A stretch of DNA of 38,416 bases. It comes from a virus. The stretch's first letter is position 1, and the number at the start of each line of letters is the position of its first letter. Under the pieces are notes generated by a model, which was not told the DNA's origin, did no database searches, and saw only the letters and a program-made list of their open reading frames with translations. Position numbers and translations under genes: made by a program. The stretch lies in the IMG/VR virus record IMGVR_UViG_3300025137_000100, positions 1-38,416 of that record. One strand, written 5' to 3'. Positions 1 to 38,416 of this stretch are shown piece after piece.

Positions 1-339
1 TTGAGCCGCTTCAAAGTCATATTTGAGGCGGCTTTTTTCTTTCTGCAAATTGTCAAATGTTTCAAAAAATGGTTTAACAAACTTATTATTTTTTTTATAA
101 TGCGTTAATATCAGTGGGCCTAATACCCACATCTTTTGGTCATCACCTTCTGCCAGAAGTTTTATTTTTTCGTCAAATATTCTGCGCTCATTTCCATAAT
201 TTGAAGTTTCTAAATTAAACCACGCTCCAAACATTAAAATATAATCGTTTTGTTTAACAACAAAATTTGTCAAAACCATTCTATCACAGTCAATAAAGCC
301 ATCGTTTTTTAAAATATTTATTATTTCTAACGAACTCAT
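1..339 (-). CDS. Unknown protein, N-terminal 113 residues, cut by left edge
   Basis: An open frame starts with ATG one base after the stop of the giant MuF gene (TAA-C-ATG) and has no stop before base 1, so the C-terminus lies outside the window. The visible part is hydrophilic, with mixed helix and Lys/Asn-rich segments, and no motif I recognise. Tight spacing to the MuF gene suggests it is translated as part of the terminase-portal-MuF operon. The extreme 3' visible end overlaps a perfect hairpin followed by six T on the other strand. Confidence 0.6.
   Translation of the reverse strand, partial: MSSLEIINILKNDGFIDCDRMVLTNFVVKQNDYILMFGAWFNLETSNYGNERRIFDEKIKLLAEGDDQKMWVLGPLILTHYKKNNKFVKPFFETFDNLQKEKSRLKYDFEAAQ
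5..38 (+). terminator. Intrinsic terminator-like hairpin (rightward)
   Basis: Arms at 5-15 and 22-32 pair over 11 bp (one G-T pair) around a 6-base loop and are followed by six T at 33-38. This is a textbook rightward intrinsic terminator, but it lies inside the leftward partial gene, and what it would terminate lies left of the window. Confidence 0.4.
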
Positions 340-340
340 G

Positions 341-3300
341 TTATCCTTGATACCCTATGCTTTTTGCCTCATCTGGTGTAACTATAACCTTATCTAAACT
401 ACGACCATCAGGCCATTTTTTGTACCCCTTGTCTTGCAAGTAGTTTACTAAATCATCTTTTTCATCACGCCTTACAACAAAAAATTCTAAATCTTCAAAA
501 ACCGACAGTCCATCTTTGAAAATTATTTCGTTGTTACCTTGGCTTTCTGCGTGTTGTTTAAACGCTTTCAGATCAACAGCCCTTTCTTGCAAAGCCACAT
601 CCCAATCACCAAGATTTCTAAATTGTTTTGACACACCAGCACCAGTTGAGAAACGCTGGGAACCATAATAATCGCTATCAAAAGACATTGCATCTAGCCT
701 TTTCACATGACGCTTTGTTTTCCAAACCAAACCAAGTCTCCCTACTTTTTCCTTTTCTCTTAATCGTGCAAATACATACCCTGCGCCACCTGTTTCGGTA
801 TCTCGTACCTCCGAACCCCCATGTTTCCCAAAGGCAATTCCTCGCCTCATGCGATCTGTTGTAGCCGCAAGCTGACCACCGCCACCGACAATTGCTTTAA
901 AACTCTCAGCCTGTGTACCTCTGTCTTTTCCATATTCTAAATCATGGTAGATATAATGATCTTTATAAAAATTTTCCCATGCTGGCCCTTCAAATGCTGG
1001 GTTTAATTGCAATGATTTCCCATGCCCAAACTGTTGAAATTCTCCAACAGGATTATACATTGGCAAAGCTGTAATATCCTTGACATCAGCCGCATTTGAA
1101 CTCAAACTTTTTAACTCTTTAATTCTTTCGTTTTGCGACCCAATTTTAGAAATACGCTGAATTTCTTCTTTAAAGGCTAAAGCAAAAAGGTCAGTGGCTT
1201 GATCGTCCCTTTTTACTCCACTAAAATGATAAAATATCTTTGTTAAATACAACTCCTCACGATCCATTGCTGTTGACCTTGATGCGTCAATTCCAAGCCC
1301 TTCTAAAGTATTAAAACCTTTCTTTACCGCAGTTGCTGAAGTACCATCAATTTCTATTTCCATTCGACCAATGAGGGCGGCACGACTATCTTTTTCGCCA
1401 TCAGGAAAATAGCGAATATTTACACCATCAATCCTTGCCTCGTAAACAGTACCAAGTGCATCAAACTTTTCGCCAGATTGTTCTGCATAGCTGTCTCTAA
1501 ATGAAGATTTAAAAAATTTGGCGTTTCCCTTGTCTTTCCACTCTATTCCTTTTGAGTTTATTTTTGATTCTGGTATTTGGTCTATATCTTCCAAATCTTC
1601 GAATTTATACCAAAACAAATCATCATTTTTTTTCTTTTTTTGACCTATTTTGTAATCATCTAAAAAACTCGTTAATTTTTTTTGTGGGTATCCAATTAAT
1701 TTTATAAAGTTCTTATAATCATCTTCTTTTATCTTTTTATTTTGAAAAAGTTTTAATAATTCCAACTGCTTTTTTTCTATAAGTTCGATAGCATTTTTCG
1801 CTCTTACAAAATCAGTTTCACGGAAAGCATTACCCTCATTTGCCTGTTTCATAATGCCACGAATTGCGGTTGTAATTGTGTTTGTTAAATCACCCAATGA
1901 TATTGGGGCTAAAGCATCTTGTTTAATCAATATAGTTTTTTGTAATTTCTGCATAGCGTCAGGCCGCAAGCGTAAATTTAACTGAGTTACGCCTTTTCCA
2001 TTACGCTTTAAATAACTTGCCCTTATTTCGTGATCTTCAATATCACCTTTGTCAGAAGTCATAATGTAACCGTTGACACGGCTTTCCTTAATAAGTTGTT
2101 CCTCTTGCTTTGTCACGCGCTCCAGTGGTGAGCGTTTGACCTTTTTGTTATACTTTGCAAGCTGTTTGGCATAAGTCGCTTGTAGCACGTTCTTACGGCC
2201 TATAAGCACTTCAGCCAGATCATCGGCATCATCGCCCATTGTGTCTTTTACAAGCCGCCGAATATCATCATCACTAATTGCAACAATACGCGCCACACCA
2301 GCCACAATTTGATCTTCGCTTATATCCCCAAAGACCTCGCCAGAATTATAGCTATTAAATCTCAGGCTATCTAACTCTGGTATTTCAGAAGCAGAAAACG
2401 CCTTGCGCCCACCCTGCGCCCTAAAAAACAACGTGCCGCCAGTATCAATACGGAAGCTAGAACCATCTGGCATCTTTTTTAAATTTAGTTGTTTTGGCCC
2501 ACCGTTGCCGACCACATCCCAATTAGCCAACCAAGCATCAGCCGCAAAACCATCTTTAGCCCCCGATAGTGCGCCCATTTGAGAAGTGTCAATATCTTCT
2601 ATTTCTTCGATTGCGCTGGTAACGCCAAGCCGCCCTGATACATCACGATCTCCAATCTTACCTGTCAATTTTATAGAGTTTACGTTTGCTACTTTAACGC
2701 CAGCCGCTTGATATAGCTTTGAAGATAAAACCTCTACTTTTGCCATCACTTCTGTATCAGGTGCTTTTACATAAAACTTACTGCCATCAACCTTGCTTTT
2801 AAATAAGCCGCCAGTGTTTGAACCGTCTTGATCTCCAATCTGTTCCAAATCATCGAACAGAACACCCTCGTCTGCGCGTTGTGTGGCCTTCTGGGTGACA
2901 ATAGCCGCTGCATCATCATCTAACTGCTTGGCGGTCTTTCCAGCACTAGCGGCCTCTTTTAGAAGGTCTTGGTCTGCTGGATCAAGATCATCGAATATTT
3001 GCTGTTCTTTTGGCGATAACTTTTTGTTGGTTTTAAATTTTTCTTTAATTTTCTTTTTAAATGTTCCTAATTGCCCTGCAAAAACCATTGCATTTTTTTC
3101 AGCTTCAACCATAGCGACTTGATCTGATAAACTTTTGCCAACAAAGGCACCTTTTTTATCTAATTTATCAAAAGCCTTTTTATGCGTTGCAAAACCTTTA
3201 CTGCCGCTGTTATATTTTGAAAGTTTTGCAAGATTATCTTTTTCTAATTGATTTTTTTCAGCTAATAACTTTGCTTCTGCCGCTTGTTGTCTGGCAAATA

Positions 3301-5467
3301 TTTTATCATTGGCTTTTTTAATGTCATCTGCCAGAGCATCAGTTATTGAATCAAAATTATCCTTGGCAATCTTTGGGCCTGATTTTATATAAAATTCTTT
3401 TATATTTTCTGGTGTTCCATGTTTGCTAAAATTAAAAGTATCTGGATCGCCTTTATAAAGAGTTTTAGCCACGCCTAATTGATTGATAAAACTATCAGAC
3501 ATTGCCTTTGCAGCCGCTGTTATTTCATCGTCCTTTAAAACAACTTTTTGCGCTAACTCCATTACTTCATCGTATTTTGAAATATACTTTTCTGCCTCTA
3601 CTTTTGAAAGTATTGATTTTTTGGCCTTTAAACTTGCAAGACCATCAAAACCAACTAATTTTTGTAAAAACTCAAAATCACTTTTATTTATAATTTTATT
3701 TATTTCTTTTGAAATATAGTCATCCTTGGGAGTATAAATGACTTTCGGAAAACCAGATTTTTTATCTTTATGTTGTGCTAATATTTTCTTTGCCTTTAGC
3801 AAAACAGAACCTTCTTGAACGGTATCTGTTGCTAATGCTAATTCCTTGAATCCCTCAAGATTATCAATTTTGTCTTGAAACGCTTTAAATATTGCACTTT
3901 CAGCCTCAAGACTTACTAAATATGCAGCTTTTAGATCATCATCTACAGTTGCCCATGCTGCTTCTTCCGTTTTATTTAACTTCTTTCCGTCTTTTAGTTT
4001 TTTCTTAGCTTTGGATATATTTGCACTAACATTAATTTGGGTCACACCCTCATCAATTTTAGCAATAATCTGTGTTGCGCTTAATCCTTCAATCCCATCT
4101 TTTTTTAATTTAGAATATACTTTGCTTTTATTTGTCCCAGCCGTACCAGCAATAATATCGTCTAATTGCGCTTGCGCCCTGTTTTCAGCTTTTTGTGCAG
4201 CTTTAACCGCTAATGCAGCCGCTTCTGCTTGTTCTTTTGCTGCTTCTTTAGCCGCCTTGTTTGCTTTAAGGGGTGCAGTCTTGCCCTGATCCACTAACGC
4301 CTCAAGTTCAGCGAGTGATCTGGGGTTGGACTTTTGGTCAACTAAATCAACAAAGCCTATCTTTCCATTTTTCCATAGCTCCCATTTAGGCTCACCTAAT
4401 ATTTGCTTTTGAAATCGTTCTGATTTTGATTTTAACCAATCCTCAAAGTTTATATTTCCAGCAACATAGCCATCCATTGATTGCTGCGTTTTATTAATTG
4501 CCTTGCTGATAAGTGCTTGGGAAAGACCGCGAGATAATAGCGACTTTTCTAATTCTTCTTTTAGCGTTTCAGCCCCAACCGCTGGCAATGGTTTATTCGC
4601 CAAATCAGACCACGGCTTTAAAATCCCAATCACAGTTGATCGACAGTTGAAATGTGCAGGGGGTGGCGTCCAGCCTATTGCATGACCCACAGGCTTAAAC
4701 TCTTTATCCCACGTTAAACCAGACCGCGCTTTGCATATGTCACTGGTGCGGCTGTCCAACGTAGCCATCCATTGATAACCGTTAAACAAATCCTCGTTTG
4801 CCTGATAAGTATTAATCAAGGCTTCGTTGTTGACCGCTGCAACAGATGAACGAACAAGGGTTTCAGCCTTGCGCTTAGTTGAGTTCATAATGCCATCAGT
4901 AAAGTTATTGGCTTTTGTGCCACGCACTCGCTGAATTAGACTTTGCAAGTTTTCACCGCCAGCAACACCTATCCGCATTTGGCGTATAAATTTACTAGTA
5001 TGTTCTGCGCTTTGCTGCTTCCAATAATCCTTTACTATTTGACCTTCGACAAGTGTACGCCCTGCCAATGAGGACAATACAGCCGCAGATGGCAGCGTGG
5101 CCCCCAGAGACACGCCCAGAGAGCCGTTAATTATGTTTTGTGTAACTTTTGCGCTGACAGTAGAAACCTTGCCCAGACCCTTGGCATTTGCGCCCTGTGC
5201 TTTGCCGAAATGTTGCTTGGTTGTCGCTTTAACGCCCTCAAGCAATCTAGCCAGCCGCCGCGCTCTATATGTTGGCCCCACGCCTGTCGGGTCAATCTTT
5301 TCCAATTGCTTTTGTATCGAAAGCCCCAGATCATCCAGAATATCAAGAACACCGTTGACCTGATCCGCTTTTATTCTTTCTAAATTTATAGCGTGGACAA
5401 TAGAAAGGTCTTGAACCTTGTCGCTTACGTTTACTGTGCTTGGAGCAATCTTTGGCTTGATACCCAT
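341..5467 (-). CDS. Giant MuF-type head morphogenesis polyvalent protein (kinase-like and ART-like regions)
   Basis: A 1708-residue protein directly downstream of the portal gene (5 bp gap). Residues about 185-285 carry the Mu F / SPP1 gp7 minor head signature: LDSRTSDIC at 237-245 and PPPAHFNCRS at 268-277. Residues 400-440 are Ala/Lys-rich predicted coiled coil. Residues about 875-1015 look protein-kinase-like: a Gly-rich GSNTGG hairpin, a VK lysine near 900, a WLANWD aspartate at 984 followed by GN, and RIDTGG with D1008. Residues about 1500-1660 resemble DarT/ADP-ribosyltransferase folds: a GGQLAATTDRMRRGI segment, GGAGYVFARL, and a final NNE with E1647. The MuF part is firm; the kinase-like and ART-like calls are inference from motif spacing. 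Normal MuF proteins have about 250-500 residues, so this is a large fusion. Such proteins can be packaged and delivered with the DNA. Confidence 0.8.
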   Translation of the reverse strand: MGIKPKIAPSTVNVSDKVQDLSIVHAINLERIKADQVNGVLDILDDLGLSIQKQLEKIDPTGVGPTYRARRLARLLEGVKATTKQHFGKAQGANAKGLGKVSTVSAKVTQNIINGSLGVSLGATLPSAAVLSSLAGRTLVEGQIVKDYWKQQSAEHTSKFIRQMRIGVAGGENLQSLIQRVRGTKANNFTDGIMNSTKRKAETLVRSSVAAVNNEALINTYQANEDLFNGYQWMATLDSRTSDICKARSGLTWDKEFKPVGHAIGWTPPPAHFNCRSTVIGILKPWSDLANKPLPAVGAETLKEELEKSLLSRGLSQALISKAINKTQQSMDGYVAGNINFEDWLKSKSERFQKQILGEPKWELWKNGKIGFVDLVDQKSNPRSLAELEALVDQGKTAPLKANKAAKEAAKEQAEAAALAVKAAQKAENRAQAQLDDIIAGTAGTNKSKVYSKLKKDGIEGLSATQIIAKIDEGVTQINVSANISKAKKKLKDGKKLNKTEEAAWATVDDDLKAAYLVSLEAESAIFKAFQDKIDNLEGFKELALATDTVQEGSVLLKAKKILAQHKDKKSGFPKVIYTPKDDYISKEINKIINKSDFEFLQKLVGFDGLASLKAKKSILSKVEAEKYISKYDEVMELAQKVVLKDDEITAAAKAMSDSFINQLGVAKTLYKGDPDTFNFSKHGTPENIKEFYIKSGPKIAKDNFDSITDALADDIKKANDKIFARQQAAEAKLLAEKNQLEKDNLAKLSKYNSGSKGFATHKKAFDKLDKKGAFVGKSLSDQVAMVEAEKNAMVFAGQLGTFKKKIKEKFKTNKKLSPKEQQIFDDLDPADQDLLKEAASAGKTAKQLDDDAAAIVTQKATQRADEGVLFDDLEQIGDQDGSNTGGLFKSKVDGSKFYVKAPDTEVMAKVEVLSSKLYQAAGVKVANVNSIKLTGKIGDRDVSGRLGVTSAIEEIEDIDTSQMGALSGAKDGFAADAWLANWDVVGNGGPKQLNLKKMPDGSSFRIDTGGTLFFRAQGGRKAFSASEIPELDSLRFNSYNSGEVFGDISEDQIVAGVARIVAISDDDIRRLVKDTMGDDADDLAEVLIGRKNVLQATYAKQLAKYNKKVKRSPLERVTKQEEQLIKESRVNGYIMTSDKGDIEDHEIRASYLKRNGKGVTQLNLRLRPDAMQKLQKTILIKQDALAPISLGDLTNTITTAIRGIMKQANEGNAFRETDFVRAKNAIELIEKKQLELLKLFQNKKIKEDDYKNFIKLIGYPQKKLTSFLDDYKIGQKKKKNDDLFWYKFEDLEDIDQIPESKINSKGIEWKDKGNAKFFKSSFRDSYAEQSGEKFDALGTVYEARIDGVNIRYFPDGEKDSRAALIGRMEIEIDGTSATAVKKGFNTLEGLGIDASRSTAMDREELYLTKIFYHFSGVKRDDQATDLFALAFKEEIQRISKIGSQNERIKELKSLSSNAADVKDITALPMYNPVGEFQQFGHGKSLQLNPAFEGPAWENFYKDHYIYHDLEYGKDRGTQAESFKAIVGGGGQLAATTDRMRRGIAFGKHGGSEVRDTETGGAGYVFARLREKEKVGRLGLVWKTKRHVKRLDAMSFDSDYYGSQRFSTGAGVSKQFRNLGDWDVALQERAVDLKAFKQHAESQGNNEIIFKDGLSVFEDLEFFVVRRDEKDDLVNYLQDKGYKKWPDGRSLDKVIVTPDEAKSIGYQG

Positions 5468-5472
5468 TTCAC

Positions 5473-6894
5473 TTACTCCGCTGCAATATCTACTGGCTCA
5501 GTAAGTTCCTCATCTTCATCATTATCTACGACTTCGTTACGATCTAATGACGTTTCCTGTTCGATTTCGTCTTGTAAATCTTCGATGTTTATATCAGGTC
5601 GTAACATTTCACCGCGCTGCAAGTTATAAAGCATATCCGCTTGACCCATTGCGCCTGACTGCCATGCTTGAACAAGTGCCGTTAATTCCTGTGGTGACAA
5701 CTTCGAATCCATAAAGTCTTTGTTCAGTTCAACACTAATATCAGCGTCTACGCCTTCCCATTCAGCCGCCCATGTCAATGCTTGGGTCAACCCATCAGAC
5801 GCTGTATCGGCAATGCTGGACAATATGCTGCTTTCACCGCTACCCCTAATTCTGAGCGTTTCTGCGGCCTCTGCGGTGCGCTTTGACTCCTCAAGCAATC
5901 TTGCACCTAACAAAGCCATCATACCCTGCTTGCGATCCAATGAGTTCTCAAGAAACGAAAGGCCAGCACCAGTATATTCCAACATTCCAGTTGATGCGCC
6001 CTCGCTTAAAAACCAGATAGTTCCAGAGCCGATTGACCATGCTGCGTTTTCAGCGTTCTTCTGGCCTACAATGTAAGGGGTTGGGCTTGACGTTAAATAG
6101 TTGCCTTGCTCCAAATCTGCCTGTGTTCTGTAGTGCGATAAATTTACATTTACCAAGTCAAGGATGGGCGATTTATCAACAGGTGGAGTTAAATCATTTG
6201 GACTTATGAAAATAAAAGGAATGTAGTCTAACCTTTCGCCGCGCTTTCGTGGCTCAAAACTTTCCACTTCCGTATGCGCCAAATCACCGTTTGCATCTTC
6301 ACCCTCTTCGTAAACGCTGACCTCGTAGCCTTCATCTGTTAAATTTAAAACACGATAGACGTTATAAAACTCTGTGCCAAAGCCATCACTTTCAGCCCTT
6401 TGCCTTTCTTCGTGCAATATGACCTGTTCCAACTTTTCCATTCCATCAACATTGATGGTGCGCCAGTTGATAATACTTTCGGCTGGATATAACCGCAGAT
6501 AGGCTTGACCCTCTTCGCTTGTTGGCCTGTCAACCAAGACACCACAGCGGCCCATCGAAATTATTTCTTCAACAGTCATTTTTGCTAAATTTGAGAACGG
6601 AAGTCCTGTCAGAGTAATGTTTTCAAGCATTGGCTCAATGCGTGATGGAACATCCAATATCGGGTCTTTGCGGAATATAGCCCCAACCAGCCCCTGCACT
6701 GTACGGCCTGACGCGCCATAAAATAAACCACGTTTTAAATATTGCTTGTAATCATAACCGTCTTGCCCTGCTGGTCTGGGCAAGTGTTCAATCTCTGCCT
6801 TTTTGATGGCATCCTCACCAGCGATAGCATCACGAATCCGCTTCCACTGAATTTTGTATTCTTCGTATTCTCTGTGCTGTGCATTAACTGGCAT
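5473..6894 (-). CDS. Portal protein, DUF4055 type
   Basis: 473 residues, between TerL and the MuF protein, the usual portal slot. The N-terminal region (conserved Tyr/Trp, an IRDAIAGED segment, a HLPRP turn, then YKQYLKRGLFY and GAIFRKDP) matches the DUF4055 portal family as I know it. The C-terminal 40 residues are very acidic. As a portal it would form the dodecameric ring through which DNA is packaged and to which the connectors bind. It starts 8 bp after the terL stop and ends 5 bp before the MuF start. Confidence 0.85.
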   Translation of the reverse strand: MPVNAQHREYEEYKIQWKRIRDAIAGEDAIKKAEIEHLPRPAGQDGYDYKQYLKRGLFYGASGRTVQGLVGAIFRKDPILDVPSRIEPMLENITLTGLPFSNLAKMTVEEIISMGRCGVLVDRPTSEEGQAYLRLYPAESIINWRTINVDGMEKLEQVILHEERQRAESDGFGTEFYNVYRVLNLTDEGYEVSVYEEGEDANGDLAHTEVESFEPRKRGERLDYIPFIFISPNDLTPPVDKSPILDLVNVNLSHYRTQADLEQGNYLTSSPTPYIVGQKNAENAAWSIGSGTIWFLSEGASTGMLEYTGAGLSFLENSLDRKQGMMALLGARLLEESKRTAEAAETLRIRGSGESSILSSIADTASDGLTQALTWAAEWEGVDADISVELNKDFMDSKLSPQELTALVQAWQSGAMGQADMLYNLQRGEMLRPDINIEDLQDEIEQETSLDRNEVVDNDEDEELTEPVDIAAE

Positions 6895-6902
6895 GGTTTA
6901 CC

Positions 6903-8165
6903 TCATCCAAAGTAGTTTGCGATCTTCATCGGGCCAACCGCCTGATTGTTATCAATCGGATACATTTCGTGAATGAGATACCCCATTGCATCAGCCATGT
7001 GATCCAAGCCAGAAGCCTTGTCAGGCATACTTGTACCTTCTTTATAAATTAAGCCTTCAAGCGATTTAATGAGGTGTTTGCATCTGTGATCGACGAATAA
7101 GCGGCGGTCACCGTCACTATTGCAGAGCATCGCGTTGACCTCGTTGATGCGATCCACAACTGGTGGGGCTTTATTACTTGCCACTACGTCAAAACCGTAG
7201 CTTTCTAATATACTGAAATCTGTCTGCCCTACCGCCGCGCTGGTCTTTCTTGCCTTGCCGCTTGGGTCTGGATAGACAACCATCTGCCTGTCATTATAGC
7301 GCGTTTTTAACGCTTGTGCCATCATATCCGTATTTGCATCAGCAATCGACAGTTCATCAATCACCCATAGCTCTTTTCCAGCCTCTACGCAGATAGCCGC
7401 CGACATAGGATTAATGTTGAAATCCATGCCAATGTGCAAAGTGCCGCCAGTGTCCTCACATTCCGCAGTATTAAATGATCTCTCAAACGCATGATAAACG
7501 CGCCCACCTTGCGTTTCGAATGATGCCTCAAACTCCTGTCTGAACAGCCGTTCATCCATGCTACGCTTGGCGGCTTCGACTTCTGACGCTGCAACTCTGC
7601 CGCCCTCGACTGTTTTAAATCTAAAACTTTCCCAATCGTCTTGTTCGCCAGAGCCATTATACAAGTCATAAAACCAATTGTACCCCTTTGGCGTTCCGCA
7701 AAATACAGCCCTTGAACCAGTTCTATCTGCCATTGCTGGCCTTAAAACCGCAGTCCATGTTTCGGGATTTACGTCTTGGACTTCATCAACGACCAGAAAA
7801 TCAAGACCAACGCCACGCAGAGAGTCGGGATTATCAGCACCGCGCAAAGCAATAATAGAACCATTAACCAACTCAATTCTGAGGTCGGTTTCGTCTTTTT
7901 TTTGCACTTCGTGGGCTGGCACATGATCTTTTAAATCTCGCCACATAATTTGTCGCGCCATTCGATATGTAGGCGCAACATACCAGCACACGTTGTGAGC
8001 GTTTGACCTAGCGCGTTGATACAACATAAAGCGCGACAAGAACGATTTACCAGTTCGCCGCCCTGCGACCAGTACACGAAAGCGTGTGCGCGATTGTGCA
8101 ACCAGCATTTGTGGGCGCGATAATCGGACAACCGCCTCACTGGTTAGTGATTGCATCAAGGTCAA
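6903..8165 (-). CDS. terL: Terminase large subunit
   Basis: 420 residues. ATPase motifs: Walker A GRRTGKS at 35-41, Walker B FLVVDE at 123-128, coupling motif FCGTPKG at 155-161. The C-terminal RNase H-like nuclease begins with HIGMDFN (D238). It packages DNA into the prohead through the portal encoded next door, and cuts the concatemer. The start overlaps the end of terS by 29 bp; an in-frame ATG at 8156 is an alternative start. The short spacer and the compact nuclease fit Terminase_6-type enzymes. Confidence 0.92.
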   Translation of the reverse strand: MTLMQSLTSEAVVRLSRPQMLVAQSRTRFRVLVAGRRTGKSFLSRFMLYQRARSNAHNVCWYVAPTYRMARQIMWRDLKDHVPAHEVQKKDETDLRIELVNGSIIALRGADNPDSLRGVGLDFLVVDEVQDVNPETWTAVLRPAMADRTGSRAVFCGTPKGYNWFYDLYNGSGEQDDWESFRFKTVEGGRVAASEVEAAKRSMDERLFRQEFEASFETQGGRVYHAFERSFNTAECEDTGGTLHIGMDFNINPMSAAICVEAGKELWVIDELSIADANTDMMAQALKTRYNDRQMVVYPDPSGKARKTSAAVGQTDFSILESYGFDVVASNKAPPVVDRINEVNAMLCNSDGDRRLFVDHRCKHLIKSLEGLIYKEGTSMPDKASGLDHMADAMGYLIHEMYPIDNNQAVGPMKIANYFG

Positions 8166-8532
8166 TAACTTCGCCTTCTATAACAGGTGCTTCAATGCGC
8201 TGTGGTGCTATGTTAATGACTGTTGATGCTTCACTATTGTCACGCCATCCCATATGCACCTTTGACCAGTATATGCCAGCTTGTACGTTGCCTTTACACG
8301 CCGCTTTGAACAATGATGCAACAACTTGAACATTCGCTTGAACGCGCCCTGCTTTTAATTCTTCAGCATAATATTTTCGTAATGTTTTTAAATCTATTGT
8401 AAGACACTTCGCGGTATCTTCTTGGTTAAAACCAGATGCCATGCACAGCTTTACAAGGTTTTGTTTTTCGATTGTAACAGCGTGATTTTTACGCCCACGT
8501 TTGGCAGGGATTTTTTCAACATCTTTAGGCAT
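8137..8532 (-). CDS. terS: Terminase small subunit
   Basis: 131 residues from the preferred ATG at 8532, which sits in an ATGCCTAA overlap with the upstream gene; an ATG 7 codons earlier (8553) is also in frame. The protein begins with a basic segment, then a helix-turn-helix (SGFNQEDTAKCLTIDLKTLRKYY), a central helical part with GIYWSKVHMGWRD, and an acidic tail, as in many small terminases. It would recognise the packaging site and hand DNA to TerL. Confidence 0.8.
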   Translation of the reverse strand: MPKDVEKIPAKRGRKNHAVTIEKQNLVKLCMASGFNQEDTAKCLTIDLKTLRKYYAEELKAGRVQANVQVVASLFKAACKGNVQAGIYWSKVHMGWRDNSEASTVINIAPQRIEAPVIEGEVIDLDAITNQ

Positions 8533-8758
8533 GATACAAAACCCTTGTTTCATTCATTGTTCCGCAGCCTTTACACAAAGCCCAAATGCCGTTTGTACCA
8601 TCGTCTATTGAGGAATTTACTAAAATAACTTGGAACTCTGTTTCGTCGCAATCCGTACATTTCAGCAACGACATCGTATCGAACTCGTGTACAATTTTTC
8701 CCGAAACCGTTTTGGTTACTGGCATTTTTCCGATTGATACAACATTATCTTTTGTCAT
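8525..8758 (-). CDS. Small zinc-ribbon protein
   Basis: 77 residues with two CxxC pairs (CTDC near residue 34 and CKGC near residue 63), the pattern of a zinc ribbon. It is the first gene of the terminase operon and overlaps terS by 8 bp. A palindromic operator lies 27 bp upstream of its start. Its role is unknown; a DNA-binding or packaging accessory role is only a guess from position. Confidence 0.7.
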   Translation of the reverse strand: MTKDNVVSIGKMPVTKTVSGKIVHEFDTMSLLKCTDCDETEFQVILVNSSIDDGTNGIWALCKGCGTMNETRVLYHA

Positions 8759-8784
8759 TTTTATATAAATTCCATTTGTTCTTT

Positions 8785-8799
8785 ATTACAATATGTAAT
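8785..8799. promoter_or_regulatory. Candidate operator, ATTAC-N5-GTAAT class
   Basis: ATTACAATATGTAAT, perfect 5+5 arms. It lies just upstream of the leftward terminase operon. Confidence 0.65.
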
Positions 8800-8851
8800 A
8801 ATCAATTGCAATAATGTCTTGCCCTGATCCCTAAATGTGATATTTTAAAAA

Positions 8852-8923
8852 TGTGGCCCGACAATTAATTTAAATCTCTTGGTACTGGTTCTGATTGTTA
8901 ATTGACTTCCAATTCGGGCCACA
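8852..8923 (-). other. Large two-stem inverted repeat upstream of terminase genes
   Basis: A perfect 10-bp repeat (TGTGGCCCGA at 852-861 and its complement at 914-923) encloses a second 7-bp stem (CAATTAA 862-868 with TTAATTG 898-904). The second stem stacks directly on the first on one side and leaves a 9-base bulge on the other; the apical loop has 29 bases. On the leftward transcript it is followed by T5, so it may terminate the operon ending at 8927. Its size and place near terS also allow a packaging (cos/pac) site or a structured RNA. Confidence 0.55.
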
Positions 8924-8926
8924 CGA

Positions 8927-9373
8927 TTAATCATCAAAATCAAAATGCTTTTCAAACTGGCGCAATTTCATTTGCATCGCCGCTGCCTTATTGCATTCCT
9001 CATGCGATACGTTTCTTTTGTAGCTTTCCAGCGATCTCATAATTCTATCGAAATCTTTGCCACTTATTCTTATGTCGTAAAATGAACCACCACGATCAGT
9101 AATTTCTTGATTGTGTCTTTTTAAGCATTCTCTAACGCTAGATTTTGTGCCGCCAACTCGCTCATGGATTTGATCCACTGTATAGCCAGAATTGCACAAA
9201 TCAATTATCTGATAAGTTCTGGGCTTGATATTATGTGAGCCATGACCATTTTCGCTTGTAAACAGATTTGACTTACCGCGAGGCTTTCGACCGTCTTTAT
9301 AAAGCCCTGCGTTGCATTTTTTCGCATCATTCAACACGGCTGGATTTATTATTTCTTTAACTTTATCGTTCAC
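8927..9373 (-). CDS. Putative helix-turn-helix DNA-binding protein
   Basis: 148 residues, GTG start in a GTGA overlap with the upstream gene. The middle (YQIIDLCNSGYTVDQIHER then SSVRECLKRH) reads as a helix-turn-helix of the kind seen in small terminases and transcription regulators. The N-terminal third is basic (GRKPRGKSN). Last gene of its operon, before the inverted repeat at 8852. Family not recognised; a regulator of the terminase operon is possible from position. Confidence 0.65.
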   Translation of the reverse strand: MNDKVKEIINPAVLNDAKKCNAGLYKDGRKPRGKSNLFTSENGHGSHNIKPRTYQIIDLCNSGYTVDQIHERVGGTKSSVRECLKRHNQEITDRGGSFYDIRISGKDFDRIMRSLESYKRNVSHEECNKAAAMQMKLRQFEKHFDFDD

Positions 9374-9639
9374 TGACCTTCAACCTCCCTAAGCATCGTA
9401 AGCGGATCAAACTGTTCAAGTGTCCATTTGTTTTCGTTGTTGTTTAATTTACGATTTAAGTAGTCAGCCCAAACGCTTCGCAACTGCCCATCGTGCAGCC
9501 GTGTCATAATCACAGCGGCTCGTTTATTGCAGTCAACTATATCCCAAACTATCCAAGGGTCTTTGCCCTCAAATACCTGTTTGCCTACTGGAAATGTTCG
9601 TTTCCAAAGAGCAATTTGTTCGTCGCGTACATCGGTCAT
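9370..9639 (-). CDS. Hypothetical protein, 89 aa
   Basis: Small protein rich in Trp (five residues) with a likely compact beta fold (QVFEGKDPWIVWDIVD, AAVIMTRLHDGQLRSVWADYL). No family recognised. It lies in a chain of short overlapping leftward genes and shares a GTGA overlap with the next gene, which supports real translation. Confidence 0.6.
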   Translation of the reverse strand: MTDVRDEQIALWKRTFPVGKQVFEGKDPWIVWDIVDCNKRAAVIMTRLHDGQLRSVWADYLNRKLNNNENKWTLEQFDPLTMLREVEGQ

Positions 9640-9649
9640 TTTCTTTCAT

Positions 9650-9910
9650 TTAATCCTTTCTTTTTGGAATTAATCTATCAATTTTATCTTCTAAAATTGT
9701 TATTATTTTTTTGTAGTCATTTTTAGCTTGCGTCAAAGTTTCGACATGATCCGACAAAGCTGTAATTGTGTCAGCGGCATAAAATAAATCTTTGGCTAAT
9801 GCGGCTTGGATTGTATCTTTCTTTGCTTGACTTTCATCATAACAAAGAGTGGCATTTGCTTTAAGATAACTCGTAATTTGTGCCAAATAAACCCGATTAT
9901 TATCTGTCAT
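9650..9910 (-). CDS. Hypothetical helical protein, 86 aa
   Basis: Predicted mostly helical: an Ala-rich first half, then a coiled-coil-like C-terminal half ending in KDRLIPKRKD-like basic residues. No family recognised. It sits 10 bp upstream of the next gene in the same operon and 14 bp downstream of the zinc-binding protein gene. Function unknown. Confidence 0.55.
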   Translation of the reverse strand: MTDNNRVYLAQITSYLKANATLCYDESQAKKDTIQAALAKDLFYAADTITALSDHVETLTQAKNDYKKIITILEDKIDRLIPKRKD

Positions 9911-9924
9911 AATTTCTTTGCCTT

Positions 9925-10170
9925 TTATATCCCTGCGGCTTTCATAGCCTTGAAGTCATGCTCCCTATCGGTGCGCGATCCTGTTCCGTTACATTGCCCA
10001 CAAATTTCGGCTGCGCTTACAGTGCGCGAACCGCTGTAAATTGATTGATTGAATGGGTCGCCGTACTTGTAGCTGGTGTATTTATCACCGCTGCAATAGC
10101 CGCAAATTCTGGAATGATCGTGGCGATAGATAAAGAAATTAGAATGAACCACCTCAATCATTTGTTTCAT
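9925..10170 (-). CDS. Small zinc-binding protein with two CxxC knuckles
   Basis: 81 residues with CGYCSG near residue 23 and CGQCNGTGSR near residue 57. The second is a DnaJ-type CxxCxG knuckle; the pair would bind one zinc ion. The start overlaps the end of the upstream 52-aa membrane protein gene by 17 bp. Function unknown; proteins of this type are common in phage early regions. Confidence 0.65.
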   Translation of the reverse strand: MKQMIEVVHSNFFIYRHDHSRICGYCSGDKYTSYKYGDPFNQSIYSGSRTVSAAEICGQCNGTGSRTDREHDFKAMKAAGI

Positions 10171-10312
10171 CCATGATTAAAGAATACGCGCCTGACAAAA
10201 AAAGCATTATGCCAATTACCGCTGGTATGATGCAGTCGATTAGCTGGGCATCCATGTCAGATGCCCCTGCCGATATTATGATTGCTGAAAAACCAAGGAG
10301 AATTCGTATCAT
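10154..10312 (-). CDS. Small two-helix membrane protein, 52 aa
   Basis: The ATG overlaps the stop of the upstream gene (TAATG, one base shared), and the frame runs 52 codons to a TGA inside the next gene. The product is almost entirely hydrophobic: one segment at residues 2-17 and a second at about 25-46, separated by a short polar turn (SDMDAQ), ending in an acidic tail. The stop-start overlap and the clear membrane pattern support a real gene. A role in host membrane takeover or superinfection exclusion is possible but not shown. Confidence 0.6.
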   Translation of the reverse strand: MIRILLGFSAIIISAGASDMDAQLIDCIIPAVIGIMLFLSGAYSLIMDETND

Positions 10313-10557
10313 TAAACGTACTCCATCCAATTATGTTCGGCTGGAACATTGTTTAGATTAAGGGGCGCGGATATTTCATTTGATCTATCAACATTGGTTG
10401 TGCAGATTGTTCCCCACTTCAAAAAACCTTTGCTATCAAGTTCTGAATACAACCGAGCGTGTACTACATCAGCCGCCTTTCCAGACTTGCTCATAACAAT
10501 GTGAAAATCGCCCTTGCGGTTTGTTGCTTTTGTTTGCCACATATCCAAGCCCCTCAC
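10312..10557 (-). CDS. Hypothetical protein, 81 aa
   Basis: GTG start in a GTGA overlap with the upstream gene; an ATG at 10542 is an alternative. Mixed composition, predicted alpha/beta, with several basic residues in the first half. No family recognised. The stop overlaps the start of the 52-aa membrane protein, so the three genes are probably translationally coupled. Confidence 0.55.
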   Translation of the reverse strand: MRGLDMWQTKATNRKGDFHIVMSKSGKAADVVHARLYSELDSKGFLKWGTICTTNVDRSNEISAPLNLNNVPAEHNWMEYV

Positions 10558-10793
10558 GCTACGTTCTTGTGAAGAAACTTGGTTGCATTCGCTTGCTGCG
10601 TCTGGTGCATCCGCGCTTTACCTAAACCAGCAACTTTTTTTGCCGCGAGGTAAACGCGACGATGCTTGCAAGAAAAATCACTGAGGCCAATTTCGTGAAC
10701 CATTGCACGATAGCTGGCTGATAAATTGTCAACTATTGCCATTTTCATTTCGGCTGAAATCTTAACTGCTTGGATTGAAGATACTTTGTTCAT
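10554..10793 (-). CDS. Hypothetical protein, 79 aa, first gene of early operon
   Basis: Begins with ATG 12 bases after an ACCCAAAC leader motif and downstream of a promoter with a perfect -10. The product is helical and basic (SCKHRRVYLAAKKVAG, KARMHQTQQ). No family recognised. As the first gene of a six- to seven-gene operon under the early promoter class, it is expected to be made early. Confidence 0.6.
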   Translation of the reverse strand: MNKVSSIQAVKISAEMKMAIVDNLSASYRAMVHEIGLSDFSCKHRRVYLAAKKVAGLGKARMHQTQQANATKFLHKNVA

Positions 10794-10832
10794 TGTTTCG
10801 CTTTCGTTTGGGTTTTTATTTTTATTATATAA

Positions 10833-10862
10833 ATTATATAAATGCTTTAGGCATAATTACAA
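10833..10862 (-). promoter_or_regulatory. Leftward early promoter with spacer palindrome
   Basis: Reading leftward: -35 TTGTAA (10857-10862), 18-bp spacer, -10 TATAAT (10833-10838). The spacer holds a palindrome of the ATATGC-N5-GCATAT class (10840-10856, AAATGC-TTTAG-GCATAA). The leader motif ACCCAAAC follows at 10806-10813. It serves the operon starting at 10793. Confidence 0.6.
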
Positions 10863-10870
10863 GTCTTTTT

Positions 10871-10885
10871 ATTACAATATTGTAT
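10871..10885. promoter_or_regulatory. Variant operator, ATTAC class
   Basis: ATTACAATATTGTAT: the left arm is perfect and the right arm is shifted by one base, giving a 12-bp palindrome TACAATATTGTA (10873-10884). It lies just upstream of the -35 of the 10793 promoter in a divergent control region. Confidence 0.45.
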
Positions 10886-10912
10886 TTTTTTTCTTATGAA
10901 AATGTTTTATTA

Positions 10913-10927
10913 TTTACATAATGTAAT
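10913..10927. promoter_or_regulatory. Operator, ATTAC class, over a -10 box
   Basis: TTTACATAATGTAAT, 9 of 10 arm bases. It contains a -10-like CATAAT (10917-10922) and ends 17 bp before the rightward gene at 10945, so a bound repressor would cover that promoter. Confidence 0.6.
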
Positions 10928-10944
10928 TTTAGGGAACCCAGACG

Positions 10945-11208
10945 ATGTTGAAGAAACGAGTTACTAAACTATGGAAAGGCTCTTATGTGTCTATCCGCAC
11001 ATATGAGGCGATTGCAGCCATTAAGAAGGGCGGTATGCACTTGACCTACGGCAACGATCAAATGGTTCTACAGCCCGACGAAATTAAGCAACTAAAGCCA
11101 TGCTCTGAAGTTTTTAAATCTAAAACTGGTGGAAAGGATTATCAGCTAATTGATATTAAATTTGAACCTAATGTAGCTGATCCAAGACAGGCAGCGTTAT
11201 TCGAATGA
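10945..11208 (+). CDS. Hypothetical protein, 87 aa, rightward
   Basis: ATG preceded by AGGGAACCCAGACG, which holds both a ribosome binding site and a leader motif variant. The N-terminus is basic (LKKRVTKLWKGSYVSIRTYE) and the product ends in a RQAALFE tail that resembles clamp-binding peptides (QxxLF type); that resemblance is only inference. One of three rightward genes inside the leftward early region, divergent from the 10793 operon and controlled by the operators at 10871 and 10913. Confidence 0.65.
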   Translation: MLKKRVTKLWKGSYVSIRTYEAIAAIKKGGMHLTYGNDQMVLQPDEIKQLKPCSEVFKSKTGGKDYQLIDIKFEPNVADPRQAALFE

Positions 11209-11231
11209 CTTAGTTGCTACACCCAACACAA

Positions 11232-11274
11232 AAATGCCCTCTCGTCGCAGTGCGAAACCTAGCCAGAGAGGGCA
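11232..11274 (-). terminator. Terminator between converging genes
   Basis: Arms TGCCCTCTC (11235-11243) and GAGAGGGCA (11266-11274) pair over 9 bp around a 22-base loop that holds a small inner hairpin (TCGC/GCGA). On the leftward transcript it is followed by T5, so it can end the operon 13311-11354. The opposite direction has no T run. Confidence 0.65.
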
Positions 11275-11303
11275 GTTAGAGGCGAGTATTAACTCATATA
11301 AAT

Positions 11304-11318
11304 ATTACGAAACGTAAT
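11304..11318. promoter_or_regulatory. Candidate stoperator, ATTAC class
   Basis: ATTACGAAACGTAAT, perfect arms. It lies between two converging gene ends, away from any start codon, so it does not look like a simple promoter operator. Confidence 0.55.
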
Positions 11319-11353
11319 TAAACTGGTCAAGCCTTTTTGCTTTTTTGAATTAA

Positions 11354-11638
11354 TCAAATCATATAGCCTGTGGCTTCATAAACCGACTGCGCGGTTAATT
11401 TACCTTTTTTTTCTTCCTTACGTTTGGCCCAATATGCATAGGCTTGATATGATTTGAACCCAAGCATTTCAGCAACTTTTGTTTTTTGACCGCGCCCTTC
11501 ATCACAGCGATTAAAAGCTTCTTCAATATAATCGGCTGTCAAATCTTCAATGGCTTTTTTAATATCCATATCTTGACGAAATTTAGTTTTTGCAGAAACA
11601 GATTTTTCATCAATATTAATTGTAATTTTCATATTCAC
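11354..11638 (-). CDS. Hypothetical protein with Fis-like helix-turn-helix
   Basis: 94 residues. The segment GRGQKTKVAEMLGFKSYQAYAYWAKR at about 48-73 fits the Fis/NtrC-type C-terminal helix-turn-helix. The N-terminus is a short beta strand pair (MKITINIDEKSV) and a helical linker. It is coupled to the upstream gene by an ATGA overlap and is the last gene before the terminator at 11232. A DNA-binding role is likely; the target is unknown. Confidence 0.6.
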   Translation of the reverse strand: MNMKITINIDEKSVSAKTKFRQDMDIKKAIEDLTADYIEEAFNRCDEGRGQKTKVAEMLGFKSYQAYAYWAKRKEEKKGKLTAQSVYEATGYMI

Positions 11639-11865
11639 ACCTCTTCTAAATACTTTTCATCATACATATGCGTCAGATCACAAATGAACGTGGCAACGGT
11701 TGTATCATATCGGTTTGATGAATCGGTCATTTCCCAAATGCGGTAACTATCGCAGTAACCAGATTGTTCTGGAAAATGTTGATCAACAATTTCTTTTGCT
11801 TGAATGCATAGCGCATCTATTTTTTCGCGGATGTCTTGAAGGTCTTGAATTTTTTTATGAGTCAT
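11635..11865 (-). CDS. Hypothetical protein, 76 aa
   Basis: I prefer the ATG at 11865 because it has a GGAG ribosome binding site 8 bases upstream, behind an ACCCAAAC leader (11879-11886). A start 10 codons earlier is in frame but lacks this context. The product starts with a helix and then has an Asp/Tyr/Trp-rich second half (SGYCDSYRIWEM). No family recognised. It overlaps the genes on both sides (11 bp and ATGA). Confidence 0.55.
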   Translation of the reverse strand: MTHKKIQDLQDIREKIDALCIQAKEIVDQHFPEQSGYCDSYRIWEMTDSSNRYDTTVATFICDLTHMYDEKYLEEV

Positions 11866-12028
11866 TGTTTTGCTCCTTGTTTGGGTTTTCGCCAAGGTAG
11901 TTTTTTATAAGTTTTTTACGGTTTGAATAGCCAGCCCGATCGTTCTCTTTTGAGTTGCTGTGGCGGCAATTCTCCATAACAGCCGCGCCACATTTTTTAC
12001 AAACTTCATTCATTTGTCGCTGGCCCAT
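11855..12028 (-). CDS. Small zinc-finger-like protein, 57 aa
   Basis: ATG at 12028 preceded by AAGGATAGAGG; the frame runs 57 codons to a TAA inside the next gene. Residues 10-23 (CKKCGAAVMENCRH) give a CxxC...CxH zinc-binding pattern; the rest is basic and polar. An internal ATG at 12013 is a possible second start. The overlap with the 76-aa gene and the binding site support a real gene. Function unknown. Confidence 0.6.
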   Translation of the reverse strand: MGQRQMNEVCKKCGAAVMENCRHSNSKENDRAGYSNRKKLIKNYLGENPNKEQNNDS

Positions 12029-12060
12029 AACCCTCTATCCTTGCAAGTGTTTGAGTAATA

Positions 12061-12081
12061 GGGGGGGGCTTTACGCCCCCT
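12061..12081. other. GC-rich hairpin after DUF932 gene with a G8 tract
   Basis: Eight G followed by CTTTACG and CCCCC form a stem of 5-6 bp. It lies 4 bp after the DUF932 stop in the leftward transcript. No T run follows in that direction, so it more likely stabilises or processes the mRNA than terminates it. The G8 run is prone to length variation. Confidence 0.5.
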
Positions 12082-12084
12082 CTT

Positions 12085-12930
12085 TTATGCAACTACTAAT
12101 TCATCCCACATTGAAGATTTCATGGCGTTCTTCACTAAGGCTTCACGATTGCGCGTTGTGACCTCTGGGTTTGCGTACTCACCTGTGTGAGTAGACCAAT
12201 GCGTAAGACAATTGTATAAAGCCCACTGCGTTCTGCCATGAATGCCAAACTCATAGTCTAGCTGGTCAGACAGTCGTGTGAACTGCTTTAAAAAGTATGG
12301 TTCTTTTGTTGTCGTTTGAGCATTTTTTGCAACGGTTTTCTTAAAGAAATCCAAGCAATTCTTGTGGTCAACTTTGGTTTTCATCATATTTTCGTAAACT
12401 TCTCTTTCGTTCTGAAACAATTCAAAGTTCTTTACGATGCGTTGAGATATGCCTTCAATGTTGATTGCATTTGTGTGACGTAAACGTGCCGCACTAATCA
12501 TTCTAGGCGAAACCATACCATTTGTGCAAACCAGACGAACACCATCGCACATTTCGCTGAAGGGCCATGTGCCATCATAGCTGTTAAATGCGCGGATGCG
12601 AAACTGTGTATAGTCACCCAAAGCTGGCTCAATTGTAACGTCTGGATATATGATTTCGCAGACCATTTTCTTACCGCTGTCAGTTGACCGTACAGAAAAC
12701 TCGCAGTCTTTAGATATGTTAGCTGCTTTGACGCTATCTTCTAGCGCAGCAACAACGCTGCTATTATGCAAGATTGTGTATCCAGACCCTGCTATATTTA
12801 GAACTTCGTCTGTATCAGCGTTAATTACTGCTTTGACGTTAGGAAGATACTGATCGTCGATTGTTGGGTGACGTAATTTTACTTCTTTTACTGGAAAATC
12901 CCAGCTTGAATTTGAAAAGTCTAATGCCAT
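12085..12930 (-). CDS. DUF932 (phage/plasmid-like) protein
   Basis: 281 residues matching the DUF932 / phage-plasmid-like protein family as I know it: an N-terminal YTILHNSSVVAALEDSV segment, a middle FRIRAFNSYDGTWPF core and RLVCTNGMV near residue 135. These proteins are found in many phages and plasmids; their activity is not established. A strong AAGGAG site and an ACCCAAAC leader (12946-12953) precede the ATG. It is third in the operon driven from the 13351 promoter. Confidence 0.8.
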   Translation of the reverse strand: MALDFSNSSWDFPVKEVKLRHPTIDDQYLPNVKAVINADTDEVLNIAGSGYTILHNSSVVAALEDSVKAANISKDCEFSVRSTDSGKKMVCEIIYPDVTIEPALGDYTQFRIRAFNSYDGTWPFSEMCDGVRLVCTNGMVSPRMISAARLRHTNAINIEGISQRIVKNFELFQNEREVYENMMKTKVDHKNCLDFFKKTVAKNAQTTTKEPYFLKQFTRLSDQLDYEFGIHGRTQWALYNCLTHWSTHTGEYANPEVTTRNREALVKNAMKSSMWDELVVA

Positions 12931-12952
12931 TTTTTGGCTCCTTTTGTTTGGG

Positions 12953-13150
12953 TTATGCGTTTGTTATGTGGGCGTTATTGCCCAAATTGTTCACTGCGTA
13001 GATCATTGTCCTTCCATCGTTAAACGTGCCGCCATATTCTTTAGCTTCATCAATGGTTGTAAATTCTGCTCGCGTTTTTGTGCCTTGTATTCGCCGTATC
13101 GCTACAAACATTATTGCAGTCTTGAAGCAAAATTCCTCATGCGTGTTCAT
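12953..13150 (-). CDS. Hypothetical protein, 65 aa
   Basis: The ATG at 13150 forms an ATGA overlap with the upstream gene, so I prefer it to the in-frame start at 13168. The product has an aromatic/hydrophobic first half (FCFKTAIMFVAIRRIQG) and a DEAKEYGGTF-type turn, and looks like a small alpha/beta protein. No family recognised. Confidence 0.6.
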   Translation of the reverse strand: MNTHEEFCFKTAIMFVAIRRIQGTKTRAEFTTIDEAKEYGGTFNDGRTMIYAVNNLGNNAHITNA

Positions 13151-13311
13151 TTGACAGCTTCTTCCCAACGGTCACTGAAATCATCAAGCCAAATCCGCTG
13201 AGAAGCGGTCAAATCATGGAACATTTGAAGTTCTAAAGCACATGAGATGGGCAAGTTGTTAGCTTTGAGGTATTCGTTAAGTTCATTTGTAAGGTTTTCT
13301 TCAGAGGACAT
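13147..13311 (-). CDS. Small acidic protein, 54 aa
   Basis: ATG at 13311 behind an AGAAAG site and an ACCCAAAC leader (13325-13332); 54 codons to a TGA in an ATGA overlap with the next gene. The product is acidic and helical (SSEENLTNELNEYLKANN ... ASQRIWLDDFSDRWEE). It is the first gene of the operon under the 13351 promoter. Function unknown; small acidic early proteins often inhibit host enzymes, which here is only a guess. Confidence 0.65.
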   Translation of the reverse strand: MSSEENLTNELNEYLKANNLPISCALELQMFHDLTASQRIWLDDFSDRWEEAVK

Positions 13312-13350
13312 TTTGTTTCTTTCTGTTTGGGTTTATTGTTTATAAATTTA

Positions 13351-13379
13351 TAATTATATGCTTTACGCATATATGTCAA
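13351..13379 (-). promoter_or_regulatory. Strong leftward early promoter with spacer palindrome
   Basis: Reading leftward: consensus -35 TTGACA (13374-13379), 17-bp spacer, -10 TAATTA (13351-13356) with TATAAT also present in an overlapping register (13353-13358). The spacer is filled by the perfect palindrome ATATGC-TTTAC-GCATAT (13356-13372). An ATTAC-class operator lies just upstream at 13388. Confidence 0.75.
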
Positions 13380-13387
13380 CACTTAAA

Positions 13388-13402
13388 TTTACATTTTGTA
13401 AT
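13388..13402. promoter_or_regulatory. Operator, ATTAC class
   Basis: TTTACATTTTGTAAT, 9 of 10 arm bases, 8 bp upstream of the -35 box of the promoter at 13351-13379. Confidence 0.6.
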
Positions 13403-13415
13403 CTTTTTTTAAATT

Positions 13416-13438
13416 AAAAAGGGGAGCCGAAGCCCCCC
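13416..13438 (-). terminator. Intrinsic terminator with UUCG tetraloop
   Basis: On the leftward transcript: a GGGGGGC/GCUCCCC stem of 7 bp (one G-U) closed by UUCG and followed by T5. It lies 19 bp after the stop of the gene ending at 13457. Confidence 0.85.
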
Positions 13439-13456
13439 AATCTATTTTATTGTTTG

Positions 13457-13762
13457 TTACGAGATGTAAACTACAGCCCTTTTACCAACTGCCCTAGCCA
13501 TAGACCAAACACTGTCGTTGTAGAAATAAGAGTACGTATTATCATCAATAAGAACTCTATACCTACCCGTCTGTTGATTGCCCTCTAGTTTGGACTGAAC
13601 TGATATTTGCGGTTCAAAGTTTGAGCGTTCACCCAACTTTTCGTTTCGTGTCGTAGTATAAGAAACACAGACCTCATTTCCAATCAGATCACCCAAAGCA
13701 AAATTAATTGCTTCCTGACCATCGTCATTTTTATTTAATATAAAAGATTTTTTATTAGCCAT
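13457..13762 (-). CDS. Hypothetical protein, 101 aa
   Basis: The ATG at 13762 has an AAGGAG site 8 bases upstream and an ACCCAAAC leader (13778-13785); the longer frame from 13795 starts inside this leader and is unlikely. The product is predicted beta-rich (NEVCVSYTTTR, PQISVQSKLEG, GRYRVLIDDNTYSYFY, KRAVVYIS). No family recognised. It forms a single-gene operon between a consensus promoter and a strong terminator, which suggests high, separately controlled expression. Confidence 0.7.
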   Translation of the reverse strand: MANKKSFILNKNDDGQEAINFALGDLIGNEVCVSYTTTRNEKLGERSNFEPQISVQSKLEGNQQTGRYRVLIDDNTYSYFYNDSVWSMARAVGKRAVVYIS

Positions 13763-13817
13763 TTCTGACTCCTTTTTGTTTGGGTTGTTAAACACGATCT
13801 AACGCCGTGATAAATTT

Positions 13818-13846
13818 ATAATATGCTAAAAGAATATAATTGTCAA
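13818..13846 (-). promoter_or_regulatory. Near-consensus leftward promoter
   Basis: Reading leftward: -35 TTGACA (13841-13846), 17-bp spacer, -10 TATTAT (13818-13823). The spacer carries the imperfect palindrome ATATGC-TAAAA-GAATAT (13821-13837). It serves the 101-aa single-gene operon. Confidence 0.8.
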
Positions 13847-13911
13847 GTGCTAATTTTTTGCGATACTGCGTCAAGCCCCTTATTTGTATGGCTTAAACTG
13901 CATTTTTCGTT

Positions 13912-13926
13912 ATTACAATATGTTTT
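13912..13926. promoter_or_regulatory. Operator half-site, ATTAC class
   Basis: ATTACAATATGTTTT: left arm perfect, right arm 3 of 5. It touches the -35 of the rightward small-RNA promoter. Confidence 0.4.
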
Positions 13927-13953
13927 GTTTTTAAATTAAAAATATGATATAAT
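13925..13953 (+). promoter_or_regulatory. Rightward promoter for candidate small RNA
   Basis: -35 TTGTTT (13925-13930), exactly 17-bp spacer, perfect -10 TATAAT (13948-13953). Expected start at about 13959-13961. Confidence 0.6.
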
Positions 13954-13958
13954 TACAG

Positions 13959-14029
13959 ATGCAAATTGAAGTATTCATTTTTGCTCCTCCCGACTAGGGC
14001 CGTTGACTCCCAACAGCGGCCCTTTTTTA
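13959..14029 (+). ncRNA. Candidate small antisense RNA (about 70 nt)
   Basis: A short rightward unit with a perfect -10 upstream and a strong intrinsic terminator at its end. It is complementary to the last 55 bases of the leftward 76-aa zinc-finger gene (stop at 13975). It also contains a 12-codon frame starting at the likely first base (13959-13997), which could be a leaderless peptide but is more likely chance. Its design resembles lambda OOP RNA: short, antisense to the 3' end of an early gene, under a regulated promoter. No transcript data are available. Confidence 0.5.
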
Positions 14030-14205
14030 TTTTTCTTTTCCTTCCAGCGATTCACTACTTTATGCCACAACAACATTCGTTCATTGTGACTGCTGATTTT
14101 CCCTGTCGTTTTTTTCGGTGGTCTAAAACAAAACTGCCGTGGCTGCGCTCCGCAACTTGGGCATGGCACAGACCGAATTAAAATTTGCTCTTCACTATAT
14201 TCCAA
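13975..14205 (-). CDS. Zinc-finger-like protein, 76 aa
   Basis: The N-terminal VPCPSCGAQPRQFCFRP followed by HNERM matches the CPxCGAxPxxxC...HxxR zinc-binding pattern found in many phage small proteins. The C-terminal half is very basic (NRWKEKKNKKGP), as for nucleic acid binding. The start is TTG at 14205 with no clear binding site, so it is uncertain. The 3' end overlaps the candidate antisense RNA and its terminator. Confidence 0.6.
   Translation of the reverse strand: MEYSEEQILIRSVPCPSCGAQPRQFCFRPPKKTTGKISSHNERMLLWHKVVNRWKEKKNKKGPLLGVNGPSREEQK
13997..14028 (+). terminator. Intrinsic terminator of the candidate small RNA
   Basis: GGGCCG (13997-14002) pairs with CGGCCC (14017-14022), with GTTG/CAAC extending the stem beyond a small bulge, followed by six T. 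There is no T run in the leftward direction, so it acts rightward only. Confidence 0.75.
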
Positions 14206-14248
14206 GTTGAGAGAGTTGAGATAGTTGATATTGATAACTTAACCCTTT

Positions 14249-14641
14249 TTACGAGTTTTCGGCTTCTTCATTTAAAATTCCTTTAATTTCACGCCAATTC
14301 GGTTTTGTGCCGCCGTGATAGGCCACCGCATGGCCCTCTTTAATTAGCTGTTCGTTGATATTTTTACCCTTCACCTCAAGCGTTCCAAGAATTCGCCCGA
14401 ACTTTCCTTTGGCATCTTTTTCAGTTCGTAGTTTAAAAGTTGGTGGTAAAAGTTCTAAAAGCCGCGATTTCGCGGCCTTTCCCAATTCTTTTTCCCAGAG
14501 GTCTTTTGTTCGACTTTCGGGGGTGTTTATTCCGTACATTCGCACACGCTCATGCACCCAAACATCAAAGCCTAGATCAACCTCAACATCAATCGTATCG
14601 CCATCGACAACACGCCTTAATTTGCAGTTGTACTCGTACAT
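14249..14641 (-). CDS. Staphylococcal-nuclease-like (SNase) nuclease
   Basis: 130 residues, close to the catalytic core length. VVDGDTIDVEVDLGF opens the OB fold with the metal-binding Asp, RVRMYGINTPES gives the catalytic Arg and Glu, and KGKFGRILGTL gives the second catalytic Arg. A Ca2+-dependent DNA/RNA nuclease is expected; no signal peptide is seen, so it acts in the cytoplasm. It starts one base after the upstream stop, in the operon led by the Lys-rich peptide and ParB-like genes. Confidence 0.85.
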   Translation of the reverse strand: MYEYNCKLRRVVDGDTIDVEVDLGFDVWVHERVRMYGINTPESRTKDLWEKELGKAAKSRLLELLPPTFKLRTEKDAKGKFGRILGTLEVKGKNINEQLIKEGHAVAYHGGTKPNWREIKGILNEEAENS

Positions 14642-14642
14642 C

Positions 14643-14930
14643 TTACCATTTCACCTTATCTGCCCAATACGCCGCTGACATTTTGCCTTTAGCTATGTTT
14701 TTTGCGTGTCGCGCTTTAAAACTTGCGCGTTTCTTTTTCATTCTGTCGCCTTCGCCTGTCTTTGGTTTTCCAGCCGTTTTTGCGCCTTGCTCACCAAAAC
14801 GAATTGTCTTTATTTCGCTGCCAACTTTTGCCACTACAATATGCGATTTCTTAGCGTGGCTTGGAGTGCGCTTGGGCTTGTTAAAGCCAGAAACACCAGC
14901 CCTTTTAAGCCTTGAGTCTTTCTCAGGCAT
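14643..14930 (-). CDS. Conserved basic phage protein, 95 aa
   Basis: Strongly basic protein with FNKPKRTPSHAKKSHIVVAKVG, IKTIRFGEQGAKTAG and the C-terminal SFKARHAKNIAKGKMSAAYWADKVKW. I recognise this pattern as a small protein shared by many marine and enteric phages, without a known function. The charge suggests nucleic acid binding. The start overlaps the upstream stop by 8 bp. Confidence 0.75.
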   Translation of the reverse strand: MPEKDSRLKRAGVSGFNKPKRTPSHAKKSHIVVAKVGSEIKTIRFGEQGAKTAGKPKTGEGDRMKKKRASFKARHAKNIAKGKMSAAYWADKVKW

Positions 14931-15105
14931 CGTTAATTTCCTTTAATTCTGGGGTTGGTAATAAAATCTCATAAAGATGAATAATTTCACTTCGAAAACC
15001 AGAAATTACTTTATCGTCGTTTGGATGCCGCGCCTTTTCGATTGCAACCAACATTTTAAGCCGCCCAATTCTTGCCCAAATTTTGCGCTGCGGTTCTGGA
15101 ATCAT
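14923..15105 (-). CDS. Hypothetical helical protein, 60 aa
   Basis: Short helical protein (QRKIWARIGRLKMLVAIEKAR, EIIHLYEILLP) coupled to the ABC/GNAT gene by an ATGA overlap and to the next gene by an 8-bp overlap. No family recognised. Such tight coupling inside the module favours a real gene. Confidence 0.6.
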   Translation of the reverse strand: MIPEPQRKIWARIGRLKMLVAIEKARHPNDDKVISGFRSEIIHLYEILLPTPELKEINDA

Positions 15106-16217
15106 GTCGCGCCAACATATTCAAAACTAAAAGTTCTAACTTTCTGACGAAAACCACCTTTTCTTGTCATGCTACCAGTTGGGTTTCGCTGACTTTTTGA
15201 AGTATTATTGTGAATACTTTTCAATTTCCAAACTGGGCTTTTCGCCATCGCTTTGTAAACTGGAATACTGCTAAATTTAGCTTGTGCGGTGTAACCTTTT
15301 TTAACCATCATTTCAGCAGTAATTTCAATAATTCTCATACCCATACCAAACCCCACATAATCGGGGTGAATAACTGTACGATTTGAGTGCATAACTTTTG
15401 GTTTTCTAGAAGTTTTCTTCCACGGCACATAATTAGCAAAGCATTGGAAACCAATTTGCACACCTTCAAGATACAAACCGTAAGTTTCAATGTGACCGCC
15501 AGCTAATTTGTCGCTTAAATAATGATACTTGCTAAAGTTTTTCCACGTTGATCTGTCACATTCTGCAATGTCGAATTTGATTTGCTCTTTTCGTTCGTAA
15601 CTACATCGAAGTCGCCTCCGATCTTCATAGCGTTCTTTATTGCAATCAATTACCCAATCAGGATTTAACCACTCAAAAACATCATAATGACATGAAATTA
15701 AAACAATCTTTTTTTCGTATTTTCGCGCAAACTTTTGAACACAATGCGCCATGACTTTTGCCACATTCCGATCCACAACAGACGTAAATTCATCAATAAC
15801 CACAAACGGTTTCTTGGAACACATTTGTAAAGCAGCTTCCGCTCTTGCTTTTTGACCATTCGACAATGCCCCAGCTGGTTTTACCCAACATGGAACTTGA
15901 GATAATCCTATTCCAGTTAACGCATGAACACATTCATCATAACTCATTGACGTTGGAAATTGTTCAATGACTGGTTTTTTTAAATCTAAAAGTTCATCAA
16001 AGCAAGCTGGCCCAAAAATTTCGTGCGCTAAAGTTGTTTTTCCAGAACCAGAAGCACCAATAATTAGACCCACATTAAAATCAGTTTGAACATCTGCATT
16101 AATTGCCATTTTATGGGTCAACTTACTTTCAATTGGTAAATCTACTGATTGAGCGGCTTTAACGCTTCGAAATCCAGACGGTGGGTCGCTTTTTAAATTA
16201 ACTACAAAATTTTGCAT
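15102..16217 (-). CDS. ABC-type ATPase fused to GNAT-like acetyltransferase (COG2401-like)
   Basis: 371 residues. N-terminal ABC ATPase: Walker A GASGSGKTT (54-62), signature LSNGQ (118-122), Walker B PFVVIDE (137-143) and switch His in ISCHYD (H177). From about 215 the chain changes to a GNAT-like domain with WKNFSKYHYLSD (about 225-235) and the acyl-CoA site region TVIHPDYVGFGMGMRI (301-316). This architecture is that of COG2401, and the C-terminal part recalls Mu Mom-type acyltransferases that modify adenine in DNA. No membrane segments are seen, so it is not a transporter. It overlaps the ParB-like gene by 16 bp. DNA base modification or protection is inference from this pairing. Confidence 0.75.
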   Translation of the reverse strand: MQNFVVNLKSDPPSGFRSVKAAQSVDLPIESKLTHKMAINADVQTDFNVGLIIGASGSGKTTLAHEIFGPACFDELLDLKKPVIEQFPTSMSYDECVHALTGIGLSQVPCWVKPAGALSNGQKARAEAALQMCSKKPFVVIDEFTSVVDRNVAKVMAHCVQKFARKYEKKIVLISCHYDVFEWLNPDWVIDCNKERYEDRRRLRCSYERKEQIKFDIAECDRSTWKNFSKYHYLSDKLAGGHIETYGLYLEGVQIGFQCFANYVPWKKTSRKPKVMHSNRTVIHPDYVGFGMGMRIIEITAEMMVKKGYTAQAKFSSIPVYKAMAKSPVWKLKSIHNNTSKSQRNPTGSMTRKGGFRQKVRTFSFEYVGAT

Positions 16218-16741
16218 TCAACACCTTCTTTTTCAGCTTTGTGAAACCACGTTTCCAAATCCATTTCGGTTTCAAAAGTTAAAAGTAATTCGTGACGAAG
16301 TTCGGCGGTGCTTTCGTCATTTGTATGATCTTCGTCGTTTAAATTTAAAAAACGAGCTAATTCAATTTCATCAAAGAGCGTATCTGAAAGATTAAAATCA
16401 TCGTTCATTAAGTCCGTTAATTCGTCAGTCAACATTGGGAAATCCCAACGACTTTCTTCCGCGCTACGATTATCTGCCAGCCGATAGGATTTTTTTTCGT
16501 TTTCAGAAAGACCTTCTGCAACGTGAACAGGAATTTTTTTCATACCCAATTTTTGAGCCGCTTGCAGTCTTGTATGACCAGCTAAGATTATTCGGTCAGT
16601 ATCGACAACGATAGGAGAGCGAAAACCATATTGTTTTATTGATTTAGCTACCTTCGATATTGCATCTGGCGTGATCTGACGAGGATTTTTCTCGTAAGGT
16701 TTCACTGTGTCAATTGGGTCAATACTGACCGAATAACTCAT
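16202..16741 (-). CDS. ParB/Srx-like domain protein
   Basis: 179 residues. The N-terminal ParB-like nuclease fold is clear: KPYEKNPRQ (14-22), the GHTR motif (55-58) followed by LQAAQKLG, and SYRLADNRSAEES (85-97). The usual chromosomal ParB centromere-binding helix-turn-helix region is missing; the rest is acidic. In phages such domains commonly accompany DNA methyltransferases or other DNA-modifying enzymes. Here the partner is the ABC/GNAT protein (16-bp overlap). It is coupled upstream to the Lys-rich peptide by ATGA. Confidence 0.8.
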   Translation of the reverse strand: MSYSVSIDPIDTVKPYEKNPRQITPDAISKVAKSIKQYGFRSPIVVDTDRIILAGHTRLQAAQKLGMKKIPVHVAEGLSENEKKSYRLADNRSAEESRWDFPMLTDELTDLMNDDFNLSDTLFDEIELARFLNLNDEDHTNDESTAELRHELLLTFETEMDLETWFHKAEKEGVECKIL

Positions 16742-16833
16742 TTTTTCTTTCCTTTAGGTTTCTTTTTCATGGGTGTTTTAGTAGATTTCATGCTTGATGC
16801 AGAAAGTTTTTTGGTTGACTTGCCGTATGCCAT
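16738..16833 (-). CDS. Lys-rich peptide, 31 aa
   Basis: ATG at 16833 with AAGGA 10 bases upstream; 31 codons to a TGA in an ATGA overlap with the ParB-like gene. Twelve of 31 residues are Lys, ending in KKKPKGKKK, with Ser/Thr spacers, like a histone-tail or DNA-compacting peptide. Clear binding site and coupling support translation. Function unknown; DNA or RNA binding is likely from charge. Confidence 0.65.
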   Translation of the reverse strand: MAYGKSTKKLSASSMKSTKTPMKKKPKGKKK

Positions 16834-16898
16834 AAGAATTTTTCCTTTGCTTATAATTACTAAATAGCAAAGTTTAGCACAGAAATCATCCCTAAAAT

Positions 16899-16913
16899 AT
16901 TACAAAACGTAAT
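16899..16913. promoter_or_regulatory. Operator, ATTAC class, divergent region
   Basis: ATTACAAAACGTAAT, perfect arms. It lies in the 90-bp region between the leftward ParB/GNAT operon and the rightward gene at 16924, so it could control both. Confidence 0.65.
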
Positions 16914-16923
16914 GAGGTGAATT

Positions 16924-17115
16924 TTGACATATACAGTTAAATCCGAACCGATCCAATGGCATTTAAAAACAAGCAGATATGATTACTGCCCTGATTGCCA
17001 TGCGCGGTTGATTTATATTAGCCAATTCGTGCGAAACTGCGACTTGTGCTTTCAGTTTTTTAAATTACGAACCCCCATTTGCGAATGGGAAGAGGAACAT
17101 GGGGTAGACAAATAA
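16924..17115 (+). CDS. Small zinc-ribbon protein, 63 aa
   Basis: TTG start with a GAGGTGA binding site 6 bases upstream, directly after the operator at 16899. Two CxxC pairs (CPDC near 22 and CDLC near 39) form a zinc ribbon; the rest is aromatic-rich. Rightward, upstream of the HTH gene at 17155, with that gene's promoter starting within its last codons. Function unknown. Confidence 0.6.
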   Translation: MTYTVKSEPIQWHLKTSRYDYCPDCHARLIYISQFVRNCDLCFQFFKLRTPICEWEEEHGVDK

Positions 17116-17134
17116 TATGCTTTCCGCATATATT
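17105..17134 (+). promoter_or_regulatory. Rightward promoter with spacer palindrome
   Basis: -35 TAGACA (17105-17110), 18-bp spacer, -10 TATATT (17129-17134). The spacer holds the perfect palindrome ATATGC-TTTCC-GCATAT (17115-17131). It drives the HTH gene at 17155. Confidence 0.6.
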
Positions 17135-17154
17135 AAAAATAAACGGATGGCAAA

Positions 17155-17427
17155 ATGAGCAAAAAGAAAAAACTAACAAAAGCAGAATTAAAACATATCG
17201 AAAAAGAAGAATTTTTTAAAATTGTAAGGAATATTTTTCCACAAGGAACGCAACATAAATTTGGAAAATATGTTGGCGTGAGCCAAGGCACCATTTCAAA
17301 ATGGCATCAAGGCATCTTACCTGTTCCATACTATGCAAAAGTAATTATGGCGCACTTAATGGAACGGAACGAGGGCGGTTTTGATCCGTTCCTTGACGTG
17401 GAAAGCTATTTTAAAGATCAATCTTGA
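17155..17427 (+). CDS. Helix-turn-helix repressor-like protein, 90 aa
   Basis: A Lys-rich N-terminus (SKKKKLTKAELKHIEKEEFF) is followed by KFGKYVGVSQGTISKWHQGILPVPYYA, a Cro/CI-type helix-turn-helix. Its own promoter contains one of the ATATGC-N5-GCATAT palindromes, so this protein is a candidate for the factor that binds this class; that link is inference. It runs rightward and its 3' end overlaps the primase-helicase 3' end by 10 bp. Confidence 0.7.
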   Translation: MSKKKKLTKAELKHIEKEEFFKIVRNIFPQGTQHKFGKYVGVSQGTISKWHQGILPVPYYAKVIMAHLMERNEGGFDPFLDVESYFKDQS

Positions 17428-19232
17428 TTGTACCAAGCCTGTCCCACGACAGTTGGTGCGCCGTATTGCTGTGCTGGTTCAGCCGCTGGTGTATAACGGC
17501 CTGTCAATCTATCGTAATCAAAATAAACACAACCAACTTGACCAGCGTATTTATCCCTGACTTTGTGAATATGAACTTCGACAGGCTTAGATAAATCGCG
17601 TCTGTCGCGTGAAACAGCCCAAATCATATCACCCTTGTCAGCCCATCTTGCAGACCCTGAAATATCATACGCAGTCGGAACTGGCACTTCTTCTTCATGC
17701 ATTGTAACCATTTTTTTGGGATGCGCGACAAACCAAACATGAACATCATTACTTTCCGCAAATTGCCTGACTTTCGCCAGCATCATGGAAACATATTCGG
17801 TTTCACGATCCAATGGCCTATCTAATTCATTGTATGGATCAATTACCAAACCTTTAATGCCGTGACGTTTTACCAAAATTGTTGCTTGTTCCAAAATATG
17901 ATCAATCGTAGGTGTTGCCACGCGCCAATCATTATATCGTATAAATTTAAAATATTTATTGAGATAACCCATGCCATCAGAAATTTGTTGCTTGTTCATT
18001 CTGGGTGTTGGCCCATCAGAATAAAAAGGCAGTCCAATGTGTTTTTCAAGAAATTTACGAATATGGTGCGCTGGCTTGTTTTCAAACGAACAGATGCCGA
18101 ATTTCCAGCCGTGTATCTTCGCCATGTTCATCAGGATTTGGTCAAGAAACTCTGATTTTCCAGAGTTTGGAATGCCTGTTACAATCGACATTTGACCCTC
18201 AACAATTTTCATATAATCGTCTAAATTATCAAAGCCTGTTGTTAATGGATCAAAAGACAGCCCATCGTAATCCTCAAACACCTCTGCTTCATAATCCAAC
18301 ACGCCATGCACACCGCGAATGGGCCAAGCCTCTGCATCTGTTATAAGGTTGGATACAGCTTCTTTACCGCACTTCAATAAAACATCGTTTGCGTCCTTAC
18401 AGCCCTGCGGATAGCGCACTCTGAAACATTTATCTCGACCAATACGCCGTGACAGTTCGTTTGCCAGCCCACGCCCTGCTTCATCGCCATCACTCATTAT
18501 GATGATACGCTCCGCAGCGTCGATTAAAGCCCTTTGATCTTCAAGAAAGTGAAAACCTTTTTCTGCGGCGTTTTTATATTCTGCTTTTGCACCTGTTGGC
18601 ACTGACAAGGCTGCTTTGCCTGTTGCTTCATAAACCGACATAGCGTCGATTTCGCCCTCAGTTATAACTATTTCGTTTTGATCTGGCTCAATTAAGTGCA
18701 AGCCATAAAAGATTTGTTCACAGCCCTTTTCTTGACTGTAGCCATATGGCTTTTCATTTACTGCGCGGCGATATTTAACAGAAACTAATTCGCCATCACG
18801 AAAGTAATTGAATGCAATAAACATCCGCTGCTTGCCATCAAACATTTTTTGCGTCTGTGCAATATTGAAATCAGAAACTGTCTTGTTGCTGATGCCGCGA
18901 CCCAGAAACCAATTAAAGATCGCATCTGAATATTTATCGGGATCAGCACTGACTTTTTTCTGAACAGTTGCTGGCTTGTCGTAAGAAATTTTTTCATATG
19001 CTCTGTATGATTCAAAATTATCGGAAACCTTGCCAGTGAATGAATTGCCTTCTGACTCGCAATGGTGACAGAAATAAACGGCTGTTCCACCGTCTATTGT
19101 GACAGAGAGGCAAGGATCAGTCTTGTTCTTGCGCGTTGATGAACAATTCGGGCAAGTGGTGCGGTGTTGACCAGAGCCATAATTTTTAAGCGTAATGCCT
19201 TTTTCAAGAAGGCTTTCAGTAACCGTTTTCAT
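17418..19232 (-). CDS. Primase-helicase, T7 gp4 / Twinkle type
   Basis: 604 residues. N-terminal zinc-binding domain with CPNC (27-30) and CHHC (55-58); TOPRIM domain with VITEGEID (E192) and IIMSDGDEAG (D248, D250); C-terminal RecA-like hexameric helicase with Walker A GIPNSGKS (353-360) and a later LVIDPYNELD Walker B-like strand. It would synthesise primers and unwind DNA at the phage fork. No DNA polymerase is seen in the window, so the host enzyme or one outside is used. Coupled to the DUF1376 gene by ATGA. Confidence 0.9.
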   Translation of the reverse strand: MKTVTESLLEKGITLKNYGSGQHRTTCPNCSSTRKNKTDPCLSVTIDGGTAVYFCHHCESEGNSFTGKVSDNFESYRAYEKISYDKPATVQKKVSADPDKYSDAIFNWFLGRGISNKTVSDFNIAQTQKMFDGKQRMFIAFNYFRDGELVSVKYRRAVNEKPYGYSQEKGCEQIFYGLHLIEPDQNEIVITEGEIDAMSVYEATGKAALSVPTGAKAEYKNAAEKGFHFLEDQRALIDAAERIIIMSDGDEAGRGLANELSRRIGRDKCFRVRYPQGCKDANDVLLKCGKEAVSNLITDAEAWPIRGVHGVLDYEAEVFEDYDGLSFDPLTTGFDNLDDYMKIVEGQMSIVTGIPNSGKSEFLDQILMNMAKIHGWKFGICSFENKPAHHIRKFLEKHIGLPFYSDGPTPRMNKQQISDGMGYLNKYFKFIRYNDWRVATPTIDHILEQATILVKRHGIKGLVIDPYNELDRPLDRETEYVSMMLAKVRQFAESNDVHVWFVAHPKKMVTMHEEEVPVPTAYDISGSARWADKGDMIWAVSRDRRDLSKPVEVHIHKVRDKYAGQVGCVYFDYDRLTGRYTPAAEPAQQYGAPTVVGQAWYNQD

Positions 19233-19882
19233 ATCGCACCTCTTGGGCTTAATAATTTTTTCGGCTGCTCTTTTTCTTTGATCGTTTTTTCGTTCTGGTA
19301 TTTTAGCTTGGCGTTCAAAACCATAAACCAGTTTTTTGGAATTGGGGCTTCGTTGGCGAATGCTAAATCAAAACCTTCGATCTGCGCTTTTATATCAATG
19401 TTAGAATATAACCGCGCCAGCTTTTCGTAATCTTCCTTTGTTAATCGAATTACCTGACCTTTAAAAACATATTCTTTTACATTTGTTTTTAGTGTGTCAA
19501 CGGTTTTTTTACGTTTCGTAATTGACCTAGCGTCAACTGGCTTCTTTCGGTTTTCCGCAACATTTCGTGCAGCGTTTGCCTTGTTCGTGTAAATTTCCTC
19601 TGCCTTAAACCGCTCACGCTCTAGCCGTGGCTGCGTCCAAATGTTTTCGTTTTCATCAATGCAATTAAAAAATTCTGACAGAACATCCGTTACATCTTCT
19701 GTAATTTTATTCCCCATCAGCACTTTTTTAATTATGCCTTTATCATTTTGCACATAGCCCTTTTCCCACTGCTCCATAAGAAATAAAAAATAGGCTCCAT
19801 GTTGCTCAAGAGTCAGGTGCGCCGTGTCACCACGGTAATCTGTAATGTATAGAGGTAAGAATTTTGTAAATTTGTCTTTCAT
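19229..19882 (-). CDS. DUF1376 replication-type protein
   Basis: 217 residues. The N-terminal 80 residues (FLPLYITDYRGDTAHLTLEQHGAYFLFLMEQW) match DUF1376, a winged-helix-like domain common in prophage replication genes. The C-terminal part is basic (NRKKPVDARSITKRKK), as in initiator proteins. The position, ATGA-coupled to primase-helicase, supports a role in origin recognition or helicase loading. Preceded by an ACCCAAAC leader (19895-19902), a variant operator and a promoter palindrome. Confidence 0.75.
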   Translation of the reverse strand: MKDKFTKFLPLYITDYRGDTAHLTLEQHGAYFLFLMEQWEKGYVQNDKGIIKKVLMGNKITEDVTDVLSEFFNCIDENENIWTQPRLERERFKAEEIYTNKANAARNVAENRKKPVDARSITKRKKTVDTLKTNVKEYVFKGQVIRLTKEDYEKLARLYSNIDIKAQIEGFDLAFANEAPIPKNWFMVLNAKLKYQNEKTIKEKEQPKKLLSPRGAI

Positions 19883-19903
19883 TGTATCGCCTTCGTTTGG
19901 GTG

Positions 19904-19919
19904 ATTACTTTTTTGTAAT
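19904..19919. promoter_or_regulatory. Variant operator with 6-bp spacer
   Basis: ATTAC-TTTTTT-GTAAT; arms extend one base further each side (G...C). The spacer is one base longer than in the other sites. It lies between the leader motif and the palindrome at 19924. Confidence 0.45.
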
Positions 19920-19923
19920 CTTT

Positions 19924-19940
19924 TTATGCTTTAAGCATAT
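19924..19940. promoter_or_regulatory. Promoter-type palindrome TTATGC-TTTAA-GCATAT
   Basis: Same class as the spacer palindromes at 13356 and 17115. A weak leftward -35 (TTGGGT, 19942-19947) adjoins it, but I cannot assign a good -10. Confidence 0.5.
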
Positions 19941-19973
19941 AACCCAACCTTTTTAAATTTGCAAATCTTTTTT

Positions 19974-19995
19974 AAAAAAAACGGCGCAAGCCGCT
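19974..19995 (-). terminator. Intrinsic terminator after rusA
   Basis: On the leftward transcript: AGCGGC-TTGC-GCCGTT, six pairs, followed by a run of T. It ends the cro-rusA transcript. Confidence 0.75.
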
Positions 19996-20013
19996 ATATA
20001 TGTATATAATATA

Positions 20014-20036
20014 TGTATTATGTATTATGTATTATG
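20014..20036. repeat. Tandem 7-bp repeat (TGTATTA)3
   Basis: Three copies of TGTATTA and a partial fourth, inside a very AT-rich stretch (19997-20040), in the gap between rusA and the replication operon. It could be a DNA unwinding element or iterons of the origin; there is no direct proof. Confidence 0.6.
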
Positions 20037-20080
20037 TGTCACGTTATCGTCACGGCATCGTAATGAAAACGTAATGATTT

Positions 20081-20500
20081 CTATTCGATAAAGGAAAGTT
20101 CCAATACTATCATAGGCTTTTCAGCCCAAACCTTGCTGCTAATTTTACTGCAAATCTGACTATCATTGTAATAAAGAATACCCTCGGCAGCATCCATTAC
20201 ACTTTTTTCTAAATTATCCAGATCAGGCTTTTTTGTGTGAGTTCCAAACCTCGACAAGCACCAATTCCGACTTTTTTTGCTGTAACTTTTTGGCACAGGC
20301 ATCATAAATGTTAGCTCAAGTTTAAGTGGGCCAGCGAACGGATGTTTGTCGTGATTGGCTGCAATCCAATCTCCCACAAGCCCTTCAAAATCCTTAGTTT
20401 TTTTAGGAGTATAAGTCCTACTAAGTCCATGTTTGTCTGTAAAAGTTCGCGGCCTTGCTTTCGGAACTGGATGAATTGGAATTTCAAATAAATAGGACAT
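20081..20500 (-). CDS. rusA: RusA-family Holliday junction resolvase
   Basis: 139 residues. Opening PIHPVPKARPRTF and the catalytic segment KKPDLDNLEKSVMDAAEGILYYNDSQI carry the conserved acidic residues of RusA (PDxDN...DA...Y.DD/ND). It resolves recombination junctions made during RecT-dependent recombination, possibly before packaging. Second gene of the cro operon and 14 bp behind its stop. Confidence 0.88.
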   Translation of the reverse strand: MSYLFEIPIHPVPKARPRTFTDKHGLSRTYTPKKTKDFEGLVGDWIAANHDKHPFAGPLKLELTFMMPVPKSYSKKSRNWCLSRFGTHTKKPDLDNLEKSVMDAAEGILYYNDSQICSKISSKVWAEKPMIVLELSFIE

Positions 20501-20513
20501 ATTAATTTACTTG

Positions 20514-20528
20514 TTTACATTTTGTTAT
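20514..20528. promoter_or_regulatory. Weak operator-like site
   Basis: TTTACATTTTGTTAT, 8 of 10 arm bases. It overlaps the cro stop codon and lies 14 bp upstream of rusA. Confidence 0.4.
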
Positions 20529-20751
20529 TTTTTGGTAGGTTTTCACCAGAAACATAACTTTTTGTAAACTTCCTTAGGAGGTCTGTCACAGTGAAATCTT
20601 CAATAACTAGGTCAAAAATCGACAACATCCTATTTGCTGGTATGCTCTGTCGTTTTACCCAAAGAGAAACTGCGGTGGGCGATACGCCACAATGCTTCGC
20701 AACTGCGGCATTGCCGCCTAACGACTTTATAAAACATTTTATTTCCGACAA
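20515..20751 (-). CDS. Cro/YdaS-like repressor
   Basis: 78 residues, TTG start with AGGAG 8 bases upstream. SLGGNAAVAKHCGVSPTAVSLWVKRQSIPANRMLSIFDLV is a Cro/YdaS helix-turn-helix. It is divergent from the CI-like gene and first in the leftward lytic operon, the usual cro place. It probably shuts off the repressor promoter and commits the phage to lytic growth. Confidence 0.8.
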   Translation of the reverse strand: MSEIKCFIKSLGGNAAVAKHCGVSPTAVSLWVKRQSIPANRMLSIFDLVIEDFTVTDLLRKFTKSYVSGENLPKNNKM

Positions 20752-21098
20752 CTTTTATACTCCTTTGTACAAATCTTACTTTACATTTTGTAATATTTTT
20801 TGCAATCGATTTGAGCCTTAAATGAGAAAAAGTATAAACATTTGGATTTCTCGCAAATACGGATTAAAGGGCTGTTCAGGTTACAGCTTTGCTTACATCG
20901 TTTGTGGATATGGCCGAGCCTACCGAAAAAATGTTTGCGTGGCTGCACTACGATTTTCTTTAAAAAGGGCGTCGAATTGGTGGCCTGTCGCAGCGAGAAA
21001 AGTCGGTTGCGTTTCACCACCTCAATTTTTATTAGTTAAATTATTTGGATGGCAACAGAAAATATGCCAGTTTGTGTAGGTTAATTAAAGAGTAAATT
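20752..21098. other. Divergent cro/cI control region, no supported gene
   Basis: 347 bp between the two repressor genes. It holds the operator at 20780, a -35-like TTGCAA at 20800-20805 and a weak -10 (TAAAGT) for cro. No second perfect ATTAC site is found near the CI start. An 85-codon rightward frame (20822-21079) and others run through it, but they lack a binding site and normal composition, so I do not call a gene. The middle part is more GC-rich than the surroundings. Confidence 0.5.
20780..20794. promoter_or_regulatory. Operator, ATTAC class, in the cro promoter
   Basis: TTTACATTTTGTAAT, 9 of 10 arm bases, between the -35-like TTGCAA and the -10 region of the leftward cro promoter. This is the place expected for CI repression. 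Confidence 0.65.
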
Positions 21099-21680
21099 AT
21101 GAACAAAGTAAGTCAAAGACTTAAACAACTTCGCGTTGATAGCGGATTGCGTCAATACGAAATAGCGAAAAAAATGAATATGTCACAAGGGGCTATAGCC
21201 CATTGGGAAAGTGGGCGAAACGAGCCATCTATTGATGATTTAAAGAAACTAGCCAGCATTCTTAAAACGGACGTTCAAGTTTTATCAGGAAGTCCAACCC
21301 TCGGATTGCAGCCGATAACATACAATTTGGGAGATGAACCAAATTTGCAGGAAATTGAAAATTTAACTGCCCCAAAAATACAATTGGGTGATGATATTGA
21401 GTCTTATATAATAACAATAGTTGGTAGTGATCGGTACTCACCAGCGTATAACAAGGGAGATATGATTTACTCAAGGCAGAGAGGAATGACCCCAAAATCT
21501 GCCAGCTTGAAAGACCACGAATGCCTTATTATTACAGATGAAGGCGATAAATATATTGGGTCACTTAGATCAGAAGATAAACATTTTTGGACAATCAGAA
21601 TTGCTAGTTCCGCACCAATATCTGGCGTAAAAATAAAGTCCGTTCACCCTGTGGTTTGGGTCAAACGCCACATCGACTAA
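21099..21680 (+). CDS. CI-like repressor, S24-like C-terminus without catalytic dyad
   Basis: 193 residues. An XRE helix-turn-helix (about 7-60: LRQYEIAKKMNMSQGAIAHWESGRNEPS) is followed by a LexA/CI-type C-terminal domain (about 95-190). In the S24 motif the serine normally three residues before the conserved Pro is Arg here (GSDRYSP, R112), and the later segment that should carry the Lys reads DKYIGSL. Self-cleavage through RecA is therefore unlikely, and induction may work by another route. Likely binder of the ATTAC palindromes; this is inference. An intrinsic terminator follows. Confidence 0.8.
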   Translation: MNKVSQRLKQLRVDSGLRQYEIAKKMNMSQGAIAHWESGRNEPSIDDLKKLASILKTDVQVLSGSPTLGLQPITYNLGDEPNLQEIENLTAPKIQLGDDIESYIITIVGSDRYSPAYNKGDMIYSRQRGMTPKSASLKDHECLIITDEGDKYIGSLRSEDKHFWTIRIASSAPISGVKIKSVHPVVWVKRHID

Positions 21681-21698
21681 ATACCCTGAGTAATTAAA

Positions 21699-21736
21699 AA
21701 AAGCGTGAGGCATAATTTTTGTCTTGCGCTTTTACG
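21699..21736 (+). terminator. Terminator after CI-like gene
   Basis: A 14-bp stem (21699-21712 with 21720-21733, including some G-T pairs) around a 7-base loop, ending in TTTT. Confidence 0.7.
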
Positions 21737-21750
21737 TTTTATTATATATT

Positions 21751-21765
21751 ATTACAAAACATAAT
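21751..21765. promoter_or_regulatory. Operator, ATTAC class, over recT promoter
   Basis: ATTACAAAACATAAT, 9 of 10 arm bases. It includes a -10-like CATAAT (21760-21765). A weaker copy (TTTACGTTTTATTAT, 7 of 10) lies 20 bp upstream at 21731-21745, so the pair could act together. Confidence 0.6.
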
Positions 21766-21792
21766 AATAATAATCGTTAAAGGAACCCAAAC

Positions 21793-22761
21793 ATGAACAA
21801 AATGGTAACAACATTTGCGCCTCAGACATTTTCTGAAGCGAAGGAGTTTGCAAAAGATTTATCACAAAGCGAATTAGTCCCACAAGCTTACAGAAATAAG
21901 CCGACCGATATAGTTGTAGCGATTCAATGGGGATATGAACTTGGGCTTCAACCTTTGGCTGCGCTGCAATCTATTTCAGTTATTAACGGTAAGCCTTCAG
22001 TATGGGGGGATGCGCTTATTTCACTGGTTCAACGCCATCCACAATTTGCTGGAATCGAAGAAACGCACGACGATAATTCTGCAACTTGCGTGGTAAAGAG
22101 GGAAGTAAAAGGCAAGGTTACTGAAACTGTTCAAACATTTACTATGGAAATGGCAAAGAAAGCTGGTCTTTTAAGTAAATCTCACAAGGGGCCGTGGCAT
22201 AGCTACCCCGAAAGAATGTTGCAAATGAGAGCGAGGGGTTTTGCTTTGCGTGATGCTTTTGCTGACGCTTTAAATGGTGTGATCAGTAGAGAAGAGGCAA
22301 TAGATTATCCAGAGCCCGAAATGAAAAACATCCACCCTCATGGATTTGAAGAAACTGACACGTTTAGACAAATCAAAGACGTTTTGCCGAATGCATCTGT
22401 TGTAAAGGTTGAGCCAAAAGGCACTTTTCTAAAAGAGCATCACGAAAAATGGCAGACTATAGAGATTAAATATATCGTTGAACTTTTGCAGTCTGACGAG
22501 GGAAAAATAAAATGTCGTGATGTGCTTCGCCGCTGGATGGATGAAGCTGAAGCAGTATTTAATCTTTGTCAAACTCAGGAAGATTTTGTTGAAGCAGAAA
22601 ATCGTTTTAACAAAGAAAGAATTGCCGTTTGTGATATTTCACAGCATGGCGAGGCTTGGGCCGAAAAGTGCCGTGAAAGATTTCAGCCGTTTTTAGAAAA
22701 ACGTGTTGAAGAAATCGCAGATCGTATGTCCGCGCAAAATGATCCAGAAATTGTTTTATAA
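21793..22761 (+). CDS. recT: RecT-family single-strand annealing protein
   Basis: 322 residues. The core (ELVPQAYRNKPTDIVVAIQWGYELGLQPLAALQSISVINGKPSVWGDALISLV, then WHSYPERMLQMRARGFALRDAFADALNGV) is typical of RecT. A C-terminal acidic helical extension from about 215 contains likely SSB-contact sequence. It anneals complementary strands during recombination-dependent replication. No partner exonuclease (RecE, YqaJ or lambda exo type) is seen in the window. The leader ACCCAAAC directly touches the ATG, behind AAAGGA. Confidence 0.88.
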   Translation: MNKMVTTFAPQTFSEAKEFAKDLSQSELVPQAYRNKPTDIVVAIQWGYELGLQPLAALQSISVINGKPSVWGDALISLVQRHPQFAGIEETHDDNSATCVVKREVKGKVTETVQTFTMEMAKKAGLLSKSHKGPWHSYPERMLQMRARGFALRDAFADALNGVISREEAIDYPEPEMKNIHPHGFEETDTFRQIKDVLPNASVVKVEPKGTFLKEHHEKWQTIEIKYIVELLQSDEGKIKCRDVLRRWMDEAEAVFNLCQTQEDFVEAENRFNKERIAVCDISQHGEAWAEKCRERFQPFLEKRVEEIADRMSAQNDPEIVL

Positions 22762-22776
22762 AAGGAAACCCAAACA

Positions 22777-23205
22777 ATGTTTAATCAAGTGATCCTAATC
22801 GGAAATGTGGGCCGTGACCCCAAGATTCATGGCAGTGATATAGGCGAATTTGCCACCTTTTCTTTAGCCACCAGCGATAAGTGGAAAGACAAAAACGGTC
22901 AGCCTAAAGAAGTAACTCAGTGGCATAATATATCAGTTTTCTCAACACATTCTGTTAATTATATTAAAAACTATGTAAAAAAAGGCTCGCGGCTTCAAGT
23001 TATAGGTCAAGTCACCTACCGCAAAGCCAATGATGTAACATATACAGATATAAAGGTTGATAACTTTAGCGGTAAAATAATTGGGCTGTCTGAAAAACCC
23101 ATAACTAATTACGGTTCTGAAAAAACAGGCAACGGATACATTGCAAATCCACAAAGTCAAACGACTTCACAACAGAAAGATATAGATGATGAAATCCCAT
23201 TTTGA
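22777..23205 (+). CDS. ssb: Single-stranded DNA-binding protein
   Basis: 142 residues: OB fold opening with FNQVILIGNVGRDPKI, then FSLATSDKW and WHNISVFS, a polar linker and the acidic tip DDEIPF that binds partner proteins. It protects replication intermediates and works with RecT. It has AAAGGA and an ACCCAAAC leader (22768-22775). Confidence 0.93.
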   Translation: MFNQVILIGNVGRDPKIHGSDIGEFATFSLATSDKWKDKNGQPKEVTQWHNISVFSTHSVNYIKNYVKKGSRLQVIGQVTYRKANDVTYTDIKVDNFSGKIIGLSEKPITNYGSEKTGNGYIANPQSQTTSQQKDIDDEIPF

Positions 23206-23482
23206 GTTTTTACCAGCCCTTTCTGTTTCAAATCTTTCCCAAAAATGGGGGATAGACCCCCAGACAGTAAGAAAACTTATAAAAGATGGAAAACTTACTG
23301 CTATGAAACTTCAAGGCAAGGATGTAGTGTTAGGCGAAGATTGGAAATCGTTTGAAGATCGATGCAAGACCCAAAACTTGTCCAAAGGGCAAACTCACCA
23401 AACTGGAACGTCCGATATTACAACGAGAACGGACAGCGTAAATTCCTTTCGACAGGAACTACGGATAAAAAACTCGCTCTAG
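23189..23482 (+). CDS. Excisionase-like helix-turn-helix protein overlapping ssb and int
   Basis: 97 residues from the second of two adjacent ATG codons (23186 and 23189). The N-terminal half (LPALSVSNLSQKWGIDPQTVRKLIKDGKLTAMKLQGKDVVLGEDWKSFED) is an excisionase/MerR-like winged helix. It overlaps ssb by about 17 bp and the integrase by 121 bp in another frame; the overlapped tail is low-complexity Ser/Thr-rich and may not be under selection. An excisionase role fits the place next to int. Confidence 0.65.
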   Translation: MKSHFEFLPALSVSNLSQKWGIDPQTVRKLIKDGKLTAMKLQGKDVVLGEDWKSFEDRCKTQNLSKGQTHQTGTSDITTRTDSVNSFRQELRIKNSL

Positions 23483-24384
23483 GAGTTCTTGCTGATTTTA
23501 TAAAACACGATGAAAGGGAGCGACTTCACGTTGCTCCCTCTGTTTTTGAATGTCTTGATTATTATGACAGGCACAAGAAAATAAAAGGCACTTATAAAAT
23601 TATAAAAGATCAAAACATAATTGATTTTTTTGGACAAATGCCAGCAAATACAATTTCAATAAAACTTTGTCGAAACTATATATCACTAAGATCATCTTCT
23701 AAATTTAAAAGAAAGGGCTGGAAATCAGCCAAGCCTATATCTGAACAAAGTGCAGGGCGTGAACTTCGATCATTAAGAGCCGCCGTTAATTTTTGCGTCA
23801 AAGAAAGTTTTTGTCCAAATGGCTCTGTATTTTATATTCCAAGTATTCAATCAAAAGGCCGCGATTATCTGACCAAACAACAAGCCAGAATTGTATTTGA
23901 TGCTTGTCCAACATTTCATGTAAAATTATTTATGATGATTGCATTGCAGTCAGGGCATCGAATGAGTGCTATTTTAGATTTGACTTGGGATCGGGTGACC
24001 GCTGGACACATAAACTTTATAGACCCGAATAGAGAACAAACTAATAAACGCCGTGGGCGTGTGCCAATAATTGAAGGCTCTGAATTATATACGATGCTGT
24101 CTGAGGCAAGGGCTGGGGCGCAAACTAAATTTGTAATTGAACACAACGATAAAGGTCTTAAAAGCATTCGCCACTCAGTACATCAAGCAGGGTTGCGCGT
24201 AGGTATTGATTATCTTAATCCGCACATTCTAAAACATACAGCTTGCATTTGGATGGCAGAAAATGAAGTTCCACTTGCCGATATTGCCGACTTAACTTGT
24301 ACTAACATCGAAACGATTATGGAAAATTATATGATATTCACACCAGCGAGAGGCAACCGCGCCGTTGCTGCAACGCAGTTTTAG
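23362..24384 (+). CDS. int: Tyrosine recombinase integrase
   Basis: 340 residues. N-terminal arm-binding domain (NWNVRYYNENGQRKFLSTGTTDKKLA), core-binding helices 60-150, catalytic domain with R200 (SGHRMSAILDLTW), a KRRGRVPI strand, H288-I-L-K291, and Y323 (MENYMIF). In box II Lys replaces Arg, and the usual LGH His is replaced (LTCTN), variants I recall from other alphaproteobacterial phage integrases. Start codon ATG lies inside the excisionase-like gene, with no strong binding site. attP follows 120 bp downstream. Confidence 0.88.
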   Translation: MQDPKLVQRANSPNWNVRYYNENGQRKFLSTGTTDKKLALGVLADFIKHDERERLHVAPSVFECLDYYDRHKKIKGTYKIIKDQNIIDFFGQMPANTISIKLCRNYISLRSSSKFKRKGWKSAKPISEQSAGRELRSLRAAVNFCVKESFCPNGSVFYIPSIQSKGRDYLTKQQARIVFDACPTFHVKLFMMIALQSGHRMSAILDLTWDRVTAGHINFIDPNREQTNKRRGRVPIIEGSELYTMLSEARAGAQTKFVIEHNDKGLKSIRHSVHQAGLRVGIDYLNPHILKHTACIWMAENEVPLADIADLTCTNIETIMENYMIFTPARGNRAVAATQF

Positions 24385-24392
24385 TGATACAA

Positions 24393-24412
24393 ACTGATAC
24401 AGTTGTACCAGT
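24393..24412. repeat. Integrase arm-type site, left copy
   Basis: ACTGATACAGTTGTACCAGT; 18 bases (24395-24412) are repeated exactly at 24605-24622. It is itself an imperfect palindrome (16 of 20). A further half-site TGATACA lies ten bases upstream (24385), one helical turn away. Confidence 0.65.
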
Positions 24413-24505
24413 TGAAACATAACATTTGCGAACAAAAGAAGAATGTATTAATTTATAACCTTATAAACAAAGCAATTTGATAATGCTTTATTCTGCAATG
24501 CAGTT

Positions 24506-24552
24506 CCTTGGTAAGGGTGAGGTCGGGAGTTCAATCCTCCCCTGCGGCACCA
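24506..24552 (+). other. attP: attP core: 3' part of tRNA-Thr(GGT)
   Basis: Reading rightward: anticodon loop TTGGTAA (24508-24514) with anticodon GGT, stem GGGTG, variable loop AGGTC, T-arm GGGAG-TTCAATC-CTCCC, acceptor CTGCGGC, A and CCA (to 24552). Upstream of about 24506 the pairing is lost and no 5' half exists, so this is not a full tRNA gene. It is the overlap region that restores a host tRNA-Thr gene after integration. The host gene should begin with GCCGCAG. Confidence 0.85.
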
Positions 24553-24602
24553 TTTAAAATCAATGGTTTAGCTGAAAACAAGAACATCCGTATATCAACA
24601 AA

Positions 24603-24622
24603 AGTGATACAGTTGTACCAGT
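24603..24622. repeat. Integrase arm-type site, right copy
   Basis: AGTGATACAGTTGTACCAGT, direct repeat of the site at 24393, 210 bp away, so the two copies flank the attP core. Confidence 0.65.
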
Positions 24623-24675
24623 AAAGTTAAATTTTATAACAACACGTTATTTTTTTATTCATTACGCATTATTTA

Positions 24676-24703
24676 TTGACAAGATAAAAATTTATAATAA
24701 TAT
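24676..24703 (+). promoter_or_regulatory. Rightward promoter with consensus -35
   Basis: TTGACA (24676-24681), 16-bp spacer, TAATAT (24698-24703). It lies right of attP and is followed within 70 bp by a terminator. Confidence 0.5.
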
Positions 24704-24709
24704 GACTTC

Positions 24710-24769
24710 TGCTAGAGACCTGAGTATGTAAAAATCCTTGTAGAGAAATCTGCGAGGGTTTTTCTTTTT
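24710..24769 (+). ncRNA. Candidate small RNA (about 60 nt)
   Basis: Transcript expected from the promoter at 24676 to the hairpin AAAAATCCTTG (24730-24740) / CGAGGGTTTTT (24753-24763), 11 bp with two G-T pairs, then TTTTTCTTTTT. No frame of useful length is inside. It may be only a terminator for the int transcript, but the separate promoter argues for a small RNA. Confidence 0.4.
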
Positions 24770-24774
24770 AAGAT

Positions 24775-24801
24775 AAAAAAAGGGGAGACATAAGCCCCCC
24801 C
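24775..24801 (-). terminator. Late-operon terminator (leftward)
   Basis: On the leftward transcript: GGGGGG-CTTATGT-CTCCCC, six pairs, followed by a run of seven T. It closes the lysis/tail operon ending at 24963 and faces the rightward terminator at 24730-24769. Confidence 0.75.
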
Positions 24802-24842
24802 ATAAAAGTTGTTCTGTATCTCTACAGAAACCCAAACAAAGA

Positions 24843-24860
24843 CGGAAAGATAACTTTCCG
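24843..24860. other. Perfect 7-bp hairpin in late mRNA 3' region
   Basis: CGGAAAG-ATAA-CTTTCCG. No T run follows directly. An isolated ACCCAAAC copy (24830-24837, rightward) lies next to it with no gene behind it. Confidence 0.45.
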
Positions 24861-24962
24861 CACAATGTTACTTAATGACATAGCGTTTTCAGTAGTGTTT
24901 GACAAGCAATCTAACACAAAATGTTGATTTAAGCATATTTTTACAACACAAAGTAAAGGTTG

Positions 24963-25349
24963 TTATCGTTTACCAAAGTATTTTGATGCTCCACGAATGC
25001 CAAAACTCGCAGCTATCGCGCACCCTAAAAAATAACGATAATATTCTGGCATTGTTTCCAACGCAACAAAACCATTAGCAACAATTTGCCTTCCCCATTC
25101 CCCACAGAAGGCAAGCACACATGGTGCAGCTAGAATTATGCTGAACATTTCGTCCTTCCAAGAATGCTGTGTGCCTTGAGCCATAATGCGCTCCCAATCC
25201 GCAACAGATGTTTCTTTTGACAAAAGGATTTTAGATTTTGTTTCTGCTTCAGTGAGTTTTAATTTTGCTTCAGCCGCGCTTTTGTCAGCCTTGCCTTGCA
25301 ACCAGCCACCAGCCAGTTGTGCAATCGGGCCTATTAATGCTTGTATCAT
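24963..25349 (-). CDS. Holin, GTA-type three-TM family
   Basis: 128 residues: an N-terminal amphipathic region (LIGPIAQLAGGWLQGKADKSAAEAKLKL), AQGTQHSWKDEMF, then hydrophobic segments (SIILAAPCVLAFCG, a middle segment, FLGCAIAASFGIRGASKYF). This matches the holin family first described for gene-transfer-agent release. It would permeabilise the inner membrane for the endolysin. Start coupled by ATGA to the upstream EF-hand membrane protein; last gene of the late operon. Confidence 0.75.
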   Translation of the reverse strand: MIQALIGPIAQLAGGWLQGKADKSAAEAKLKLTEAETKSKILLSKETSVADWERIMAQGTQHSWKDEMFSIILAAPCVLAFCGEWGRQIVANGFVALETMPEYYRYFLGCAIAASFGIRGASKYFGKR

Positions 25350-25681
25350 TTTCCATTACCATTTCTTTTTTGCAGTGCAGAAAATCCCATGAAGCTGACC
25401 ACCACACCAAGCTGACCAAGAACTACCGTGTTCACAAATCCAAGTGTGGCTTGTATTCGATCAAGCGAAACGATTGGTGTGTACTGGACTGCCACTACAA
25501 CCATAACGAATATCATTGATACCCACGCCATCAATCTTTGTTGGTCTGCCATACGATTTTCGTTGTCTAATCTGACAAATTCTTTTCGCAATCGCATTTC
25601 ATCATCGCTTACGATTCCATCGTGATCTATGTCTAAATCTGCAAATTCAGAACCAACTTCCAGTGTTTTTTTTGCTGACAT
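25346..25681 (-). CDS. EF-hand membrane protein, holin-like, 111 aa
   Basis: A canonical 12-residue EF-hand loop (DIDHDGIVSDDE, 17-28; acidic residues at positions 1, 3, 5 and 12 and Gly at 6), a charged linker, then two membrane segments (about 51-66 and 79-100) and a short basic tail. AAGGAAG precedes the ATG. Position between the accessory protein and holin suggests a holin, antiholin or lysis-timing role. Ca2+ binding is expected from the loop only. Confidence 0.65.
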   Translation of the reverse strand: MSAKKTLEVGSEFADLDIDHDGIVSDDEMRLRKEFVRLDNENRMADQQRLMAWVSMIFVMVVVAVQYTPIVSLDRIQATLGFVNTVVLGQLGVVVSFMGFSALQKRNGNGK

Positions 25682-25698
25682 TTTTTACTTCCTTTTTG

Positions 25699-26163
25699 CT
25701 ATGATATTCTTACTAAAAAGATGAACCCAAACAGTGCGCCAACTAAAATCAGAAAGAGTGCAACCCCAGCCGACCACTCTTTAATGGACTGCACCATCTC
25801 AAGTCTCTTGTACTGGTTTTCTCGTTTTTGAACTCTGATTTCTGCTTCGATTGACAAGAGTTCCTCCCAATGTGATGGGCCATAAACTACTGATATATAA
25901 TCTTTTAATTCTGATCTCATAGCGGAAGCGCGTTTCCTCGCAGCGAAGATTTCCATTGCTTGACTTTCGACTCCACCCCCTAATATCTGAAACACACTTG
26001 GGTTTTTGTTCTTGTTTTCTAAAAAGTCTAAATCGGACATTGCACCTGCCCATTGAGAAAGTTGCATACCCATATCTTGCAAATCTTTCCCAACTTGCAT
26101 TCCCTTTTTTAATGCAGAAAATGCGCTTGATGCCATAGAAATTGCAGTCACTACCTCAATCAT
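25699..26163 (-). CDS. Conserved lysis-region protein with C-terminal membrane helix
   Basis: 154 residues: helical N-terminus (AISMASSAFSALKKGMQVGKDLQDMG), a DFLENKNKNPSVFQILGGGVESQAMEIF middle, then a charged helix and one C-terminal membrane segment (SAGVALFLILVGALFGFIFLVRIS). I recall this protein type from many marine phages, always near lysis or tail genes, without known function. A spanin-like role is possible but the topology (TM at the C-terminus) is not that of a normal i-spanin. Confidence 0.7.
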   Translation of the reverse strand: MIEVVTAISMASSAFSALKKGMQVGKDLQDMGMQLSQWAGAMSDLDFLENKNKNPSVFQILGGGVESQAMEIFAARKRASAMRSELKDYISVVYGPSHWEELLSIEAEIRVQKRENQYKRLEMVQSIKEWSAGVALFLILVGALFGFIFLVRIS

Positions 26164-26384
26164 TCGTGAACCGTAACTTTAGACGGATCAACAAACTTTG
26201 GAACGCAATATGCTTCAATTTTGTCTTGATGATAAACACGGCTAGTTGTCCAGCGTTCATTACCACCTTGCTCCAACCATTTCGCGTATTGGTTGCAAGT
26301 AATAATTGAATTAAACAAAACATCGCCGCCAGCGTCATGTGAAACGCCGTTGACCGTAAGCACCAAGAGGAAGGCCAGTAACAC
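26160..26384 (-). CDS. Small exported protein with signal-like N-terminus, 74 aa
   Basis: GTG start, then a hydrophobic stretch (LLAFLLVLTVNGV) typical of a signal peptide, and a polar domain with two Cys (IITCNQYAKW and EAYCVPKF) that could form a disulfide in the periplasm. No lipobox Cys is seen. Coupled by ATGA to the next gene. The same pair of genes is familiar from marine phages. A role in lysis is inferred only from position. Confidence 0.6.
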   Translation of the reverse strand: MLLAFLLVLTVNGVSHDAGGDVLFNSIITCNQYAKWLEQGGNERWTTSRVYHQDKIEAYCVPKFVDPSKVTVHE

Positions 26385-26471
26385 AACATTTTACACCCTT
26401 GCAGCATCAGGGCGTTTGCCAGCGTTTAGTGCCTCAGTGGGCGTTTCCGCAAGCGTGGCAGCGTCTTTGCG

Positions 26472-27008
26472 CTATAGTGCTGCTCTGTTCAACCATCCTT
26501 TTAAAAACTTTTTGTAAGAAGGTTTTCTTTTAACCAAATCACGATAAAAATCGGCTTGACGATTTCGCAAAGCGTTCATCATCGAACCTTCGTCAATCCA
26601 GTTCATAGCTGCTAATGATGCAGGGCCAATTGCGCCATCAACAGAGAGGTTTTCACCGCAGTCATTTGCTGCTCTTTGTGCCAATTTGTTTGCTTGTCGT
26701 GGCCCCATATTGACCGCCATATCAAAGCACTTAATTGCAACCTCGTCATGTTTCATTTTTGGATATGCTTTGCCATCCCAGAAGTGCGCCTTATAAACCT
26801 TTAAGGCTTGCTTTTTGGACAATTTTTTCATGTCCTCTGCATCAATGTCGCCATCGCCATCAATATCTAAATCAACGCCTGACTGTTTTACGAAACGTAA
26901 TGAAATGCCCCAATTAGTTGCACCCCCTGCGTCATTTTTATCATTAACGTAACCACCCTCTACTTTTAAAACATGGTCGGCTGCGCGGTTCCAAACTTCT
27001 TCACTCAT
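26472..27008 (-). CDS. Endolysin, glycoside hydrolase family 108
   Basis: 178 residues. VEGGYVNDKNDAGGATNWGIS holds the catalytic Glu (E17) of GH108 muramidases. A Ca2+-binding-like loop DIDGDGDIDAED (48-59) follows, as in other GH108 members, and a C-terminal peptidoglycan-binding part (NLSVDGAIGPASLAAMN). It cuts the murein glycan once the holin opens the membrane; no signal peptide is seen, so export depends on the holin. An ATTAC-class site (TTTACGAAACGTAAT, 26887-26901) lies inside the gene. Confidence 0.9.
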   Translation of the reverse strand: MSEEVWNRAADHVLKVEGGYVNDKNDAGGATNWGISLRFVKQSGVDLDIDGDGDIDAEDMKKLSKKQALKVYKAHFWDGKAYPKMKHDEVAIKCFDMAVNMGPRQANKLAQRAANDCGENLSVDGAIGPASLAAMNWIDEGSMMNALRNRQADFYRDLVKRKPSYKKFLKGWLNRAAL

Positions 27009-27267
27009 TTATACCCCCTGCAAGGTAAATACCAAACCCAAGAATAGCCAATACACAAGCGGCTAAAGCCTTTCCAAAAGCACTCAAAAAGCCCTTTTTT
27101 GCTACGCGATAGCCATCTAAAATACTTCTAATTTCCCGAATGTCGGTTGCTGCGTTTTCATCATGTAAGCCAAGATCAGCTAATGCACGTTTTGCACCTA
27201 TGTGTGCCGATTTTGCAATCAGCGCGTCCATTTCGCTTTCCGTTAAGGTAAAATCGTGTTTGTTCAT
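27001..27267 (-). CDS. DUF6127-like small membrane protein
   Basis: 88 residues: helical N-terminal part (AKSAHIGAKRALADLGLHDENAATDIREIRSILDGYRVAKKG) and one C-terminal membrane segment (ALAACVLAILGFGIYLAGG). The pattern fits DUF6127 of alphaproteobacterial phages and GTAs as I recall it. It overlaps the endolysin start by 8 bp and has an operator 15 bp upstream. Confidence 0.65.
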   Translation of the reverse strand: MNKHDFTLTESEMDALIAKSAHIGAKRALADLGLHDENAATDIREIRSILDGYRVAKKGFLSAFGKALAACVLAILGFGIYLAGGINE

Positions 27268-27281
27268 CTTACACTCACATT

Positions 27282-27296
27282 ATTACATTTTGTAAT
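27282..27296. promoter_or_regulatory. Operator, ATTAC class, inside late operon
   Basis: ATTACATTTTGTAAT, perfect arms, 15 bp upstream of the lysis genes, in one of the few gaps of the late operon. Confidence 0.65.
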
Positions 27297-27331
27297 TTTA
27301 ACAGAAAACATTTTAATTTAAAATCCCAAAA

Positions 27332-27535
27332 TTAAATGGGACAGTTAGGCCAAGTTATGTTACTTGGATTTTCTGTTGTGGGCAGATCGCGCAAAGCCTG
27401 TCGATATGTTGCCCACTCTTGTTTTTTTTCATCGGTTAAGGGGCTGTCAGGCAGTTGAGTATAGTCGCAACTCAAAAGAAGTTCATTTCTCCGTTTCCTT
27501 AAAAATTCTTCATCTGTATAAGTTTTATAAGCCAT
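27332..27535 (-). CDS. Phage tail assembly chaperone-like protein (Phage_tail_APC)
   Basis: 67 residues with RRNELLLSCDYTQLPDSPL, EWATYRQALRDLP and ITWPNCP, the known pattern of the Phage_tail_APC family. Its ATG directly follows the stop of the tail tip gene. These proteins usually follow tail fibre genes and help fibre folding or attachment. Confidence 0.75.
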   Translation of the reverse strand: MAYKTYTDEEFLRKRRNELLLSCDYTQLPDSPLTDEKKQEWATYRQALRDLPTTENPSNITWPNCPI

Positions 27536-30500
27536 TTAAGCCTCTATCGCCAAAGCTAGAATACGTAGGCCAGAGTTTACTGTAACTGACCTGTCATTGC
27601 TGCTTGTGTTGTAAAATCTGATTTTAAATGTCGCCGTTCCTGTCGAACTATCTTTAATCGCGTGACAGGTTTCTTCGTGGCTTAGAGGATTATCATTAGT
27701 CCCCTGATAGCTGATATTCCTTGTCCAACTATCGTTTGTAGCTCCAGTCAGACATCCAGTGCTAGTTATATACATCATGGCACTAGCTTGGTTGTTATTA
27801 CTATTTCCATACATAGAAAATTTTCGTGAGATCAGTATCTTTGAACCTGCTTGGACACCACTCAAGGTAAGCGTCCATGTATATTCGTCATTCCAGTTGT
27901 TAAGTCGAACAGAAGTTGTTGTTAAAAGGTTTTCCATTGTGCTTAAACCAGCAAGCCGATCAAGACTTATCGTCCCTGCCGTGATATCTGCGGCATTAAG
28001 CGTTCCGCGAATGACAGCATTTTGAAATTCTGCATTTCCAGTATCGCGCTCAATATTCCAACCAGCCGTTCCAGAAACAAAGTTGTCCGATTGGATGTCA
28101 GTGGTAACTTGGATAGCACCACTAATAGTTCCAAAAGACATTGCCGTGTTGCCCGAAGACCCCGATTTAGTAGCCGTAAAAGACAACGACCACTCTTGAA
28201 TTGAAGTATTTGTAATTGAAACGCTTGGTTGTGTTTGCAACCAATTAGAAGGCAACCCAGTTAATTGTCCTGTTGAAAAATTGTGTCCAACGCCGCTACT
28301 TGAAAAAGATGGCTGGTTAGTCTGCAAAATTTGATAATAAATACGACCAGTAGCAACTGTGTCACCGTTCGTGCCATTACTACCGTCCTGACCGTCCTGA
28401 CCGTTGCTGCCATTACTACCGTCCTGACCATCCTGACCGTCCTGACCGTTGCTGCCGTCCTGACCGTCCTGACCGTCCTGACCGTTGCTGCCATTACTAC
28501 CGTCCTGACCATCCTGACCATTTGTAATTTCAGCTAAAGTTGTAGCCTGACCGCTTGCTACTTTTGCGCTTTCATTTTCGACTGAATCTACAGATGAAAC
28601 CCAATAATAAAATGACTCTGAATTATTTAATCCAGTGTCAATAAATGAGTTACCGCGCACTTCGCCCAAAAAAGCGGAAGCACTAGAACTGTTGCTTGCG
28701 TTTTTATATACGTTTGCTCTCTTAAAATTTAGACTTGTAGGATTTGTCCATTTTAAACCTATTTGCCTCAATCCACCTGTCGCGCTAACACCTGTTACTG
28801 AACTTGGTGTACTTATGTTTTTTGACACATAATTTGTTATTTCCGTTGTAACATTTACTGAGGTTTTACCGTTTTCTGTATGGGTTTTTGAAAGTGAAAA
28901 ATATTTATATGATGAGTAAACTGATGCATGGTGGGCAGCTACTTGTGTAGACATTCCAAAAAAAGTAATTGAAGTCTCAGATGCCCCTATCTGAAAGTTT
29001 TGATGAATATCAAGAGGAATTACTTGATTGTCGCTTGTTCTAACACCAGACTTTCTTAACGAAAAACTTGTATAAGCAAAATTGGGATGATTTCCAAGCG
29101 TAAATGGTAAATCAACTGCTAAGATTTCATTTCCATTTTCATCAAGATAATTAGCTTTTACTGGCGTTCCTATCGTTGGCGGTGGCACAACTTCTGTAAA
29201 ACTGTCTGCAAGGGCCGTTCTAGTTAGATAATTATGATCCGTGGTGTTCCATTCATAAGAAGCGTCTTGATATTCTTCTAGGGAGACTTTAACTGCGCCT
29301 TCTGGCGTTAAATCATAACCAGAAATAATCCATTCTGTGGCAGTAGTTACAATGCTGTCAGTGCCAACATTTGCAAGTTTTTCTGGCTCAAACTTTACTG
29401 TAACAACATCGCCGACCTTTAAGTAAGAAAACTTAGGCTTTAACACAATGTCCATTGTGTTCGTCAAAGCATTTTCTTTTAACACAATAGATGCCAGCCG
29501 CTGCGCTCTTGCTTGATCTGTCACAAAAGCCAAATCAATTTGCTGTATATGTTCACGCCCATCACTTGTAATCAGTGAAGAACTTGATATTGGGTTAAAA
29601 TCGCCTTGCTGATAATTGTTTTCAGCATCTGTAAAAGTACCAGAAACTTTATTAATACGAGAAGCAACTTCTGAGTTTATACTTATATTTACCTCAGAAA
29701 TTATATCATCTTCTGTAATGCCCACCAGAATTGTTGAAACATCTTTTGGCACTATCAATCTGATAACGCCACCTTCCTCAACCAGTGTGCCGTGACAAGG
29801 CGCAAGAAGCTGTTCTAAGCTGGCAATAACTTCATCATTAAGAAACGCTACTCCATTAGTTGTGTAGCGTTTTTGAGTAGTAGCTGCACCAGCCTCATTC
29901 TGTATAACAACATCTTCATCGCATATGTCAGCCATTGTCCGAAACGATGCAAAATCAATATCCCCAGCCGCAACTTTCATACCGTTAATTAAAAAATCTA
30001 AAACGCAAAGTGCGGAGTTATTTGAGTATGCCCATGTGCTGCTTGTATCATATCTATGTGCGCCTGTGCCGCCGCCAATGCCGCCGCCATCTAGCCTTGG
30101 ATCATATAGCTTGCGCCCCTCTACACGAACACGAATATTGGGTGCGCCCTGTGACCAAACTTCGTTGTTGTGGGTCAGCGTATAGGCCATCCAAGCATTG
30201 CCTGTCATTTTACAAGTATTTGTCCACGCAGTGTTCGTAATTAAAGCCGCTGTGTGGCTTCCACTGGCTGTGCTGTTTGCCCCACCGTTCAAACCAACTT
30301 TTATTCTTGCATAAGTGTAATATTCGCTTGAGCTAGAGGCCGTGGTGCCGCCAGAACTTGTTAATGAACCTACAAAGTCAGTCATTACTTTTTCGTTAAA
30401 ATGTAACTGATCCGCATTATTTATCGGGCCTTCACCCAAATAAACCATTCTATATAAATCGCGGCTTTCAGAGCCAGCCGTTTCTTGAAAAATCAAGTGA

Positions 30501-30757
30501 CCGTTTACAAGCATTTGCCCGTATATAAAACGCCGTGGGGCTGTCGTGCCTATTTGTAAACCTTGAATTTCAACCGCACGATTTCGCGCCTTGCGCCTCA
30601 TGTCAGCTTCGATTTCAGCCGCTTTTATTTCGGCTATTCGTTTTGCGCCACCGCCAACTGCAAGAATAGAAGTAGCTGATGCAATATACATACCTGTTCC
30701 GACAGGTATTCCAACCTTTAACAAAAGTTCAACTACAAAGGCTTCAAATCCTGTCAT
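27536..30757 (-). CDS. Tail tip / host specificity protein (gpJ-like) with collagen-like segment
   Basis: 1073 residues. Residues 1-50 carry a hydrophobic stretch, then a gpJ-like hub (RFIYGQMLVNGHLIFQETAG ... MVYLGEGPINNADQLHFN). Middle: baseplate-type domains up to about 550, then an FN3-like domain (about 650-735, VSATGGLRQIGLKWTNP...). Residues about 745-798 are a collagen-like G-N-x / G-Q-D repeat, followed by a beta-rich receptor-binding tail with AEFQNAVIRGTLNAADI, common near gpJ C-termini. It forms the tail tip that contacts the host. Confidence 0.85.
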   Translation of the reverse strand: MTGFEAFVVELLLKVGIPVGTGMYIASATSILAVGGGAKRIAEIKAAEIEADMRRKARNRAVEIQGLQIGTTAPRRFIYGQMLVNGHLIFQETAGSESRDLYRMVYLGEGPINNADQLHFNEKVMTDFVGSLTSSGGTTASSSSEYYTYARIKVGLNGGANSTASGSHTAALITNTAWTNTCKMTGNAWMAYTLTHNNEVWSQGAPNIRVRVEGRKLYDPRLDGGGIGGGTGAHRYDTSSTWAYSNNSALCVLDFLINGMKVAAGDIDFASFRTMADICDEDVVIQNEAGAATTQKRYTTNGVAFLNDEVIASLEQLLAPCHGTLVEEGGVIRLIVPKDVSTILVGITEDDIISEVNISINSEVASRINKVSGTFTDAENNYQQGDFNPISSSSLITSDGREHIQQIDLAFVTDQARAQRLASIVLKENALTNTMDIVLKPKFSYLKVGDVVTVKFEPEKLANVGTDSIVTTATEWIISGYDLTPEGAVKVSLEEYQDASYEWNTTDHNYLTRTALADSFTEVVPPPTIGTPVKANYLDENGNEILAVDLPFTLGNHPNFAYTSFSLRKSGVRTSDNQVIPLDIHQNFQIGASETSITFFGMSTQVAAHHASVYSSYKYFSLSKTHTENGKTSVNVTTEITNYVSKNISTPSSVTGVSATGGLRQIGLKWTNPTSLNFKRANVYKNASNSSSASAFLGEVRGNSFIDTGLNNSESFYYWVSSVDSVENESAKVASGQATTLAEITNGQDGQDGSNGSNGQDGQDGQDGSNGQDGQDGQDGSNGSNGQDGQDGSNGTNGDTVATGRIYYQILQTNQPSFSSSGVGHNFSTGQLTGLPSNWLQTQPSVSITNTSIQEWSLSFTATKSGSSGNTAMSFGTISGAIQVTTDIQSDNFVSGTAGWNIERDTGNAEFQNAVIRGTLNAADITAGTISLDRLAGLSTMENLLTTTSVRLNNWNDEYTWTLTLSGVQAGSKILISRKFSMYGNSNNNQASAMMYITSTGCLTGATNDSWTRNISYQGTNDNPLSHEETCHAIKDSSTGTATFKIRFYNTSSNDRSVTVNSGLRILALAIEA
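28364..28523 (-). repeat. Collagen-like coding repeat in tail tip gene
   Basis: About 18 Gly-X-Y triplets (mostly GQD and GSN) encoded by near-identical 9-base units. DNA repeats of this kind can gain or lose units by slippage, changing the length of the trimeric stalk. Confidence 0.85.
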
Positions 30758-31157
30758 AAACCCACCTTTTAGGAAAATCTTTACAGCTTATGGCAAGCCC
30801 ATCTGTTGCTTCCAGAAACGCACCGCCGCCATGCCAGCCCAAACCCAAGCGATATGTATCATCATCTAAAATTAAATCGCCATCTTGCGGTGTTTTTGCT
30901 TTTGTAAAGCCAATCTTATTAATTAAGATTTCGTGCATATGACCTACGTTTTCGTAGCCAAGTTTTTCTGAAACATCTTCTAACTCTTTAAAAGACTTGG
31001 GCCAGTTGCGTTTATTAATAAAAATCGTTTCTTCTATTGTTTTAAATATTGGTGCGCCAAGTTTTTCAAAGTATCGACCAATAAACAAAACGCAGTCACT
31101 TTCGCCGTATTTAAACCGCGAGGACATTGACCGCATCATGTGGCTGTGTAGCGTCAC
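30744..31157 (-). CDS. NlpC/P60-like (DUF6950-type) tail peptidase
   Basis: 137 residues. RFKYGESDCVLFIGRYF places a Cys at the start of a helix as in NlpC/P60 enzymes, and GLGWHGGGAFLEA may supply the His. The order minor tail protein - NlpC/P60 - tail tip is conserved in lambda-like tails, where it helps cell wall passage. It overlaps the tail tip gene by 14 bp and the upstream gene by ATGA. Confidence 0.75.
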   Translation of the reverse strand: MTLHSHMMRSMSSRFKYGESDCVLFIGRYFEKLGAPIFKTIEETIFINKRNWPKSFKELEDVSEKLGYENVGHMHEILINKIGFTKAKTPQDGDLILDDDTYRLGLGWHGGGAFLEATDGLAISCKDFPKRWVYDRI

Positions 31158-31777
31158 TCACCAGCCCCCCAAGTTACTTTTTCTATTGTTCCGACACCAC
31201 CAGCTAAAAATTGCAATGCTTGATCTGTGTTATCTTTTTCTTTTTGTGACGCATCACCCAAACCGTTAAATCTTGGTCGTGACCAATCTGAAAATTGACT
31301 GACCGTTTTTATTACAATAGTTGTGCTGCTTTTGCTGGTTTTATATTTTACGCTGTCAACTAAACCTTTATGAACTCTCACTAAATTTATATTTGCGTGT
31401 TCAATTGCACCGCTTGGATTCATCGCTGCATCATAAACAAAAGTTTCAGTTCTATTTATGTCGTAAGTGCTGGTTAAAAATAAATTTAAAAGTTCGTTAT
31501 TAAGCCCAGAAAATATAATCTGTATGCCGTTTCTTTTTAACTCTGCCTGTTCTTTTATTGACTCTACTGCCATTACACCAGATGCACCGTAATATGTTTT
31601 TTCTGCATCATCATCTGGCCCATTTACATCAAAATTTAACTCAGATGTATTGAACCTTAATACACCGTCTGAAAAAGGAGCCGCAGTCCAGTTTGGAACA
31701 ACTAATCTTATAAAATAAGCCCTCGCAAAATCACCAGCCCTTGCTGTTTGCGCTGTGCTATCGAATGCTCTCGACAT
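31154..31777 (-). CDS. Minor tail protein (gpL-like place)
   Basis: 207 residues, beta-rich. It lies between the distal tail protein and NlpC/P60, the place of lambda gpL and of DUF2163/DUF1833 proteins. Features: FIRLVVPNWTAAPFSDGVLRFNTSEL near the start and TVSQFSDWSRPRFNGLGDASQK near the end. It probably forms part of the tail hub. Start shares one base with the upstream stop. Confidence 0.7.
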   Translation of the reverse strand: MSRAFDSTAQTARAGDFARAYFIRLVVPNWTAAPFSDGVLRFNTSELNFDVNGPDDDAEKTYYGASGVMAVESIKEQAELKRNGIQIIFSGLNNELLNLFLTSTYDINRTETFVYDAAMNPSGAIEHANINLVRVHKGLVDSVKYKTSKSSTTIVIKTVSQFSDWSRPRFNGLGDASQKEKDNTDQALQFLAGGVGTIEKVTWGAGE

Positions 31778-32424
31778 TAATAACTCTCCAAGAAACTAAA
31801 GCCAAACTGACCTATAACTGGTGGCGCAATATCCCAACTAGCTTGATCGTCATTAGAAAGCCGCATGATACCCCTTGGCGCGTGTCTTGTGAGGTTTGAA
31901 TTTGCTGCAAGAATACCGCGCAAGGCTGGTGCAAAACTTAAAGTTCCAGTGCCTGAGTTGCCTGTTAAATTTAAATCCGCAGTAATAAGTTTTAATTCCT
32001 GACCAGCCGCAGATGTAACGTGAAAATAATCGCCCTTTTTAAACGCTATTTTTGTTCCAGTGATAGATGAACTGCTTTCGCTGCTAGACCGCCCTACGGT
32101 GAAGCTGGTTGAGTGTGCCGCCACTTGTGCATTGTTTTCTAACACAACGGTTGCTGGTAGTTCAGATGCTGGTGTGTCCTTGCTAATATCGCCAAAAGCA
32201 AACGTATTAAATGGCCCCTCAAGTTGCGCCATAAATACTTTCAAATTCTCAAAGTCATCGCCTGATAAATTGTTCCAATTTGCAGTGCCATACCATCTCG
32301 CCGCTGGCAATCGAACATACTGACTTGAGCCAGTGAACTCAGAAACAAAAGATTGCGCTGAACCTTGCAGTCCAAAACTTAAAGACGATGGGTTTATAAT
32401 GCTTGGGAAAGAAATTAATGCCAT
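31777..32424 (-). CDS. Distal tail protein (gpM-like place)
   Basis: 215 residues, starting SFPSIINPSSLSFGLQGSAQSFVSEFTGSSQYVRLPAARW, with a NNLSGDDFENLKVFMAQLEGPFNTFAFGD segment, typical of minor tail proteins that follow the tape measure. It would cap the tail tube at the hub. One-base overlap with both neighbours. Confidence 0.7.
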   Translation of the reverse strand: MALISFPSIINPSSLSFGLQGSAQSFVSEFTGSSQYVRLPAARWYGTANWNNLSGDDFENLKVFMAQLEGPFNTFAFGDISKDTPASELPATVVLENNAQVAAHSTSFTVGRSSSESSSSITGTKIAFKKGDYFHVTSAAGQELKLITADLNLTGNSGTGTLSFAPALRGILAANSNLTRHAPRGIMRLSNDDQASWDIAPPVIGQFGFSFLESY

Positions 32425-35078
32425 TATCTGCGCCCACTTATTTTACTGACTGAACCACCGTCTTGCATATCCTGATAGATTGAATTGCGCGTACTTTCTT
32501 TAATGACCGCCGCTTGTTGACGTAACCGCGCTTCTGTAAACTGGTCTGCGTTTCTAAAATCAAAACTCTGATGAATTGTGACACCGCCGCCGCTTAATTC
32601 ATTGTTAGGTATCATGCGCCCTGCTTGGTTTGGCTGAAACACCTCTCTGCCACGCTCACCGACCACGTAGGCGCGATTGGGCATCACTGGCCCACCACCA
32701 GCAAGCATTCCACCAAACAAAGTCGTTGTCAGCCTCGACAAAGCCAACTGTGCTTGCATTACCAAGAATTGCTGCGCCAAGTTCAACATAAAGTTTCTAA
32801 ATTTAAAATCACCAGAAGTGATAAATGAGTCCAAGCCATCTTCTAGGCTTTGATACATTTGCTGACCAAACTGCATTGTTTTTTCTGCGGTATTACCAGC
32901 CACCGCAGCCGCTGTTAAAAAGCCTTTTGTAATGTTGTTGGTTGTGTCCTGATAAGTCATGCCTAACTTTTCCAGCATCTTTTCATATTTTTTAGTTTGA
33001 TTAAATAATGCAATAATACCGTCTTTTTCTTTTTGTTGTTCAGCCGTGAGTGCGCCAACTAATGGAATTTCCGCAGCAATCAATTTTGTCATCAATTCTT
33101 TTTGATTGTTAAATTCCTTAAAAGTTATTTCGCCGCTTTTCAGCTTTTCAATATTTGCTGCAATAGCGTCTGTAAGTTGTTGTTGTAGAATATGTGCTGC
33201 CAGTGGCGTAGCTGGCCCTGTGGCAGTTGCAGTGCTGCTTGGTGGCAAACCACCACCAGTACCACCTGTCGGGCCAATTGTGTCTGGAACTCCAAACTTT
33301 GGCCCAAGGTTCATTCTTTCTAATCTTGATGTAGCTTCGTCATAGAAAAAAGTGCTGTCTGTTGGTCGATCACCACTTGCCTGATTTGTTAAAAACTTGC
33401 CGCCATCAGTAATAATACTGTTTACAATTCCCTCTATTCCGCTGGTATCAACTTGAATATCTGGGCTTACATTTTTTAAAGTTTCTTCGGCTTTAAATGA
33501 TTGCTGATATGCTTTTGTTATTAAATCTCCAACAATCGGTAAAGAGTTTTTAAAGCCTTGATTTGATATAACTCCTTTTTCTGTGATCGTATAACCAGAC
33601 GTTTCAACATAGCCCATAAACTCATTAAAAGTAGTTCGATCCATTGTAGGATTTTGATCGCTTGATAAAAGTTTAACATTTTCAGACAAAACCGAAACAA
33701 TATTTGCCATATTATTGTTATAAAAATGCGCCCCTGCTAATTGATTTCCATAAGACCCAGCCGTTTCTTGTGGGCTTTTACTTATTCTGTTGCTTTCACC
33801 AGCCCTTGTTTGTGCGGCTGCAAATACTTCAGCGGCACTTCTATGTTTGCCGCCGTAGGCATAGCCAATAGTTTCACTTAAACTTTTCTTAAAACCTTTC
33901 GCACCACTTAGACCAATTAAATCGCCAGCATTTACACTACCACTGAAACTTTCCATCTGAGTTCTCATTAAACCCATCATGGACGCCATCGTGCTTGCCA
34001 ACCATTTTATAATAACATTGGATAGATTGCTTAAAATGCCGCCAGCAACCGCAGCAAGCCCCCCAGCCGCGCCAAACAGAATATAACCAACAAGACCCAT
34101 GCCAGCTATTTGATTGTTTGTCAGTGCATTTGTCGCGTTGTAATTATCTGAAAGAACATCAAAAAAGTTGCGTATGCCATTAATGACGTTTCCAATAGTA
34201 TCAACCGCACTTGCCGCAAACAAAACAGTATCTTTTAAGAATTTTGTAATTGTTGCTCCGACCTGTGTTGCGTTTTGCTTTAAAAACTTCATTGAGCTAT
34301 CTAAATCTTCATTGATAACTCTTGCTGCTTCTTTCAGAAAATCAAAAACACCAGCTTCCATCACTGTTGCTTTAAGGTCAAAAATCTTATCGCCAATCAT
34401 CGAAAGTGTACCAGTGAATGTATTCGACATTTGCTTGGCAACACCCTGCACAATACTGCCACCATCTTGAAACGCTGCTACTAGCTTTTTCTTGGTTTCA
34501 TCTGCGCTGTATGAAACGCCAGCCGTAAAACCAAGCATTGCAAGAACGCCTTTTTCTCTAAACTGGTCAGCCGATGCTGCGCCAGCCGCAAGCATACGCA
34601 TTAAGTTATTTGTGCTTTCTTCCATCGTAAGACCAGAAACTGCTGAAATATCAGCCGCAGCCCTCAAGAAAAAATCAACCTCTTTGATGTTACCTTTTAA
34701 CTGTGCCGCCATACGGTTTGATGAACCAATTAAATCTTCAAAACTAAACGAAACCTCAGACGCAAACTGCCGTGTATTCTTAAAAATTTTATTGGCAATG
34801 TTTGTGTCTTTGGTAACAGCAACCATTTGAAACCGCACTTGCTCAAGCGTGTTTGCAACTTTAATAAAATCTCTAATTACTAAGCCAGCACCCAAACTAA
34901 TAAACGCTGCTTTAAGTGAAAATATCTGTCTGGTCATACCGCGCATGACACCGATTGCGCGAGTAAATGCGCCTGTGATTACCCCTGCACTTCGTCTTGC
35001 AACGCCCTCAAGACTTCGCAAAGACCGCTTCGCGCTTTCTGCATCAACAAGAATGTTTAGCCTAGCTAGTGTACTCAT
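32424..35078 (-). CDS. Tape measure protein
   Basis: 884 residues. Helical N-terminus (SAKRSLRSLEGVARRSAGVITGAFTRAIGVMRGMTRQIF), a conserved FEDLIGSSNRMAAQLKG stretch near 120, hydrophobic Ala/Gly-rich segments in the middle (about 330-370) and the C-terminal GGGPVMPNRAYVVGERGREVFQPNQAGRMIPN common to lambda_1-type tape measures. At about 0.15 nm per residue it suggests a tail of about 130 nm. It overlaps the GT extension stop by 4 bp. Confidence 0.9.
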   Translation of the reverse strand: MSTLARLNILVDAESAKRSLRSLEGVARRSAGVITGAFTRAIGVMRGMTRQIFSLKAAFISLGAGLVIRDFIKVANTLEQVRFQMVAVTKDTNIANKIFKNTRQFASEVSFSFEDLIGSSNRMAAQLKGNIKEVDFFLRAAADISAVSGLTMEESTNNLMRMLAAGAASADQFREKGVLAMLGFTAGVSYSADETKKKLVAAFQDGGSIVQGVAKQMSNTFTGTLSMIGDKIFDLKATVMEAGVFDFLKEAARVINEDLDSSMKFLKQNATQVGATITKFLKDTVLFAASAVDTIGNVINGIRNFFDVLSDNYNATNALTNNQIAGMGLVGYILFGAAGGLAAVAGGILSNLSNVIIKWLASTMASMMGLMRTQMESFSGSVNAGDLIGLSGAKGFKKSLSETIGYAYGGKHRSAAEVFAAAQTRAGESNRISKSPQETAGSYGNQLAGAHFYNNNMANIVSVLSENVKLLSSDQNPTMDRTTFNEFMGYVETSGYTITEKGVISNQGFKNSLPIVGDLITKAYQQSFKAEETLKNVSPDIQVDTSGIEGIVNSIITDGGKFLTNQASGDRPTDSTFFYDEATSRLERMNLGPKFGVPDTIGPTGGTGGGLPPSSTATATGPATPLAAHILQQQLTDAIAANIEKLKSGEITFKEFNNQKELMTKLIAAEIPLVGALTAEQQKEKDGIIALFNQTKKYEKMLEKLGMTYQDTTNNITKGFLTAAAVAGNTAEKTMQFGQQMYQSLEDGLDSFITSGDFKFRNFMLNLAQQFLVMQAQLALSRLTTTLFGGMLAGGGPVMPNRAYVVGERGREVFQPNQAGRMIPNNELSGGGVTIHQSFDFRNADQFTEARLRQQAAVIKESTRNSIYQDMQDGGSVSKISGRR

Positions 35079-35389
35079 TTTGTCTTTTCACTCGCAATTG
35101 TGACATATTCATTGTCCAAAGTTTGAACCAGTAGAATGAAACCCCAAAAATCTCTCTGGCTTGTCATTTCAGCAAATCGTGCAATTTCTCCAAAGGGGAT
35201 TGCGCCAACCGCCATGCCTATGTTGCGACTTGATGTCAGGAACTGAAACGCTTCTACAATTTCTGATTCATCGTGGGTTATGTCTGGACGCGATTTTAAA
35301 AACGGCATTTGGATTGCATCAATTGTTCCATTAAGAAGTCGTTCTTCATAGTGGCCCCATTGCATTTGCCATCGAATCCAGATTTTTAG
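35075..35389 (-). CDS. Tail chaperone frameshift extension (GT-like T part)
   Basis: A 104-codon frame that is entered by a -1 shift at the slippery site 35389-35395. An ATG at 35365 exists inside it, but the frame is open back to the slip site, so the fused product (about 236 residues) is more likely, as with lambda gpG/gpGT. It helps load the tape measure and tail tube during tail assembly. Tape measure gene follows with a 4-bp overlap. Confidence 0.75.
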   Translation of the reverse strand, partial: LKIWIRWQMQWGHYEERLLNGTIDAIQMPFLKSRPDITHDESEIVEAFQFLTSSRNIGMAVGAIPFGEIARFAEMTSQRDFWGFILLVQTLDNEYVTIASEKTK

Positions 35390-35784
35390 TTTTTTGCCAT
35401 CCCTTCCAGCTTTTCATTTCTATAGTTTTCGTTGTCTTGTGCGTATTCAATTATAATCGCAAGAAACTCTTCAGCGGTTGGATCAGATAAAATCTCAAAG
35501 GCTTTTTCCTTTGTGTATTTCAGTTCTTTTCCATCCATCTTCAGACCATTCCAATCCAACAATATTGTTTCTGAAACAGCCCTTGCCATGATCTGCGATT
35601 GCATTTCTACATCTAGCTTTCCAGCATCGAACTTTCTTTGGTGCGGAGACATAAGTGCCGTAAATCGTTGTTTGAACTTTGGGTTGCCCATACGCGCCAC
35701 CAGAAACGAGGTTTCATTGTCATATTCGACCCAGACCCCTTCTGATTGCGTTTTCTTGTCAACCTTTACGTTTGTTAAATCCAT
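35386..35784 (-). CDS. Tail assembly chaperone (gpG-like)
   Basis: 132 residues, GGAG 7 bases before the ATG. Short helical protein (KFDAGKLDVEMQSQIMARAVSETILLDW, EAFEILSDP-type segments) between tail tube and tape measure, the place of lambda gpG. Ends in GCA-AAA-AAC-TAA, where the last codons before the stop form the slip site. Confidence 0.8.
   Translation of the reverse strand: MDLTNVKVDKKTQSEGVWVEYDNETSFLVARMGNPKFKQRFTALMSPHQRKFDAGKLDVEMQSQIMARAVSETILLDWNGLKMDGKELKYTKEKAFEILSDPTAEEFLAIIIEYAQDNENYRNEKLEGMAKN
35389..35395 (-). promoter_or_regulatory. -1 frameshift site A AAA AAC
   Basis: Read leftward in the frame of the 132-aa gene: GC-A AAA AAC-TAA, a perfect X XXY YYZ heptamer directly before the stop. 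A -1 slip enters the 104-codon frame. No clear downstream hairpin was found by eye. Confidence 0.8.
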
Positions 35785-35804
35785 TATATTCTCCGTAGGT
35801 TAAT

Positions 35805-35834
35805 GCGCGGTCTGGTCACTGCCTTTGACCGCGC
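35805..35834 (-). other. Intercistronic hairpin after the tail tube gene
   Basis: GCGCGGTC (35805-35812) and GACCGCGC (35827-35834) form an 8-bp GC-rich stem with a 14-base loop. No T run follows. It probably protects the tail tube mRNA 3' end, or weakens read-through, allowing high tube expression. Confidence 0.6.
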
Positions 35835-35840
35835 TTTAGA

Positions 35841-36824
35841 TTATGATGCGTCTGCCCTTGTGATCTTCAGAGTACACGCCTCTGTAGTGTCGAATTTACC
35901 TTGGAATCCCATTTCAACCATCACATCAGCATTTGAAGAACCAGCGACCACTGTGCCGCTTGTGAACTCCATCAGTGGGATTTCGAATGTATATGAGTTT
36001 CCGTTTGTGTTGGCATTATCTTCGACTTTGAATTTTAAACCTGAGTTTGTGCCAGCAATGTATTTGTCATAAAGTGCCTTGGTTTCAAAATAGACACTCA
36101 TGTTGCCTGTGACCACAAACTGACCCAAACCAATATCAGCCGCGCCAAGTGTTCCGATTTGATTATTAATTCGCAAATTGTTTGCAACCGTCAAAGACAG
36201 GCTCATACATTTTGCCAAACCTGACAAACTATCGCCTTCTTGGATTAGGGTTACATCATCAATTGCGTTCATAACCTCTGTGGTACTTGCAGAGGCTGCG
36301 TTAGGGGCTTTTAGTTGTGTTGTATCACTTACATCTAACGTGCTTCCTATGCAGCTTACAGAGCCTGTGACGATGCTCCCAGCCGATAAATTTAATGTCA
36401 TGCCATCAAAGACAATATCTTTTACTCTGTGAAAACCGCCTTGTCCTGATGCTACACCGCCGAATTGCTTTTCTAGCGTGTAGGCTTTTTTGGTTGTCCC
36501 ATTTTTTAGGACGTTTGTGCTATATGCGCTGCACATAACCCCTTCAAATAAATCACACATACCATGATTATTTGTGCCGCCAGCGGAATATGTACCACCG
36601 TAAGACATTTCAAAATTAATGTCGCCAGCAACGGATGCGTCTGTGCGAATAAGATCAGATACATTTCGGTCTGGTCTGATTTCATCTGATTGCGTGTTTG
36701 TAATGTTGTAAGCTATGCTCTCACCTGTTATTCGCAAGGCTTTGCTTTCAACGCTTGCCGCTGCGACTGTTCCCCAAGCTGTTTGTGGAGCAAGCAACAG
36801 GGATGCGCGATTTGTATCTGTCAT
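35841..36824 (-). CDS. Major tail tube protein
   Basis: 327 residues, starting TDTNRASLLLAPQTAWGTVAAASVESKALRITGESIAYN, the opening of Phage_tube_2-type tail tubes, with a FETKALYDKYIAG segment near 250. Six-fold rings of it stack to form the tail tube. AGAGG precedes the ATG. Followed by a hairpin and the chaperone genes, the usual order. Confidence 0.88.
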   Translation of the reverse strand: MTDTNRASLLLAPQTAWGTVAAASVESKALRITGESIAYNITNTQSDEIRPDRNVSDLIRTDASVAGDINFEMSYGGTYSAGGTNNHGMCDLFEGVMCSAYSTNVLKNGTTKKAYTLEKQFGGVASGQGGFHRVKDIVFDGMTLNLSAGSIVTGSVSCIGSTLDVSDTTQLKAPNAASASTTEVMNAIDDVTLIQEGDSLSGLAKCMSLSLTVANNLRINNQIGTLGAADIGLGQFVVTGNMSVYFETKALYDKYIAGTNSGLKFKVEDNANTNGNSYTFEIPLMEFTSGTVVAGSSNADVMVEMGFQGKFDTTEACTLKITRADAS

Positions 36825-36833
36825 CGTGAACCT

Positions 36834-37244
36834 CTAAGTGGTTGCGTCCCTAAAATAGGGAACTGTTAAATTTAATTGGTATCTGCCTTCGACTACCCCG
36901 ACTCTTTGGACGTTTGGGGATCGACAAACGATTGTGCCGCTGCTTCCACTGCTAAAGGTTTGATTCCGAAAAATAGCGGCTATTGTATCGGCATAAGTTC
37001 TTGCAGTGTTTGAGCCAGAGTTAGTATCTGTAAAAATCTGGATCGAAATAAGTCCTGTGTATCTGTGGCGCGGAGTTGCGCCTGTTAATTCAATTTGTGT
37101 GGCAGATGCGTTTTGAATAAAAATTGCAACATACGCGCTATCCGTTGGGCGAAACCCAACATTATCAAAAACAACTGGCGTAGTTGTCCAGTTGTCCTTC
37201 ATCCGCTTTTCTATTGCTGCGCGTTCATCTGCAAAACTGCCCAT
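36834..37244 (-). CDS. Tail terminator-like protein (DUF4128 type)
   Basis: 136 residues: FADERAAIEKRMKDNW start, then RPTDSAYVAIFIQNASATQIELTG and HRYTGLISIQIFTDTNSGSNTARTYADTIAAIF, matching DUF4128 tail terminators. It would stop tube growth and join the tail to the head. An operator lies 15 bp upstream of its start. Confidence 0.78.
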   Translation of the reverse strand: MGSFADERAAIEKRMKDNWTTTPVVFDNVGFRPTDSAYVAIFIQNASATQIELTGATPRHRYTGLISIQIFTDTNSGSNTARTYADTIAAIFRNQTFSSGSSGTIVCRSPNVQRVGVVEGRYQLNLTVPYFRDATT

Positions 37245-37258
37245 TATTCCGCCTGATT

Positions 37259-37273
37259 ATTACGTTTTGTAAT
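37259..37273. promoter_or_regulatory. Operator, ATTAC class, inside tail operon
   Basis: ATTACGTTTTGTAAT, perfect arms, in the 44-bp gap upstream of the tail terminator gene. Confidence 0.6.
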
Positions 37274-37288
37274 ATTATAGGACAAAGT

Positions 37289-37684
37289 TCATCCTTTATC
37301 TAGCTCTCTTAGCGTTGCATTTATTTCTGCTTCTACTTGCGCCACTGTTAGGTCAACAATGTTGTCCTTTAAATCTATAAATGGTGCATATTCTACGTTA
37401 TTACTTATATAAACTTCGTTTTTTCCACTGATGTATCCAACTGTATTTTGTGTGTCTGCGCCGTAATACTCAGCCGCTGCGCTTGGGGCTTCTGGCAATA
37501 CAGTTAAATCAACTACTTCCTCAGTAATATTCCAAGAGCCGCGCATTCGACCAGTATCCACTCTCGTATTGCCTTTCGCTTTATTTAAAACATCAAATGA
37601 AACTCTTCGAATTGCTGTTTCAACATTTATGCCAGCTTGTTCTATAAATTTAGAAACATCTAATTCAAAAGTTTTATTGCTCAT
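37289..37684 (-). CDS. HK97 gp10-like connector protein
   Basis: 131 residues: an N-terminal helix (SKFIEQAGINVETAIRRVSFDVLNKAKGNTRVDTGRMRGSWNIT) with the DTGRMRGSW motif typical of HK97 gp10 family members, then beta strands with AAEYYGADTQN. It joins head and tail. ATGA overlap with the upstream gene. Confidence 0.8.
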   Translation of the reverse strand: MSNKTFELDVSKFIEQAGINVETAIRRVSFDVLNKAKGNTRVDTGRMRGSWNITEEVVDLTVLPEAPSAAAEYYGADTQNTVGYISGKNEVYISNNVEYAPFIDLKDNIVDLTVAQVEAEINATLRELDKG

Positions 37685-38046
37685 AGTGAAACCGCCACAT
37701 CGTAAGTTGCAACAAGATCACCCGAAAAGTTTGGAGTGACCTTAGTGATGTTGTAGCTCTTTGAATTAAACTGCACTTCATACCCAACCTCTGGCGCAAA
37801 TTCTTCACCACTTCTTGCCATAATTAAAACAAAGTCTGATTTATCATAAGAAGCATCGCTTGCAGCTTTGGTCTTTGCGCTTGAAATTATTGCCTTACGT
37901 TCTTCTTCCTCAACTGTTTTTGTAATGACGCCTGTTTGTGCATTGTAGCTAGAAACCTCACCGCCGCGCATAGTGACCGTTGTGCCAAACTGGTTGACCA
38001 TTTGGGCCGCTACTGGCCCTAAAGCATTATCAAGTGCTGTTGCCAT
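37681..38046 (-). CDS. Head-tail connector/adaptor protein
   Basis: 121 residues, beta-rich C-terminal half (SGEEFAPEVGYEVQFNSKSYNITKVTPNFSGDLVATYDVAV), with an N-terminal segment (NQFGTTVTMRGGEVSSYN) seen in head-tail adaptors. Position directly before the gp10-like gene supports the call. It starts 3 bp after the stop of the LamG-like gene. Confidence 0.65.
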   Translation of the reverse strand: MATALDNALGPVAAQMVNQFGTTVTMRGGEVSSYNAQTGVITKTVEEEERKAIISSAKTKAASDASYDKSDFVLIMARSGEEFAPEVGYEVQFNSKSYNITKVTPNFSGDLVATYDVAVSL

Positions 38047-38049
38047 GTC

Positions 38050-38416
38050 TTAGCCTTTTAATGGTGCGGAAAGTTCACCGCTGCTAATTGATGATGCGAT
38101 AGCAGCGGCATTTGCATATTTCTTGTGGAGGCTTATGCGGAAATCTTGAATGTACATTTCAAACTTGAGCGTGTTGTCATAATAAGTGCCAATCATTAGT
38201 TGATCCAAAGTGTAATTCGTATTATCTGTGGTCGTGTCCTTTAATACGCCATCAAAATAATATGTAGTGTTGTTTGAACTCAACGAAGCATCCCTCTGCA
38301 CTACAACGTGAACCCAGCTTCCGCTTGTTGCGGCAAAGGGGATGTTCGTTCCAGAAGTGCCGTTGAACCGCCTGTAATTTCCGCCGCTATGGATGCCCAA
38401 TGCTGGCCCTTTTTCT
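38050..38416 (-). CDS. LamG/concanavalin-like protein, C-terminal part, cut by right edge
   Basis: The frame is open to base 38416, so a TTG at 38400 is not the real start. The visible 122 residues have the second half of a LamG-like jelly roll: GSWVHVVVQRD, NTTYYFDGVLKDTT, YTLDQLMIGTYYDNTLKFEMYIQDFRISLHKKYAN. Such domains bind sugars; next to the connectors it may be a head decoration or head-fibre protein. The N-terminal domains lie outside. Confidence 0.7.
   Translation of the reverse strand, partial: EKGPALGIHSGGNYRRFNGTSGTNIPFAATSGSWVHVVVQRDASLSSNNTTYYFDGVLKDTTTDNTNYTLDQLMIGTYYDNTLKFEMYIQDFRISLHKKYANAAAIASSISSGELSAPLKG

What the first reader, a model, noticed from the sequence alone, without database searches (positions are those of the whole stretch)
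15102..16833. Coupled Lys-rich peptide, ParB-like protein and ABC-GNAT fusion: possible DNA modification module
Three overlapping genes: a 31-aa peptide with 12 Lys, a ParB-like domain protein without the usual helix-turn-helix, and a COG2401-like ATPase-acetyltransferase. In other phages ParB-like domains accompany methyltransferases; here no methyltransferase is seen, and the GNAT domain recalls Mu Mom, which adds an acyl-derived group to adenine. The set could modify phage DNA (anti-restriction) with ATP-driven target selection. SNase follows in the same operon and could degrade unmodified DNA; this is speculative.
Basis: partly seen in the sequence, partly recalled or inferred. Interest (0 to 1): 0.7.

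Follow-up and report, generated by a model that had tools for sequence, protein, structure and literature searches.

The report
ParB-guided phage DNA base-modifying enzyme pair
This phage carries a two-gene set, a ParB-like protein and an ATPase fused to an acyl-transferring enzyme, that very probably attaches a chemical group to bases of the phage's own DNA; the enzyme type was predicted before but apparently never tested, and relatives in cultured phages make it easy to test now.

Summary
The ParB-like gene (16202-16741, -) sits directly before the ABC-GNAT fusion (15102-16217, -) in 113 of 117 phage loci and 66 of 77 bacterial-genome loci. The fusion models as an ABC ATPase plus a true GNAT fold, with an invariant His-Tyr and Arg shared with Mu Mom.

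The strongest new evidence is a gene slot. The 80 nearest ParB relatives in viral contigs lie just upstream of terminase (59 of 59 with room). All 76 with a visible partner carry a DNA-modifying gene there: N6A/N4C or C5 methyltransferases, Mom, TET-associated glycosyltransferases (or a TET/JBP oxygenase), or ABC-GNAT. ParBs 80-89% identical carry different enzymes. So ABC-GNAT is most likely a nucleobase N-acyltransferase and ParB its shared DNA-loading partner.

The ABC-GNAT prediction is published (Iyer 2013, as cited in PMC7824862). I found the ParB slot and active-site match in no paper, but the library is partial. The Lys-rich peptide and SNase are not conserved parts. Base and acyl group are unproven. 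Cultured relatives (Leptospira LE3/LE4, Lactococcus P335, Pasteurella Pmp13) make it directly testable.

The parts
15102..16217 (-). ABC ATPase (about residues 1-205) fused to a GNAT acyltransferase (about 210-371); proposed ATP-gated DNA nucleobase N-acyltransferase
   Evidence: phrog_11143 E 6e-79; AF2 pLDDT 84.8; ABC half Z up to 14.5; GNAT alone pLDDT 81.6, Z up to 12.6; Walker A/B, signature, H-loop and H232, Y233, R280 invariant in 145-146 of 146 homologues
16202..16741 (-). ParB-like protein, ParB_N domain without a detected helix-turn-helix; proposed DNA-loading partner of the acyltransferase
   Evidence: PF02195 E 1e-8; phrog_620 E 8e-48 and the ParB part of ParB-methyltransferases (phrog_498) E 4e-41; upstream of ABC-GNAT in 113/117 phage and 66/77 genome loci
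16202..16217 (-). 16-base overlap of the ParB end and the ABC-GNAT start (translational coupling, inferred)
   Evidence: sequence; overlaps of 16-22 bases are the commonest arrangement in relatives
16738..16833 (-). 31-aa Lys-rich peptide, probably translated, not a conserved part of the module
   Evidence: ribosome-binding-like AAAGGA and ATGA overlap with ParB; no relative in other loci or in phage records (low-complexity filter on)
14249..14641 (-). SNase-like nuclease downstream; neighbour only, not a conserved part
   Evidence: PF00565 E 8.5e-13; no relative in any other ABC-GNAT locus
8137..8553 (-). terminase small subunit: usual downstream neighbour of the module in relatives, about 6.5 kb away here
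   Evidence: phrog_309 E 7e-10; relatives beside ABC-GNAT in other phages
6903..8165 (-). terminase large subunit
   Evidence: phrog_2 E 1.6e-48

Best explanation
The two genes encode a DNA nucleobase N-acyltransferase system that acts on phage DNA before packaging. The ParB-like protein loads or slides on DNA and brings in the enzyme. The ABC domain (a functional ATPase by its motifs, expected to dimerise) gates or times the reaction. The GNAT domain transfers an acyl group from acyl-CoA to an exocyclic amine of a base, most likely N6 of adenine by analogy with Mom, with cytosine N4 next. Shown here: the domains, folds, motif conservation, near-obligate gene pairing, terminase linkage, and the fact that the same ParB family is paired with other DNA-modifying enzymes in the same slot. 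Inferred: DNA as substrate, ParB as loader, timing, and benefit (probably evasion of restriction). Guess: the base and the acyl group.
For: Pairing: ParB directly upstream in 113/117 phage and 66/77 genome loci. Slot: of the 80 nearest ParB relatives, 4 end at a contig edge and 76 of 76 others have a DNA modifier as partner: 46 fused and 3 separate N6A/N4C-type methyltransferases, 3 C5 methyltransferases, 9 Mom, 8 TAGT glycosyltransferases, 1 unassigned gene (glycosyltransferase-like by eye) plus Tet_JBP oxygenase, 6 ABC-GNAT. Internal control: in 513 kb around these ParBs, 74 modifier ORFs were found; 72 lie in the slot, 1 more overlaps its edge, 1 lies elsewhere. Terminase follows in 59 of 59 with room and in 57 of 71 phage ABC-GNAT representatives. 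ParBs 80-89% identical carry different enzymes, and ABC-GNAT ParBs branch with methyltransferase ParBs with good support. Named phages with ParB overlapping a Mom gene: Microbacterium Antuna, Arthrobacter Wyborn; ParB, methyltransferase, terminase in Weissella WCP30. Active site: His-Tyr invariant in 146/146 ABC-GNATs and 14/14 Moms, absent at that site in RimI; Arg invariant in 145/145 and at the equivalent Mom strand. CoA loop G289/G291/G293 kept.
Against: No nucleoside chemistry is known to me for any member. Over its whole length the GNAT domain is nearer to ordinary protein GNATs (profile score 51.5 with RimI) than to Mom (32.0), so a protein substrate is not excluded. Mom does not need an ABC ATPase, so the ATPase's role is unexplained. 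In this window the module is about 6.5 kb from terminase. The window's own ParB is a long, poorly placed branch of the tree. About half of the bacterial-genome representatives had no terminase match in the next 4 kb.
Confidence: 0.8

Rival explanations
1. The GNAT domain acetylates a protein (terminase, a host factor or RNA polymerase), with ParB and the ABC domain directing it at DNA-bound targets.
For: GNAT domain scores higher against RimI than Mom; best solved-structure matches are acyl-CoA transferases and RimI; gene sits beside terminase.
Against: The same ParB family partners methyltransferases, Mom, TAGT and TET/JBP, all of which act on DNA bases. RimI lacks the invariant His-Tyr shared with Mom.
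Confidence: 0.12
2. ParB plus ABC ATPase form an SMC-like or partition/packaging factor that organises DNA near the terminase site; the GNAT part is regulatory.
For: ParB is homologous to CTP-dependent ParB/Noc clamps; the ABC half has a weak SMC_N match; terminase linkage.
Against: The ABC half has no coiled-coil arms and matches transporter-type ATPase domains best; the partner slot is otherwise filled by DNA-modifying enzymes.
Confidence: 0.05
3. One reading: Lys-rich peptide, ParB, ABC-GNAT and SNase form one modification-plus-degradation system.
For: The genes are co-directional and tightly packed in this window.
Against: Neither the peptide nor SNase has a relative in any other ABC-GNAT locus.
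Confidence: 0.03

Closest known systems
ABC ATPase-GNAT predicted DNA modification system (Iyer et al. 2013, cited in the jumbo-phage survey PMC7824862, example Tenacibaculum phage pT24)
   Same: Same protein family: pT24 is a direct hit of this window's protein (32% identity over 80%); same predicted role, acyl modification of a DNA base.
   Different: The cited passage does not mention a ParB partner, the terminase-side slot or the His-Tyr/Arg match to Mom; the 2013 paper itself could not be read, so it may contain some of this.
Phage Mu Mom (adenine N6 modification)
   Same: GNAT superfamily; invariant His-Tyr and strand Arg at equivalent places; in other phages Mom is paired with the same ParB family.
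   Different: No ABC ATPase in Mom; this domain keeps a canonical CoA-binding loop and is nearer to ordinary GNATs in profile comparison.
ParB-methyltransferase fusions of phages (phrog_498)
   Same: ParB part homologous over residues 9-144 (E 4e-41); same place before terminase.
   Different: Fused rather than separate, and methyl transfer rather than acyl transfer.
tRNA cytidine acetyltransferase TmcA/NAT10 (from own knowledge)
   Same: ATPase and GNAT in one protein acting on a nucleobase exocyclic amine.
   Different: RNA substrate and a helicase-type, not ABC-type, ATPase; no homology was tested.

Membership tests
ABC ATPase superfamily | Walker A, LSxGQ-type signature, Walker B with catalytic Glu, H-loop | tested here: met
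   G54-K60, L118-S119-G121, D142-E143, H177 invariant in 145-146 homologues; fold Z 14.5
GNAT superfamily | GNAT fold | tested here: met
   domain alone: Z 11-12.6 against many solved GNATs
GNAT superfamily | acyl-CoA-binding glycine loop | tested here: met
   G289 100%, G291 96%, G293 93%
Mom family (phrog_1384) | clear sequence relationship to Mom | tested here: inconclusive
   profile alignment score 32, probability 34%, pairwise E 4e-4; Mom among many GNAT fold matches
Mom family (phrog_1384) | conserved His-Tyr and Arg (H58, Y59, R111 of the 241-aa ORF; importance recalled from literature, paper not held) | tested here: met
   H232, Y233 146/146 and R280 145/145; His-Tyr in 14/14 Moms; R280 aligned with R111
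Mom family (phrog_1384) | modified adenine in virion DNA | not testable with these tools
   needs mass spectrometry
Predicted ABC-GNAT DNA modification system | ABC ATPase coupled with GNAT, homologous to the pT24 example | tested here: met
   (H36, H37) and passage in PMC7824862
ParB/Srx superfamily | ParB_N domain with conserved G-x-x-R pocket | tested here: met
   PF02195 E 1e-8; G55, H56, R58 conserved; Noc E 3e-13
Chromosome/plasmid partition ParB | helix-turn-helix DNA-binding domain | tested here: inconclusive
   no HTH model hit in Pfam, though the profile aligns weakly through Noc's middle domain
Chromosome/plasmid partition ParB | ParA partner and parS sites | not tested
   the adjacent ATPase is ABC, not ParA; parS was not searched
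COG2401 | membership by COG profile | not testable with these tools
   no COG library on hand; no held paper names it

The most novel reading that the evidence does not exclude
Phages use one family of ParB-like clamps as a general loader for chemically unrelated DNA-modifying enzymes, encoded in an exchangeable slot before the terminase genes so that DNA is marked just before packaging. ABC-GNAT is the ATP-gated member of that set and makes an N-acylated base not yet known in DNA.
Probability: 0.35. Interest if true: 0.85.

Novelty: new member of a known kind. Interest (0 to 1): 0.62.

Why it matters
A family predicted in 2013 to acylate DNA bases has, in the papers I could search, no experimental test. 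The gene-slot evidence turns that prediction into a specific one, names the missing partner (ParB), and points to cultured phages whose DNA can be analysed at once. If ParB proves to be a general loader for DNA modifiers, it would explain why ParB-like genes recur in phages that need no partitioning, and the slot becomes a way to find further modification enzymes.

Tried and rejected
Rejected: SNase and the Lys-rich peptide as parts of the module. The peptide search against phage records found nothing, but BLAST's low-complexity filter would hide it. A first profile comparison with six near-identical Mom sequences was too shallow and was repeated with 14 diverse ones. A search for Mom in 274 gammaproteobacterial genomes gave only fragments. 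That survey therefore samples the nearest 80 ParBs, not all. ParB evolves somewhat faster than ABC-GNAT (at 70-80% ABC-GNAT identity, ParB median 52%). The whole-model fold search of solved structures returned only ABC domains, so the GNAT part was modelled alone. Iyer 2009 and 2013 and the Mom structure-function paper could not be read.

Full report
WHAT IS THERE. The window is a whole 38,416-base virus record, a tailed phage. On the - strand run a 31-aa Lys-rich peptide (16738-16833), a 179-aa ParB-like protein (16202-16741) and a 371-aa ABC-GNAT fusion (15102-16217). The peptide has a plausible ribosome site and an ATGA overlap with ParB; ParB overlaps ABC-GNAT by 16 bases. The only Pfam family found in the ParB-like protein is ParB_N. 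Its PHROG matches run beyond that domain to residues 144-157 and include the ParB part of ParB-methyltransferases (phrog_498, E 4e-41). The fusion matches phrog_11143 nearly whole and an acetyltransferase family at its end. No methyltransferase motif was found in the gene-length ORFs of the window.

FOLD AND ACTIVE SITES. AlphaFold gives a confident model of the fusion (pLDDT 84.8). The first 200 residues match ABC ATPase domains (Z up to 14.5). The last 167 residues, modelled alone (pLDDT 81.6), match solved GNAT acyltransferases (Z up to 12.6). Across 146 fused homologues, made non-redundant at 85% identity, the ABC motifs (Walker A, LSxG, DE, H-loop) are invariant, so the ATPase is probably active. 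In the GNAT part H232, Y233 and R280 are invariant and the CoA loop G289/G291/G293 is kept.

RELATION TO MOM. Mu Mom and 13 relatives all carry His-Tyr at the same place in the sequence, before the strand that bears a conserved Arg; 18 RimI proteins lack the His-Tyr there. hhalign pairs this domain's N279-R280 with Mom's N110-R111. From memory these Mom residues are among those reported as needed for activity; that paper is not held. Over the whole domain the profile is nearer to RimI (score 51.5, through the CoA loop) than to Mom (32.0), while Mom and RimI score 14.1. So it is a canonical GNAT that shares Mom's catalytic signature. I do not file it as a Mom.

IT IS A TWO-GENE MODULE. Relatives occur in 81 phage records, over 100 viral contigs and 80 loci of bacterial genomes, at least half of them with terminase nearby. 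A ParB-like gene lies directly upstream in 113 of 117 phage loci and 66 of 77 genome loci with room, usually overlapping by 16-22 bases. In Lactococcus P335 the ABC and GNAT parts are separate genes in the same order. Pseudomonas phage nickie has ParB, ABC and, two genes on, a diverged GNAT. The peptide and SNase have no relative in any other locus.

THE SLOT. The pair sits shortly before terminase in Pmp13, LE4 and P335, and a terminase gene follows within 4 kb in 57 of 71 phage representatives (median distance 404 bases over all loci with one). In the window the distance is about 6.5 kb. I then asked what the nearest 80 ParB relatives carry, whatever their partner. Four end at a contig edge. 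All 76 others have a DNA-modifying gene as partner: 46 fused and 3 separate N6A/N4C-type methyltransferases, 3 C5 methyltransferases, 9 Mom, 8 TET-associated glycosyltransferases, 6 ABC-GNAT, and one locus with an unassigned gene (glycosyltransferase-like by eye) followed by a Tet_JBP oxygenase. Terminase follows in 59 of 59 with room. As a control I searched all ORFs in these 513 kb for the same enzymes: 72 of 74 lie in the slot, one overlaps its edge, one lies elsewhere. ParBs 80-89% identical carry different enzymes, and on a tree the ABC-GNAT ParBs branch among methyltransferase and Mom ParBs, several times with strong support. Named phages show the same thing: ParB overlapping Mom in Microbacterium Antuna and Arthrobacter Wyborn, ParB before a methyltransferase and terminase in Weissella WCP30.

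HOW IT PROBABLY WORKS. Every other occupant of the slot belongs to a family that changes DNA bases, so ABC-GNAT most likely does too. A GNAT with an intact CoA loop moves an acyl group to an amine; on DNA that means N6 of adenine, N4 of cytosine or N2 of guanine, and the residues shared with Mom favour adenine. ParB is homologous to the CTP-dependent clamps Noc and ParB; as the constant partner of unrelated enzymes it is best explained as a DNA loader or slider. The ATPase may gate access to a flipped base. The place before terminase suggests modification shortly before packaging. Shown: anatomy, conservation, linkage, exchange of partners. Inferred: substrate, loader role, timing, anti-restriction benefit. 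Unknown: base, group, sequence specificity.

WHAT WAS KNOWN. The jumbo-phage survey PMC7824862 states that a GNAT coupled with an ABC ATPase was predicted earlier (Iyer et al. 2013) to acylate a DNA base, naming phage pT24, which is a direct relative. I found no experimental test and no statement of the ParB slot in the papers searched, but the 2013 paper could not be read and subscription journals are mostly missing.

LIMITS. The ParB survey covers the nearest 80 sequences, whose 76 with a partner collapse to 40 at 80% identity. The tree rests on about 150 columns and places the window's own ParB poorly. No chemistry has been done.

Noticed in passing
L367:823-3478: ParB followed by an unassigned 278-aa gene (glycosyltransferase-like by eye), a Tet_JBP oxygenase and terminase small subunit: a possible complete hypermodification cassette in the same slot.
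   Followed up: partly
L310:4752-6567: Between ParB and terminase lie a histidine phosphatase/cytidylyltransferase fusion and a TAGT glycosyltransferase, suggesting a dedicated sugar-nucleotide supply for DNA glycosylation.
   Followed up: no
L369 (Acinetobacter baumannii plasmid pA52-1) 4339-7056: 147 Acinetobacter plasmid records carry a relative of this protein, about half of it (the ABC part) in the rows seen; in the one examined (110 kb, with terminase and portal genes) it lies next to a ParB-like gene, with an unassigned 317-aa gene two further on, perhaps the GNAT part as in phage nickie.
   Followed up: partly
L037:1201-2375, L038:4965-6139: ABC and GNAT parts lie in two reading frames overlapping by about 220 bases; a frameshift (programmed or an error) or a recent split.
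   Followed up: no
L043:5905-7077 (phage pT24): The published example of the ABC-GNAT system is annotated as two ORFs broken inside the GNAT domain.
   Followed up: no
L044:6001-6678 (P335) and rows H7-H17: Many phage records label the ABC part 'iron siderophore transporter' and the ParB part 'DNA modification methylase'; both names look like annotation carry-over.
   Followed up: no
window 16924-17427 (+): Two small + strand ORFs, one with an HTH-like match, interrupt the - strand operon between the primase/helicase and the module.
   Followed up: no
L046-L125, for example L115, L104, L090: Relatives of ABC-GNAT are frequent in Planctomycetes and Nonomuraea genomes; about half of the genome representatives had no recognised terminase in the next 4 kb and may be non-prophage copies.
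   Followed up: partly
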